NCBI GenBank assembly: GCA_030568195.1
Contig: JAJLTO010000003.1
Coordinates: 1,262,501-1,326,500, forward strand
Reading direction: 5' to 3'
Source of the DNA: Dipodascopsis uninucleata var. uninucleata
Lineage: Eukaryota > Ascomycota > Lipomycetes > Lipomycetales > Lipomycetaceae
Length of the DNA: 64,000 nt
The position numbers were made by a program, and so were the translations under genes. The notes under the pieces are model-generated. The model was not told the origin of the DNA. It did not search any database and worked only from the letters and a program-made list of their open reading frames with translations. Within the stretch, counting starts at the first letter, position 1. Every line of letters starts with the position of its first letter. Below, piece after piece: positions 1-64,000 of the stretch.

Positions 1-1238
1 AAAAGGTTTAGTGCCTCAGCGAGCAGACACGGACATACAAATGCTGCCTGCAATTTAAACAGGATTTGTAGCTTCCGTTAAATATACTCACGCTTAATGC
101 TTGCCCTAAATCTATTAGGTCTCGACTATATAATACTAGCCGATTGTTACTAACGTTCTGCAGACTACTCTCAAGTGATGTGATGTTAGTACTGCCTTCA
201 TTTTCATTACAAACTGTTCTCCTTGTCAGGTCCCATTCAAAACAAGCTGAAGCAGGCTAAAGTGGCCCGGAGCCTGGAGCAAATAATTTCTCTGGTAGAA
301 TGTAGGCTAGCCTGCATGCGTGGAGATGCAGTGCCTAAGCGCTACTGGAAGTCTGTAGTATTTAGCACACCATAATAATTCTAAAAGTATTCAGGATCAG
401 TATGAGACTGCTTTATACAGCGAATCCTAGCGTTCTCCACGATATTACTCATCATGCTGTTTATATGCTTGGTTATCCTCGTATTACGTTTTTCTAAGAA
501 CACCTAGGAGTATTTAATACCTGTGGTACGGTTGCTGACATTAACACACAGCACCCGCGATTATCCATAGAAGTGAATGTTAGGGCTTGAAGTTTAAGCA
601 TTTCAGCGAGCCCTAACTGTGTTCCTTTAGGCTGCAGGGGAACCGTAGTGACGTATTTTAACTTCTCTGTACCTGGTTCTATTCCCAGAATAGTTTAGCA
701 TGTGACCCTTAATCGTTTCGTCTGTACTTTCGCTGCATTTCTCGCTTCTCTTGTTAGTGACCCTCCATCTGCAAGGTTCGAAGTCTATTCGGACCACCCC
801 GTTACTAAAATGCAGTCAATACCATAGATCTCATGTTATTATCTACGATCCTGTGCCCCATTGGGGAAGCAATTCATTTTTCGTAGTCGTAGTAAAAGAA
901 GTGTCTTCGGCAGTGAAATATTCATTTCAGTTGGTCGACCCTGCACTTTTTTTCTCCTCAGCCATCCGCTTATCGGCATTCTTATTCTACTCTTGCCCAA
1001 GTGGTGTTTCGAGTTACGGTATAGCTAAAAGGGGAAGCATATATTGTGCTGGACATAACAGAAGACTAGTTTATACCGTTATATGAAACGCAACTTAATC
1101 CACAGTGCAAAATATCTATATACAAAAAGAAGAGCCTACTATTCAATCGCTGTGCATCTTCGTTCTTATATATATCTACAGGTGGGCTACTCAAAAATCT
1201 CAATTCGCAGACCCTACAGACAACGGTGGTAAGGCGTA
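1..1238. other. No supported gene (left edge)
   Basis: This left-edge stretch holds only short open frames, including one of 111 codons at 751-1086 on the plus strand. That frame has no recognisable domain and no clear splice partners. An undetected 5' exon of the following membrane-protein gene could lie here: AG dinucleotides at 1210 and 1218 could be acceptors, but an in-frame TAA at 1230-1232 lies between them and the ATG at 1239. I see no RNA gene or repeat. Confidence 0.5.
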
Positions 1239-1874
1239 ATGACTTCTCTTCCCTCTGTCCCATTGATTACGGACGATAGTGCTCCTCCAAGCAGCATGAT
1301 TTCTGCTACTTTCATCTCTGAATCAGTGAGCAGTATCGCCCTCGCTACAGATTCGGCTTCGTTGGTAAGCATCGGTACAGCTATGTCCCTTACGTTTACA
1401 TCTGTCAGTTCTCCGACATCCTTCGTTACTTCAGTTGTTATCTCTTCGTCATCAGCTGCATCTAACTTGCTCAGTACATATTCAATTACTGCTACTGATA
1501 GCGCTACGTCTTCTGCAGTTACGCAGGACGAGGGTGGCTTGTACTCTTCTGCCGCAAGTGACAACAAAGGCGTCACTGCAAAGACGCTTATCATTGTTAT
1601 CTGTTCCGTCGTTGGTGCGGCAATTCTCCTGACTCTGGTATTGTTTCTGATGCGAAAGTTCCCTAGAAAGTATCGTGATCTGCCAGGAGATGTTTCTGAA
1701 AAGTCTATCATTCATGGAACTGATAGTACGCTAGAAGTGCCATTGATCGAGGAGCCTAGTTTAGCTGCGGATAGTCGTAGCTATCGCAAGAACAAATCTC
1801 TTCCATCGACACCTAGGGAAAGATTCAGTAGAATGCTTTTTGAACCTACAGTGAGATATCCGTCGAAGATATAG
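1239..1874 (+). CDS. Ser/Thr-rich single-pass membrane protein (Mid2/Wsc-like layout), function unknown
   Basis: The frame encodes 211 residues. Residues 1-110 are extremely rich in Ser, Thr, Ala and Val, typical of O-mannosylated fungal cell-surface stalks. A hydrophobic segment at about 114-136 (TLIIVICSVVGAAILL) is followed by a basic stop-transfer stretch (MRKFPRKYR), giving a roughly 70-residue cytoplasmic tail with Ser-Pro and Thr-Pro sites near SLPSTPRE. The layout resembles wall-stress sensors such as Mid2 and Wsc, but no WSC cysteine domain is present and I recognise no specific family. The ATG at 1239 has no classical signal peptide behind it. An upstream in-frame stop at 1230 supports this start, unless a signal-peptide exon splices in after that stop. 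Likely surface sensor or anchor; this is inference from composition only. Confidence 0.55.
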   Translation: MTSLPSVPLITDDSAPPSSMISATFISESVSSIALATDSASLVSIGTAMSLTFTSVSSPTSFVTSVVISSSSAASNLLSTYSITATDSATSSAVTQDEGGLYSSAASDNKGVTAKTLIIVICSVVGAAILLTLVLFLMRKFPRKYRDLPGDVSEKSIIHGTDSTLEVPLIEEPSLAADSRSYRKNKSLPSTPRERFSRMLFEPTVRYPSKI

Positions 1875-4161
1875 ATTATTCTTTGAAGACGTAATAACTG
1901 AGTTTTGGTGCGCTTCCGTTTCATACTTTTTGGCGTTTACGGTATTTTTATTTTAACAGAAGCTCGACATTGTCATATGCATCAATTTCTGTCGTAGCTT
2001 GCAAAATGTGCATATTTTTGCATTTAAAAATACTATAGGAATGTATATTACTACTACAAAGATTGTTGTTGCTTTATTTTTCGTATGACGGGCATACGGT
2101 GAGAGTAATTTTGCTTTCGTTTACGATGCTCTCTTCTGACTTATTACATTTTATTACATTCAATACACGGGAAAGTTATATTTAGCTTTCTTTTCGATTA
2201 GCAGTTCTTAATATTTTCTATTGATGGTCTGTACGTTTTTAATGTCTTCTATTTAATTGTGATGTGAATATTTTGTGATAATCTATTTTGTTTTTATTGG
2301 CTATATGGAATACCTCAATATTGAGATAATTTATGGTATAATATTTATGATCATTTCGCCTCTTAATCAAGTTAATAGTGCTACCAAATTCCTTTGTTCA
2401 CCTCTTGCCATGGAGGAGACTCTGGAGTGAACTGGCTTGGTGGTACGCTGCATAGAAGTTTTAATATAACTACATAAAGCTTTAGAACATGATTCAGGGT
2501 CTACTGAAAGAAACCTTACATATTTCCCTGTTATATACAGTTGCACGGCCCAATACCAAGCATTAATTGTTCGGATTTATCTAATATAACAGTTGACCCT
2601 GTTATTATGTATGCTACTATTCAAATTACGAATTACTTTATTAAAAAGACTGGTGACCACCAAATCTGCCAACCCTGTAATTAGAACTTTTGACTCGATA
2701 AGCGAAAATTGCATAATCTAATGTGCAATATCATGACCCCTTCTTAAGCTGGTAAACATTCGGATAATAGTATTGAACAGGCTATGGAATATATTATATG
2801 TCTCTAGATTACTTGCTTACTGTTTGCTGCCAGTTACAGATTTCTAAATAGAAGGTTATCCCTTTCCGGCTAATTTGGTCTAGCTCAAGATTCGAGTGCC
2901 TTACATCCGAGAGAGCTGTGCTTTAAAGTGGGATGGAATTTGAGTCTATTCTCCGCACCACGCAGCGAGTAGGTTGGCTTCGCGGCAGATGCATATAAAC
3001 CTCTGATGGTCCTGCAGTCATAGTCAATGAAGCTGTCAAAATGATAGTCTGGCTCGTAAATAGGCTCTCTTAATTAGACAATACATTGATCTTGCCATAA
3101 ATATCTTTCTCAACCTCAATAAATGCAGCTGTCCATGACCGCTAGTTAAGTATAATGAACTGATATCCGTATATCCAACTTTTGTTATGTGTGTGCTGGT
3201 AAAGATCTATTGCCTGAACCAATCTGTTCTTACTTAAAGTGTAGTTGTTAGCACTCTCTAGAAACATTGGAAAGTCTACTTATTTTATTTAAACTGTGAT
3301 TACTGTAATCGACTTTAGTTGGTTTTCACTTTTCTATATTCTTCGAAGTATGTAAATATTTCATAATTTATTATGCAATGGCGTATCCTACAGTGAGATG
3401 TGCGGACTGTATTAAGCGTTCCTGAGTATTTATAGACCACAACCTATTATTCAGTTTTGAAATCGTCACTCAGACTCTCTGAAATAGGGATATCAAAGCA
3501 CATTACGTCCTCACTCGTTTACTATGAGATAGAGTTGTGATTTGATCAGTAACTTTAAGTGAGAGTGAAACAAAGACCAAACTGGTCACTCCTATATGCA
3601 CTGATCAGAAGATAGACCAGCAAGCAAACAAGATCCAGTAGCACTGTATAAATAGCATGCAGAGAACGATAAAAGAAGTACAATTTTACCGGATTCAGGA
3701 GGCTGTAATCCTGAAAATTGAAATCAGAACGAAAAGAAGGCGGGATATCGGTTCTTGGCCATCCTTTATATTCCAAATGAACAGAAAAATGACTGTTGCT
3801 AAACACTGAAATACATTACAAAATACTAAGTGGCTTCATTGAAATTATACAACTTAAATTGGATACAAAAGTTACGAATGTTGTAAAAAAAAGATATAAA
3901 TAAAAAAAAAATCAAACGCCCACCATCCAGCTCGCGACAGATAAAGAAGTTACTTGGAAAGCCATACACTAAATTTCATAGTGCTTAACTACTTCCCAAG
4001 TACTCTTGCTCAAATATATAATTTTAAACAAAACATGAAAGTTAAAAGAAAGACCAAAATATGCTGTGTTACAGAGTATCAACTAAAATTTCATCTCTTT
4101 TGTTAGATACGTTCCATAGTAGTTACCCATCGTTTCATGGCCATGTATATTACCACAGCAC
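1875..4161. other. Intergenic, no gene seen
   Basis: About 2.3 kb without a supportable gene. It is AT-rich, with T-rich tracts just after the membrane-protein gene (probable 3' UTR) and A-rich runs near 3890-3910. The 83-codon minus-strand frame at 3555-3806 has no recognisable motif and is probably chance. The right end should be the 3' flank of the minus-strand gene ending at 4162. Confidence 0.5.
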
Positions 4162-5657
4162 TTACGGCGAGTGTTGTCGTTTCATATCCAAGATACGTTG
4201 TCGCTGACGCTCACGATCCAGTAGAGCTTCGCGTTGACTATCGTCATAAGTCGGCAACTCTTCTTCTGGTACTTGGTCATCTGAGGACTGTATCTGTACT
4301 TGAATTTCTGGTGACAGTACTTGTGGGCAATCGACCACAGGAGTGTCTTGACTGCTTCCAACATCAATCGCGTAAGACGGAGGTTCGTTTGGAATAGCAC
4401 CAGAAGATACATCAATCGCAACTTCTACATCAGATGACTGTCTTTGATTCATAGATTGCTCGACCTGTGACTGCCCGTGGCTTGAAGTAGACAAATGAAC
4501 TATTCCATCAGCTACAACAGTTCCCTGAGAATCATTATCAGTCGTAGTCGAACTATTCAAATCAACTAACTGTTCCAAATCAGCCACCTCGTCCCCATAA
4601 TGCGATCGCATAGTAGGAAAGCCACATGTGGAGGCATTATATTCCGACTGTTCATTATCCTTAGAACTTGCTCGCGGCCAATATCTTATCAAGAAATCTA
4701 TGCTCACAAATCGTATACTCCAAAAGAGAAATGGATATATCCCTTTAAGTAGCAAGATTTCAGCACCAGGACCTAAAACCCAGGACCATCCTAGTAGACC
4801 TTTAACAACAGCTTCTGAGGTTTCTGATGAAGCACTAACTATCAGAAGGACAAATAGTCTAGCAACAGTGAACGCAACTGTAAGGAAAAGAGTTTGTAAA
4901 GCGAAGATTGTAAATTTTACTGGATGTCCGTATGCACCACTCTGAAGACCGAATTTGAGTTCATCCTCGTACAAGCGAGTTGACTTTCTTCCTAGAAAAA
5001 CATATCTTGAAAAACGAAATAGCAACTTATATGTAAGATATATGACAGGGATGCCAATTACTGTTTCAAAAAAATATATCACTAAGGATATGCGACATCC
5101 CATGTGTTTACCGACGCTCATCTCCAAAGTAGCACCACCCGCCAAGTGAGCGATAAATCCCGAGATAACAGCAGAAACTATCTGACGATTAAAATCCAAT
5201 ATCCTAAACAGAATTATTAGTAAAACACTTATATTATGCATCAATCACGAACAATTCGTACTTACCAAGGACCGATTGGTCGTCTTGGTCTTTCCATCTT
5301 GCGCACCACAAAGAGCAAAATCACTGCACCGATAAAAGCCACGAGGGGAAGATATCGAGCGAACTCAGCATGATGCATATAGAAGATACATTTAGGTATT
5401 TCATCTGTCGTACCAGGAGGACCGAAAAACGGGCGTCTACCAAAAGACTCGGGAGTATTTGGGGGCCCATGAGGGCCTGTGTGGCCTGGGCGACCTGGTG
5501 CATCCGGATGAGCAGACATACCACCTGCGTGACCATTGGGGTTATTCCAGCCTTCTGTTGCAAAAGGGTCCGATGCAGATTCTGGCCTATGATGACCGTA
5601 GTACATATTGCGGTGAGGAGGCATTTCTATTTGACTCTGAGGACCAAAATGCTGCAT
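4162..5657 (-). CDS. STIMATE/YPL162C-like multipass membrane protein with PY motifs
   Basis: Two exons, complement(join(4162..5203,5266..5657)); the 62-nt intron has a GTAAGT donor and a TACTAAT branch, and the phase closes a Trp codon (RPIGPW-ILDF). The product is 477 residues. It has a Pro/His/Gly-rich cytosolic N-terminus, a membrane segment at about 102-118 (YLPLVAFIGAVILLFVV), then several further segments. The second exon carries the family hallmark (CRISLVIYFFETVIGIPVIY) of the STIMATE family, which includes human TMEM110 at ER-plasma membrane contacts and yeast vacuolar YPL162C. An acidic cytosolic tail of about 170 residues holds PPSY (405-408) and LPTY (447-450), typical ligands for WW domains of Rsp5/Nedd4 ligases. 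Role inferred: membrane-contact or vacuolar membrane protein, probably itself ubiquitinated or a ligase adaptor. Confidence 0.85.
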
Positions 5658-6258
5658 TTATATATCTCTAGCGTATATATGCATACAGTAAATGTATGTA
5701 CTAAAGAGAAAATGTGGGCCTTAGCTGCTGCAACGACGAACTTCTCTTGTCTACTGCTCTCAAAGAATCGATGTGATTTCTACACCTCAGACTTGCCGCA
5801 AAGCAGTCGTATATTCTAATCTTTTCCGACAATATATCTCTATACCACCTATAAAATCTATAGTTAAGTACCTGGTGTGGTCTAAAAAAAGTGACCCCTC
5901 CTTTATTTCGCTCACAATATTCTAGATGTCAAAAAAAAACCTCACACCCTTACGGAAATTTTTGCTGCTATAGCTTCGCCTCTTTCTAAGAAGGTGGAAC
6001 GCGTGTCCAGTTTCCTTGTATTAGGGTTCCTGTTATATGCTGTTAATAAGATTTTGCTTTCGGGTAATTGAATTTGTAGGCATAGGGTTATGGCAACAGA
6101 GAATAGTTACTACTGTAATAGTTAGATAGCAATGGTTGAGAATTTGGGTTTAAGAGCTATATACAACTGTCAATAGGCCCATGGGCCATGAACTACTGCA
6201 GAATACTAGATATAGTAGAAGAGAAAAGAAGTACCACAACTTCTACTATTAATCGAAT
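5658..6258. other. Intergenic between two minus-strand genes
   Basis: About 600 bases holding the presumed promoter of the STIMATE-like gene and the 3' flank of the RCC1-repeat gene. One ACGCGT hexamer lies at 5999-6004. No gene or RNA is recognisable. Confidence 0.5.
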
Positions 6259-8163
6259 TTAAACAGTCTTCCAGTAAATGGCAGAATTATGACCTCCACA
6301 TACAATAGTGGCTTCCATAGAGCTGCCTTTAGAAGATTTGATCAAAGGTAAATGTTGCTTTTCTACAAACGAAACTGCTTGTTCATCATTCACCTGCTTT
6401 ATTTGTGGGAAAGGAGATGCGTTACCTGATTCTATAAATGCTTCAAGGGACGATGGTCGTGCAAGACTGTTACGCTTTCCGTTTCCAAGTTGAGAATACT
6501 CGTTGCCGCCCCAGATCAAAAGCTCTCTTTGGCCATTAGAGTTGTTCGGTATGGCATTGTCCAGAACCGCAGCTACATGCTTCTGACCGACGCTGATATA
6601 AAGGAGAGGAATCTGGCGCAAGCCCCTTATCTTTTCATCGTATTCATTGATTCCACTAAGAGATTTGATGTGCCGCGGAGTTCCCTGCATGTGAAGGAAC
6701 CTTCCTGTACCATGCTGCCCGGAAAGGCCATTTCCACTGACCCATACGTCAATATCGCCCGTAGATTTCACACTAGTCATAAAGTAAGTAGAATCTCCAC
6801 CTGCAGCGATAAGGCTGCAGAAAACATCATCAGTGGCCTTGTCCTTGTAGAGCCGATCTAGAGGAATGAAAGTTGGAATAGGAATAAAAGCATTCTCGAG
6901 AGTAAAATCGATACCAAGTTGTCCGTGGGAGTTCGATCCAAAACTCCAGACACGACCGCTGCTATCTCGTACAATAGAGTGGGCTCTACCAGCAGCAATC
7001 TGTACAATGTTGATTCCTCTCAAAGTAGCGATTTCATGTACCTTCTCAGCGTCGATCAACGGTGTATCTCCAACGTGATAGTCCTGAGGAGCCAATATTG
7101 GAATCCCTAACTGACCTTCAGTGGAATTAACGCCATTCTTACCAGTAATACTAGTAAATACCCGACCCTTACTGGTAAGAATGATCATGTGGTATTCGCC
7201 TGTAGCGATTTCCTTAATGGTCTCGGATCGATCAAGAGGAACTTTTAATACTTTGAAATTAATTCTATTATTGAGAACATTAAACATTGACGAATACCAG
7301 CTACGAGAAGAAGCTGGCTGTTCGTGGATGGCCTGCTCTTTTTTGGATACAGGAATAGAATATATCGCGTCACCTTTCTTGGTCAAACAGTATATTCTGT
7401 CATTGCTGATTTTTATATTACTGAAGTCTTTGCCGGAAACTACGAGCTCAGGCTGCTTGCATTCTTCATCATAGGAATCGCCCCATAAAAAGAGATCACC
7501 CTTGGAATTCAGAGCGGCTAGATTAAATATTCTGTTAATATTGTCTATCTGACGCTTACAGTATATAGATCATACGTACCTCCAACGTCATCGCTGATAG
7601 CTAAGTCTCGTAAAGCAACTCCATTAAAATATGACAACAGCCTAGGGGTTCTAATTATCTTTTGGTCATATCCAGGACCAATAGAATGCTTTTCGTTATA
7701 TCCCCAAGTATATACTATGCGCATGTTAATTAATTAATCTCACAGGTTCGTTATATTTAAGCAGCGAGTTCTCATAGGTACTACACTTACCACCGATATT
7801 GTTCTGTTTTTTCTCTGCCTGCAACTGATCAGTAAGTCCTACTAGTGCCATTGTCAAACCAGTAACAGAAATCAATATTCCTGTCCTGATAGAATTTCCA
7901 TTGTTGACTGCTCTGTTGGCATGAAATTTCCGATTCCAACGTTGGAAGTTACCTGGATTCCATTGCTGCTTGAAGCGTAGTGTACCGCGCCTAAGTCCAG
8001 TATTAATTTCCCTACTCGCCTGATTTAGTCCTCTGCTATATTTATATATATTCATCTTGCACGAAAGATTAGGACTATAGCATACAGTCAACGATAAAAA
8101 AGATCCGTTGCTACTAAACTTTGACCTGGTGTGTAAAATTTTATTTGGTCGAGGAAGTCGCAA
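6259..8163 (-). CDS. RCC1-repeat mitochondrial protein (Fmp25/RCC1L-like)
   Basis: Three exons, complement(join(6259..7517,7580..7714,7791..8163)), with introns of 62 and 76 nt. The product is 588 residues from 8163, or 552 from the internal Met at 8055, which begins a more typical presequence (MNIYKYSRGLNQASREINTG). The N-terminus is basic and followed by a membrane segment (GILISVTGLTMALVGL). Beyond it run RCC1 beta-propeller repeats, with blades such as VYTWGYNE, GDLFLWGDS, RVWSFGSNSHGQLG and LLIWGGNEYSQLG. A membrane-anchored RCC1 propeller with a mitochondrial presequence matches yeast Fmp25 (583 residues; complex III assembly) and human RCC1L. The splice at the second exon restores the G-V-Y-T-W-G blade start, supporting the model. 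It is divergent from BUD20, with 118 bp between ATGs if the 8163 start is used. Confidence 0.85.
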
Positions 8164-8281
8164 TTAGTTTATGAAAAGTCGTTTCTCCCAGCGCAAGATA
8201 TACAATACAGCAAAGAATTTTACGTCTACTTTTTCAGCTCTCAACTATTTCATATTTGTAGAGATTGCGGAACTTTATATC

Positions 8282-8815
8282 ATGGGCTCCATAAGAAGAT
8301 CAAAAACTAAAAGAAGGACTCGGTAAGTAGAGAGCATATAAAGTAATAGCTTAAACGAAGTGCGATTTTAGCGTAACCAGTACTAACACAACTATTTAGT
8401 GATCTTGATCAAGTTCACGAAGATCTATCATCCGAAGCAAGCGTGCAAAAGCTCTCGAGCCAACCCTTAGATGAGTCAAAGCCGGGCCTAGGGCAGTATT
8501 ATTGTATTGAGTGTGCGAAATATTTTGAGACAGAATTCGCTCAAACGATGCATAGACGAGGGAAAAACCATAAGCGGAGGTAAGTGAAAGTGCAATAAAT
8601 CGAATTAGACGGGTACAAACTGGGCTACTTAAGATTTGCAATAGTAGATTTAACCAAGACAATTTTATAGAGTACGACTTCTGAAAGAGATTCCGTATAC
8701 ACAAGCGGAGGCAGATGCCGCTTCAGGTCTTGGTGTTGAGAAGTATGCAAAGTTTGTGGAGCGATACGAGACGAATAAGCGAAATCAAAACGAATCAAAA
8801 ATGGCTGTTGAGTAA
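8282..8815 (+). CDS. BUD20: Bud20/ZNF593-like C2H2 pre-60S export factor
   Basis: Three exons, join(8282..8322,8400..8579,8671..8815), encoding 121 residues; the gene is split too finely to show as one open frame. Intron 1 has a perfect TACTAAC branch before TTTAG. The first exon gives a basic N-terminus (MGSIRRSKTKRRTR). The second holds one zinc finger of the JAZ/U1 type, YYCIECAKYF with Cys-X2-Cys, X12, His-X5-His (HRRGKNH). The third gives the family C-terminal motif (LLKEIPYTQAEADAASGLG). Bud20 rides pre-60S ribosomes from nucleus to cytoplasm; human ZNF593 is the orthologue. Length and motif order match the family well. A close divergent neighbour, the RCC1-repeat gene, probably shares its promoter. 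Confidence 0.92.
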
Positions 8816-8982
8816 AGATACAAGTGTAGGATATTACTGATATGTGTCAGAGAGAATTGTTTATTACAAGTACCGAGAACTTATACTATTTAGACAAATC
8901 TACTATTATAACGATATGTACAAGGTGTATGCTGAGAGCAAAATTGTTTAATGCTACTATCAGAAGGCAAATAATTTACTTC

Positions 8983-10005
8983 TTAAACAGATACCTCCTG
9001 GAATTTATAATGTCCTGTTTGCTCGGAGTGTGACTGTGCCTCTATTTCTCCATGAAGAACCAAGCCACATTGGTCGCATCTTATCGAAAAACGAGCAGTG
9101 TCAGTAAAGTAATGTCGGTCTTTCAAAATTTTCAGTAGATCCTGAGATGCGGCCAGAACGTGTTGACCGCTATCGTTATTGTCAAATACTGTTTGATCAA
9201 AATCATGCATGCCATCAACACCGGCCGGTGCCAATGCAACAGCATCGTAGTGAATTCCACTGTAAATAACTATAATGAACGTTGGCCTGCCCGGATTGAA
9301 TTGATCCGTTCGTCCTGTAGCAACATCCATAGAACATATAGTGATATCAAAGTGGTTGGCAAGAATAGCCATTTCTATCGCACCTCCCCAGGAGGTTGGT
9401 TTCACAATCCACTCACAATATTCATTTGCAGGTCTACCCAAAACGGCATCTGAATACTCTTCAGGATTGTCTATTATAGCAGATGCAACCAGAGATCTCA
9501 ATTCATGCATTGTGTCCAGATTACGCAGAAGAGCGTATCCGATCGCTCTAAACAGACATGAGTTGTCATCTTCCATCACACGTAAAACAACCACATTGTC
9601 AGGACCAAGTCGTACTTCTGGCGGCCCTTTTTTATCGTCAGGCTCTCTTCTAGGAGTTACAGTACTTGTATTGATTCCCGATATAAGATGCTTGATCTCA
9701 TCAGGTAGCGCGGCTGATTCAGTTTGGCTACTACCTTGTACGCCCTCATTGCTACTAGCCACATCACCGCTAGTAGTCGTCACCGTTATCTGATCGCCAT
9801 TCAGGATGCCTACTTCCTTTAATAGCATCATGCTGTTACTTAAGTCGACTATTTTTGGCGGAAATCCAGTTCGACATTCAAAAGAACTTGCATCACTAAT
9901 CTCGGGGATCTTCAGTAAACTCGCTATTAAATTCTCCACCGTCGCATCATCAGGTAGAGTCAGAATCTCGCTAGATGAAGAGGGAAGTTTAGCTCTCAAA
10001 CGCAT
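8983..10005 (-). CDS. OTU1: OTU-family deubiquitinase (Otu1/YOD1)
   Basis: Single exon, 340 residues. Residues 1-80 form a UBX-like ubiquitin-fold domain (starting MRLRAKLPSSSSEILTLPDD). The OTU protease domain covers about 135-265, with catalytic Asp147 and Cys150 (EDDNSCLFRAIG), the WGGAIEMAILA substrate-loop motif, and catalytic His252 (SGIHYDAV). A C-terminal C2H2 finger uses Cys310, Cys313, His327 and His332. This is exactly the domain order of yeast Otu1 and human YOD1, which trim ubiquitin chains from clients of the Cdc48/p97 segregase, including ER-associated degradation substrates. All key residues are intact, so the enzyme should be active. It is slightly longer than S. cerevisiae Otu1 (301 residues) through a linker at about 85-125. 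Confidence 0.96.
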   Translation of the reverse strand: MRLRAKLPSSSSEILTLPDDATVENLIASLLKIPEISDASSFECRTGFPPKIVDLSNSMMLLKEVGILNGDQITVTTTSGDVASSNEGVQGSSQTESAALPDEIKHLISGINTSTVTPRREPDDKKGPPEVRLGPDNVVVLRVMEDDNSCLFRAIGYALLRNLDTMHELRSLVASAIIDNPEEYSDAVLGRPANEYCEWIVKPTSWGGAIEMAILANHFDITICSMDVATGRTDQFNPGRPTFIIVIYSGIHYDAVALAPAGVDGMHDFDQTVFDNNDSGQHVLAASQDLLKILKDRHYFTDTARFSIRCDQCGLVLHGEIEAQSHSEQTGHYKFQEVSV

Positions 10006-11044
10006 ATTTAAATCTCAATAATCCTAATAATATGAATAGCTCTCTTTAAGCTATAACTGTAATACTGTCCTAAACGCTAGAAGTGCTATTGATGAGATTA
10101 ACTCTCAAAATATGTGGATTATCACGTGGTATGTGGTGTTGGCATTAAACTGAGAAACTGATTTAGTTCAAGGTCTCGCATTCAAGCACTTCTAGTCGCT
10201 CGCGGTGCGGGCAAGAGATTTTTTAGGACAAATAAATGTCTGATATATGCGGAAACATCATTACTACTAAGCATTTAGCATAATATTTTCTCTTACGTAC
10301 TGTAAATCGGAATAGCCTGCGAAATAACAGTGCGTCAACAACGTTCCAGGAACACGTTCAGTAGTAAATGCAAAACTGTTGTATACATAAGCCTTTGCTC
10401 AGTGGAAGTCATGTGCGCAAAAGCGTAGAAGTAGTAGCATTTTTTTCTTTAAATAACTACCATCACTTCAGACAAGGAAGTGACTATCCTAATCCTGCAT
10501 ACGCCGAATTGGAGTGAACTGCTGTTGATCTCAGCTAGTATCCAACAAGGTCTAGGTAGAAAAAGCTTTTTATCAGTAAGTGTGCTGACCATAGTAGAGG
10601 TTTGCTGTTGATATTATTGGTTGTGTGAGAAGAGTTACAAAAAGTTCCTTCTGCCTCGAAATACCAACTTTGGGGAAAGATCATGGGTATCCACAAGATG
10701 AATCCTGTGAATCTTTTAATAAATCCGCTATATCAGAAAGAGAACTTTCATGTATGCTTGGTCTATTTCTCCATGGAAATGCTGAATTGCTGGTGCCTCA
10801 TTTGGAAGGACTACAGTTTCTATAGTAGTGAAGAGAGAGGAACGTGTCATTTTCTATGCATCTTACTGATACGTCTTGTACATTTTGCTAGATAGATTCT
10901 TTAGGAAGAGCGGTTTACAGTTGATAATTCTCAAAAGGGAATAAAATACTTTGTTTCAAAGCTGTTTTTTTTGCGAAATAGCTATTTGGAAAGGTTTATT
11001 TATCTAGAATAATTTTACAGGAAGTATAGATTGGATTATATACA
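10006..11044. other. Divergent intergenic region OTU1 / eIF2A
   Basis: About 1 kb between two divergent genes, presumably both promoters. The short frames at 10625-10895 have no recognisable content. There is no RNA gene or repeat that I can support. Confidence 0.5.
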
Positions 11045-13198
11045 ATGGCTTCGGTACCACAATTTTATTGTAAGTATATTCTATTGCCATTGATCCGAAA
11101 GCATAGCGTATATGATGTTGTGTTCTATATAATGGTGGCGCTCAAATGATTATGTATCTCGCGTACCAATATGCTGTACTAATATCGGGGATTTTAAAGA
11201 CAGGACATCGAAAGCAATTGGCTTGGTCGAGTCTACGCCGAAATATGCTGATTTGGAAGGATTTCAAACGTGAGTGAAATATATCTGGTTGTTTTTGGAA
11301 GACTCTAGAATTAACATTGTACATATTGCTCGTTATTAGACCATCTGGAAACCTCCGTACTTGTGCCTATTCTCCGGACGGTAGTTTCTTTGCGTATACT
11401 ACGGTTGACAATGTAATAATTGTCGACACTAAGACTGGATCAGTGGCTCAATCAATTGACCTTTCAAATGTTTATGATGTCTCATTTTCTCCCAAAGGAA
11501 GCTATATATGCACATACGAAAGGCCTGGAAAGACAGAGGATAACTCTAACCTCTACAAGAATTTTAAAGTGTGGGATGTGTCTAGTGGTGAACAGATTGC
11601 TGAGTTTGTCCAAAAAGTTCAAAATATGGCCAATTTCCAGTTCACTTATGATGAGAAGTTTTGTGCCAGACTTGTTCCCAATGAAATACAGTTCTTTGAG
11701 ACTAAGAGCCTTGGATCACGTAAGTATCCTTTTACTAGAAGAGGATCGATTAATTCTCCTTGTATGCAGTCTCTTCTAACAATTCTTTTTAGCTGCTGCT
11801 CATAAACTCAAAGCGGAAGGATGCTCATCTTTTGCTATCTCACCTGGTCATAGTTATTATGTCGCTGTTTTTATTCCTGAAAGGAAGGGAAAGCCAGCCT
11901 TGGCTGAAGTCTACAATGCTCCAAACTTTGTCCGCCCATTGTCAAGTAAAGCATTGTTCAAGGCAGAAAGAGTTGTTTTGAAATGGAATAATCTAGGAAC
12001 AAGTCTTTTGATTTGGACATCTACTGATGTTGATCAAACTGGAAAGAGCTACTATGGAGAGTCCACATTGTATCTTCGTGGAATTGCTGGCAATTACGAT
12101 AGCAGGATTACTCTTGATAAAGAAGGACCAATCCATGACGTTGCATGGTGCCCAGATTCTAAAGAGTTTACAGTTGTGTATGGATATATGCCTGCTAAGA
12201 CAACAGTCTTCAATTATCGTGGTGACCTGGTTAGATCACTTCCCACTGGACCTAGAAATACTATACTCTATTCGCCTCAAGGACGATACATAATTCACGC
12301 TGGATTTGGTAATTTGCAAGGTGAAGTCGATATATACGACAGAGTCAATAATTATAACAAAGTGTCTACCATAGATGCATCGAATACTAGTGTATGCGAG
12401 TGGAGCCCGGATGGCCGCTACATCTTGTTCGCGACCACAAGTCCTCGACTTCGCGTTGATAACGGTGTGAAAATTTTTCACATTAGTGGAAAGCTAATGT
12501 ATGTTCGAGAAATGAACGAGCTATTTTCTGCTTCATGGAGACCAGAAAGTCCGGAATTATATCCCATAAGAGCTACATTGTCTCCTGCCCCTGAACCGCA
12601 CGTATCTGCATTGGGTGTGGAGCTTAAGAAGCCTGTTAAAGCCGCCGGTGCATATCGACCGCCACACGCTCGAGGAAGTGCAACTCCATTGATGTTCAAG
12701 CGAGAAGATGAAGGTGGCCTAGCTTCTAGTAATGGCAGCTCTTCCGAGTCAGGTACGATCCGACAGCAGCGATCAAAGGGATCAGCACGTGTTGTTCCGG
12801 GAGCTGCACCTGCTCGGACGGACACTCCTGACGAAAGTCTATCCAAGACGGCGCTACGAAACAAAAAGAAACGTGAAGCTAAAAAAGCGCGTGAAAAAGA
12901 GACCGAGCCAGCTGTCATGACCGAGCCAGCACCTACTAACGGTAGTACGAAGTCTATTAATGGAGCAGCTACTCCAAAGAGAGCCTCACCTGCACCAATT
13001 GCTACTGTAGCATCACCACCTGCTAGTGATCCTCAGAATGAGAAGAAATATAGAGCTCTTATGAAGAAGTTGCGTGCCATTGAAGATCTTCGAGCCCGCC
13101 AGGTTAAAGGAGAGAAGCTCGAAGACACTCAAATTACGAAGATCAAGACAGAGGAGGCCGTTAGGGCTGACCTGGCTGCACTTGGTTGGAAAGAGTGA
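11045..13198 (+). CDS. eIF2A: Translation initiation factor eIF2A (beta-propeller)
   Basis: Four exons, join(11045..11069,11200..11269,11340..11719,11793..13198), encoding 626 residues. The joined N-terminus (MASVPQFYYRTSKAIGLVES, then FQTPSGNLRT) matches fungal eIF2A. Conserved blocks follow: KSYYGESTLY, GPIHDVAWCPDSKEF, YGYMPAKTTVF, AGFGNLQGEVDIYDR and TTSPRLRVDNGVKIFH. After the WD-type propeller (to about residue 430) come AYRPPHARG, a low-complexity linker, KTALRNKKKREAKKA and a C-terminal helix ending LGWKE, all typical. eIF2A binds Met-tRNAi and 40S subunits and has roles in alternative initiation. S. cerevisiae YGR054W is the orthologue. Intron 1 must use an AAG acceptor at 11197-11199, because the CAG four bases on creates an immediate stop. 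Intron 1 is 130 nt; the others are 70 and 73. Confidence 0.95.
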
Positions 13199-14656
13199 TG
13201 TCTCCTAGAATGAATGGGAGTGGTATTTTAATTAAGTTAAGCAAGTATATTTGGAAGGTGTCAGCTACACTTTACTTCGGGCAGGCTTCGCTTATGAATA
13301 TTGTGCTTCGCGAGCCATTTAGTATCTCAAGACATATCTCGCGACAGCGTCGCAATTGTCCTATTGAGAAGTCTTGCTGGATGCAATGTTTACTATGAAT
13401 CACTCTATCATCCTTTCTATTACCGTTTTGTAATGTATTTAAAATGTTATTTACATCTATTTTTATATTATTGACCTAATTTCCCTCATGACCGTGCCTA
13501 TCTTTGTCTTCGAAAGGGGTTTGATACGTGCTATTTGTTCCTTTCCACACCAACATTGAACGCTATGGTGACGTATTTTAATACATCTATCTTAACAGGA
13601 CTTGAATGTACGTACTTTTGTTATAGTCACCATTCAGCTTAATCGCTTTATGTCATTTGTTATATACTATAAAATCACTGCGTACGGCTCTATTAGATGT
13701 TCAGTTGGTTGTCATATATATCAAAAGTATTTTAGCTTATCTTTCCACACATACTGCCTATAATATCGGCGCTTTTCCATCTATACGTAGTGCTACCGTT
13801 TAGAAAACCTCCTCATAGAAGGCAAGCAGTGCTTGATATAGTCTGGATATAGTCTAATCATGGTAATGTCGGGTCCTGTCGACTATGACAATGGGACTTA
13901 CTCCTAATGTAGAAGCATATGTGCTTATTACTGTTGTAAACAAACATAATATAGTGCGGCGTATTTAGAAAGAATAAAATTATTTTGATTAGTACTCTGT
14001 TTTGATTTCGACTTCCCTACATGACTAACTTCTTCGCAAGTTCCTTTATTCTATATATATTTCCGCATTATATCGATGTGTGCGTAAATGTTATAATACT
14101 GATTAAACTAATCTTATTTAGATAAATTGCTTGATTTCAAAGTTTAGCATTGATTATTGAACTATACATTCGTTTTCTCTGATATCTGCAGTTTTTCAGC
14201 TTTGCTATTCATTCCTTGCTAGCATTTCTTATACGATTTGAATTCTCTTTGAGACTGCTTTCCTAATAATTCAGACCTCAGGCTACAATTTTGCAAATAC
14301 CGGTAGTTCCTATTAGGATCAAATATCGGAACTTCTTTCTCAAGCTATTAAGTGCTCGGAGTGTGTCTGTAAACTTGATCGAGGTAATTGAGAAGCAAGA
14401 GTCACTGAATTAGTAAAGCTGTAGACTATTGCTTCAGACAGTGAAGGACCGGCCTTCCGGTGTATATGCGGTAAGAAAGGTCTAGCGTTGTGAAGCAATA
14501 TTAGGTACTTTAACGCCCGAATAAAGAAGGTCGTCCGCGTCCTGACTAAGAACCAGGTAAATATTTGAATACGTATGAAAGTACATGTTGAGATACATCT
14601 AGAAAAAGTAGTCTAGATAGGAGCAAAAATTTAAGAGGACAAACAACTAAAGTTAT
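13199..14656. other. Intergenic, no gene seen
   Basis: About 1.45 kb of AT-rich DNA: the 3' flank of eIF2A and the upstream region of the next plus-strand gene. A 70-codon frame immediately after the eIF2A stop (13186-13398) has no recognisable motif. I see no tRNA boxes or repeats. Confidence 0.5.
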
Positions 14657-15301
14657 ATGAGTTTGAGAATAAATATGGAAGAACAGTCGCCAATGCTCTC
14701 TCTTAAACGACGTAGAGAACCGGGCGCTGTACGAGACGAAGACAGCGATTGGACGGATGATTACAACTTGTATAAGAAAACAAGACAGGTAGGGTGGTGT
14801 TGTCCTGGATTTATTGAAATTCCTTTAATAAGAAGTATTCAGTCGGATTCGACTGTAGCAGATAATAGCGGCGTCGCGAACGAGAACGGAACCGGAAACG
14901 AGGACGAGACCGTGAGTGTAGTTAAGCTGCAAAACGAAGGTTTAGCAACCAGCATTGTTGAGTATAATGTTCAGCAACACCATCAATCACAACCGACAAA
15001 CGTAAGTTTAGCCGTGTCACCCGAATTTCTCAGAGCCGTTATTCCTAGAATAAGCCAAATGCAGTTCGAACTGTCAAGTCAGGTGGATATGCTTAAAACT
15101 CTTATCATTAATCACGCCTATGAGTACCTTGACAGTAGCATTGGTGAGAGAATCCAAGATCCCAATCAGCTGATGCATGAATCTGAAGCTGCACTTCAGG
15201 AAATTGCCAATCAGTATTATAATGTCGCATCAAATGTACTCAACTCTACGCTGAAAGACTTTTTGGAGTCCCTTCGACAAAACACTTCTCAACACCATTA
15301 A
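14657..15301 (+). CDS. Unidentified small acidic protein, probable 54-nt in-frame intron
   Basis: The open frame has 214 codons. Codons 45-62 (VGWCCPGFIEIP and on) are hydrophobic and Cys-containing and look foreign in an otherwise polar protein. They coincide with a good intron, 14789..14842: donor CAG|GTAGGG, branch-like TTAAT, acceptor TTCAG, 54 nt, no stop. Spliced, the product is 196 residues and reads KKTRQ-SDSTVADNSG. The N-terminus has a basic KRRRE patch (possible nuclear signal) and an acidic segment. The C-terminal half (from about SPEFLRAVIPRISQ) is predicted helical and could oligomerise. A second Met lies at codon 7. I recognise no family. It could be a nuclear regulator, but nothing in the sequence proves function. 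Confidence 0.6.
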   Translation: MSLRINMEEQSPMLSLKRRREPGAVRDEDSDWTDDYNLYKKTRQVGWCCPGFIEIPLIRSIQSDSTVADNSGVANENGTGNEDETVSVVKLQNEGLATSIVEYNVQQHHQSQPTNVSLAVSPEFLRAVIPRISQMQFELSSQVDMLKTLIINHAYEYLDSSIGERIQDPNQLMHESEAALQEIANQYYNVASNVLNSTLKDFLESLRQNTSQHH

Positions 15302-15590
15302 TTCCAGTGAATATTTATAGATCAATTTTATTACATAGAATGGCGTCCACATGATATATAGTTTTTCATATATTAGACGTTAAGTTTGTTTGCCTATAAT
15401 GAGAAAATGACTCCGATAAAAATCTTTTGAGAATTCATTCATCAATTACCGTTTCAATGCTCAAACTATTTCCAATGACTGCGACTGTCTAGTACATCAT
15501 ATTAAACCCCGATCCAAATAATTTTCAAAACAGTAAGAACTTGTTAAATGTACTACAAGGTGCATATGCTCTCTAAAATCTAAATATAAA

Positions 15591-17151
15591 TCACTTCCGC
15601 AGATCCACAATCTCAAATGGCAAACCATCTCTTACAGATACGTGACCAGCTGGCATCATCGCTGAAGTATATATATTCTTCTCCGGATGAGGATGAAAGG
15701 TTCCAGGTAACCGACATTCTGTCACAATCTTGAGACCAGGAGGATCCGTCAATCGGAATATTCCCCATCTGTACGCCAACAAATGTTAGTAATGTTATGG
15801 ATATCGTCGCATCGTAGTCCCAATTAATAATCACGGGTAATACTTACGAAGGGTCATGCATCGGAGCACAAACAATTGCGATAGATTCAGCTAACATAAG
15901 TTGATATGAATTTTGAGTATGTAAATCTATAGATGAAAGAAAGCATGTCTGTGTGGGATGAGTCTATACATGTTAAAAAGGATAATTAGTAACCAAAAGT
16001 CTACACCATATATCTAATAACGCATATGAAGCAACAGTACACGTACATGAATCCATCCTAGAGTGAAAAGTTCGTTTTCATCGAGAAAACTGAAGAGAGA
16101 TTCCTCGTCTTTGGTCACGCATGTATCTGTTGTCGATTCCTGCTCTGGAATTGCTAAATGAGTCACAAAAAAGGCATTTCTATTCAGTTTACCACAGAGA
16201 ATACCACAAGTCTCAAGCTTCCGTTTAGTATTCGGTAATGCAATATCAAGGAATGATGATCGTAGCTCGGAAGGCAGGAAAATCGTTCTAAGCGATGATC
16301 CTCCTTCAGTCGTTGCTTTAGCCTTATGCTCGATGCTAGATGTAGTCGACACGCCTTGCACCTGCGCCACCGGGATTATCGTAAATTCTTGTTTATCATG
16401 CGAAGGAACAGATGTGTTATATAACTTGTCACTATCCTTATTACGCAGAGATATTGAAGCCTCTGTAGAAAATGTTGGACGATAACTTGAAGTCTGAAGT
16501 CGTAATAAGTCTTCATGTTCGGCGGCACCAAGACCACGTAGATCTGAGGGCTTAAAACTAATATTCGGTGCTTGTCCAGACGATATATCATTTGAGTCTT
16601 CTTGATCCTGTGTCTTATTCAGATATTGGTTTTCTGGTCTTTGTCGAGCCCTTTCCAGCTCTTGTCTTCGCAATAAAATCTGCAGCTCCCGTTTTTTGGC
16701 TCTTCCATACTGTTCATTGATAGCCACCTTCAGCACCTCCAGTCTATCTAATACTCCAGGTAGACTCTATAAAATTTTATAAGAATCAGTCCAACATAAT
16801 ATGTTTACTACTAACAGAATATATATCTAGTTGACTAACCTTACGAAGAGCACCTAATCGACTCTTCTCTGACGCATGTCTCGATTCTGGATGGTTTGGT
16901 AAACTCTCAAGTAATAACTGAGCATATCTTAGATAGAGAATATAGGCTTCATCAAAATTGCTCTCAGAATCATAAATTTGGGCCTGTCTCAATATAGTAT
17001 TGGCTGTACGAATCCAATACCGCAAATGTATTGTTGGATCAAAGTCATATTCTTTCGCAGCTTCGGATAATTCTCTAATTCCACGTATGCGACCAGAACT
17101 CTGAAGAGCCCTATCATGCTCATCCTCTCCCGTACTATAATCTAAGCTCAT
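15591..17151 (-). CDS. sst2: AMSH-type JAMM deubiquitinase (S. pombe sst2 / human STAMBP)
   Basis: Four exons, complement(join(15591..15768,15848..15963,16047..16766,16840..17151)), encoding 441 residues; introns are 73, 83 and 79 nt. Residues about 20-120 form the USP8/AMSH dimerisation (MIT-like) helical domain, including [13 protein letters not shown] and [17 protein letters not shown] charged linker follows, then the JAMM/MPN+ domain from about 265. Glu289 (LETCGILCG) and the zinc motif [18 protein letters not shown] give His344, His346 and Asp357. The family tail GTFHPH and [16 protein letters not shown] is present. AMSH cleaves Lys63-linked ubiquitin on ESCRT cargo at endosomes; S. cerevisiae lacks it, S. 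pombe has it. An intron sits between the two zinc-ligand histidines, so correct splicing is essential for activity. Confidence 0.95.
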
Positions 17152-17497
17152 GTTCTAACATTCGCGTCACGATATTGAATATCTTTTAATACCTCCGATC
17201 TTTTGAATAAGATAAATGGGACAAATTATTGAAATTAAAAACCTGGCATCTTACAAGTAGGCAAAGTAGGAGAACGACAATTAAAATTAACCAAAGAGAA
17301 AAAGTCATGTGACATGAATTAAATAATTATTAAAAGCTATATTGGTTACAATAAGTTTTATCCATCAAAGAGACGACAAGATATCTCAATATCGGTATTG
17401 ATTGGTATTTTATAAATAGCAAAATAGCGAAACATTCAGATAGTTATAACGCAAGCAAGTTAACAGAACAGAAAGAGTCAGAAATTAACTAGAGAGA
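17152..17497. other. Short spacer between HOP1 and AMSH genes
   Basis: A 346-bp spacer between two minus-strand genes, holding the HOP1 3' flank and the AMSH promoter. It is AT-rich with no recognisable element. Confidence 0.5.
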
Positions 17498-20309
17498 TCA
17501 ATACTTGGGATTCATAGCTTCTTCAACAACAGATATCTTCCGCTTTCTCAAAATGTCTTTCTTCAAATGTCCTGGCGACTGTTTGGTATACTCGAAGTTA
17601 GTAATTTCACAGCTTTGATGGTGAGAAGTTTTTGCCAATTTGTCAAGATCATCCATCGAAAAGGGTGTTTCGGGTATTGCTATAATCGGGTTGAGCTCTT
17701 GAGTTTTACTTTTCTTGCTGGCTGGGGTTTTAGCAAATTTAGACTTCCCCATAGAGTCGTCTAACGTAGAGTGTTCTGGTGTCTGTGAGTCGCCCTGAGA
17801 TGGCATTTGAGACACACTGGCAAGGCTCCTATAATACATACTTTGATCATCTGAATCGCCATCCAAGTTAATGGGATCAGATCCGTATTTAGACAAGGCT
17901 TCATGAAGCCTTTCTGCCTAGAATAAATTAGCCTGACGATAAATCACCAAAAAATTTTTTTGTCTTACCGTATCTTGAATATTTTCGGATGCATCAAAAT
18001 ATTTTTTTCTTATTTCAGATTTAAACGTAGACGATTTGACTATTACTGGTATATTGGCAGCCGAGTGCTTTCTCCAGTGTTGCTGATACGATCCGCGGAA
18101 AATCAAAACACCCTCAATTCGAAGAAGGCGTAACACGAGAGCCATTTCTTGTTTCGTACAGCCTAATGTATTATGAAATGCTCCGAAGAAATTTGTATTT
18201 AAGCTGACTCCAAAGTGAGACCACAACAACTTGATTGCACGTCTGAATATGGCCGCTATCTTGATCTTGTGTAGCATCTCTTCACTAATATTGTCAAATT
18301 TGCATCGACAACATGTGAATGGTTCTCTCAATAAGGGATCTTTTGCATGGCCATATCCATAACAGTACATATGCTTCCATATCATACATCTACCGCATTG
18401 GACCTAAAATAAATAATATATGTTAGACAAAGTTGATAAATCCGGTCTAAACAAACAGTATAATATGTACCAGATCGTAGTCCTCGTTATTATCACTAAA
18501 TCCGCAATCGCAAACGACGTAGAGACTGTTTGAATCTTGATCAACTGTCAAGCCATTCTGCGTTTCCAAAATACTTTCGTTGAACTTATCATCAGACAAA
18601 TTAGACTCAGTATGCTTTTGTGAAGACATATCAATATCTGAAGATGAATCTAACGTCATGTTCTGAACGGCCCTGGTCATCGTTTTGGTTAGCTGCTTGT
18701 CAGTGGATGATTTCTTATTCTTATTGGTCCTTGAAGGAGAAATAGGAATATTAGCTTCAGAATTCGACTTTTGACAAAGTGGGCGACGAGTTGATATTCC
18801 ATCCTTTTTCTTATCGGAACTTCTGGGTATAGCAATTGGCTTTGCAGCATTAGAGGCATAAGAAGATGAATTCTTAGCCTGAGAAAGATGTGTAGGCTCG
18901 ATCTGACTGTAAGGTATGACAAGCTGCGAGGACATAAAAACCTGTGTGTCTTGTCCGGAGGGTGATGGTGTTCCGAACTTGAGATGACTGAGTTAGCATA
19001 CATATCAAGTAAAGACATTACACATTTAATATCCATCCGCAAATTACCATTTTTTGGAGTTCTTTCTTTGTTTTCTCCTTTGACACAATTGATGGTGTCT
19101 GGGACAATGATGAAATCTCTTTATCAGCCAATACAGACGCTTCATCGAAAGCCCAGGTAGGTGCATCTAAATCTTTGGTAACCTTTTCTACTCGGGCACG
19201 TTTGATACCGGACGTAGCAGGTGGTTCATTTTCTACCTCTTGCCTCTCGGGAATGTTGGATATTTTTACAGATACTCTAAATAGGGAAGAAATGGTAGTC
19301 AGTTAAAAATTTAGACAGTTAAATAGAGATATGAATACTAGAAATTGACATACGCATGCCAACCAGCGTTCAAAACACCAGCATCTTGCTTCTCAAGCTC
19401 TTCATCCAGTCCTAAGCTGAACTGTAAATCGGGATCACTGGAGGCATCCTTAAAACCCGGAGGCTGATAGTCGCTGGGACAGGTATCGTCAAAGAGCAGT
19501 CGTATGGTGAGATAGCGGTCATCTATATTATGGAGTGAGACAACGAACTAGTAGGATTAAAATGAAAAAAAGACTTACCTGGAAGAGGTGGAAGCGTCTG
19601 AGTGATCATAATGAATCGGCGCATCATTTGTTGAAGATTCTTGCGGACCTCTAGTCACATCGTTAATAATTCGACATCAAAGGAAACCTGAAAAATTATT
19701 TATTGATCATTACTTACCGTCATTCGTTACGCCCATTTTTATCTTGCCTCCGCGATCGTCGTCCAACTCTAATTCAGCTTGGTCGTCCTCGCGATAGGCA
19801 ATGTTAAATGTATACGATTCAGTGACATCGTAAGGGTTCGACGCATCCAGATAGATTGCCAACATGACAGCTCTAAGATATTTCTTTTCTAGAGCATCAA
19901 AAATTCCGTTTTCCACCCAATCTAAAAAAGTATCTCCTTGTTCGGATAAGCCTCGTTTCAGTTTTTTAAGACGAACGTAGTCTTTTGGATTTAATGGCGA
20001 GCCATTAGGCGTTCCCACGAAGCGCTCTTCGATATAGTTGTCATCCGAGAACAGACCACTAGCCAAAGATGAATTAGTATACATTTTCTCTAGAGACACT
20101 GTCGACGCTCATGTTCACGTAGCAACAGGAGATAGCAGCATGAGAGATACTGAGAATACATACCGCAGAAAAGTCAAACAGCCAAAGGCTGCGCTCAGAA
20201 ATGTTTGGACGATCTCTTGAGACTGGCGGGCAGTCGTGAAGATCTTCTGACTCTGGTCGCCATGCTTGTTGATCTGCTTCTGGTGCTGGTTCCGGAGCAG
20301 CTGTGCCAT
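17498..20309 (-). CDS. HOP1: Meiotic chromosome axis HORMA protein Hop1
   Basis: Eight exons, complement(join(17498..17917,17969..18403,18471..18977,19048..19276,19354..19522,19579..19650,19718..20058,20164..20309)), 772 residues. The exon 6 start could instead be 18941 (12 residues fewer). The HORMA domain (about 29-255) starts with QSQEIVQTFLSAAFGCLTFLR and includes LQQMMRRFIMITQTLPPLP. A PHD-type zinc finger follows (about 471-523: CDCGF, VQCGRC, CCRC), then a winged-helix region (about 530-600), as in the chromatin-binding region described for HORMAD proteins. The SQ/TQ sites in the linker and exon 8 suit Mec1/Tel1 phosphorylation. The basic C-terminus (RKRKISVVEE) may be a closure motif bound by the HORMA domain of another Hop1. 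Hop1 organises the meiotic axis and promotes interhomologue recombination. Its presence implies meiosis. ACGCGT boxes lie upstream. Confidence 0.93.
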
Positions 20310-23300
20310 GATGGATAGTTTGCAGGAAGGCGTTTACTGAAGCAAACGCGCTGATTGGAATGATGAATAATATAACCAAGACCAAGAAGTATCTACACGC
20401 GGCGGCAGACGAGGATGACTAAACGTATTGATAGGTAGACGCGTCGTATGGTGACAGAGGACTGCTTGACTATGTCCGAAGATGAAGAACGATACCTAAG
20501 CAGTCAAGTGCATAAGCCAGTACTAGGCAGACTGGCTGATTGTAGATAGCGAAGTAAATAATCGTTTCTTGCAGGTGTAGTTCGCAATTCTAATAAGTTG
20601 AAGTACGCGACGAGGCTTGCCGTGGGAAAGAAAGCAGAAAGCACTGCCGCAAATTCCCTAAGAATGCAATAAACCTAATGGCGCGTGCGAAGCACGTAAC
20701 TAAAAAGATAGTAAAAAACACAAATATTTCGGGAAATTGTGTTACCATAGCAACGACGCGCTTGAGGGGGCTAACTTTACGCGGTGCCGCGTAAAAGTAC
20801 TCGTACGAGCATCTTGTATTAGGCTTCTTGGAGCAGCGTCTATCTAGGAGCAGGTAAGCCGTCAACAAGTGAACGCGTTGATTTCGCGTCCACGGTATAG
20901 AGTATAGACGTGGCGGGCGAAAATAAAGGTGAGGCCACAATTTCCACGCAAAAGAGTTATGTTAAGAACAACACCAACATCGAATGCTTATTATGCAGCT
21001 AGCGCGAGAAGAGAATGGTAAGAACGTAAAATGTGAAACTCCGGAATGCTCAACAAGAAGAAATAAATAGGGCTACAATTAATTACGCATCCAGGGAGGG
21101 AGTGAAGGTACACTTTTAGCCCAAATTAATAAACTGTAGCCAGTTAGCCACTCGAATACTAAATATCGAGTCTAGCTTATATTGGATACCCAAAAATAGA
21201 ATACTTGCGAGATATTTGCAGCTACAAATTTAGACGTCACGTTATATTATTTCTGATCGGAAAATTTGATTTCTTAGCACAACTTGCCATAGCATGTAAA
21301 TCCGTTGCGCTCTAGGAAGCACGGTACCGTATTAATTCAATCTAGTACAAAATGGCCGTGTAAGCGATCCGAGGGTATCGTGACGACATTATATCTATGC
21401 TCAGGATTTATGAACTGCATCTTAGGAGAAGTCGTTCCGCATCTCGTCTTATCGTTGTCACAGTTATGAGAGCTTGAAGCAGATGCAGTAACGTATAGTG
21501 TTCGTAGACGTAGACAGACGGAAAGCGCTTGGTCGCTCTTCTGCATCGTTCATTTTGTTCGGCCATTTTTTTAGATTTCCTGTGGCTATCACGGATAGCT
21601 CCTTATAATGGCAGCAATACTTGGATACATTCGACTCTATTGCCTGTTGCTTACAAAGATAGACCAGATTTCTTCATCTTGCGTGAAATTCAAGTTCATA
21701 TGGAGCAGGTGCCACCCGGGAGTCAAGTCGTCCTGCATACTGGCTGCAGATGGCGGCATATAATCTATTTTGGGATACCCAACAGGAGTGCGCTATTGCA
21801 AGCAATCGAGTAAGCACATCGAGAATAAGGGCATTTTGTGGCGAGTTTTCACAGGCGATCACCGCTGCTACTTGGCAGAGCGGCACCACGCATAGACCTA
21901 CGCTCTAAAAGAAAACAAGAAACTATGGCATGGCGATGGCGGTTCCTCTGGTCATACTGAAACCTAGGCACTCAGCGATCATCATCACAGCAGCTGTAGG
22001 GTTTTCAGAATGAAAAAGTCTCGATAAACTGCACTAGCGTTAAATGGATTAGCCTGTTCTAGATATATTGTATTTTCGTGTAGTCATACATAAGGGAACT
22101 AGACTTTGGATCTAGCATATAGACTGGGTAATCTGATTAGCCATATATGAACATAAAATAACCTAAAGTGAACTTCTCGTGCGCCTTTGCAGCATAGTGT
22201 AGATTTCCGGTGATCTTATCCTAAAACTGGTTCATCAATAGTCATATTTTGGTCGTAGACCATGTGCGCCAGACTAGCTATGTTTACAGTAGTGCTGAAT
22301 CTTACTGACAGACCGAATGTGAGGATGAGCCCGACTGGAGGAAACCAATTTAGAAAGTGAAAATTTATTCGCCATCTCTCGGACACAAGAGCCATCGAAA
22401 GCAGGGACTTAGAGGCAGCAGCAGCCAAAGTCCGTAGATGTGGTGGTACAAACTACAAGCGCGATCTACAAATTCTAAAACATCTGTATCGCCAATAGAG
22501 CAAATGGCGATAACAGTATCTACGAGGAACCATAATGCTTGCTACTTTTGAGCACATTAAGGCTGAAAGTTATATAGTCTTTGCTCTTAGATATAACTAC
22601 TACCCCCGGGAGACAGTGAAAGCTCGTTGACCAGGCCAAGTAGACCTCCTCTCATTCTATTTACCCTAACGAAGACGAACAGGCATCTAATCTACACTCC
22701 TATCCTGTGCTGCTAGTCCAGTACACGCTGCCATTTCACGATAACAACTAGCGATCCCTCTTAGAAAGGAGCCACTGTACGACAACAAGTCTTGAAGAAT
22801 TTGCAGCGATTAATTTATTCTTTAAAATTATTAGGTTGAAGTATTATGTAAAGTTTGAAGAGGCCACACTCTAGCCAGAATTAAAGTAGCATGCTTTTAG
22901 TAAGAATAATAGTCAAAGGTAAATAGAATTTGGTCTGCATGGCCCTCATTGAGCAAATGTCTAACGACTGCGCGATTAAGCCTCTAACGTTCACAACACT
23001 ACTTGTTTGTCGCGCCTCGCTGTACCTGTGTGCCTGGATTTGCTAACCCGGCTTAGGCATTTTGGTTGTGAGTGATCTTTTGTGCTCTGCATTAGGTTTC
23101 ATCTCTGCAATTAATATATATGCGTATACGACGTCTCCTGGATAAGTCGCCTTCTCAGAGACGTTTCTGTCGCATATGTATGTGTACAGCAACGAGCCTC
23201 TAAATGCTGCGTATCAATCTTCGGACCGCTGTTCTCTGGAGACATCTCTCACCACATGTGCATGCTCCTATATGTACAGAAAGGATCACTTGCTACCGTT

Positions 23301-24127
23301 TTACCTCAATTATGCAGTCTCGCCCTTTACTGGTGTCGAGAAGAGCTTGTATTCGGCCCAACCCATACCTCACTGGAACTTATTTAAACTGCTCAGGAAT
23401 ATACACATATATCTATCTACTTGGTTTTATGTACTGTAAAGTGTGCAAACCAAGAATGCTTTGCATTTCTAAATTTAAACACAAACTCTATACTCTTATA
23501 TCTACTATGTGTAAAACTTATTTTAAAGTTTACTGTCAGACGCGTGTACCACTTGCCTGCAGTCTCTCGTTCTCTCCTTGTACTAGTTGTCGCTGTGCTT
23601 AGTCTTTTTTCTGTAAAGAGAATATTCCATAAGCAAAAGAAGACGAGGAAGTTGAGGAGGGTTTACCATATCCTGCTTACACTGCCATCTTTTAATTATT
23701 TAATTCTCCGTTAAGCTAAAAATGAGACGGCGCTCTCACTTATACATAAACTAAATTTATATTTAAATAATAGATGTGTATGCAGTAAATTTTCTATATA
23801 TACTTCAATTTACTGTATCTATTTAAAAATATATATCCATTTTAAGATTTGATATTGCCCTTTTCTTTTTGCTAGATTTCTTATAATTCTATTTCGCCTC
23901 TTTTTTATCCTTCCTTCCCTACCTTTTTCTTCTCTCTTTTTTTCGTTGAAGGAGGATTTCTTGTCTATCTACACGGCTTCTTATTATTGATAGTATCTGT
24001 AAGACCGGTAGTTATCGATATAAAGAGGAAGAGAATCCTGTTATATATTTTATATATAAAATATATTCCAACGGAATAGTGAACGCTGTTGAAACTCTCG
24101 TTGTGGTAGAGGTCGCTTTTCATTAAG
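20310..24127. other. Gene-free stretch upstream of FKS1
   Basis: About 3.8 kb without a supportable gene on either strand. The open frames here (60-132 codons, for example at 20590-20940, 21529-21813 and 23204-23602) show no domain, no family match that I know and no convincing splice partners. The left end is the HOP1 promoter. From about 23880 to 23955 the plus strand is strongly pyrimidine-rich (runs of C and T), as seen just upstream of transcription starts in highly expressed fungal genes. The rest is plausibly the long FKS1 promoter. Confidence 0.45.
20439..20444. promoter_or_regulatory. MCB-like ACGCGT box upstream of HOP1
   Basis: A palindromic ACGCGT lies 130 bp upstream of the HOP1 ATG; another copy is at 20873-20878. 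This is the core of the MluI cell-cycle box bound by MBF in yeasts. In S. pombe, MBF with Rep1 drives premeiotic genes. The hexamer also occurs elsewhere in the window at a rate near chance, so function is inference. Confidence 0.3.
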
Positions 24128-25329
24128 GTATGTATGCTCAATTGACAACCTATATGTCCGTGTTCAGCAGCTTTTTACGACGTGATGTATATCATGTTTC
24201 GTACTGGGAAGAGTTGTGCAAGAAGAAACAGATGCTGTAAGATTTATACCGTGGAATTGAATGGTTGCGAAAGATTTGTGTGAGGAGAATGTTCATTTGC
24301 TTTGGTTTCTGGGATCGTTCCGTGCACCAAGTAATGAGTATACGCTTCCGCAAATATTTCGAGCGGGATATTTTATAGAATAAATGCAGTAATGTCAGCT
24401 TTCGAAGGAAGATCGTCTGGCATGATTTCTGTCAATTTTTTTTACTGTGTTCAATGCTATGGAGGAGTTTGTGGAATATATATGTCGTTTTCATCTGGTT
24501 CGGCGGTTACTGCTCTTCATAACAGCTGTGGATTACGGTTACTATATTTTGATAACGATTTCATGTATTGATGTCTTATGATTCATAGGGATCCTGCGAT
24601 ATTTTCGGAGTTGCGCTCGTTTGCTGCAATCATATTGTACAAGTGTACAAGTATCGAGTTATTCCGGTTTAATTAAAGTAACTTTGTATACATTATATCT
24701 TAACTCATATTTCGAATTAAATGAGCACTTAGATATCTATAGTCAGTTTTTTGAGATATTTGCTACAGGACGTATCGATTTTTTTTATTGTTTCTCGATA
24801 TATCAGTCACTCTTTTGTAAGTATTTTTTTATCCAGGAGATCATTGAATAGCCGGAGACTTGCAGATACCGATTACAGAATGATGTTCGTAATATCTTGA
24901 CCGCATTTAAACTATTAGCCGCCTTAAAATGGTTTAATAATAATTTTTTGTGGATTAATTGCGTGTTCTTTAGCTGTGGTAGAGGGATGTGCATGAAACA
25001 AAAAAAGGGATCATAGCATAACGAGAGTAGGAAACAACAACAAAAATCTAAAAATACAGTCATAAAATCATTATTTGTTGTGAATATTGATGGTTGGCTA
25101 CAGACGGGTAATAAAAGGCTCAAGAAAAGGGGTCGTGGTTTGGGTATCAGTCATTAGGAATTTGATATATGCCCCTTTGGTCGGTTTTTAAACTATAGAA
25201 GGGCCAAAAGAATTTTTAGTACTGTTTGGATTTGTTTTGGTATCCTGGAATCTCCAGCTTTTCAATATCTTTTCAATATATATAACACCACTTATAAATG
25301 CTGTGTTGTTACTAATTGCAGTATTTTAG
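24128..25329 (+). other. Possible long intron in the FKS1 5' leader
   Basis: A strong donor (AAG|GTATGT) at 24128 follows the pyrimidine-rich tract. A TACTAAT branch about 13 nt before a TTTTAG acceptor ends at 25329, 21 nt before the FKS1 ATG; a nearer CAG at 25321 is possible. No coding frame covers the stretch. At about 1.2 kb it would be far larger than other introns in the window, so it could equally be unspliced leader or promoter. Confidence 0.35.
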
Positions 25330-25350
25330 TGTTTAAAATATTGATCTGCT

Positions 25351-28300
25351 ATGTCGTCTCGTCCTCAACAGCAGCAGTACGAGGCTGCCCCTGAAGGAGG
25401 TCATGCTCCTGACGGTGATCAATATTACGATGATGCTTACGAACAAGCTGCCTATGAACAGCCATACGATACTTATGACCAATATCCTGCTTATGATCAA
25501 GGTGCGTACCATGAGGGACAATACTATGATCCAGAGGACCCAAATTATGCACAAGGCTATTATCCGCAGCAAGGTGGGTATCCTGCAGACAATGGTAACG
25601 GCGAATACTACGGTAACGAACAATATGCCGGTGAATACTCAGCAGATGGTTATGCTGCAGGCGCAGGAGACATATATGGTAAGTGAAGATGTGGATCCAT
25701 TTTTTCTATCAAACAAATTTGGCTAATTGAATTTTGTTTCATATTTTAGAAGCGCCAGTTGCTAATGCTAAGAATATGGCGTACGGAGATCCTAGAAACA
25801 AGGGCAAGCGCCGAGGTCGCGACTCTGACCAGGAATCAGAGACATTTTCTGATTTCACTATGAGATCTGACATGGCTCGTGCTGCCGAGATGGATTATTA
25901 TGGTCGTGGTGATGAATCTCGTTACCAACAGGCTTACGGTGTCCAGGGTGAATTTAATGGTAACCAGCGTGCCTATCGTGAGTCGTCTTCGCAGGCCTCT
26001 TTCAATGGTAATCGCTCTTCTGGAGCTTCCACTCCAGTATATGGTCTCGATTATCAAAATGGCATGAATATACATGCACTTTCGCATGAACCTTATCCTA
26101 CATGGACTGCTGATAATCAAATTCCGCTGTCAAAGGAAGAAATTGAGGATATTTTCATTGATCTGACAAATAAATTCGGTTTTCAGCGTGATAGTATGCG
26201 AAACATGTTTGACCATTTCATGGTTCTTCTTGACTCTCGTGCTTCTCGTATGACTCCAAACCAAGCCTTATTGTCTTTGCATTCTGATTATATTGGAGGT
26301 GATAATGCAAACTACCGTAAGTGGTATTTTGCTGCTCATCTTGATCTTGATGATGAGATTGGTTTTAGAAATATGAAGATTGGCAAGCAGACAAAGAAAT
26401 CTAAAAAGGGCATTTTTTCTAAGAAGAAAGATGCTAAAAACCCACAGGTTCTTCCTCTTGACAATCCGGAACAAACCCTGGAAGAACTAGAGGGCGATAA
26501 TAGTTTGGAAGCCGCTGAATACAGATGGAAGACCCGCATGAATCAAATGTCTCAGCATGACCGAACTCGTCAAATTGTTCTTTATCTCCTTTGCTGGGGT
26601 GAGGCTAATCAGGTTCGCTTTTGTCCTGAGGCTCTCTGCTTCATCTTCAAATGTGCTGATGACTATCTTCAGTCACAAGAGTGTCAGAATCGTGTTGAAC
26701 CTGTTGAGGAAGGCTCATTCCTTACCAATGTTATAACTCCTATCTACATGTTTATTCGTGACCAAGGATACGAGATTGTTAATGGAAAGTATGTTCGCCG
26801 TGAGCGGGACCATAACAAGGTTATTGGTTATGATGATATCAATCAGCTTTTCTGGTACCCAGAGGGTATAGAGCGCATAGTCTTAGAGGATGGTACAAGA
26901 ATTGTTGATATTCCTGCTAGTGATCGTTATCCAAAGCTTGGTGAAGTTGAATGGAAGAAAGTCTTTTTCAAGACTTACAGGGAATCTCGATCCTGGTATC
27001 ATTTGGCTGTTAATTTCAATCGTGTTTGGGTTATCCACGTCACTATGTTTTGGTTTTACAACGCGTTTAATTCTCCAACTCTTTACACTAAAGATTACGT
27101 GCAGATGCTCAATAACCAACCTCAGCCTCAGTCGCGTTGGTCTGCCGTTGCCCTTGGTGGTGCTGTAGCTGCGCTGATTAATATTATTGCCACAATTGGT
27201 GAATGGGTTTTTGTTCCCAGAAACTGGGCTGGCGCACAGCATTTGACTCGTCGTTTAATGTTTATTATCGTGATCTTTATTATTAATTTCGCTCCTTCGG
27301 TTTACATCTTTGGTTTTGTCAAGCTTGATGAGAAGAACAAGGGTGCGCATATTCTTGGAATTGTTCAATTCTTTATTGCTCTCCCTACATTCCTTTTCTT
27401 TTCCATTATGCCTCTTGGTTCACTGTTTGGAAACATTACCACCAAGAATAGTAGAAGATATGTTGCTAACCAGACTTTCACCGCTAGTTTCCCTAAGTTG
27501 AAGGGGAATGATATGTGGCTGTCTTACGGTTTATGGGTCGCTGTTTTCGCATCTAAATTCATCGAGTCTTACTTCTTCTTGACTCTGTCACTTCGTGATC
27601 CAATTCGTATTTTGAGTACTCTCACGGTTGATCGATGTGTCGGTGAGAAATATTTCGGAAATATTCTTTGCAAACAGCAACCCCATATTGTTTTGATTAT
27701 GATGTATATCACTGATTTGGTTCTCTTCTTCCTCGATACTTATTTATGGTATATTATTTGGAACGTTATTTTCTCTGTCGCCCGCTCGTTCTACTTGGGT
27801 GTCTCTATTTTGACACCTTGGAGAAATATCTTCTCTCGTTTACCAAAGCGAATTTACTCAAAGGTCTTGGCTACTACTGATATGGAGATCAAGTATAAAC
27901 CGAAAGTTTTAATTTCACAAATCTGGAATGCTATCGTTATCTCAATGTATCGAGAGCATTTACTCGCGATTGATCATGTTCAGAGGCTTCTTTATCATCA
28001 GGTACCTTCTGAACAGGAAGGAAAGCGTACTCTTCGTGCTCCAACTTTTTTTGTTGCCCAGGAGGACCATTCATTTAATGCTGAATTTTTCCCGGCTGGT
28101 AGTGAAGCGGAACGTCGTATTTCTTTCTTTGCTCAATCTTTGTCTACACCAATTCCAGAACCTCTCCCAGTTGACAATATGCCCACTTTCACTGTCATGG
28201 TTCCTCATTATGCTGAGAAGATTCTTTTGTCACTTCGTGAGATCATTCGCGAGGATGATCAATTTGCTCGTGTTACCCTTTTGGAATACTTGAAGCATCT

Positions 28301-31292
28301 CCATCCAACAGAATGGGATTGCTTCGTTAAGGATACTAAGATTTTGGCGGAGGAGACTGGTGGCTACAATGGCAGTTCAGTTAATCTCGAAAAGGATGAT
28401 GAAACAGTTAAGAGCAAGATTGATGATCTTCCTTTCTATTGCATTGGTTTCAAGTCTGCGGCGCCTGAATATACTCTTCGAACTCGTATCTGGGCGTCTC
28501 TTAGGTATCAGACTTTGTATCGTACAATTTCTGGTTTTATGAACTATAGCCGGGCAATTAAGCTTTTATATCGTGTGGAGAATCCTGAAGTTGTTCAGAT
28601 GTTTGGAGGCAATACTGATAAACTGGAGAGAGAATTAGAGCGTATGGCTCGTAGGAAGTTCAAGTTCTTGGTTTCTATGCAGCGTTTGACTAAATTCAAA
28701 CCCGATGAAATGGAGAACACAGAATTTTTATTGCGTGCTTATCCTGATCTTCAGATTGCTTATCTTGACGAGGAACCTCCTTTGAATGAGGATGATGAAC
28801 CTAGAATATACTCTGCTCTAATTGATGGTCACTGCGAAATTATGGAGAATGGACGCCGTCGTCCTAAATTCCGTGTACAGCTGTCTGGAAATCCAATTCT
28901 CGGAGATGGAAAATCTGATAATCAGAACCATGCTTTGATTTTCTATCGTGGTGAATATATCCAACTTATTGATGCTAATCAGGATAATTATCTCGAGGAG
29001 TGCTTGAAGATTCGAAGCGTTTTGGCCGAATTTGAGGAGATGACCGTTGAAAATGCCAACCCATATTCACCAGGCGTGCCATCGTCAGACAATTTTCCAG
29101 TTGCTATTTTGGGTGCTCGTGAATACATCTTCTCCGAGAACATTGGTGTCCTTGGTGACGTTGCTGCTGGAAAGGAACAGACTTTCGGTACTTTGTTTGC
29201 CAGAACCCTTGCTCAGATCGGTGGAAAGCTTCATTACGGTCATCCAGATTTCCTCAATGCCGTTTTTATGACCACTCGTGGCGGTGTTTCGAAGGCTCAG
29301 AAAGGTTTACATTTGAATGAAGATATTTATGCTGGTATGAATGCGCTTATGCGTGGTGGTCGTATTAAACATTGTGAGTACTATCAGTGTGGTAAAGGTC
29401 GTGATCTTGGTTTTGGCTCCATTTTGAATTTTACCACCAAGATTGGTACCGGTATGGGTGAACAGTTTTTGTCTCGTGAATACTACTATCTTGGTACGCA
29501 GTTACCTCTTGATCGTTTCTTGTCCTTTTTTTATGCTCATCCTGGTTTCCATATCAACAACTTGTTCATTATTCTCTCTGTGCAGTTTTTCATGTTGGTT
29601 TTGCTCAACATTGGTTCTTTGGCTCATGAGACTATTCTCTGTTGGTATAACAAGCATACTCCTATTACGGATCCCGAAGTTCCTATTGGTTGTTACAATT
29701 TGCATCCTGTTATTAACTGGGTTGAGCGCTGTATCTTGTCTATCTTTATTGTCTTCTTCTTTTCGTTCATTCCCTTGGTTGTTCAAGAAATTATGGAGCG
29801 CGGTGTCTGGCATTCAGCCAAGCGTCTCGCAAAGCATTTCCTATCTACCTCTCCGTTGTTTGAAGTGTTCGTTTGTCAAATTTATGCCAACTCTTTGTTA
29901 ACTGATATGTCTTATGGTGGAGCTCGATACATCGGTACCGGTCGTGGATTTGCTTTTACTCGTATTCCTTTCTCGGTTTTATATTCTCGTTTTGCTGGAC
30001 CAGCAATCTACTTCGGTGCACGTTCATTTATGATGCTTTTGTTTGCTACGTTGACTATCTGGAACGCAGCTTTGATTTGGTTCTGGATTTCCTTATTTGC
30101 ATTGTGCGAGTCGCCATTTTTATATAACCCTCATCAGTTTGCCTGGACAGATTTCTTCATTGATTATAGAGACTTTGTTAGATGGCTCTCTAGAGGTAAT
30201 ACTAAGTGGCACAAAAATTCGTGGATTGGATACTGCAGACTCATTCGAACCAGAATTACTGGTTATAAGAGAAAGACACTTGGAGATGAGTCCGAGACTA
30301 GTATTAGTGATGTTCCTCGAGCGCATTTCACAAACGTTTTCTTTTCTGAAATTGTTGGTCCTTTGATTGTCGCTGTTTGTGCTGTGATTCCTTACTTCTA
30401 CATTAATGCACAGACTGGTGTGAAGAATGCTTCTGAAGTTAATTCTGTTCTTCGACTTGCCATTATTACTTTTGGTCCTATTGTTATTGATGCCGGTGTC
30501 CTTGGAGGTCTCTTTGGATTAGCGTGCTGTGCAGGTCCTATTATTGGTCTGTGCTGCAAGAAGACTAGTGCTGTTATTGCGGCAATTGCTCATGGTATTG
30601 CCGTTGTTGTTCAGATCGTCTTTTTCGAGGTCATGTGGCTCTTACAGGGCTGGGAATTCAGTAAGGCTTTGTTGGGAATGTGTGCTGCTTTAGCAGTTCA
30701 AAGACTTATCTTCAAGCTTATGACTATTCTTTTCTTGACAAGAGAATTCAAGCATGATCATGCGAATCGTGCTTGGTGGTCTGGTAAATGGTATGGTGAA
30801 GGTCTTGGCTGGCATTCGTGGACTCAACCTGGACGAGAATATATCTGTAAGATTGTTGAGTTAAGTATGTTCAGTGGTGATTTCATTCTGGGACATATTA
30901 TTCTCTTCGTCCAATTTCCTTTCTTGTGTCTTCCATGGGCTGATAGATGTCATTCAATGATGTTGTTCTGGCTTCGTCCAAGTCGTCAAATTCGTCCTCC
31001 AATTTTCTCCTTGAAGCAAACTAAGCTGAGAAAGCGTATGGTTAAAAAGTATGCTACACTTTACTTCGTTTTGTTTGTTGTTTTCTTGGCATTGATTATT
31101 GCTCCTGCTGTTGCTGGTAAGTATGTCCCTGATAATTTTGCCGACAATCTTCCAAGTAGTTTCAGTGGACTAGTACAGCCAACTGGACAGGATAACAATG
31201 ACACTGGACCAAATGCACCATCATCTGTTTTGGCGTCGTTTTCCAGTGCTTCTTCTCTTGCACACGCATCAACTGCATATGTTCATTCATAA
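25351..31292 (+). CDS. FKS1: 1,3-beta-glucan synthase catalytic subunit
   Basis: Two exons, join(25351..25678,25750..31292), with a 71-nt intron; 1956 residues, full family length. The first exon encodes a Tyr/Gln/Asp-rich cytosolic N-terminus. The FKS1_dom1 region ([24 protein letters not shown]) and a first block of membrane helices follow. The large cytosolic catalytic region includes [19 protein letters not shown] and [18 protein letters not shown] second block of helices precedes a Ser-rich tail. The enzyme uses UDP-glucose at the plasma membrane to make wall glucan, is activated by Rho1, and is the echinocandin target. Hot spot 1 reads FLTLSLRDP (719-727), the susceptible form. The hot spot 2 position reads NWVERCIL (1432-1439), unlike DWVRRYTL of S. 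cerevisiae. Third codon positions are rich in T, suggesting high expression. Confidence 0.98.
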
Positions 31293-31749
31293 GCGTAGTT
31301 TATGTCGGTCTAGAAATTGTGACCGAAGACATTTATTTATTATGAAGGAACTTTTTTAACGGATGTGTAAAAAAGGATGGTGACATTTTAAAGTGTTAAC
31401 CGGTTTTGTAATCAACGTTATATTGAGTTTGTATGAATATTGTTTTTAACATTTATTATATTGTTATTACTTTAACGATTATTATATTTTGTTTCGTTTT
31501 TTGTATTGTTTGCTTTATTCTAGAAGTAAAAAAAATAATATTTTCTAAATAATTTTTTGTCGTTCATTAGTTCTTATACTATTATATATCTTATTATATT
31601 ATTGTAGATATTTTCTAGTTCGTAAGAGGGTGGGAGAATATATCCCCTGTAGAAAGGGACAGGAAGTCACAATAATTATGGAGAGTTAGGTTAGTGGTCC
31701 TGGGATAAACATAGATTTAACACCCTCCCTGGCTCAATTATATGTAGAA
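31293..31749. other. FKS1 3' flank and MAT2B-like promoter
   Basis: A 457-bp T-rich spacer. The first part, with TTTATTTATTATG and poly-T runs, is probably FKS1 3' UTR and terminator. The remainder is the promoter of the next plus-strand gene. No other element is recognised. Confidence 0.5.
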
Positions 31750-33403
31750 ATGGCTTCATTTACAGTTTTAATCACTGGAGCTACTGGTATTTTGGGTCGT
31801 CAAGTCTTAAAGCAGTTTGCTACGGATCATGATAAATGGAATGTTGTCGGTACAGGTGAGATGCAGAATCGCTGTAGATTGATTTCTTGTTCGTTTCCTA
31901 ATATGGCCACTCACTCTTAGGATTCACAAGATGCACAGGATCGATCATCAGATTGGACTTACAAGATAAAAGGAGCGTTAAGAAACTATTGTTGGAGAAA
32001 AGGTGAGTAATGCTCAAGAAATTTGATAGATGTTCTATTATACATGACAAGTATTAATGCTCAATAATAGACCATCAGTAATAGTTCACACAGCAGCTGA
32101 ACGACGTCCAGATATAGCGGCGCAGAGACCTGAGCAAGTAAAGGAGCTCAACATAGAAGCTACTAGATACTTAGCATCTTTAGCATCTGATTTAAATATC
32201 CCGTTTCTATACTTGTCTACTGGTAACATCCCAAAAACATGTTTGAAGAGTTTTAACAGACTATTTTAAGCAAAATAATTTAACGAGACGTTTGCAGATT
32301 ACGTATTCGACGGAACTAAAGCGCCTTATGAACCAGGCGATACACCAAAGTAAGTCATCAGTGGCTTGTTTGGAAAGAGTTATATTCTTGTTAACAAGGT
32401 ACGCATGCTGCGCTCAATTTAGTCCTACGAATTTCTATGGTGAAACGAAGTTGGCCGGCGAGAAAGTCGCGTTAGAGGAATGTAAAAAGACAATCGTTTT
32501 GAGAGTTCCTGTAAGTTATAATGATCTAGATCTAATCACTGTAAAGTGAACGCCCTCGTCTATAACTAGTAATCTAATGTGACTATCCACCATTCGACTA
32601 TTAGGTACTGTAAGTACATCATGACTGTGGTATGATATTTTATACTTCACTGCTGACTGGAATCAGCTACGGGAATACCGAAGTTAATGAAGAATCGGCA
32701 ATAAATGTCCTTATAGATGTGACCTTGGTAATTATGCTAGTTGTTCGTTCGTTAATACTTTGCGAATTATTGATTAAGATTGAAACTTTACAGAATGAGG
32801 ACCAAAAGCCAGCAGAATCCGTTGGAATGGACAACTGGCAAATTAGATATCCAACGTATGGAATCAATTGAGATTTATCAGATCAACGTGAAGAACATAT
32901 CTAATCAACTATAACAATAGGAATACTTCTGATGTTGCTCGTGTTATAAAGTCGATCTCAGGTAGATAGATCTTTATTAGGACTTCAAATAGGTAGAGAT
33001 GATACTAATAGAGATATCGTTACGACTATAAAAGATTTAGCAATGCAAGGGACAATGATCCCGAATATCTTACACTTTAGCTCGGACGAAAGATTCACAA
33101 AGTAAGCTGTACATTTATTCATATAATTATATTGTGTATCATAGCACACTTAATCTTGATTTATTCTAATATATCATTAGATACGAAATTTGTCAGATTT
33201 TTGGAGAAATTCTTGGAGTTCCAATAGGTCATTTGAAGCGAATCGACTCTTATCCTGAAGTATCCAGGACGCCTTCCGGTATTGTTCGCCCGTATAATAC
33301 TCAACTCTCGGTTCAGCTTTTAAAAGACATCGGAATTGACTGTAGTTCGGTTGATTTCAGAGAGTGGTGGAAGAAAGAGCTGCTGCCAAATAAAAGGCGC
33401 TAG
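31750..33403 (+). CDS. MAT2B-like NAD(P)-binding reductase-fold protein (RmlD/SDR family)
   Basis: Eleven short exons: join(31750..31855,31921..32002,32071..32222,32298..32349,32423..32510,32605..32609,32667..32727,32794..32855,32921..32961,32993..33101,33181..33403), 326 residues. The Rossmann start is VLITGATGILGRQVL; later come HTAAERRPD, LSTDYVFDGTKAPYEP and the SDR active-site pair Tyr136/Lys140 (NFYGETKLAGEK), then VLRVPVLYGNTEVNEESA and MDNWQIRYPT. This is the pattern of MAT2B, the regulatory subunit of methionine adenosyltransferase II, related to dTDP-4-dehydrorhamnose reductase. Exon 6 is only 5 nt (GTACT) and is required for the frame. The junction 32962..32992 is uncertain: reading through hits a stop, and the best join implies a 31-nt intron. 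A weaker alternative uses a GTGTTA donor with a 40- or 52-nt intron. Confidence 0.85.
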
Positions 33404-33599
33404 GAGATATCTCGATATCAGCAGGAGGTAAGAATTATCAGTGTCGTGAATAGTAGATAACTCTACCGATTCCCTCTTTGAACACTATACACATTAATTA
33501 GCTAGTAAATAACTATAAAGCCAAATATACTAACCGCTATGGTGGCCGGTGCATTGATATTTTTAAGTATACTCCATCCAATAATTTAGTAACTTCCCC

Positions 33600-34484
33600 T
33601 TAAAGTGCAAGCTCTTCCTCGAACTCAGGATCTTTCAAAAAATCGTCATCTGGGAGATTAAGTTGATATCCATCGGCCATCGGATCAAAAAGCTTTTCTA
33701 ATCTGTCTTCATATGTGTGCGCCGTATTGTTTGGCTTATGATACTGGGCAATAATATTTGAGTTCAAAGATTCTCGTAGTACATCCATATTCAACGCATC
33801 AAACCCATCTGGTATAAATGGAAGCTCTAATAGCACAGTCAGTCATCGTACATTGATACTAAAAATACGGAAAAGACTATATGTAGAAACCTTACCATCT
33901 GCTTTGGGCGCCATATATTCTATATCAGGAATGTCGTCTGCTAATACAGCATATTCGGCTTTCTGCTTGTTGGACAGTACATTGTCAAACTTTAGAGATG
34001 ATTGCGTATGGCGCTGGCGTGATCTTCCAGAACTGGATTGTTTAGAACTGGATTTTGGCTGAAGTAAGTCATGATTAAGCTGCTGCTTCTGCTTGAGAGC
34101 TATGGTCATAGACGTGCCTACATTTGTATCTTTTCCACCTAAAGGAACTCGTTTGCCTGAATAAGAAGATGACGATATATAGTATTAGTATCAATCAAAT
34201 AGATCACTCCCTACTTTCATTTATGTATAGGCACGTCTATTATTAGCCAGCTACTAACCCGTAGGCGTGACAAACTTTGATTTGTCAAATTTCGTAGTTT
34301 TGTCGCCGCCAGCAAGAAGGATGTTGGTACTTGTCTTCGACTTTCCAAACGGTGTTTTAGTCGTATGATGAGAATTGCCGATATCTCCAGATCGTCCAAA
34401 TGGTGTTTTAGGTACCACCCCACCCTTATGAGGTGCAGGCAGACCTATTCTGATATTTTCCTTATCCTGGAAAATCGAAGACAT
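33600..34484 (-). CDS. cut2: Securin (Cut2/Pds1-like)
   Basis: Three exons, complement(join(33600..33826,33896..34156,34259..34484)), 237 residues; introns are 69 and 102 nt. A KEN box sits at residues 8-10 (MSSIFQDKEN), the usual place for APC/C recognition. Two KTPFG repeats and further Thr-Pro sites follow. RVPLGGKDTN resembles a destruction box but is one residue longer than RxxLxxxxN. The central-to-C-terminal segment DIPDIEYMAPKADELPFIPDGF matches the separase-binding region of S. pombe Cut2. The tail is acidic (DDDFLKDPEFEEELAL). Securin inhibits and chaperones separase until anaphase. The family is fast-evolving, so the identification rests on the KEN box, the DIEYM and LPFIPDGF block and the size. 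It is convergent with the MAT2B-like gene and divergent from tropomyosin. Confidence 0.88.
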
Positions 34485-35117
34485 CTCAGTAGTGAGGTGA
34501 AGTAAACTGCACTACACTTCGCTCTATTCAGTGACTGCAGTGCGCTCAAACGCCTTCAGAAATAGAACTTTTATCACAATTAATATATAAGGCACTTCTA
34601 AATCCGCTGTAAATATGTTATTATGCAATTCTTATTGACCACACGACTTGATCTCACTGGCATTCACGAAAGAGAAGGAAGACTTTATTGTAAATGAAGT
34701 TATGAATCTAAAAAGAGCATGAATTTACAGAGTGGTAAATGAACTCAAAAACAGAAATCAATACACAAAATACCATGTCCAGCTAGATTTGTGTTGTCAC
34801 AGCAACCAATATTCCTCTCCTCTACCCAGCAACCCCTTTTATTTGGAACGCGCAGAGCTATTTATGTTTAGAAGGCTATTTGTTTATTTAGCGGCCGCAA
34901 AGCATGTGGTGCTTAGTTACTGGGTAGCTAAGTATTATATAACTATTCTAATTACTGTTATAACTATTTTCTATTAACTAAACCATTAAATTTTGGATAA
35001 CTACTCTTTCTACAACGTTTTCCAACTGCAATTTTTTATTTCTGAATATTTAGGACCTTTTTTCCTATTCAAGATTTTTTTCTAATATATTCAACCCCTC
35101 GCATACTATATTTCAAA
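34485..35117. other. Divergent promoter region securin / tropomyosin
   Basis: 633 bp between divergent start codons. Pyrimidine-rich stretches lie just upstream of the tropomyosin ATG, as expected for a highly expressed gene. No other feature is recognised. Confidence 0.5.
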
Positions 35118-35975
35118 ATGTCTATGATGGATAAGTTGAAGGAGGTAAGTCTGGATTGATAGATTGATTAATACTGTGCGCGAAGGAGACAGATGATGTC
35201 TGGCGGGAGGATATCACTACAGAATTTGCTAGACGCGTGGTAATTTAGCATATGAGTAGTAACATGCAACATGGAATCGTTAATGAGGGTATATGGACAC
35301 CTGAAATGATTCCAGAATACATAATGAGATGTTGAATTTGTTTCTAGGAGAGATCGACGGCTAACTGTGTACGTAATATTTACAGAGAATCAATACTCTC
35401 CGATTGGAAGCGGAGGCTGCTCAGGACAAGGCAGATGACGCTCAGTCCAAGGTCAAGTCCCTGGAACAGGAGCTTCTCACCAAGGAGCAGGAAATCTCAT
35501 CGCTAACTCACAAAAATACTCTTCTTGAGGAAGAAGTTGAGAAACTAGAGGGCAAGCTGTCTGAGGCTAAGGCTGCAGCTGAAGATGGCGCAGCCCACGG
35601 CTCTGCCAACGAAACCTTGACCAGAAAGATCAACACTCTTGAGGAAGAACTTGAGGAGGCAGATAAGAACTTGAGAGAAACTACGGAGAAGTAAGTATAT
35701 AATCAACACCTTTGTGATTGCATTTTATTTGTAATAATTGCATGCTGCCTCTTCATTTATATTTGTAGAGTGCAGATGGCCTTAGATCCCCTTGCTAACT
35801 GATTGCATGTAGATTGCGTCAAACCGATGTTCGAGCAGAGCAGTATGAGCGCAAGGTCTCTACATTGGAGGCCGAGTGTGACTCTTGGGAAAAGAAATAC
35901 GAAGAGATGTCTGGCAAATACGCCCAGGCTCAGGCAGAACTTGAAGAAATTAACAAGCAGCTTGAGTCTATGTAA
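35118..35975 (+). CDS. cdc8: Tropomyosin (Cdc8/Tpm1-like)
   Basis: Three exons, join(35118..35144,35386..35690,35813..35975), 164 residues, close to the 161 of S. pombe Cdc8. The first exon is 27 nt and encodes MSMMDKLKE; the 241-nt first intron is long for this window. The whole product is a parallel coiled coil with regular hydrophobic a/d positions (INTLRLEAEAAQDKADDA; LEEEVEKLEGKLSEAKAAA; LESM at the end). It binds along actin filaments, stabilises formin-made cables and the cytokinetic ring, and regulates myosin. The C-rich, biased codon choice compared with neighbours fits high expression. N-terminal Met-Ser is a likely acetylation site, which in yeasts strengthens actin binding. Confidence 0.95.
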
Positions 35976-36884
35976 AACCTGTGTGGATCATGAATCTAAG
36001 TATGCTGTCATCCGTTGATGGCTAAAGTATTTATTGTCTTTGTCTTTCCGTATTAATAATATTATTATCATTATAATTGTTATTTTGAATATTAACGTAT
36101 TGTTCATTATGTATGTCTCTTTGATAGTAGTCTCAACTACTATCGATTACTGTTATTTGAATTCTATTTTGATTTACTGTATGACATGCAATTCCTTCTA
36201 TTGACATAGTATGGATTCTTTCGACTCTAATTTTTTTAATTCACTTATATCAATTTTCATCGACTATATGTATTGCCGCCAAAAGAAATGGCCGAAGGCA
36301 TTATGTATATGCATACGCTTATATACTTATCAATGAATAGGCGCATAGTATTACAGTTAAGCTAGAAATGCTCTGTAATTGTCGATTTATCTGTTCATAA
36401 AGAAAAATAAAAAGGAATTTAGAATATCAATTATCATGGCCATTAGTGGTCCAATATATATTTATTCCCATGTGCCCAAGTAATTTTTGTGACAGGAGAT
36501 ATTAGAAATGCTTTTGACCTTAATCGGTTTTACCACCTAGTAACAAAGTATAAGACCAATCTTCTTTTAATAACAAACCAAAAGCCCGAACAACAGTTAC
36601 TGTTATAAAGTAACTTAGCTGAAGAATTTTCAGAAATAGACCAATAAATATAATAGTAACGATATTCCACATTTATAAGACAACACTATTTATGAACAAG
36701 TAACTTGAAAAGAAGGCATTACGTGGGCATAATAAAATCTCCGCATTGACATTAATGACAAAATCAGCAGCCGCCTGATATGAAACAATATATCCATTGA
36801 ACATCAAAGATTCACAAAACAAACAAAGAAAACTATAGATTAAATAAATGCAGGCAATAGACATTCATGACATTTTCAGACTCC
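35976..36884. other. Convergent 3' region, tropomyosin / CSI2-like
   Basis: About 0.9 kb of strongly AT-rich DNA between two converging genes, with T-rich runs after the tropomyosin stop that fit a 3' UTR. The minus-strand 63-codon frame at 36673-36864 is low-complexity hydrophobic and probably chance. Confidence 0.5.
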
Positions 36885-37913
36885 TTAAATTTTGTCAGTG
36901 TCTAAAAAATCATCCAAATAAGCACTTGGAACACGCTGACCTTGTACTGGTGGAACGTTTAGTGCAGATGCTCTGGAAGGTATATGAGCTGGACTTGGGG
37001 ATCGTCCATGACTTGGCGTGAGGTTTGAATATCGCGCAGTTAAACTAGCAGTAGACGATGCTGCCCCACCAGATGACTGAGCACCGTAGAACCCAGCAGG
37101 CAAGTAAGTGGAGCTTCTGTTAGATCCAGCAGCTGGGCTAAGTGATGCGCCAAGAGTAGCACCACCATGAGCAGCCATTCCAATTGCTCCAGCAGTTGGA
37201 GAGTAAAATGTTGAGCCGTGAAACAATGGAGCTGTGGTCGGCATTGCAGAATGGTCGTCATATGATGCGGTAAGCGGTCGATTATCAGTAACAGTTCTAC
37301 CAGTAGATGTTAATTGATCTAAAGAAACTGCACTGCCAGCACCGCCAGCATAGAATGACGTAGAGTTTCTGCCAACAAAAGCCATGTTGCTCTGGCTTCG
37401 TCTGTGATTCTTGTTTCCGCCGAAGAAAGATGTTCCAACACGATTGTTCGCTCCCGACTTGTGCTCAATTGAGTATGGGACTCTAGATGCCTGTGAAATA
37501 GACTTATGTAGACTATATGCAACCAGAGCACGCCAGCCTAGAACTGCCAGCACAATACCGCCAATGATAGATCCAACCGCAATAAATACAGTTCCCTCAG
37601 GCGCACTGGACTGGTGAATGAATGGATTGTCTGCCGTGTATGGAATCGTTGGAGTAGGATGAGCAATCATCGATGACGAGTATGTTGGAAGAACATACAT
37701 ACTAGTGCTACTAGAGCCATCGTTATAAGTATTGCTTGCTGTGATCACGATAACAGTAGTTGTTTTGGATGTAGCACTTGCTGAAGATGTAATTGTTGAC
37801 GTTGACGAGTCATCAGCTCTTACAAGAGCGTCTCCATTAGAAAATGTCCCCAGTAGAGAGAGGGTCATTACGACCAACGAAAGTAGACGTAAATTTTTCA
37901 TTGCTATATACAT
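36885..37913 (-). CDS. CSI2: Csi2-like wall-associated single-pass membrane protein
   Basis: Single exon, 342 residues. An N-terminal signal peptide (MKNLRLLSLVVMTLSLLGTF from Met5) precedes a Ser/Thr-rich ectodomain of about 70 residues. The family block NPFIHQSSAPEGTVFIAVG then leads into a membrane helix (IIGGIVLAVLGWRALVAY). The cytoplasmic tail of about 210 residues is rich in Ser, Gly, Ala and Pro, with RRSQS-type kinase sites. The NP[FY]IH...GTVFIAVG signature followed by a helix and WR is shared with S. cerevisiae Csi2, linked to chitin synthesis and bud-neck localisation. Start may be Met1 or Met5. The neighbouring C9-methyltransferase is divergent. Function in wall assembly is inferred from the family. 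Confidence 0.8.
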   Translation of the reverse strand: MYIAMKNLRLLSLVVMTLSLLGTFSNGDALVRADDSSTSTITSSASATSKTTTVIVITASNTYNDGSSSTSMYVLPTYSSSMIAHPTPTIPYTADNPFIHQSSAPEGTVFIAVGSIIGGIVLAVLGWRALVAYSLHKSISQASRVPYSIEHKSGANNRVGTSFFGGNKNHRRSQSNMAFVGRNSTSFYAGGAGSAVSLDQLTSTGRTVTDNRPLTASYDDHSAMPTTAPLFHGSTFYSPTAGAIGMAAHGGATLGASLSPAAGSNRSSTYLPAGFYGAQSSGGAASSTASLTARYSNLTPSHGRSPSPAHIPSRASALNVPPVQGQRVPSAYLDDFLDTDKI

Positions 37914-39351
37914 ATTAAACCTTGAACTCCCAGTTTGCTATTCCTATAGTCTGCTGCATTCCGTTAGTATTTAGTACTCAATATTCAGACCAGAAGAACC
38001 CGAACTGAATGTTCTTGAGCCAAATGGGTAGCTGTTCGGCCACGTTTGAGTATGCCTTGAACCATTTACACCATCTCCACACTTTACCTTAGATCCACCA
38101 AAAAGGGCCTCTGGTCCAGTCTCTGACTATCTATGTTCCGTATCTACCGACAACAAGCTCGCGAGAGGTCCAGATAAATAAATGTCCAAAATGCGTGTGG
38201 ATTCGACTGCTGTGCAAACACCTGTGGCTATACTAAATTAAACCTCTTTGCAACTTGATATAATTTTCTTGCCTCTGAAGGATCTCTAGACGCCAGCACA
38301 GCTAACACTCTGAAGCAGTAATTATTTCAAGTGGTTCTTGAAAAAAAAATTAGCAATAAAAGTCGCCTGCTCTGAGAGATTGTGATACTAGGAAAAAACC
38401 TGATCCTCCCGAGCTATTATGACTGTAGCTATGTAGAAAATAAACGAGTAAAACGTGTGTAAACAAAATTCCCCTGTTTAAAGGAACGCTCGTTACTTCA
38501 CAGTAAGGAGTCCACAAAATATATTTCTATTATTATATCATGCATACCCTTTGAGTAAAAATAGATTTTGTCCTCCCTAAAAGAAACCTAGTTAGACTTT
38601 GTATTTTGCAAAGCATAACCCTAACTCGCTCTGGTATTTGCTGCCAGTGCATAACTGTGCGTAATGTTGTGCATTTGAGGCGTCCTGGTATCGCGCATGT
38701 GCTTCCCTAGATTATGGCTATGCAGTACTGCTGCCTTGGCAACCCCGGCTTAAAAGAGTTAGAGCAGGTCCGTTATGGACGGGCCTTTCGCATTAACTGC
38801 TAACACAGAGCAGGACAACTGGGGCGGGTAAAAGCTGGAATTCAGAAAGGGGACAGTCTCAAATTACTGCATTTGCTGTTAATACGGAGCACAGGCGCCA
38901 ATAGTGTAAAAACTAGCTAGAGTGGAGGGCAAAATAGAGTGCTCGCCATATAGTAGACCAGTAACAGCAATAAATGTTGCTACTTTCCACACTGGCTGTA
39001 ATTTTTTTTAGGTATTTTCTTATATTAACTGTGTAGTCGGCGCACTTCATTTTTACAGATATTTTTCTCTCAACCAGTAGATAATACTAAAAGTAAAGGT
39101 AAGTTACTTGGCTAGATGGATGTCATACAATTGGTGGAGCATGTCGTGGAAATATACTTAGAACGGATCAATAATGGGCCTTCTGAAAAGTACAGTATCT
39201 ATACTTGAAAATTTCTAATAGAAACCCAATGCTGATCAACTTGCCGATAATTACTAGTAACCGCGTAATAGACAGAAATACCAAGGCTCAGGAGATAAAG
39301 AGCCTGAAATTGAACGGAAATCCAGACTCATAACCAGTTAAAGCTCGCATA
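37914..39351. other. Divergent promoter region, CSI2-like / C9-methyltransferase
   Basis: About 1.4 kb between divergent start codons with no supportable gene. A T-rich tract ending in AG near 39003-39012 could be an acceptor of a leader intron, but I cannot identify its donor. No RNA gene is recognised. Confidence 0.45.
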
Positions 39352-40934
39352 ATGGCCGTGCAGTCCCAGATAGCCTTCATCAAGACACCTGCTGCACAAG
39401 AGCAACCAGCACCAAATGATGACTGTGGTGTGCGGACTACTTGCTCGCCTGCTATCAAAAACGCACCTTTACCGGCTGATGGCCCTGGCTCTAAACACTT
39501 CAATAACTATATCCTTTTCTCGCTAATTTTTTTTGTTCCATACTACGCAAGCTCGCTTGTGCATGGTGGAATAAAGACATTTTTTCTGTTCTTTACGCTG
39601 CTCGCTATCCCGGTATTGGCATCTTACTGGTCTGTTATGTCCTCATTCTCTCCGCGCTTGAATCAGAAAGCTAAGTTTCCTGGCAAGGGTGTCGAGCATT
39701 ACTTGGATTTCCACGATGAGCAAGATAAGGTTAAGTACAGTGGATCAAACAAGATTCCTATGGAAACGTTCCACGAGATGTACTTCGATGGTAAAGTCTC
39801 CTTCAAGGGCGACTGCCTCGATATTCTGGAGTATCGTCATGACTGGGCTTCTTTCAGATTTACCATCTCTCTCTATAGGTTTTTCCTTACTGGTATGATT
39901 CCGGAGGTTATCATGCACAGCAGATCTCAGGATGAGGAGCAAGTTCGCGATCACTATGATCGAGGTGATGATTTCGTAAGTTTGTTAACTATCTATATAT
40001 CAACATCGTGTACTTGTACTAATGACAATTGATTTAATTGCTATAGTATAGTTGGTTTTTAGGGCCAAGAATGATTTACACTTCAGGTATTATCAGCGAC
40101 ATCAATACAGAGGAGACACTTGAGGAGCTTCAGGATAACAAGCTTCGCGTTGTGTGTGAAAAGCTTCAATTGAAGAAGGGCGAGAAGCTTCTTGATTTGG
40201 GCTGTGGTTGGGGTACTCTTGCCAAATTTGCCTCTACTCAGTATGGCGCTCATGTAACTGGTATTACTCTTGGTAAGAACCAGACTCAATGGGGCAATAA
40301 GGGACTTCAGGATGCTGGTATTTCTTCTTCTCAGAGCAGAATTCTTTGCATGGACTACCGTGACACTCCTGCCCCTGAATCTGGCAAATATGACAAGATC
40401 TCCTGTCTTGAGATGGCTGAGCATGTTGGTATCCGAAAGTTCTCTGCCTTCCTTAGACAAGTCTATGATTTGCTTGAAGATGACGGTATTTTCATACTCC
40501 AGATTGCTGGTTTAAGAAAGTCGTGGCAATACGAGGATTTGATTTGGGGTCTATTCATGAACAAGTATATTTTCCCTGGTGCAGACGCTTCTACTCCTCT
40601 TGGATTCGTCATTGATAATTTGGAAGGTGCAGGTTTCGAAGTTGTTTCTGTTGATAATATCGGAGTTCACTACTCTGCTACACTTTGGCGTTGGTACAGA
40701 AACTGGATCGCTAACAAGGACAAAGTTCTTAACAAGTATGGCGAAAGATGGTTTAGAATCTGGGAATTCTTTCTTGCATATTCTACTATCATCTCGCGTC
40801 AGGGATCTGCCACTTGTTTCCAGATTGTATTGCGCAAGAACTTAAATTCCTACCACAGAATCGAGGATGTTCCTCATCAGTTTGGTCTTCACGTTCCTGA
40901 GCCAGAGACTGGAAACAAGTGGCTCGAAGAGTAA
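39352..40934 (+). CDS. MTS1: Sphingolipid C9-methyltransferase
   Basis: Two exons, join(39352..39975,40047..40934), 71-nt intron, 503 residues. The N-terminus carries two membrane helices (about 53-97: YILFSLIFFVPYYASSLV and FFLFFTLLAIPVLASYW). A cyclopropane-fatty-acid-synthase-type methyltransferase domain follows: DHYDRGDDFYSWFLGPRMIY before the SAM-binding motif LLDLGCGWGTLAKFA (about 256), then GITLGKNQTQWGN, CLEMAEHVG and NIGVHYSATLWRWYRNW. The enzyme adds the 9-methyl branch to the sphingoid base of fungal glucosylceramide, at the ER, using S-adenosylmethionine. Length and topology match Candida and Pichia Mts1. S. cerevisiae and S. pombe lack the glucosylceramide pathway, so the species probably makes glucosylceramide; the synthase itself is not in this window. 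Confidence 0.96.
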
Positions 40935-41467
40935 TTCCTTTGTATAGAGCGTGTACAAAGGAGAGATAGCAGAAATTATAACTGATATATTAAAGATCTC
41001 TATTATTCAATTGACTTGTTGTTTATTATCCATGTTCGTTTAATTAATCTTGGTAGTCGGTATTCTTTAATTCGATAGATCAGTCATTTGTCTTGTTAAA
41101 GCCAGCAATCCAAATACTGCCAGGACTATTTGCTGCTAAAATAAAATTATATCTGTTTAATATAATAATACCAATGCTACTATATTTCTCAGGCACCGTT
41201 GTGCCGTCATATCGATTTTTCCCCCTCCGAACGCGTAATATTATACAATGACTAACACTAGATAATAATAATAATTTGGAACGTAGAAGAATCCTACATC
41301 AACTGAACATTCTCTGTTAACAAAAAACTCGGCTTTTCTAGAGTATCATGTGTATCATGTGTCCAATATGGTCAATATTATATATATTCAAGCACTAATT
41401 ACGTGTTGAACCAAGCACATCGATACTATGATTATAATACAGTTAAGATCATTAACTATCCCTCGGA
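40935..41467. other. Convergent 3' region, C9-methyltransferase / FCF1
   Basis: 533 bp of AT-rich DNA between converging genes. It contains an ATAATAATAATAAT run near 41263-41275 and one ACGCGT at 41231-41236. No gene is seen. Confidence 0.5.
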
Positions 41468-42438
41468 TTAAAAATTGTCAGGAAGTCGCTCAACAACAAA
41501 TGAGTGTGATCCCACACTTAAGATGGGTACTCCAGGTATTTTTCTTATTCTTCGTTTTAAGTCAGCATCATTTGTGGCAACAATGTAACATCGATGCTAG
41601 TTTAAAGTCATGTCAGTATCAAACACGTCATCATAAATTCTAAGATTGAAACCAACCTGAATCACTCTTTGAACTAAGCAATCATCTGCATATATTCCTT
41701 TATGACTGCATTTCAGTCTCTCAACTTGGGGGTCTCTTGCTATTCTAGATTAAGACAACTGCATCAGTCTTCCTGGCCATGAAATACAATTTAATAACAA
41801 AACACAATCATTCTTACCTTAATGCAATTCTGTATTTTGGACCCAGCTTCTCCAACTCCGCCATTACACAGTCAGTAATCAGTGGTATACCTAAAATAAT
41901 GTCAGTAGTTTGATTCTAGCTAATTGATCAATGCGACTAGCAATGGCCCTCAAAAAATCCTTGCCAACTTACATTTTGCATACAGAGAGTCTAGTAGCCC
42001 TCTAAAAAGATCTACTTTTCGCTGTATGCTGAAATTGATAAAATTTGTATCAATCAGAATCTGATATGGGGGTGCTAAAGACTGATTAAACTGAAAAAAT
42101 AGTGCCGAGGACATTTGAGGTCTGCAGGAGTTTTGGAACACAGATCAGCATACAAACAGAGGAGATAATCCATGACCATAGTCTGATCTCATTATGCTGG
42201 CCAGTATAATTATTACTTACATTTCTTTCACCAATTCTTCATCTTTCTTTTGGACTTGCGGCTTTTCCTTGCTGCTCCTATAATTATTTTGTTAGACAAG
42301 CTGTACGTACTGCCTTTGGTCTTGTGAGCCATAGGATCAAGTGAGAGCTTGCTCAAGTTGAACATACTGCTTTGCTTCTTTGCTAGAGATTACTCTCTTC
42401 ACTGCGGCAAACTTCCTTGTTTTCTTCGCCTTTCCCAT
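41468..42438 (-). CDS. FCF1: PIN-domain endonuclease Fcf1/Utp24 (18S rRNA processing)
   Basis: Six exons, complement(join(41468..41596,41657..41744,41818..41890,41973..42121,42221..42277,42368..42438)), 188 residues (yeast Fcf1 has 189). No single frame covers the gene; the identification comes from the joined exons. The N-terminus [16 protein letters not shown] is nearly invariant in the family. The PIN domain has LIDTNFINF (Asp67), [16 protein letters not shown] (Asp99, Glu104), [10 protein letters not shown] (Asp137, Asp138) and ATNDADL (Asp156), and ends in [16 protein letters not shown] and ERLPDNF. Fcf1 is a nucleolar endonuclease of the small-subunit processome that cuts pre-rRNA at sites A1/A2. 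All expected acidic residues are present. Introns are 90, 99, 82, 73 and 60 nt, so almost half the locus is intron. Confidence 0.96.
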
Positions 42439-43306
42439 TATATATCAACTGCTGCGTAAATTTCTATTTTGAAAAAAGTAGATTGGAAACCAGTTGTACC
42501 TCAGATGCGCTGCATATCAATAGAAATTTTTATTTCGAAGATTTTATTGAGCCCTTTTTTTCCTGCCAAACTGCATCAAAAAATCTTTTTTACCCGGATT
42601 AAGGTATTTTTTACGACAGAATAAACGTTTTATATTAAATTATAATTCCGCTCTGCTTCATCAGACTTTTATTTTCAGTTGACATAAACTTCGTAACACG
42701 ATCATTCGGTCAGGCAGTGACAGCACTTGTCTGCGTAGCTTTAGTTGCACCAACGAAGCTATGGCTGATTGTTTGCACTACAAAGATCTTGTTTTCCCAG
42801 CTTCGGAACGGCAGAGCCGCTAGGAAGAATGTGACCGCATGTAGTCGGCGGATGTATCTATCTACGGAAACCTAACTTTGAAGACATCACCTTTCGGTCA
42901 GACATCAGCAATTTTTCTGCGTGCCTCTTAGTTGCTATAAGCGGGGCCATTACCGATAATATAGTATAATATTTGGCTTGCTGGATGAACAATAACAGGA
43001 CAATAGCAGGACAATTGAGCTATTGACCCCTTATACATGTGAAGTTGGTATCGTGGATAAGTGATCGGACGTAAGAGTTGGTTCAAGCTTAGATGGTTAT
43101 AGTGAGATAAGACATACATATATCGTGGCCGATTTAGTAACTGCAGTGAACCACCGAATACTATATTACCATATATACAGATATTGTAGCGGATTATACA
43201 TCACGCGGGAATCAAGTCGAGTTGAAGGTAGACCTGGTATCGAGTACTTGGAGAATAGTGTGTGTATTAGATGATACACACGATTCAGAAGACCTAGAAC
43301 GGAAAA
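42439..43306. other. Intergenic upstream of FCF1
   Basis: About 870 bp holding the FCF1 promoter. Short frames (for example 42417-42602) overlap FCF1 or lack any motif. Nothing else is recognised. Confidence 0.5.
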
Positions 43307-43615
43307 ATGGCTAGGCATGTATGGGACAACGAGCTAGTAAAAACACTCGAACAGGAGGAAACGTCACTGGGCAAACGCCTGGATCAGGGGGGATCCAAAA
43401 AACGGACGGACTTGATCTGGGCTCGTAACCTGATAAATTCTGTTGAAAATGGCGTTGTTGCTGTTACTAAAGGGGAGGAGAGTATGTACTACAACTTCAG
43501 ACTCTGATTTTCAGACTCTAGTAGCTCTGGAAACTTGTTTTCCTTTCTATTGGTGATGGCGCTCCTAATGGTCTTGTCGTCTATTCTTCTAAAATATTTT
43601 CTAGCGACATCCTGA
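43307..43615 (+). CDS. Possible small tail-anchored protein with a 33-nt intron
   Basis: The ATG at 43307 (context AAAAATGG) opens a 66-codon polar frame starting MARHVWDNELVKTLEQEETS. A donor, GAGA|GTATGT, at 43482 and an acceptor, TTTTCAG, at 43514 would remove 33 nt. They would join it in phase to 43515..43615, which encodes SSSSGNLFSFLLVMALLMVL and ends KYFLATS. The result is 91 residues with a single C-terminal membrane helix, the layout of tail-anchored proteins. I recognise no family. The alternative is an unspliced 66-residue protein, or a chance frame. A 33-nt intron is unusually short, although another very short one is suspected at 32962. The coherent helix after splicing is the main support. 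Confidence 0.4.
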
Positions 43616-46600
43616 AGTTATATATGTGCGTAAGACTATGCGTTCAGTACAACCGTTACGCAAACATACACCCACAGTTGATGATCAATATTTGAGTTTA
43701 GAATTCAACCCATAAGCAATTTATTTAATTTACTCTTAGCTATTCTTATTCATCCATATACTATTCAATTTAAAGAGTTACCTGAATACAAGATTATCCT
43801 TTATAACTGATTCCAACATTATATAACTACTTCGTACGGATTATATCATCGGAGGAAGAGAATATATATGCTATCGTTGAAGATATCACGGCTTTAAACG
43901 TGCGATATTGACCATAGCTGACATGAATGCATCCCAAATATCAGATAGGAGAAGGTTCATAAGAACATAAAAAAATCGTAAAATCCTGGCATATGAACTA
44001 GAAAAAAATTGCAAGACTACGCAAGAATTAAAAAACTGAAAACAGTTATATTTGGAATACACAGTATGACAATCAGAGAGGTATGTTAATTAGACAGAAA
44101 TCGCATAAAATCTATTCTGTGCTTTTTTCCTGGTGCTTTTTCATGGTATCTAAGTCCGTATGATTCTAGTCTGCTGGCAAAAAAAAGCAGTATATCAAAC
44201 AGTCCTATGACGAGCATGCATCTCGATGAGGGGTCCAGTTGTTGCTTTTTTAAAAAGGCATTGCGCAGGCGCAGGACTCAAAATATTTTGACAGCTTCGC
44301 CCAAGTCTTAGTTCTGCTCCATATTCGTAGCCTCTCAACTAATCTTTCGTACTTGTCGCAAATTGAAGTCAAATGTAAACTTGTAAATGAAATCATCTCG
44401 CTATATGCCACCGTGTTTCTTTTGTGATCAAAAAACATAATTCAGTTCTCGGACTTTCAATACGATCACATGAGTATCGAAGAAAGTATTCTATTGGGAG
44501 TACGTGCTAGTATTCCCTAGTTGAGAAACTAAGCAAGTGAACTGACGACTAGCGAAGAACAGGTAAGTTTAGCCAAGGTAGCATGAACAAGTAAAATCAA
44601 CTTGCTTGAGGCGACATATTCAAGCAGACGAGGACTATTCACTAAAATGGCCATACTATGAGACCCTATTCTCCACAAAACAAGACCGCACTCAAAACAA
44701 CACTGTAGATAAACAATGGGCACTGAAAATCTATTCTTCAGAAAATGGGCACATGAATACGTACCATATATATATAGATTTGTGCGCATGCATGTATGCA
44801 TGTGTGCAGAATTGACTCTCCAGACGTTGAGATGATTTAACACACATCATGACAACCTACAATAACACAGCTACAGACAGATTATATCATAATAACAACC
44901 ATACACTACACCTAAAACAAGCTTTCCTCTCAGAAAAAATGGATGAGCCTATCTGTTCAAATCACTTTCGAGCTATCATCGTGATAAAATACCTTCTTTT
45001 ATGCCCTAAATACACTCTTTCATGTGCCTCATGTTGATATAGAAATAGATTCTAAAAAATAAACTACCTTCTTGTACAAAGAAATTAACTATACACCTGT
45101 ACATATATATATATATAATCAACTTATTCGCAGTGTTGGTGCTAAATCGTATGTGCTTTGATTGTGCCTCACTGCACTTCGTATCCCATAGACAGACGAG
45201 CCAGCATTACTGAATTTTATGGTATTATTTTATACAGGCTTATCAGAAAATTTCTACTTTTCGTATATAATGCGCAGTAAATCGTACCATGGCAGACGCC
45301 GTCATACTTTGTAGTGTGACGAGCTTGTATTACTATGGTGTTACTCGTTTCATCTGTTACGTTGCAAATGACTTGAGATCATTCCCGGGCTATTATGACA
45401 TCAGGACCCGCTCCCCTAATAAACACGGGAACGCACACAGTAATTCCGTATCTCATTTACTGGCCACTCCAGTACTACTTCACAGATACGAAAATATTTT
45501 TTTGAAAAAAATATTTATAGCATATCTATAAACATCATATAGTATATATGTTTAAAAGATCTAGTCCGTTTATGTGAAATGTGCGGCCTATAATATGTAT
45601 TTAGTTCTATGAAAGCAATGTCTAGCACAAAATTCTGATTTTTGAGGTCCTCATGGTGCTTTTTATTCTTTTACCGCGATCCCTACTGACAATTACCTGC
45701 GATCGAATCGTGGGGAACTTCTATGGGAATAGGTTCGGTACAATAGTGATACCTAAAACAAATGTGTGCTTACATACTATCATCCCGTACCCACCAAGTA
45801 CCACTCGACTCGAAGCTCGCAGAAGTTGTGCCAAAACTTTATTTGTTAGCAAGTCGACAAATGTCGACTGGAAGCAGTTTGAACTGGTTTCCAGTTAGCA
45901 TCGTAAACATCTTCTGTATTCTACTTCATTCTTAAATCGCTAACAACTGAAAGCATATATTGTAGCTGCTATAGGTCAAATTCCACTTTATTGCTTCATT
46001 ATTAGAAGGTATCAAAAGATGCACGATTGATTTTTTTTATTTAAATGTGCGATTTTCTCCCGAATTCTTTACTTTAGTATATTATAATCTGTATTTGCTC
46101 AACGTCCATCTGCATTGGAGACCAAAACAACTTAAATTCCAATATTAATTATTCACAATTTGGTATAGGCTGTGCCTCTATATATGTATTCTTCTAATTA
46201 GCTAGCTAGTGCTTTGGTGTGTGTTTTAGTAGCAGCCAAAGATAGACTATTTTGATGGGTGTCGAATTTTCGCGAAAGTCGGCCACTGACTGCAGAACAT
46301 CACTATAATTTGCCTCTTTTTATATACGTATACGTGAACTGCACTTTTGAGCCATAATAAGTAAGCTATAGATCATAAAGTGATCGAATACTTTGCAGAA
46401 AGAACTAATATTTGAGGATCCACCTACTTTTTAGAATTAAGAAGACTCTTATCTATATTTTTATCTAAATCTCTATCTATATATGCATATTTCATCAGAT
46501 ATACCTATATAGATTTGTACGCACTAGCATTTTGATAAACAAATAGGTATCAAACAACGTGTCTGACTGCTACTGAAGACCCTTCGAAATATTTGGACAT

Positions 46601-47182
46601 TAGCTATTCATATAACAAACACAGAAGGCAGACGAAAACTTCTTTGGCTTGATACTTCAGAACTAACCACTTATTAAGTGAGCTCTAATTTCTAGAGGTA
46701 GTATAATATATACTTCGTATATATTTCCATTAACTGGGCTCTGGAAAATAATAGAAGTAACCCACAGCCATCCAATATTGGTGTTCACATACACATACCT
46801 TGAGCGTTCCAATTATCCAAGCTCAGGATAGAAGATACTTTAATTTCATGTCGGCGGTAATAAAACTAACAGGCAGAGAACAGAGAACAGAAAGGGAATA
46901 GAAGAAGCAGTGCAGACTAATAATATCTTTCGTTATTGATCAGTGCAAAATAAGATTCTGTAACTGCAAATTTCACTATCCATAAGCCTACTACATATAC
47001 GAAATATTCACTACCTTTTATTATATATAAATGAATATGAAGTATTAAGTAGGCTCACAAGACTGTCGATATCAAAGCACACCCAGTAATTATAAAAGCC
47101 TTGCTCTTTTCCAGATTTTTTTGCTTGTTTTTGTTAGTTGTAACTGGCATTACCAGTACCGTTATAGAACCTAATCTATCAT
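43616..47182. other. Gene-poor stretch upstream of STUB1
   Basis: About 3.6 kb in which I can support nothing. Open frames of 60-104 codons (44250-44438, 44529-44843, 45289-45531, 45653-45898) have no motif or plausible splice partners. The DNA is AT-rich with TATATA runs (for example near 45100-45118 and 46460-46510). A hidden gene of very small exons cannot be excluded, given the style of STUB1 next to it. Confidence 0.4.
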
Positions 47183-49001
47183 ATGCAGCCTGCCGAGGTT
47201 CACAGAGAGGTATTTATATTTATTCTGAAATAAGATGACGCACATCATTCTTTTATATAACTATCGAAAGATAAAACATGGTAGCATACAAGTGCCGTGT
47301 TGAACTTTTAAGTCTATATGATAGCTCTGTGTCATTCTACCTGCTTGACGAGTCTATGACGGTAGCTGATAACGTTTTTTATAGGCTGGCAATGCTCTGT
47401 TCAGTCAGGAGGATTATGAAGGTGCTATAAAGGTATGTTGGCATAATCGTAGTCTCAATATTTAAAATAGTCGGTGCAAGTTGTAACCGGTGATTTGATG
47501 GATACTTGAGAAGAGAAGACACTAACTGGATGGTAAATATTAGGAATATACTAGAGCGTATGTATAGAACTTTTTATCGCGCATATATAATATCCATCGT
47601 TATTTCTCATATTGATATGGATGTGTATTGGATACATGAATGTCAAAGGAATATCGGAGCAGATTTTGCGAGGATCGGATGAGCTCTGAATTAGATTTGA
47701 TGGAAGGAATCAATTTGGTGGGAAGGTGAACATAGGTCAAAAATTAGTTACCCAGGTTTGCTGACATACCGAAACAACACAGAATCATTCAAGATAACTC
47801 GAATCCGGCATATTTTACAAATGTACGATGCAATTTCTAATTTATTCAAATTTAAAAAAGATTCATGGTTTCTTGGAATCTCTCACATATCTTGCAAATA
47901 TGGTTGTGTTTCTTGTTTTCACAGCTAACTGAACACTGTAATAGCGTGCTTTATGTCGGCTCAAGCTTAAGCGATATGGAGAGGCTCTCGAGGATGCTCA
48001 AAAGGCGCTCGAACTCAATGATAGGCTAAGTATGTGATGGTCATTTCTTATTATTTTTGTGATCGAGATCAGTATGATTAAAACCCAGATGTATGATACG
48101 GCTTGGTGATACAAGATTCTACATTTTGTCATATATCTCTTCTCTTTATATTTATATCTGTCACATGTATAGATTTCATACTAACATGAATTATTATAGT
48201 GAAAGCGCACTTCTATGTAAGTATAATTGATATGTTACGGATCAAAGTTTGTACCAAACAGGATGATAAATAGAAACTTGAGAAGAAAAGAAAATTCTAC
48301 TAGTTCGGGTCTAACAAATACATTATTGTATACAGAAAGGACAGTCTCTTTTAGAACTGGACAGACCAAACGAGTCGCTTCGTTCTCTAACGATCGCTTA
48401 TCGAATTGCTTTAGATCAAAAATCACCATCTAGTTCGAGCATTTGCCAAAATATAATGCAAGCGAAAAAAAGACAGTGGGAAGTACGAGAACATCGTCGT
48501 ATCGAGAAGGAAGCAGCGGTTATGCACGAAATGACTGACATTCTTCGAAATGAATGTCGAAGAAAACTCATGGAAGCGCAAGAGAACTATGCTACCTACG
48601 AAGATTTTGCGGATGAAAGGGAAGCAATTGAATTTGAATATCAAGAGAAGATTAATCTTCTGGAGGAAATTTTTAAAAGAGCGGACGAGAGGTTTCGCGT
48701 CCGTGAAGTTCCTGATTATCTAATTGATCCTATATCTTTTAATATTTTTTATGGTATGTCATCTATTCTCGTTTATGCCATATTTTCTAATTGGATTAAC
48801 GTCTTTCATAACATAGATCCAGTTATAGGAAAATCAGGCCAGTCATTTGAGCGGTCTGTAATATTAGAGCATTTAAAGACTCACCAGTTTGATCCTTTCA
48901 CTAGAGAGCACCTTTCAGTGAATGATCTGATTCCAAATATTGCTCTTAGAGCTGCTTGTGAGAAATTTTTGGAAGATAATGGCTGGGCGGTTGACTACTG
49001 A
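47183..49001 (+). CDS. STUB1: CHIP/STUB1-like TPR and U-box ubiquitin ligase
   Basis: Eight exons, join(47183..47209,47385..47432,47544..47557,47783..47822,47945..48029,48200..48216,48336..48753,48817..49001), 277 residues. Exons of 27, 14 and 17 nt are needed. The joined TPR domain reads HREAGNALFSQEDYEGAIK, then EYTRAI, NPAYFTNRALCRLKL and LMKAHFYKGQSLLEL. The carboxylate-clamp positions for Hsp70/Hsp90 tails are kept (Asn12, Asn43, Lys50, Lys79), with Arg for the first Lys. A charged helical linker precedes the U-box (about 203-277: DPISFNIFYDPVIGKSGQSFER and HFDPFTREHL-like HQFDPFTREHL), ending DNGWAVDY like human CHIP. CHIP ubiquitinates chaperone-bound misfolded clients. S. cerevisiae has no orthologue. 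The last intron (63 nt, no stop) could be read through as a 21-residue insert within the U-box. Confidence 0.93.
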
Positions 49002-49702
49002 TCGGCATTTGCCATTTACTCATATAAGTTTTTGAAATTTCTTAAAATCTCGAATGAATTATTTTGTTTAATTTTTCTTCTCAGAATATCGCTATCTATG
49101 ATATTTGAGAGACGACGTTAATACGATTTATAGGTTTTTTATTGTGAAATACTTGCTTCTTGCATTTGCAGATACGCGTAATATATGCGAGAGTCGCGAT
49201 ATATAAACGAGCTTAAAGTTTTTTTGATAGCTGTCTCGTTCGTCTGTTAATGATAGTTTCATGATCAAAAGAACTTTTTATGAAAGCTATATTGATTAGT
49301 TTCAAAAATTCAAAAGGACTGCATAATAGGTTTCCACTAAAGCATTTTATTGTTACGTTTTTGAACAAGAAAATTGAAAATAGCTTCGATATCTATTTAA
49401 TTATGATAGTTACTGTGTTCTTATAGTTATGTTGTCTCACTTCTCTGCGGATTCATTTTGTGTTTAAGGAATCTAGCCATATCATACTTCGTACTAAATT
49501 ATTTCTTCTAAAATTCAATCTGCTGGTCATTGATAACAGCTCTGATCTATTAATCATTTTTTGCGAGAAAAAGCAGGATATTTGCGATTACGATTACTTT
49601 CAATATGTATTTATATTTACATTATGATGTCTGAACAGCCAAGTCTGCAAGAGCAAGAGCAAGAGCAAGAAATCATTAAGAGCATTTTATGGCTCTGAAT
49701 AT
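49002..49702. other. Convergent 3' region, STUB1 / ARG2
   Basis: 700 bp of T-rich DNA between converging genes. One ACGCGT occurs at 49174-49179. A CAAGAG tandem repeat lies close to the ARG2 stop. There is no supported gene. Confidence 0.5.
49648..49671 (+). repeat. CAAGAG hexanucleotide repeat (four units)
   Basis: Three perfect CAAGAG units and a fourth ending in A. They lie in a 24-codon plus-strand frame (49624-49698) that reads Gln-Glu repeats and ends four bases before the ARG2 stop on the other strand. It is probably in the ARG2 3' UTR; coding use is not supported. Confidence 0.6.
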
Positions 49703-51634
49703 TTATCTAAATGAAGGCTCTATTCGCCTGCAAATGTCCATATAATCTTGAAGGTGATCCAGCTCCCGTGTGTTTCTACCAGTCCAAAATAAAGTCCACT
49801 TTCGTTCAGGTAGGAGCCGAATGCAGCCATGTGAGCGATCGAAATACCACTTATTTACAGGATTAGCAGTACGTGAGCGCCAGATTAATTCTTCTGGAAA
49901 GAGCTGCATAACCATAGCTTTGAAAACAATATCCGCAACACCAGCAGCACCTTGGCTCCGTTTCAGAACTGCCAACTTATCAAGATATGCCACTCTCTTG
50001 CTCGAATCACCCGAAAAAGACTCCCAAGTTATTATGGCCGCCCCTTCATAATCTCCAACGATTACCAATCCTGCAATTTTTCCATTCACTCTATCAAGAT
50101 AATGATCAACATCAAGCTTCCATCCAAACGAGTCTTCTATGAGAGCAACAAGCTTCCGTATATCAATCGCTACCTCTTTTCCGTTGGGCTCCCTTCCGGG
50201 ATGTGGCACCCACATACCCTCTTGGCTGTAAAGTGTCATTACGGGAAGTCCTTTCCGCAGAAGTGTAGTCATCTGAACAGTTTCTGGTCTAGATTCCACT
50301 GGTAATGACGAGGAAATTATAGGACGATCTGTTAGCAAGTTATATATCAAGGGATTGCGAGTAGATTTAGATGCTGCCACTTCAGGCGTAGTTATTAAGC
50401 CAGACACCGACGTCGATGCAATCTCCAACACTTTTTCAAAAGCGATTAAATTTCTGATATGGATACCAATGGCATTTTCTCCCTGTTCATCAAGCATATT
50501 AGAAGCACACAGTTCTTCTATAATATCATCGTATTCCTGCTCCAAATTAACCAAAACATGTGCTCCGGAGTTTCTTTCAAGCGAGGGAATACCACCGAGA
50601 GGATCTATATAAATAATTTTGTCTAATTCCATGACGTCTTCAGCACCTGTCTCGCCAATTTGACGAACTATCTCATACACAATATCGTCCGCCTGTACAA
50701 GCGTTGTTCGACAAGTTTCTTCATTGTAAACAAGAGGCGTGATAATAGGTACAACACCTGCAGTCAGGGCCATAACCAAAACTCGAGTAGAGAGAAATGA
50801 TAATGTGCTAGAACTTGAATCCTGAACAAACAATGTTGGCATAATTCTAGTAACTAAGCCAGATCGTAAAGACGGAGAATGGTCGTCTGTCTCGTCAATC
50901 GCAAGAGAAGTTGTACTGGATGGTGGAACCTCCAGAGCTGTGGCTACCTTATCCGCCAGTCTATTTACTCTCTTAAACACTATTTCCGGTCTCTCTGAAC
51001 CGGTTATGGAAGTATCTTTTTGCTGAGTCTCGATTGAAGGATCTAGCACAATTAACGGGTAGAGTCCAAGCTTCTTGAGTCGAGCCAAGGTCAAGCCAAT
51101 TCCTCTAATGGTATTAGTAGACAATTTTTCTGGAGCTCGAATCTTTATGACAGCTACACGGATGAATTCTTTAATTTCTATAGGAGTAGAACCACATGAA
51201 TCGAAACCTGATGATAGTTCACGTACTGAGTGAAGTACTTTGTCGGCAAATGCTTCCCGTCTCTTTCGGACTTCCGGACCAGCAACATCACTTTGGTATC
51301 GTGAAATATAAGCTTTTGCGTCACGCTTCGTAGCATTCGATCTAAGGATCGAGAGTATTAATTCCTGTTTAAAATTCAGACTTACATTAGTCGTTCTATA
51401 TTGTAGGATAGTCGAATCGATGAAATATAGAGAGGGGAAAGATGTGGTGTAGCACTCAACAGCTACATCACTAAAACTTACCATACTCTCCGAACGGTCG
51501 TTCTCAACATTTTCTATCTCCGGCTTTGTCGAGACTTTGCATGCTGTGACTTGATGAAAATTGCCAGCTATCGGTAACAGCAGCGCTTGCAGCCGCGGTC
51601 GCGGGCTCGCCTTAAAGATTTGTATGAAAGACAT
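49703..51634 (-). CDS. ARG2: Mitochondrial N-acetylglutamate synthase
   Basis: Single exon, 643 residues. The N-terminus is basic and lacks acidic residues for about 35 positions (MSFIQIFKASPRPRLQALLL), a likely mitochondrial presequence. An amino-acid-kinase-like domain covers roughly 90-440, with GLTLARLKKLGLYPLIVLD, VLVMALTAGVVPIITPLVY and KIIYIDPLGGIPS. The C-terminal GNAT acetyltransferase domain (about 450-640) has AYLDKLAVLKRSQGAAGVAD and the fungal/vertebrate NAGS motif NPVNKWYFDRSHGCIRL. It makes N-acetylglutamate from acetyl-CoA and glutamate, the first step of ornithine and arginine synthesis, in the matrix, and in fungi is controlled by arginine together with the Arg5,6 kinase. 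Domain order and size fit S. cerevisiae Arg2 (574 residues), with longer linkers. Confidence 0.93.
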   Translation of the reverse strand: MSFIQIFKASPRPRLQALLLPIAGNFHQVTACKVSTKPEIENVENDRSESMVSFSDVAVECYTTSFPSLYFIDSTILQYRTTNVSLNFKQELILSILRSNATKRDAKAYISRYQSDVAGPEVRKRREAFADKVLHSVRELSSGFDSCGSTPIEIKEFIRVAVIKIRAPEKLSTNTIRGIGLTLARLKKLGLYPLIVLDPSIETQQKDTSITGSERPEIVFKRVNRLADKVATALEVPPSSTTSLAIDETDDHSPSLRSGLVTRIMPTLFVQDSSSSTLSFLSTRVLVMALTAGVVPIITPLVYNEETCRTTLVQADDIVYEIVRQIGETGAEDVMELDKIIYIDPLGGIPSLERNSGAHVLVNLEQEYDDIIEELCASNMLDEQGENAIGIHIRNLIAFEKVLEIASTSVSGLITTPEVAASKSTRNPLIYNLLTDRPIISSSLPVESRPETVQMTTLLRKGLPVMTLYSQEGMWVPHPGREPNGKEVAIDIRKLVALIEDSFGWKLDVDHYLDRVNGKIAGLVIVGDYEGAAIITWESFSGDSSKRVAYLDKLAVLKRSQGAAGVADIVFKAMVMQLFPEELIWRSRTANPVNKWYFDRSHGCIRLLPERKWTLFWTGRNTRELDHLQDYMDICRRIEPSFR

Positions 51635-52022
51635 TGGTTCCTGTGTCGGAAGACAGAACTCGTAAGTTGTGTAATAAGCCTTAGCTTTTCTACACCAAAC
51701 AGTACTAGAATAAGTATCAATAGAATGCAGTAACTGTCAGCATTCCTCCATTATTCGATATGTCAGTCTTCCAGACTTTCGCGTAAATCGCTTTCGTACT
51801 ATTAGTTAAACAGAAGTCGACGCATTTTAAGATCCTAATATCTCGACTTATTTTAAATTTTTAAGTTTCAAGGTAAAAGTTCCCACTGGTATTCCGTGCC
51901 TTAAACTACTCAATGTATTATGCATTAAGTATATTACGTCATTGAGAGCCTCATAGCCTTAACGCGTTCATCCGCGACTTAACAACTCGAATGGCATAGA
52001 TCTGTCAAATAATATAGCACAG
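51635..52022. promoter_or_regulatory. Divergent promoter region ARG2 / PSF2
   Basis: 388 bp between divergent ATGs. A palindromic ACGCGT (MluI cell-cycle box core) lies at 51962-51967, 55 bp upstream of the PSF2 start codon. This is a common position for MBF control of DNA replication genes in yeasts. Its use here is inferred, not shown. Confidence 0.4.
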
Positions 52023-52890
52023 ATGGCTCTTGCGCCGAGCTATATAGGAACGTTCACGGCGGCAGAAATCGCCTTTATCGCAGAGAATACATCTATATCA
52101 ATTATTCCGCGACAAACGAATGAGAAAATTGATTTGATAGAGGTGAGATGTTACATGTAGAGATGCTCTTGAGTAATAACGTTTATTAATATACGATTAA
52201 CCATTGCAGGGTGAATTGCCAGCCCTCCAAGCAATGAGGCGGAATTCGGTGCCTTTGTGGATAGCCTTATTATTAAAGAAACAAGGAAGATGCAATATTG
52301 TGCCTCCTGAGTGGCTATCGGAAAGTGCGCTGAAGAAAACATACGAAATGGAGGCCCAAAATATGAGTCGGTTTTCAAATGCACTTCCATGGGAATGGAT
52401 CGAAATTGGAGAAACTATTCTAGCTAGCGCTCCGGATGATCTTACAAGTCCGCCTCATGTAATTCGAAATCTAATGAGAGACGTGAGAGAAATACGGCAA
52501 GCTAAAATACGTGCAGGTGTGCGAGATCTCAATGATATGTACATTCAATTGGATCATGTAGGCGCCATGGAACTGAACGAGGCCAGGCCCTTTGTCACTT
52601 TTACGATGAATCAGTTACGAAGTATACGACAAGCAGTTGGTGATGTGGAGGATGACGAGGAATCTGACGAAGACAATGAAACTGATGACGATGACGAGAA
52701 AATTACAGACAGCAATACAGTGACAATGGAGACCAAAAATTTAGAGAAGTTTGGTAATGACACTTTGGCAGATCGAAGACCCAGATCTGCAGCTCCTGCA
52801 AATATTCAGACAAGCAACGATAGTGAAGAAGATGAAGAAATGGAAATGGATGAATCATATGCTCAAGCTATAGATAACAACGATGGATAG
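52023..52890 (+). CDS. PSF2: GINS complex subunit Psf2
   Basis: Two exons, join(52023..52142,52210..52890), 67-nt intron, 266 residues. The first exon encodes MALAPSYIGTFTAAEIAFIA and SIIPRQTNEKIDLIE; the second opens GELPALQAMRRNSVPLWIAL and continues CNIVPPEWLSESAL, all typical of the Psf2 B and A domains. A later conserved stretch covers IRNLMRDVREIRQAKIRAGV and MNQLRSIRQAV. From about residue 205 the tail is a long acidic, disordered extension (DDEESDEDNETDDDDEK) absent in short family members. Psf2 with Psf1, Psf3 and Sld5 forms GINS, part of the CMG helicase. An ACGCGT box upstream suggests G1/S expression. It is convergent with the PNPOx-like gene, only 35 bp between stops. Confidence 0.96.
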
Positions 52891-52925
52891 TGAAATACAT
52901 TTATACATATAGCTATTGACGATAA

Positions 52926-53681
52926 CTAGATACCATTTGCCATACCATTTGACATACTCGGTACTGGAGTAGCTTCAGCACCTGGCTCTTTCCAACTAAA
53001 AACATTATTCTCCATATCAGCCACACGAGCTGAAGAGACTTTAACGATGACCACTGCTACATTAGCAGCATCAATAAACCTTCGAGCATCCGAGGGATTC
53101 GAGTTGAGGTGTTTTTCTTTAAAGAACTTCTCCTCTCCGTCATCCGTTACTATACGAGCTTGACCGTTAAGTGTAGCTGAAATACTTGAAAGCTCTGCTT
53201 GGTTCATAGATAAAAGAAACTGCGTTAGTCCTTGCGGTGCACTTGATGGATCATCAGCATGAGCTTGCTTTGATACCCAGTCATGCACGAGGATAGATAC
53301 TCGTGGATTCGCAGTCATATTGAAAAACTTTTTCGTTTGTCTCTCCGTAGTCATCACGATAACGGCATCCGATTCATAAGGCTCCGCTTCACCTTTAGGA
53401 ATATAGGTATAATTCATTAACGAAACATGAGGGTAGTCACGATAAGATGTACCTAGCTGAAGCTATGTCACTCAGTGTCAAGTTAGTTTACGCTCCTACT
53501 TTCTGAGACCACCATCTCCATTGAGCCCAAGATATAGAATAATCTTGTATCACTAGATCGTGTTTATAGCTATACTTACAAATCTAGCGGACTGTAGACA
53601 TTGAATCACGTCTGAGGGTAGTGCTGACTCCAGGTCATCATCCTGGTGGCTAAATCCTTCGGTTGGCTCTAGTATTGGCAT
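52926..53681 (-). CDS. FMN-binding split-barrel (pyridoxamine-phosphate-oxidase-like) protein
   Basis: Two exons, complement(join(52926..53456,53580..53681)), 123-nt intron, 210 residues. After splicing the N-terminal region reads LPSDVIQCLQSARF-LGTSYRDYPHVSLMNYTYIP, the start of the split-barrel fold. Later blocks are DAVIVMTTERQTKKFFNMTANPRVSILVHDW, LNGQARIV and DAANVAVVIVKVSSARVADM. This is the pattern of the yeast pair YLR456W and YPR172W (about 200 residues), annotated as pyridoxal/pyridoxamine-phosphate-oxidase-like with unproven activity. I see no grounds to call it a true Pdx3 enzyme. Cofactor is probably FMN or a related flavin. It diverges from ORC4 across 229 bp. Confidence 0.88.
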
Positions 53682-53910
53682 TATGCATAAACCTTGAGAT
53701 CTGTAGCGGGCTGAACTCTCCTTCTTAGAGCCAAAATAATATACAGTCCCTTTCAGAGAAAATTATTAATAATTCCAAGCAAAATTGTCGTGGTGTATAT
53801 GGTCACTGTTACGATGTCGAGTCAAGTCTGTTTGGACGATCTCCCTTAGCATTAAAAGTGTTGTAATCGATACCCAAACCCTTCTTCATGACTTTTGATG
53901 GACCTTCAGC

Positions 53911-55615
53911 ATGTTAAAAGACTTGAAAGTAATTAAATTTAGAAGAAAAGCTGAATATCAGAAATACAAAGCTGACATTCGATACATGATGGGGAAGGAA
54001 GACAGCGACGTGTTCCATGATGCTGCTGATTTCACAGATAGTACTGATTTAGTGCTAACAGGCTCTGGTAGGAAACGTGCTCCTGATGATGAAGAGGGAC
54101 ACCAGTCCTTGCACAAGAAACTACAAAGACAACCAGTCTCAGAAAAACTGCCCGACATAAGAGAGAAAAATCTAATGGCAATTCAAAGAAGGGTTCTTAG
54201 CCAGCTTAATAATAGAAGATATCCTAAGCTTATTGGAATGGAGAGCGAACATAGGTGAGAACTTGGGATCAACTTCATCTAATAAGAAAAGTCACAAAAC
54301 TAACAAAATCTACTGGCGATTCAGAAAAATGAGGAACCTTCTTGAACAAACAGTGAAAGGTAGGGAAAGTAACTCATGTCTAGTACTTGGCCCAAGAGGC
54401 TCGGGGAAAAGTGCGCTGGTAGAATTTGCACTAGAAGAGATGCAGAATGCATATCCAGGAGAGTTTTTGGTTGTTCGACTAGATGGCAGGGCCCAAACGG
54501 ACGATAGTCAAGCACTGCATGAAATCGGCGTTCAATTACAAAGGTTCAGTGGTGTACGACGTACTGGAACTGGTACGATACTTTCCAGACTTCTGAAACT
54601 GTTTTCTGGAGAAAGACATGACGGTAATGAAGGGGGGGGCGAGGATGATGATTTATGTCCAAGCCGAGAGACAGTCAGTGTGATCTTAGTGCTCAATGAG
54701 TTTGAACAGTTCACCAAGCGACCGCGTCAGACTCTACTCTATAATCTTTACGATGTTGCGGCCCATCCAAGAAGAGCTACTGCTGCTGCTATATGTGTAG
54801 TTGGTATTAGCAGTTTAATGAATGTGGCAGAGACACTAGAGAAGCGTGTTCGTAGTCGATTTAGCCATCGAATTATCCAAACACATACAGCTGCATCACT
54901 TCATGACTTTCATATCATATGTTTGTCATCTGCGCAGGTTAATTCTCCTCTTAATAGTGTTGCAGATGCGGTTGTAGCAAACTGGAACAAAGCAATGGAA
55001 GACTTGTTTACTCGAAATATAACGCTGCGAAGTGCGATAGAGCGTGCTTATAACACAACCCGCGATCCCCGAAGTGTCAACATTTCACTGATTGCCCCTG
55101 TACGAAGAGCAGGGTCTACGTGGCCCTATGCTATATTGGATAGCGTCGATGTCTGTGATGATCTAGATTTTAACAAAGAAAATAATGACTTTGAGCGCGG
55201 GCTAGATTCAGGTCTTACACGATTTCGGGCTAAAGATAAGAGAAGTGGTTTATTTGTGGTGACCGAAGATGGCGCGACTGCTGCAGATCGTGCTCACGAG
55301 CTTCCCGAATTGTCAGCGATGATGCTGGTATGTGCAGCTCGTATTGATGCTCGCACTGCTACTGACACTCCTGCACAAATAGCTTTTCCCCAAGTCTACG
55401 AAGAGTATATGACCCTTGTGGGCAAAGCACGGTTAGCTGACTCTGCTTCGGGCGCTATTGCCATGCGTTTTCGAGTCTGGTCTACAGACTTAGCGGAGGA
55501 AGCGTGGGAACGCCTTCTTCATTCTCATCTTGTGGTCAATGGTTCAGTGGAGTTAGAACTCCACGAGCTGCGTGATCTTGTTGACGGAATACCTCGAGAA
55601 TGGACTCGGCTTTAG
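53911..55615 (+). CDS. ORC4: Origin recognition complex subunit 4
   Basis: Two exons, join(53911..54254,54325..55615), 70-nt intron, 544 residues (S. cerevisiae Orc4 has 529). After a basic N-terminal region, splicing gives LIGMESEHRKMRNLLEQTV. The AAA+ Walker A is GPRGSGKS (137-144). The strand at Walker B reads ILVLNEFEQF, with Asn239 where relatives have Asp. Sensor and arginine-region motif RQTLLYNLYDVA and LEKRVRSRFSHRII are conserved; the latter supplies the Arg that completes the Orc1 ATP site. The C-terminal winged helix ends with VELELHELRDLVDGIP. Orc4 helps ORC bind origins and load MCM. There is no AT-hook array like that of S. pombe Orc4. The exact N-terminus is uncertain because this part is poorly conserved. 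Confidence 0.93.
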
Positions 55616-56483
55616 AGAGAGAACATGAATATGTATATTCACTAACATCTATTTCACCTTTTTTTGTAATCTGTAAGTCCGCCCTGAATTTCCTCAGTAA
55701 ATTTTCATTCCGCTGCTAAGCACATATTACGGTATATTAGGCTGACTTCTAATTTAGTGGTATTTAGGGTCATTCCAACTACGTACTTGTCATTGGCGGC
55801 GTCTACAAGGGACTACACGTGTGCGCCACATGGTTACTTGGCTACGGCAGCCCTAGACTAAAACTTGATGGTCAGGAAACAAAGACTTCTGCAAGGCACA
55901 AGAACAGAGACGAAGAGAGGAGCACGACATAATCTAACAAAAGATTACGTCTAACAAGTAGCTAGATATAGAAATAAAGTGCAATATTTGATCAACCTTC
56001 CTCTCCAACAGTTGAGCGTTCCCTAGCCCTCCATTGTAACCTTACAAGTGCTATGTCCAAATGATGATAGCAGAACCCATGAAATTGGAACGACCGAACT
56101 CTTTACATAACGGATGTTGCCGTGAGGCTACTGTGACGCAGTTTGGTGAAGTTCCACCCATAGGCTTTGCGACAGAATTTCGGCAGAAGGTTTATTTTGA
56201 TGTGGTGATTGTCCATAACAAATATCGATTTGGGGCCGCAGGTTACAACTGGTGAACTAGCAATACAATAGAGTAGAGTGCCTTTGTTCCTGTGCTTAAT
56301 AACCCCAAAAAAAAAAAGAACAAGCAGGCCGGGGCTTAGAAGGACAAAAGCTTTTTGAGGTCCGGTTTTAGAACGTGAGAAATGTCGATAGAGCACTCGG
56401 GCAGTTTAGCACTGGACTTTCAGCTTGCTGACAGGTTTTCGCTTTGATAGCATACGCATGTTGACCTAACGAGAGAAAGAAAC
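55616..56483. other. Spacer between ORC4 and the RGS gene
   Basis: About 870 bp holding the ORC4 3' flank and RGS promoter. An A11 run lies near 56309-56319. The 64- and 97-codon frames around 56061-56396 have no recognisable content. Confidence 0.5.
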
Positions 56484-58715
56484 ATGTCAGAGAGCGAGCC
56501 TAGTGTGAGAAGCATTCGTAGCTGGCGAAGTATACAAAGCTTTCAGAGTGGCCACAGTTCGCACAGTGATGGTAGTGATCGAAGTGAGGCCAGTGATCGA
56601 AGTGACGACCTGCGACCGCCTACCGAATTGAACCTGAATCTCAGCTTGAATTCGAGTCTGAATCTTGATGTGAGCGCAAAGGACACAACAGCTGACATTC
56701 CTGAGCACAGAATGTCAACGATTGCAAAAATTGGCGTGGCAAAGCCCGCAGGTCGAGTGCGTAAAAAACAGGGATCTGAAGTAGACGAAAGCTCATCCGA
56801 AGAGGACCGCCAGATAGCTAGACCAAAGATCAGTTTGCTGGAATTTCTTAGAGACTCGGCTCCTCAAAAGCCATCGAAGATGCTTCTACAGGCTACTCGT
56901 CTTCTCCGATTTACGGATGAAGGACGGCCCTTTTTTGATGAGCTGATTGCGGTTTTTGCGACTTTAATGTCATCCCTGCCTTTGGAGACACACGAGGTAG
57001 GCTTATTTCACGCAAAATACGACTTCTCGTTCACTTCAGAAGAGGCCTTGGCAAACTTGAAAGAGCTCAAATTACAACAGCAGAATAAGACAGTTGATTC
57101 AAATGGTAGACAAATAACTTCGACCACTATTACTACTTACCAACTGTCAACACACTCATGTATGGCCATGATCCAGCTCTTCCTCAACGCGTGCCTCATT
57201 CGATGTGCAACCGAACCAGATCGCATGAAATTTAGCCAGGAAATGCTATTACAGCTAACTGCGAAAGGAATCTCAATTATAGACAGCTTCTCACAGCGGA
57301 ATGGAATTATTTCTCCTGGAGTAATATCTCTGACTAAGAGCGCTCTGAATATTGCTCGGCTTGTCTATCTTGAGCGAGACTCTACCACTGATGAGATCTC
57401 AACAATTCCTGATTTCATTGAAATCATATTCAAGCGATTCGCCGGACCACGGCCTAATACGAATACTTTTGCTACTAATGCTACACAAGCAGCAGCAATG
57501 GCAGCAGCTTCCTCCTCTGTTTCTAATTATTCGACATCTTTGCAGTCAAATGATTTTACCTCTAATAAATATATTCCATTTACAGGTACTAGTGGCTCGT
57601 CTACTTTCGTAATTGGTTCTACGGCTTCGTCATCTTTACCACAACCATCTGGAACGTCGCTAAACGTTGCTACTGAGCATTTTCGAGACGCTTGTGATTC
57701 AATAAACGGAATTCGTGTACACGAGTCGAAGCGAGTACATTTACGTGAAATCAGAAACTGTTTTTCGGGGCGGGAGGCTAAAAAGTGGATTTTGAATTGT
57801 ACCACTGCTATGGACAATACTGAAGCTCTAAAGATTCTTAACTCTTTCTTGGATTATGGATTACTAGTATCTACGTCTTCTTCGTCTCTTTTGAATTCTG
57901 AAGATCGCAAACGATTCGTATCAGAGAAAACTGTCATCTATATCTTGACTGACAAGGGTCGGCGAATAGCCGGATGGCCCACACCTCAAAACTCGCAAAA
58001 TAGTAGCACACAGTTAACCACAACTATATCACACTCAAGTGTAGCATCAGTTGGACAAGTTTCGATATCATCAGCCACCACAAATAACGATCTGCTGCCC
58101 AATCCGTCAGGTATGGGACTAAAAATCTCAAAGCTGTCTGCATTTGCTAACAATCAGAATGCCACAATTCGAGCAGTTCCAAAGGCTACACCATCAACCG
58201 GATCAACATTGGTTAGTGGCTTTGACAGTACAGATAATAAATTGTCCAGACTTGAAATGATTCTATCCGATCCAGCCCTTCGATTACTGTTTAGAGAACA
58301 TCTGGCTGAGAATTTCTGTGAAGAGAACCTTCAATTTTATTTCGAATCAGAAAAGATCATAACACAATATCGTGAGCTCATGCAGCAGAAACATTTGTCT
58401 CTGCAAAAAGTCAATGTATGTATTTCAGAGGCATGGGTATTATACCAGTCCTACCTCGCGCCAGGTTCTGCATCAGAAGTCAATATTGACCATTTACTAC
58501 GGAATCGTGTTCGAGAGCTCATGACAAAAGGATCTATTATAGAAAACACTGGCCGCAGCGATTATCAAACTATTTCCCGTTCAGCTAATAGGCTGAAAGA
58601 CATCGTGGATCTTTTGGATGAAGTTCGCACCCAGGTATTTCGGCTAATGGCTACTGATTCAGTACCCAAGTTTTTGAAGAATCGAAAGTTTCTGGAACTT
58701 GGAAAAGATATTTAA
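56484..58715 (+). CDS. rgs1: RGS protein of Sst2/FlbA/Rgs1 type
   Basis: Single exon, 743 residues. The N-terminal 110 residues are Ser/Asp-rich and disordered (SHSDGSDRSEASDRSDD). A first DEP-like fungal domain covers about 115-205 (FLRDSAPQKPSKMLLQATRL). A second DEP domain covers about 397-490 (RVHLREIRNCFSGREAKKWI and VIYILTDKGRRIAGW). The RGS domain runs from about 585 to 735 (LSRLEMILSDPALRLLFREH, CEENLQFYFESEKII, and TDSVPKFLKNRKFLEL at its end). This is the architecture of S. cerevisiae Sst2, S. pombe Rgs1 and Aspergillus FlbA, GTPase activators for Galpha that switch off pheromone or growth signalling; the DEP domains tether them to receptor tails. Poly-Ala and Ser-rich linkers lie at about 330-390 and 500-580. 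Confidence 0.95.
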   Translation: MSESEPSVRSIRSWRSIQSFQSGHSSHSDGSDRSEASDRSDDLRPPTELNLNLSLNSSLNLDVSAKDTTADIPEHRMSTIAKIGVAKPAGRVRKKQGSEVDESSSEEDRQIARPKISLLEFLRDSAPQKPSKMLLQATRLLRFTDEGRPFFDELIAVFATLMSSLPLETHEVGLFHAKYDFSFTSEEALANLKELKLQQQNKTVDSNGRQITSTTITTYQLSTHSCMAMIQLFLNACLIRCATEPDRMKFSQEMLLQLTAKGISIIDSFSQRNGIISPGVISLTKSALNIARLVYLERDSTTDEISTIPDFIEIIFKRFAGPRPNTNTFATNATQAAAMAAASSSVSNYSTSLQSNDFTSNKYIPFTGTSGSSTFVIGSTASSSLPQPSGTSLNVATEHFRDACDSINGIRVHESKRVHLREIRNCFSGREAKKWILNCTTAMDNTEALKILNSFLDYGLLVSTSSSSLLNSEDRKRFVSEKTVIYILTDKGRRIAGWPTPQNSQNSSTQLTTTISHSSVASVGQVSISSATTNNDLLPNPSGMGLKISKLSAFANNQNATIRAVPKATPSTGSTLVSGFDSTDNKLSRLEMILSDPALRLLFREHLAENFCEENLQFYFESEKIITQYRELMQQKHLSLQKVNVCISEAWVLYQSYLAPGSASEVNIDHLLRNRVRELMTKGSIIENTGRSDYQTISRSANRLKDIVDLLDEVRTQVFRLMATDSVPKFLKNRKFLELGKDI

Positions 58716-59234
58716 CATTGACTTCACATTTCACCACTATTGCATCTTTCTCAATAATTAATGCATAGCTTTATATCCACTATTTCTTTATCTGAATCGA
58801 CAAGCTTTTTTGCTTTAATAGCCTGTGCTATCTGATTTGTCTTTTGTGTTATAGGGTCATTTATGGACAATTTTTTTAGTGCTTGTGACGAATATCAAAA
58901 ATCCATCTCGTCTTGAGCTTTGTATTAATACTGCATCTAATTAAGTGCTAGTTTGCTCTATTCTATATCATACATTCGTTGATTATTTGTATTTATCTGT
59001 TTTTCTCTGCCAGTTGCTTAACTGGATTATAATGCACATATATTTCTAGTGAGTTTTAAGAAGTCCAGGTAATATTCTCCGATATTTCTTTTTTGTAAGT
59101 ATAAACAGCCTATAGTGAAGGTCGTCTCTCTAATCAGCCGCATGGATTAGTCGTCGATAAGATAAGTGTTCCTCGAAATTTCGTAGCAATTAGAGAATGG
59201 AGTACATAAGACCAACTTCAAGATAGTATACACG
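58716..59234. other. Spacer between the RGS and DUF3074 genes
   Basis: 519 bp of T-rich DNA: presumably RGS 3' UTR then promoter of the next plus-strand gene. No recognisable element. Confidence 0.5.
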
Positions 59235-59972
59235 ATGAGCGCACTTAATTTAGACTTACATACGGACCCACCAGCCTTTGATGATGCAGTTGATTCAATG
59301 AACGCTATATTAGGGGCATTAGATAACTGGAGCGTCGCAAAAAGTCTAGATGACTACCAGGCGAAAGTGTACACAGGAACTTTTGAAGGCGAGCCTTGGT
59401 TTGTTAGAAAATCAGTTTTTGATGGAGAGACTTATCCGATGGAGTGGTTTCGTAAGGCATTGTATGAAAACCATTTTGAGAATTTAGTCGAATATTACGA
59501 TGTTGCTCAAAGCTGTTCTCTGCACGAATCTCGTGGCGAGTGGCAAGGATACAAGCTGGACTACGCCTTACCTCCGCCATTTACAAAACGTGAAATAACA
59601 CAATGGCTAACAATAAAAGATACAAGTGGAGACGAGGGCGAGCAGTTCTATATCTTCTCTGTTCCAGCAGACTATGAATTGAGTCCAGAGGCGACCCGTG
59701 GAGTGTACTCATTTTTCCAAGTCGTCAGAAAACTAGAAGATGGCTCGATTGAGTGGATCAGCGCATCTACCGTAAGGAACTATTACAAAGCGTATAGAAA
59801 TACTATTCATATAGATGCTAATTTATTATTGTTATAGAGCGATATGAGAGGCAATATTCCTCGATGGCTTCAGAGTATGAAATTGCCTGCACTACTAATT
59901 AATGATATCGATATTTTCCTCCGCTGGATGACAAGCCAGTATGCTGATAATACAGTTGAAGAGTCTGCCTGA
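59235..59972 (+). CDS. DUF3074 START-like protein
   Basis: Two exons, join(59235..59771,59838..59972), 66-nt intron in phase 0 (WISAST-SDMRGNIP), 223 residues. The fold markers are PWFVRKSVFDGETYPMEWFR near residue 55, KREITQWLTIKD at about 118, a beta-rich middle (EQFYIFSVPADYEL), and the closing helix SDMRGNIPRWLQSMKLPALL. This resembles fungal DUF3074 proteins, which belong to the START/Bet v1-like lipid-binding superfamily; the helix with N-I-P-x-W-L is typical. Substrate and location are unknown, and there is no membrane segment or signal peptide. Without splicing the frame ends at a stop inside the intron, 21 codons after the donor, losing the last helix. Family call is from memory of motifs, so moderate. 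Confidence 0.75.
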
Positions 59973-62199
59973 TCACTCAATAGACGCTAATCATACTGTC
60001 TATACTATATCAGCAAGAAAAGATTTGACTTTATTTTTGAATGTATATATAGTAATTTAGATGAATAATGAGTTAGCCAACATTACCTGAATGTATACAG
60101 AAGTGCGTAGTGATTGACAGCTGTCATTACTTCCCCTCATTATTTGGTTCGCACTTTGCACTAGCATGCTTTTCCAGAAGTTAAGAAGGTTGTGAGAGTA
60201 ATAGAAATTATGCATTTGTTCTCTCTTTTCTCCGTACCCTTCATCCATCCATCCAATACCCATCTTGTCTATCTTGCTCGCAGTGTTCGACCTCATCTCT
60301 CCGCTAAATATATGCGTGTGCCTTCTTTAGGTTTCTGAGGTAGCAAGCGCCGCCTTCATCTTAGGTTCGATCCAATTTTGGTAGATGATACGCATGCCGC
60401 ACTATTGCTATGCAAATGATATTGGTACTTCTTTCGCAGCAGACATATGCTCGAAGGTTATTGTCTCGCTTTACGTGCGTTTGTTTACTTCTGTAGTCAT
60501 TTCGTCATAGCTAGTAGGATTAACACGCGGATCGTCTTTCTCAACTACTCGTGCTCCTTGGATTTCACATTTATTGGCCAAGCACTGGAAATCTTGTCTG
60601 GTACTTATCACATTGCTCTAGTAAGTAATGTATTTCTTTCACGACCCAACCTGGCCATAGTATTGCTGTTCGTACACTGTGCAGACAGATCAAACAGACA
60701 AATCGGGTTCAGTGTCTGACGTAGTTTACCCTCGAGATCGCACTGTTATCTAGGATAGAAGGCCATTTATCTGGATATCGATGCAGCAAGTCTATTTCCT
60801 ATCCCGATCAGATCTAAGATTTTTTCTGGTACTTCTAATTCTGACTATATCTTTACTTTATGTATATGTATATGTTTTGTTTTTACTCTTTGCAGTCCTA
60901 CTAGCGGGCGCTTGACCGCAATCCCGTCTCCTGTTTCAATGACGAAATTTTCACATAACTGCGCTAATACTATTACGGGATCTCTCTATCTGCCTCTCTT
61001 GTAGGTCAGAGTAACTGATATGCTAACTACGTGGTTCAAGATCCTTCTCCTCAGAATACTAATACTATCTGAGCGATGGAGTTGTGCTTCTCTATGTGTA
61101 ATTATAGTAATAGGCACTTAAGGTTATTATTATATCTTAGGTTTACCATGCCTTTCCAAAGGTACATCTATCTCAGAATCTCATCCCGAAATATCCCGTA
61201 TCATATGAGCAATTCTTCAATTCTCCCCAACCCTGATGTCCTTTATCGTTCGCAACCTGTCCTATGGATCGACCCACGCATCTCCATTGATCTTCACTAT
61301 GATATATGCACAAAAATGTGTCTCGAAGCGTAGCATATAGATCTGATTTGTTTACATACCTGCTGTTATTCCACCGACATTGGCCGGGTGATAAACCAGG
61401 GTCCCTGAATCCGCACTAATGCAAAATTGCATAAGCGTCATGCATTTGACAGCTTAAATGAAGCCGTTGGGAGTTTTGGCTGTTTAGCCAGAGCCCGGGC
61501 CGCGCCGCCTTCGACCATCTTCCCCAGAATTACCAAGGTCGCGGTGACCAGGCCGAGTCCGCTTTTAGCCATCTGGCATGGCATTTTGATACCACCGCAG
61601 CCCGATAGCCTTAACAAACTTACTCTTCTTGAAAGTTCCTTTCCCTGGATAGCACATTTAAATTGTTTTGGGCTAGAAATATTACTTGTTTATCACCATT
61701 TCTTCCACGTTATTGCATATTCCCATGCTTTTTTCTCTTCTTCCCACCAATAGAATCTAGCTAGTAAATAGTCCAGTTTATATCAGAGATATCGGCACAT
61801 TATATTACTCATAGTAGGCACGTTCAAATTTATAGGAGTCTTCCAAGGTCGAAGCAACTCTTTGCTTGTCGTTTAAGTCTGCCGTCTATTGTCGTCGCTG
61901 TCGTCATAGTCAGTCATAATCATACATTCCTATCAACACTATCTCTACCGTATTAGTCGCTGATTCACCGCCTATCCTCAGCTTTACAATCGTTAGTTTT
62001 GTATTCTGGCCTGAATACAAGGCTTATTGTCTTACTGCATTAGAAGGAAGTGATTGTTGAATCGATTGAATATAGCTGCACTGGCCTAGGTTGACTTTTT
62101 GCTTTGTGCTGCGGTTGCGCTCTGCTTGTCTCTCTGTGCTGGACCCGCTTCTGCGTCTTTCATATCTACAACTCTTATCTACACCCGACGACTGTCAAA
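59973..62199. other. Gene-free stretch before the last gene
   Basis: About 2.2 kb with no supportable gene. Frames of 79-108 codons (60057-60296, 60447-60719, 61076-61333, 61427-61753) lack motifs. From about 61850 to 62199 the plus strand is rich in C and T, consistent with promoter and leader of the following gene. A B-box-like GGTTCGATCC at 60364-60373 has no matching tRNA fold that I can draw. Confidence 0.45.
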
Positions 62200-62910
62200 A
62201 TGTCCTTCATTTTACGACGATTCTTTCCACCTTCTGCCCAGCAGTCTGGTACGGACCATGAAGCTCTGCGAAGTTCTATTCTGATCAAGTCTTGTACCTC
62301 CGACACCTGGGAAGATGATTATGAGATTATTGACCATGTAGACGGCGACGTCTTCCTTTTGCGCAACAATCGTACTATCGATACAAGCACTACCGCGACC
62401 GCCAGCGTTAATCGCGCAGCTGTTAGAAGCAATGATTCTATCCAGCCTGTCGCTAAGCCTGCCAGTACTTCTGCTATTATCGAAGCTACTGCTGCTTTGC
62501 CCAGTAGTAGCTATCAGAAAGTATCTGAAAAATCAGTCCGAACTTCCGCAAGTACAGACGATAATGCTTTTGTCGACGTCTACGTACGTCCTCTCACTTA
62601 TGCAGAGGTTGTTGCAAATGGAATCCAGACGTTACAACAAAGCGCCAATAGCGGTGCGTCTGCGCCTGCTAATGACGCGCTTGATGCAGTACTGGCAGGA
62701 AACTCTAAGATGGTTGCTTTGGGCCGCTTAAACCAGCGATCCAAGCGCAATGTTAGCGTTCGTCGAAGCAATGTTTCCGAAGACTGCGACGACAACTATG
62801 ATTTTGGTGCTGATGGTCTTGTGAACGACCGCAAGTATGACAGGAGCCGTCAAAGAGAGCGCGCTTTAATGCACGATCGTCGTGCTCGTCTGCGCACTGT
62901 GATGGTCTAG
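62200..62910 (+). CDS. Unidentified protein with basic C-terminus
   Basis: I choose the ATG at 62200 (context GTCAAAATGTCC, preceded by pyrimidine-rich leader), giving 236 residues. The frame is open upstream to another ATG at 62104, but that extension is Cys-rich and not protein-like. The N-terminus MSFILRRFFPPSAQQ is amphipathic and basic. An acidic patch follows (DTWEDDYEIIDHVDGDVFLL), then Ser/Thr/Ala-rich linker, a conserved-looking block VDVYVRPLTYAEVVANGIQTL, and a strongly basic C-terminus (RSKRNVSVRRSN; RSRQRERALMHDRRARLR). I recognise no family. Codon choice is regular and GC-richer than the flanks, supporting a real gene. A nucleic-acid or membrane-surface role is possible but unproven. 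Confidence 0.65.
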   Translation: MSFILRRFFPPSAQQSGTDHEALRSSILIKSCTSDTWEDDYEIIDHVDGDVFLLRNNRTIDTSTTATASVNRAAVRSNDSIQPVAKPASTSAIIEATAALPSSSYQKVSEKSVRTSASTDDNAFVDVYVRPLTYAEVVANGIQTLQQSANSGASAPANDALDAVLAGNSKMVALGRLNQRSKRNVSVRRSNVSEDCDDNYDFGADGLVNDRKYDRSRQRERALMHDRRARLRTVMV

Positions 62911-64000
62911 ACACTGGTATCTCTTATTTTGAAGCATGCAGATATGACTAATTCCATAAGTATATTCATATGGCGCTGATTCTAATATTAGCTGTGTCGC
63001 TCTTTTATATCAGCATTCGTTTGGTCTCTTCTATTTTGATTTGACATGGTTATTTAAGTAGACGATTCGATGCTGAGTGGAATTTGTGTGTTGTTCATCA
63101 ACTGTCTATCTATTCAGTGAGGATTTTGTGAATTCTGTCGTTTATATTATTCTCTAGCAAGTCTTTGCTTTCTCTCTCTTTCTTATGATATTGGAATTGG
63201 CATTATTGATTATGTATTATTATTGCAATTATCACCTTTATAAACAGATTACTTCAACTTTTATTCACTTTCATAAAGATCACAATTATAGTCGTTATAG
63301 CCATAACTATTAGTGGCTGTTACGTCTTTACTCGTATTGTTTGATCAAAATCTGTTTCATAACTTGATCTTATTCATTTTCGAATGAGTGAAACTTGTGC
63401 AGAGCCGTCTTTGCACTGTTGTTCATAAATGTTATGTGCTGGTTCTTGAAACGTCATAAGTTCGTTAACTATATGTGTTTCTTTCAATTAATTGCTGTCA
63501 TTCAGATTTTCCATTGCGGTTCATTTCTCTATTGATATATTTTTTCTAAATTGTAGTACGATCATTTTTGTTACAATGATTTATTGGCTTTGTTTTATGT
63601 GTAATCTGCTATTTAGAACCAATCTACCACTAGGAAGAGTGACAAGCAGAGTGATCAAGACAAGTTCGAACAGCGTGTAGCTTAACACAGATTTTCATTT
63701 CCCTTACACATGTTCTCTGAAGTCTACGTAGTAATCTACAGGCTGATTTTTTATCTGCTACACGCTTTTTCAATAGTGAATCAGTACCGACGAGTCCCAC
63801 TTTGCTTAGCAATGTAGCGTCTCGTTTCTATCTTGACCACCCTCTAGTAGTCACATGAAGGTGGATGACCACATGACGAGAATTTTGGCATTAATTTCGC
63901 CAATTTCATGCTGTCTTGCATCATAATCGACGAGTATATTATTATTTTTACTATACTATATTTTACTTATCTCTCGGCTTCCTATCAGTTGACCAATATC
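62911..64000. other. Right edge, no gene seen
   Basis: About 1.1 kb of T-rich DNA after the last gene, probably 3' UTR and spacer. Frames at 63492-63680 and 63630-63812 are short and featureless. A gene starting beyond the window cannot be judged. Confidence 0.5.

Follow-up and report, generated by a model that had tools for sequence, protein, structure and literature searches.

Locus and predicted gene product

The window, by which we mean the whole stretch of 64,000 nt analyzed here, contains a beta-1,3-glucan synthase (PF02364), 1,408 aa of which match FKS1 and GSC2 entries, no PDB sequences other than these 6 falling under 1e-20. Given this FKS1/GSC2-type enzyme, we took the source to be a fungus, and the FKS1 N-terminus suggests an ascomycete. 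The FKS1-type gene lies at 25351-31292 (+), spans about 5.9 kb and reaches its stop codon with just one intron (25679-25749). Its neighbor at 31750-33403 (+) is interrupted by about ten introns over 1.65 kb, a sharp contrast in intron density.

This second gene, MAT2B-like as shown below, starts with an ATG at 31750 and has a stop codon ending at 33403, and its coding sequence can be read as 11 proposed exons, all on the forward strand, encoding 326 aa. By our reading of the gene, exon 1 (31750-31855) contains the ATG and TGATGILG, which we take to be the nucleotide-binding motif, and is followed by exons 2 (31921-32002), 3 (32071-32222), 4 (32298-32349) and 5 (32423-32510), the last of which ends with LRVP (CCT/GTAAGT). 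Downstream lie intron 5 (32511-32604; 94 nt, GTAAGT...TTAG, with a branch-like CTAAT whose A is 27 nt before the end), the candidate microexon, exon 6 (32605-32609), whose 5 nt GTACT supply the Val161 codon and positions 1 and 2 of the Leu162 codon, and intron 6 (32610-32666; 57 nt, GTAAGT...TCAG, with a branch-like CTGAC whose A is 10 nt before the end). Exon 7 (32667-32727) starts with (L)YGNTE, aligned to LYGEVE of MAT2B, and the reading is completed by exons 8 (32794-32855), 9 (32921-32961), 10 (32993-33101) and 11 (33181-33403), the last containing the stop codon; the 3′ boundary of exon 9 and the 5′ boundary of exon 10 are uncertain.

At that junction, in the stretch 32956-33013, exon 9 (DVARVIKSIS) reads into a stop, such that a second unusual splice is needed in this gene. 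In-frame introns from the CAG/GTAGAT donor at 32962 would be 19, 31, 37, 52 or 73 nt long, and 12 more GT/GC-AG solutions use other donors. The 31-nt intron chosen for the model is very short and has no branch-like motif, and homology gives no decision here because the stretch is gapped against MAT2B.

Comparison with solved structures suggests that MAT2B-like, the label given in the original prediction, is a fair one. The top PDB matches of the predicted protein (phmmer) are four different sequences that carry the name methionine adenosyltransferase 2 subunit beta, presumably human, at E about 2e-58 (1.9e-58 to 2.2e-58), with alignments spanning residues 5 to 320 or 321, while the best dTDP-4-dehydrorhamnose reductase entry lies far behind (E 8.7e-22). 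The microexon-containing protein matches PF04321 (RmlD_sub_bind) at 176.9 bits; against the NCBIfam rmlD equivalog it reaches 145.3 bits, under the cut-off of 224.05, and its full-length similarity is nearer to MAT2B than to RmlD. Pairwise alignment with MAT2B gave 42% identity, ungapped at VLRxPxLYG, and aligned YGxTKLxGEK and VLRxP, both encoded in exon 5, with their MAT2B counterparts. MAT2B is a regulator of S-adenosylmethionine synthesis, and a regulatory role on a MAT catalytic subunit is putative for this protein; a literature search for fungal MAT2B found no papers.

GTACT restores the reading frame

Exon 5 ends with GTTCCT at 32510, followed by GTAAGT, and exon 7 starts with CTACGGG at 32667, after ATCAG. 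The original prediction had placed TTAG/GTACT/GTAAGT between these two ends, with GTACT at 32605-32609 and introns of 94 and 57 nt on either side, and it had claimed that joining 32510 directly to 32667 leads to a stop and that GTACT restores the downstream frame. The coordinates and intron lengths proved exact, and the direct join indeed reads CCT CTA CGG GAA TAC CGA AGT TAA, with a stop after seven codons. We searched for middle exons with donor 32511 and acceptor 32666 fixed, at least 30 nt of intron on each side, AG before and GT or GC after. In this search GTACT is the only exon that leaves the frame open through exon 8, bearing out the second claim, and it yields R-V-P-V-L-Y-G, which we assign, within the extended SDR fold, to the strand that follows the YxxxK helix.

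The proposed exon, 5 nt long against a microexon limit of ~30 nt, has canonical splice sites on both sides (a TTAG acceptor of average score and a GTAAGT donor) and is needed for the reading frame, its length not being a multiple of 3. The truncated product of skipping scores 139.7 bits with PF04321, versus 176.9 with the microexon, and retention of intron 6 or intron 5 would give RVPVL-stop or RVPVSYNDLDLITVK-stop, respectively. The 5 nt at 32605-32609 very probably form a real exon of this fungal MAT2B-like gene, and probably a constitutive one. One could instead suppose a sequencing or assembly error in the intron, or a decaying gene from which a functional exon is absent, and the neighboring stretch 32962-33013 is likewise awkward to model. 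However, the remaining coding sequence is readable to the stop with 42% identity to MAT2B, and the gap is closed by a canonical exon of fitting length, with no need to assume an error, which makes this explanation extremely improbable. RNA folding of 32500-32680 did not stand out (z -1.53), 13 of 200 shuffles giving an equal or better fold, and we claim no structural mechanism for this region.

Strength of the splice sites and chance occurrence of the motif

Splice sites were scored by a leave-one-out model built on a very small set of nine reference introns, seven from the MAT2B-like gene, one from FKS1 and one at 39976-40046. These measure 65-79 nt, such that introns 5 (94 nt) and 6 (57 nt) fall just beyond either end of the range. 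The original prediction had described both the acceptor and the donor of the microexon as strong, which is overstated for the acceptor. On six intronic bases, both GTAAGT donors are top-scoring, a score reached by 0.64% of the GTs in the window, while the acceptors are average: 17% of window AGs score as high as TTAG of intron 5, and 33% as high as TCAG of intron 6. The last exon base is T at both donors, which is unfavorable in the leave-one-out model (G 5, A 2, C 2 and no T among the nine reference introns), and with three exon bases modeled, donors 32511 and 32610 are equaled or outscored by 7.2% and 5.1% of window GTs, respectively.

The reference intron at 39976-40046 (+) is 71 nt long (GTAAGT...TATAG) and interrupts a CMAS-family methyltransferase gene, presumably encoding a sphingolipid C9-methyltransferase; its removal restores GDDF-YSWFLGPRM, as judged by eye.

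The motif alone is unremarkable, YAG-N5-GTAAGT being observed twice in the window versus 1.07 expected. What goes beyond chance is its position: it sits in the only intron to disrupt the frame, is of the length required and encodes the expected residues. Among 20,000 dinucleotide shuffles of the intron, with the first 6 and last 4 bases held, 44 contained a frame-restoring YAG/GTAAGT exon of at most 30 nt, 2 such an exon of 5 nt, and 1 a 5-nt exon that also encoded a hydrophobic pair before YG. When any GT was allowed as donor, the same three classes rose to 8,491, 1,767 and 341 of 20,000. With shuffles of this kind succeeding so often, it is the perfect match of the donor to GTAAGT, together with homology, that carries the case.

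Homologue spacing and single-intron alternatives

We compared the predicted protein with 97 intronless homologues, comprising the best 80 of 590 prokaryotic candidates and all 17 confirmed ones from viral contigs; with the 80 being a best-scoring subset, and the microexon already included in the query used to retrieve and align all 97, they are no neutral sample. Residues 158-164 are covered by 93 of them, the other 4 stopping short. Between Arg158 and residue 163, 92 of the 93 are ungapped, with exactly four residues, matching the microexon-containing protein. A script flagged a gap within or bordering 158-164 in 6/93, five of which (L027, L042, L052, L061 and L068) fall after residue 163; the sixth, L076, is the sole homologue gapped between 158 and 163 and nonetheless reads R-x4-Y. 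Arg158 is invariant (93/93), residue 162 is L, V or I in 89 and residue 163 is Y or F in 91, while residue 161 is variable (Trp in 53, Val in 11, Leu in 10) and residue 160 is Pro in just 11. Because positions 160 and 161 vary in this way, Val itself is not strong evidence for the microexon.

Using donors at 32470-32600 and acceptors up to 32690, we found 21 single introns that are in frame and free of stops, 6 of them GT-AG and 15 AT-AC. The AT-AC introns were set aside as a rare class, and four of the GT-AG introns lose conserved residues (LRVP or YG). The remaining two keep LRVP and YGN. One of them, 32515-32614 (donor GTTATA), would insert 17 residues and gives 163.7 bits with PF04321, its donor score being equaled or exceeded by 45% of window GTs on six bases and by 33.3% with three exon bases. 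The other would dispense with the microexon by extending exon 5 to 32545, followed by one 121-nt intron at 32546-32666 (GTGAAC...TCAG), such that VSYNDLDLITVN replaces VL and the protein gains 10 residues. This intron is canonical GT-AG, in frame and stop-free, and with three exon bases its donor score is reached by 14.4% of window GTs, fairly close to the 7.2% for 32511. It would nevertheless skip a GTAAGT 35 nt upstream in favor of GTGAAC (a score that 32% of window GTs attain on six bases), insert 10 residues where 92/93 aligned homologues are ungapped, lower the PF04321 score by 13 bits (163.9 vs 176.9) and make TTAG/GTACT/GTAAGT a coincidence, and we regard it as scarcely credible. Both motif-keeping introns were rejected on their weaker donors, the homologue spacing and the lower PF04321 scores. 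Smaller Pfam families do not discriminate, PF02719, for instance, giving 40.2 bits to the microexon-containing protein, 41.6 to the one with the 10-residue insertion and 42.5 to the truncated product.

Among the homologues, RVPVLYG occurs letter for letter as in the window in L001 and L003 (Pseudoalteromonas). Together with L002 and L004-L010 (Caballeronia, Burkholderia and Paraburkholderia), these bacterial relatives have 35-37% identity and carry the MAT2B-like VPVLYG or LPLLYG, not the RmlD-like TSWLYG found in others, and may represent a bacterial MAT2B-like subgroup.

Proposed order of splicing

The analysis demonstrates the sequence, the frame and the homology, whereas that GTACT is spliced, in which order and how constantly, we infer. 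Introns 5 and 6 are short, and each carries a GTAAGT donor, a branch-like element and an AG of its own; such a full set of signals per intron would favor recognition across the intron (intron definition), with no exon-bridging factor. Two spliceosomes would be unlikely to occupy sites 5 nt apart at once, so that the introns would be removed stepwise. In the simplest order, intron 6 would be removed first, fusing GTACT to exon 7 and leaving intron 5 with a downstream exon of normal length. Were intron 5 removed first, the resulting junction CCT/GTACTG would make a weak donor (the six-base score of GTACTG is equaled or exceeded by 54.6% of window GTs) and should lose out to the GTAAGT located 5 nt downstream. 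Stepwise (recursive) removal with intron definition has been proposed for Arabidopsis APC11, likewise an ultra-small exon needed for the frame, constitutive and 1 nt long, which differs in belonging to a plant and in having been tested by reporter constructs (PMC4674806, excerpt). Human cells can turn, in a second step, to a donor lying a few bases past a newly formed junction and so include a 6-nt microexon, and donors in such positions tend to be repressed by the exon junction complex (PMC6224609, excerpt). If fungi resemble human cells in this respect, removing intron 6 first would sidestep that repression.

Since skipping of the microexon or retention of either intron leads to an early stop, constitutive inclusion is to be expected, provided that the protein matters. 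The same anatomy could be read as an alternatively spliced switch around a real microexon, in which inclusion gives the protein and skipping or retention gives a stopped, degraded mRNA, thereby setting the amount of MAT2B-like protein. The exon length, not a multiple of 3, the stop seven codons after skipping and the stops upon retention of either intron would suit such a switch. However, short introns often contain in-frame stops anyway, and stop-bearing anatomy is therefore not evidence of regulation. A precedent from a filamentous fungus is Trichoderma virens Xlr2, whose microexon decides by its presence which protein is made and is reportedly glucose-dependent (PMC11121469, excerpt), GTACT not being known to be regulated. 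We consider a switch at this locus unlikely, though it would be compatible with our preferred reading of a 5-nt exon in everything except the word constitutive. Less probable still, and very doubtful, is an ancient, conserved control point at which stepwise splicing past a possible recursive donor, CCT/GTACTG, would compete with the GTAAGT five bases on, with a balance that might respond to methionine or S-adenosylmethionine setting full MAT2B-like subunit against degraded mRNA.

Comparison with known ultra-small exons

The original prediction held that exons this small are rare in fungi; rare they are, yet examples are in print, down to 1 nt (PMC12940212, excerpt) and 6 bp (PMC1184071, excerpt). 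The first is found in Fusarium CYP621A orthologues, with SRA reads (Nelson and Syed 2026, PMC12940212, excerpt). As with GTACT, this fungal exon was deduced because two conserved exons join out of phase, and it lies within a conserved motif, inside an apparent single over-long intron, with an intronless relative as length marker. It differs in being 1 nt long, in a P450 gene, and documented by 20 orthologues and SRA reads, GTACT being predicted from the sequence. The second belongs to the Phanerochaete chrysosporium P450 genes, which are likewise fungal, with very small exons and small introns; here the organism is a basidiomycete, the genes form a P450 family, and the shortest exon, 6 bp, is a multiple of 3 (PMC1184071, excerpt). 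Searching published 5-nt exons and fungal microexons, we found no MAT2B case in the titles and abstract openings of the papers listed. Ultra-small exons being already known, GTACT is a good example and not a new kind.

What makes it worth noting is that it offers a clean, checkable example, from a conserved metabolic gene, of an exon whose shortness will probably hide it from gene finders and read mappers. If confirmed, this 5-nt case would join the few fungal ultra-small exons found in print, offer a compact natural substrate for how intron definition copes with splice sites 5 nt apart, and warn that automatic annotation may truncate or mis-join the MAT2B-like gene; the understanding of splicing would be unchanged.

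In animals, the microexons of Drosophila Ubx are 51 nt long. The 5-nt exons of Ubx cited by PMC8042270 (excerpt) may be a misprint, and PMC12940212 (excerpt) refers to 2-5 bp exons in Arabidopsis, Drosophila and humans. Such animal and plant exons of 2-6 nt belong to the same length class as GTACT, but are not fungal.

A scan of the whole window for microexons of at most 24 nt with a GTRAGY donor, on both strands, returned 51 candidate structures at 18 places, one of which is the GTACT microexon. Two (25661/25667-25678) were dropped because FKS1 exon 25351-25678 is one open frame, and 15 places stand as bare scan candidates.
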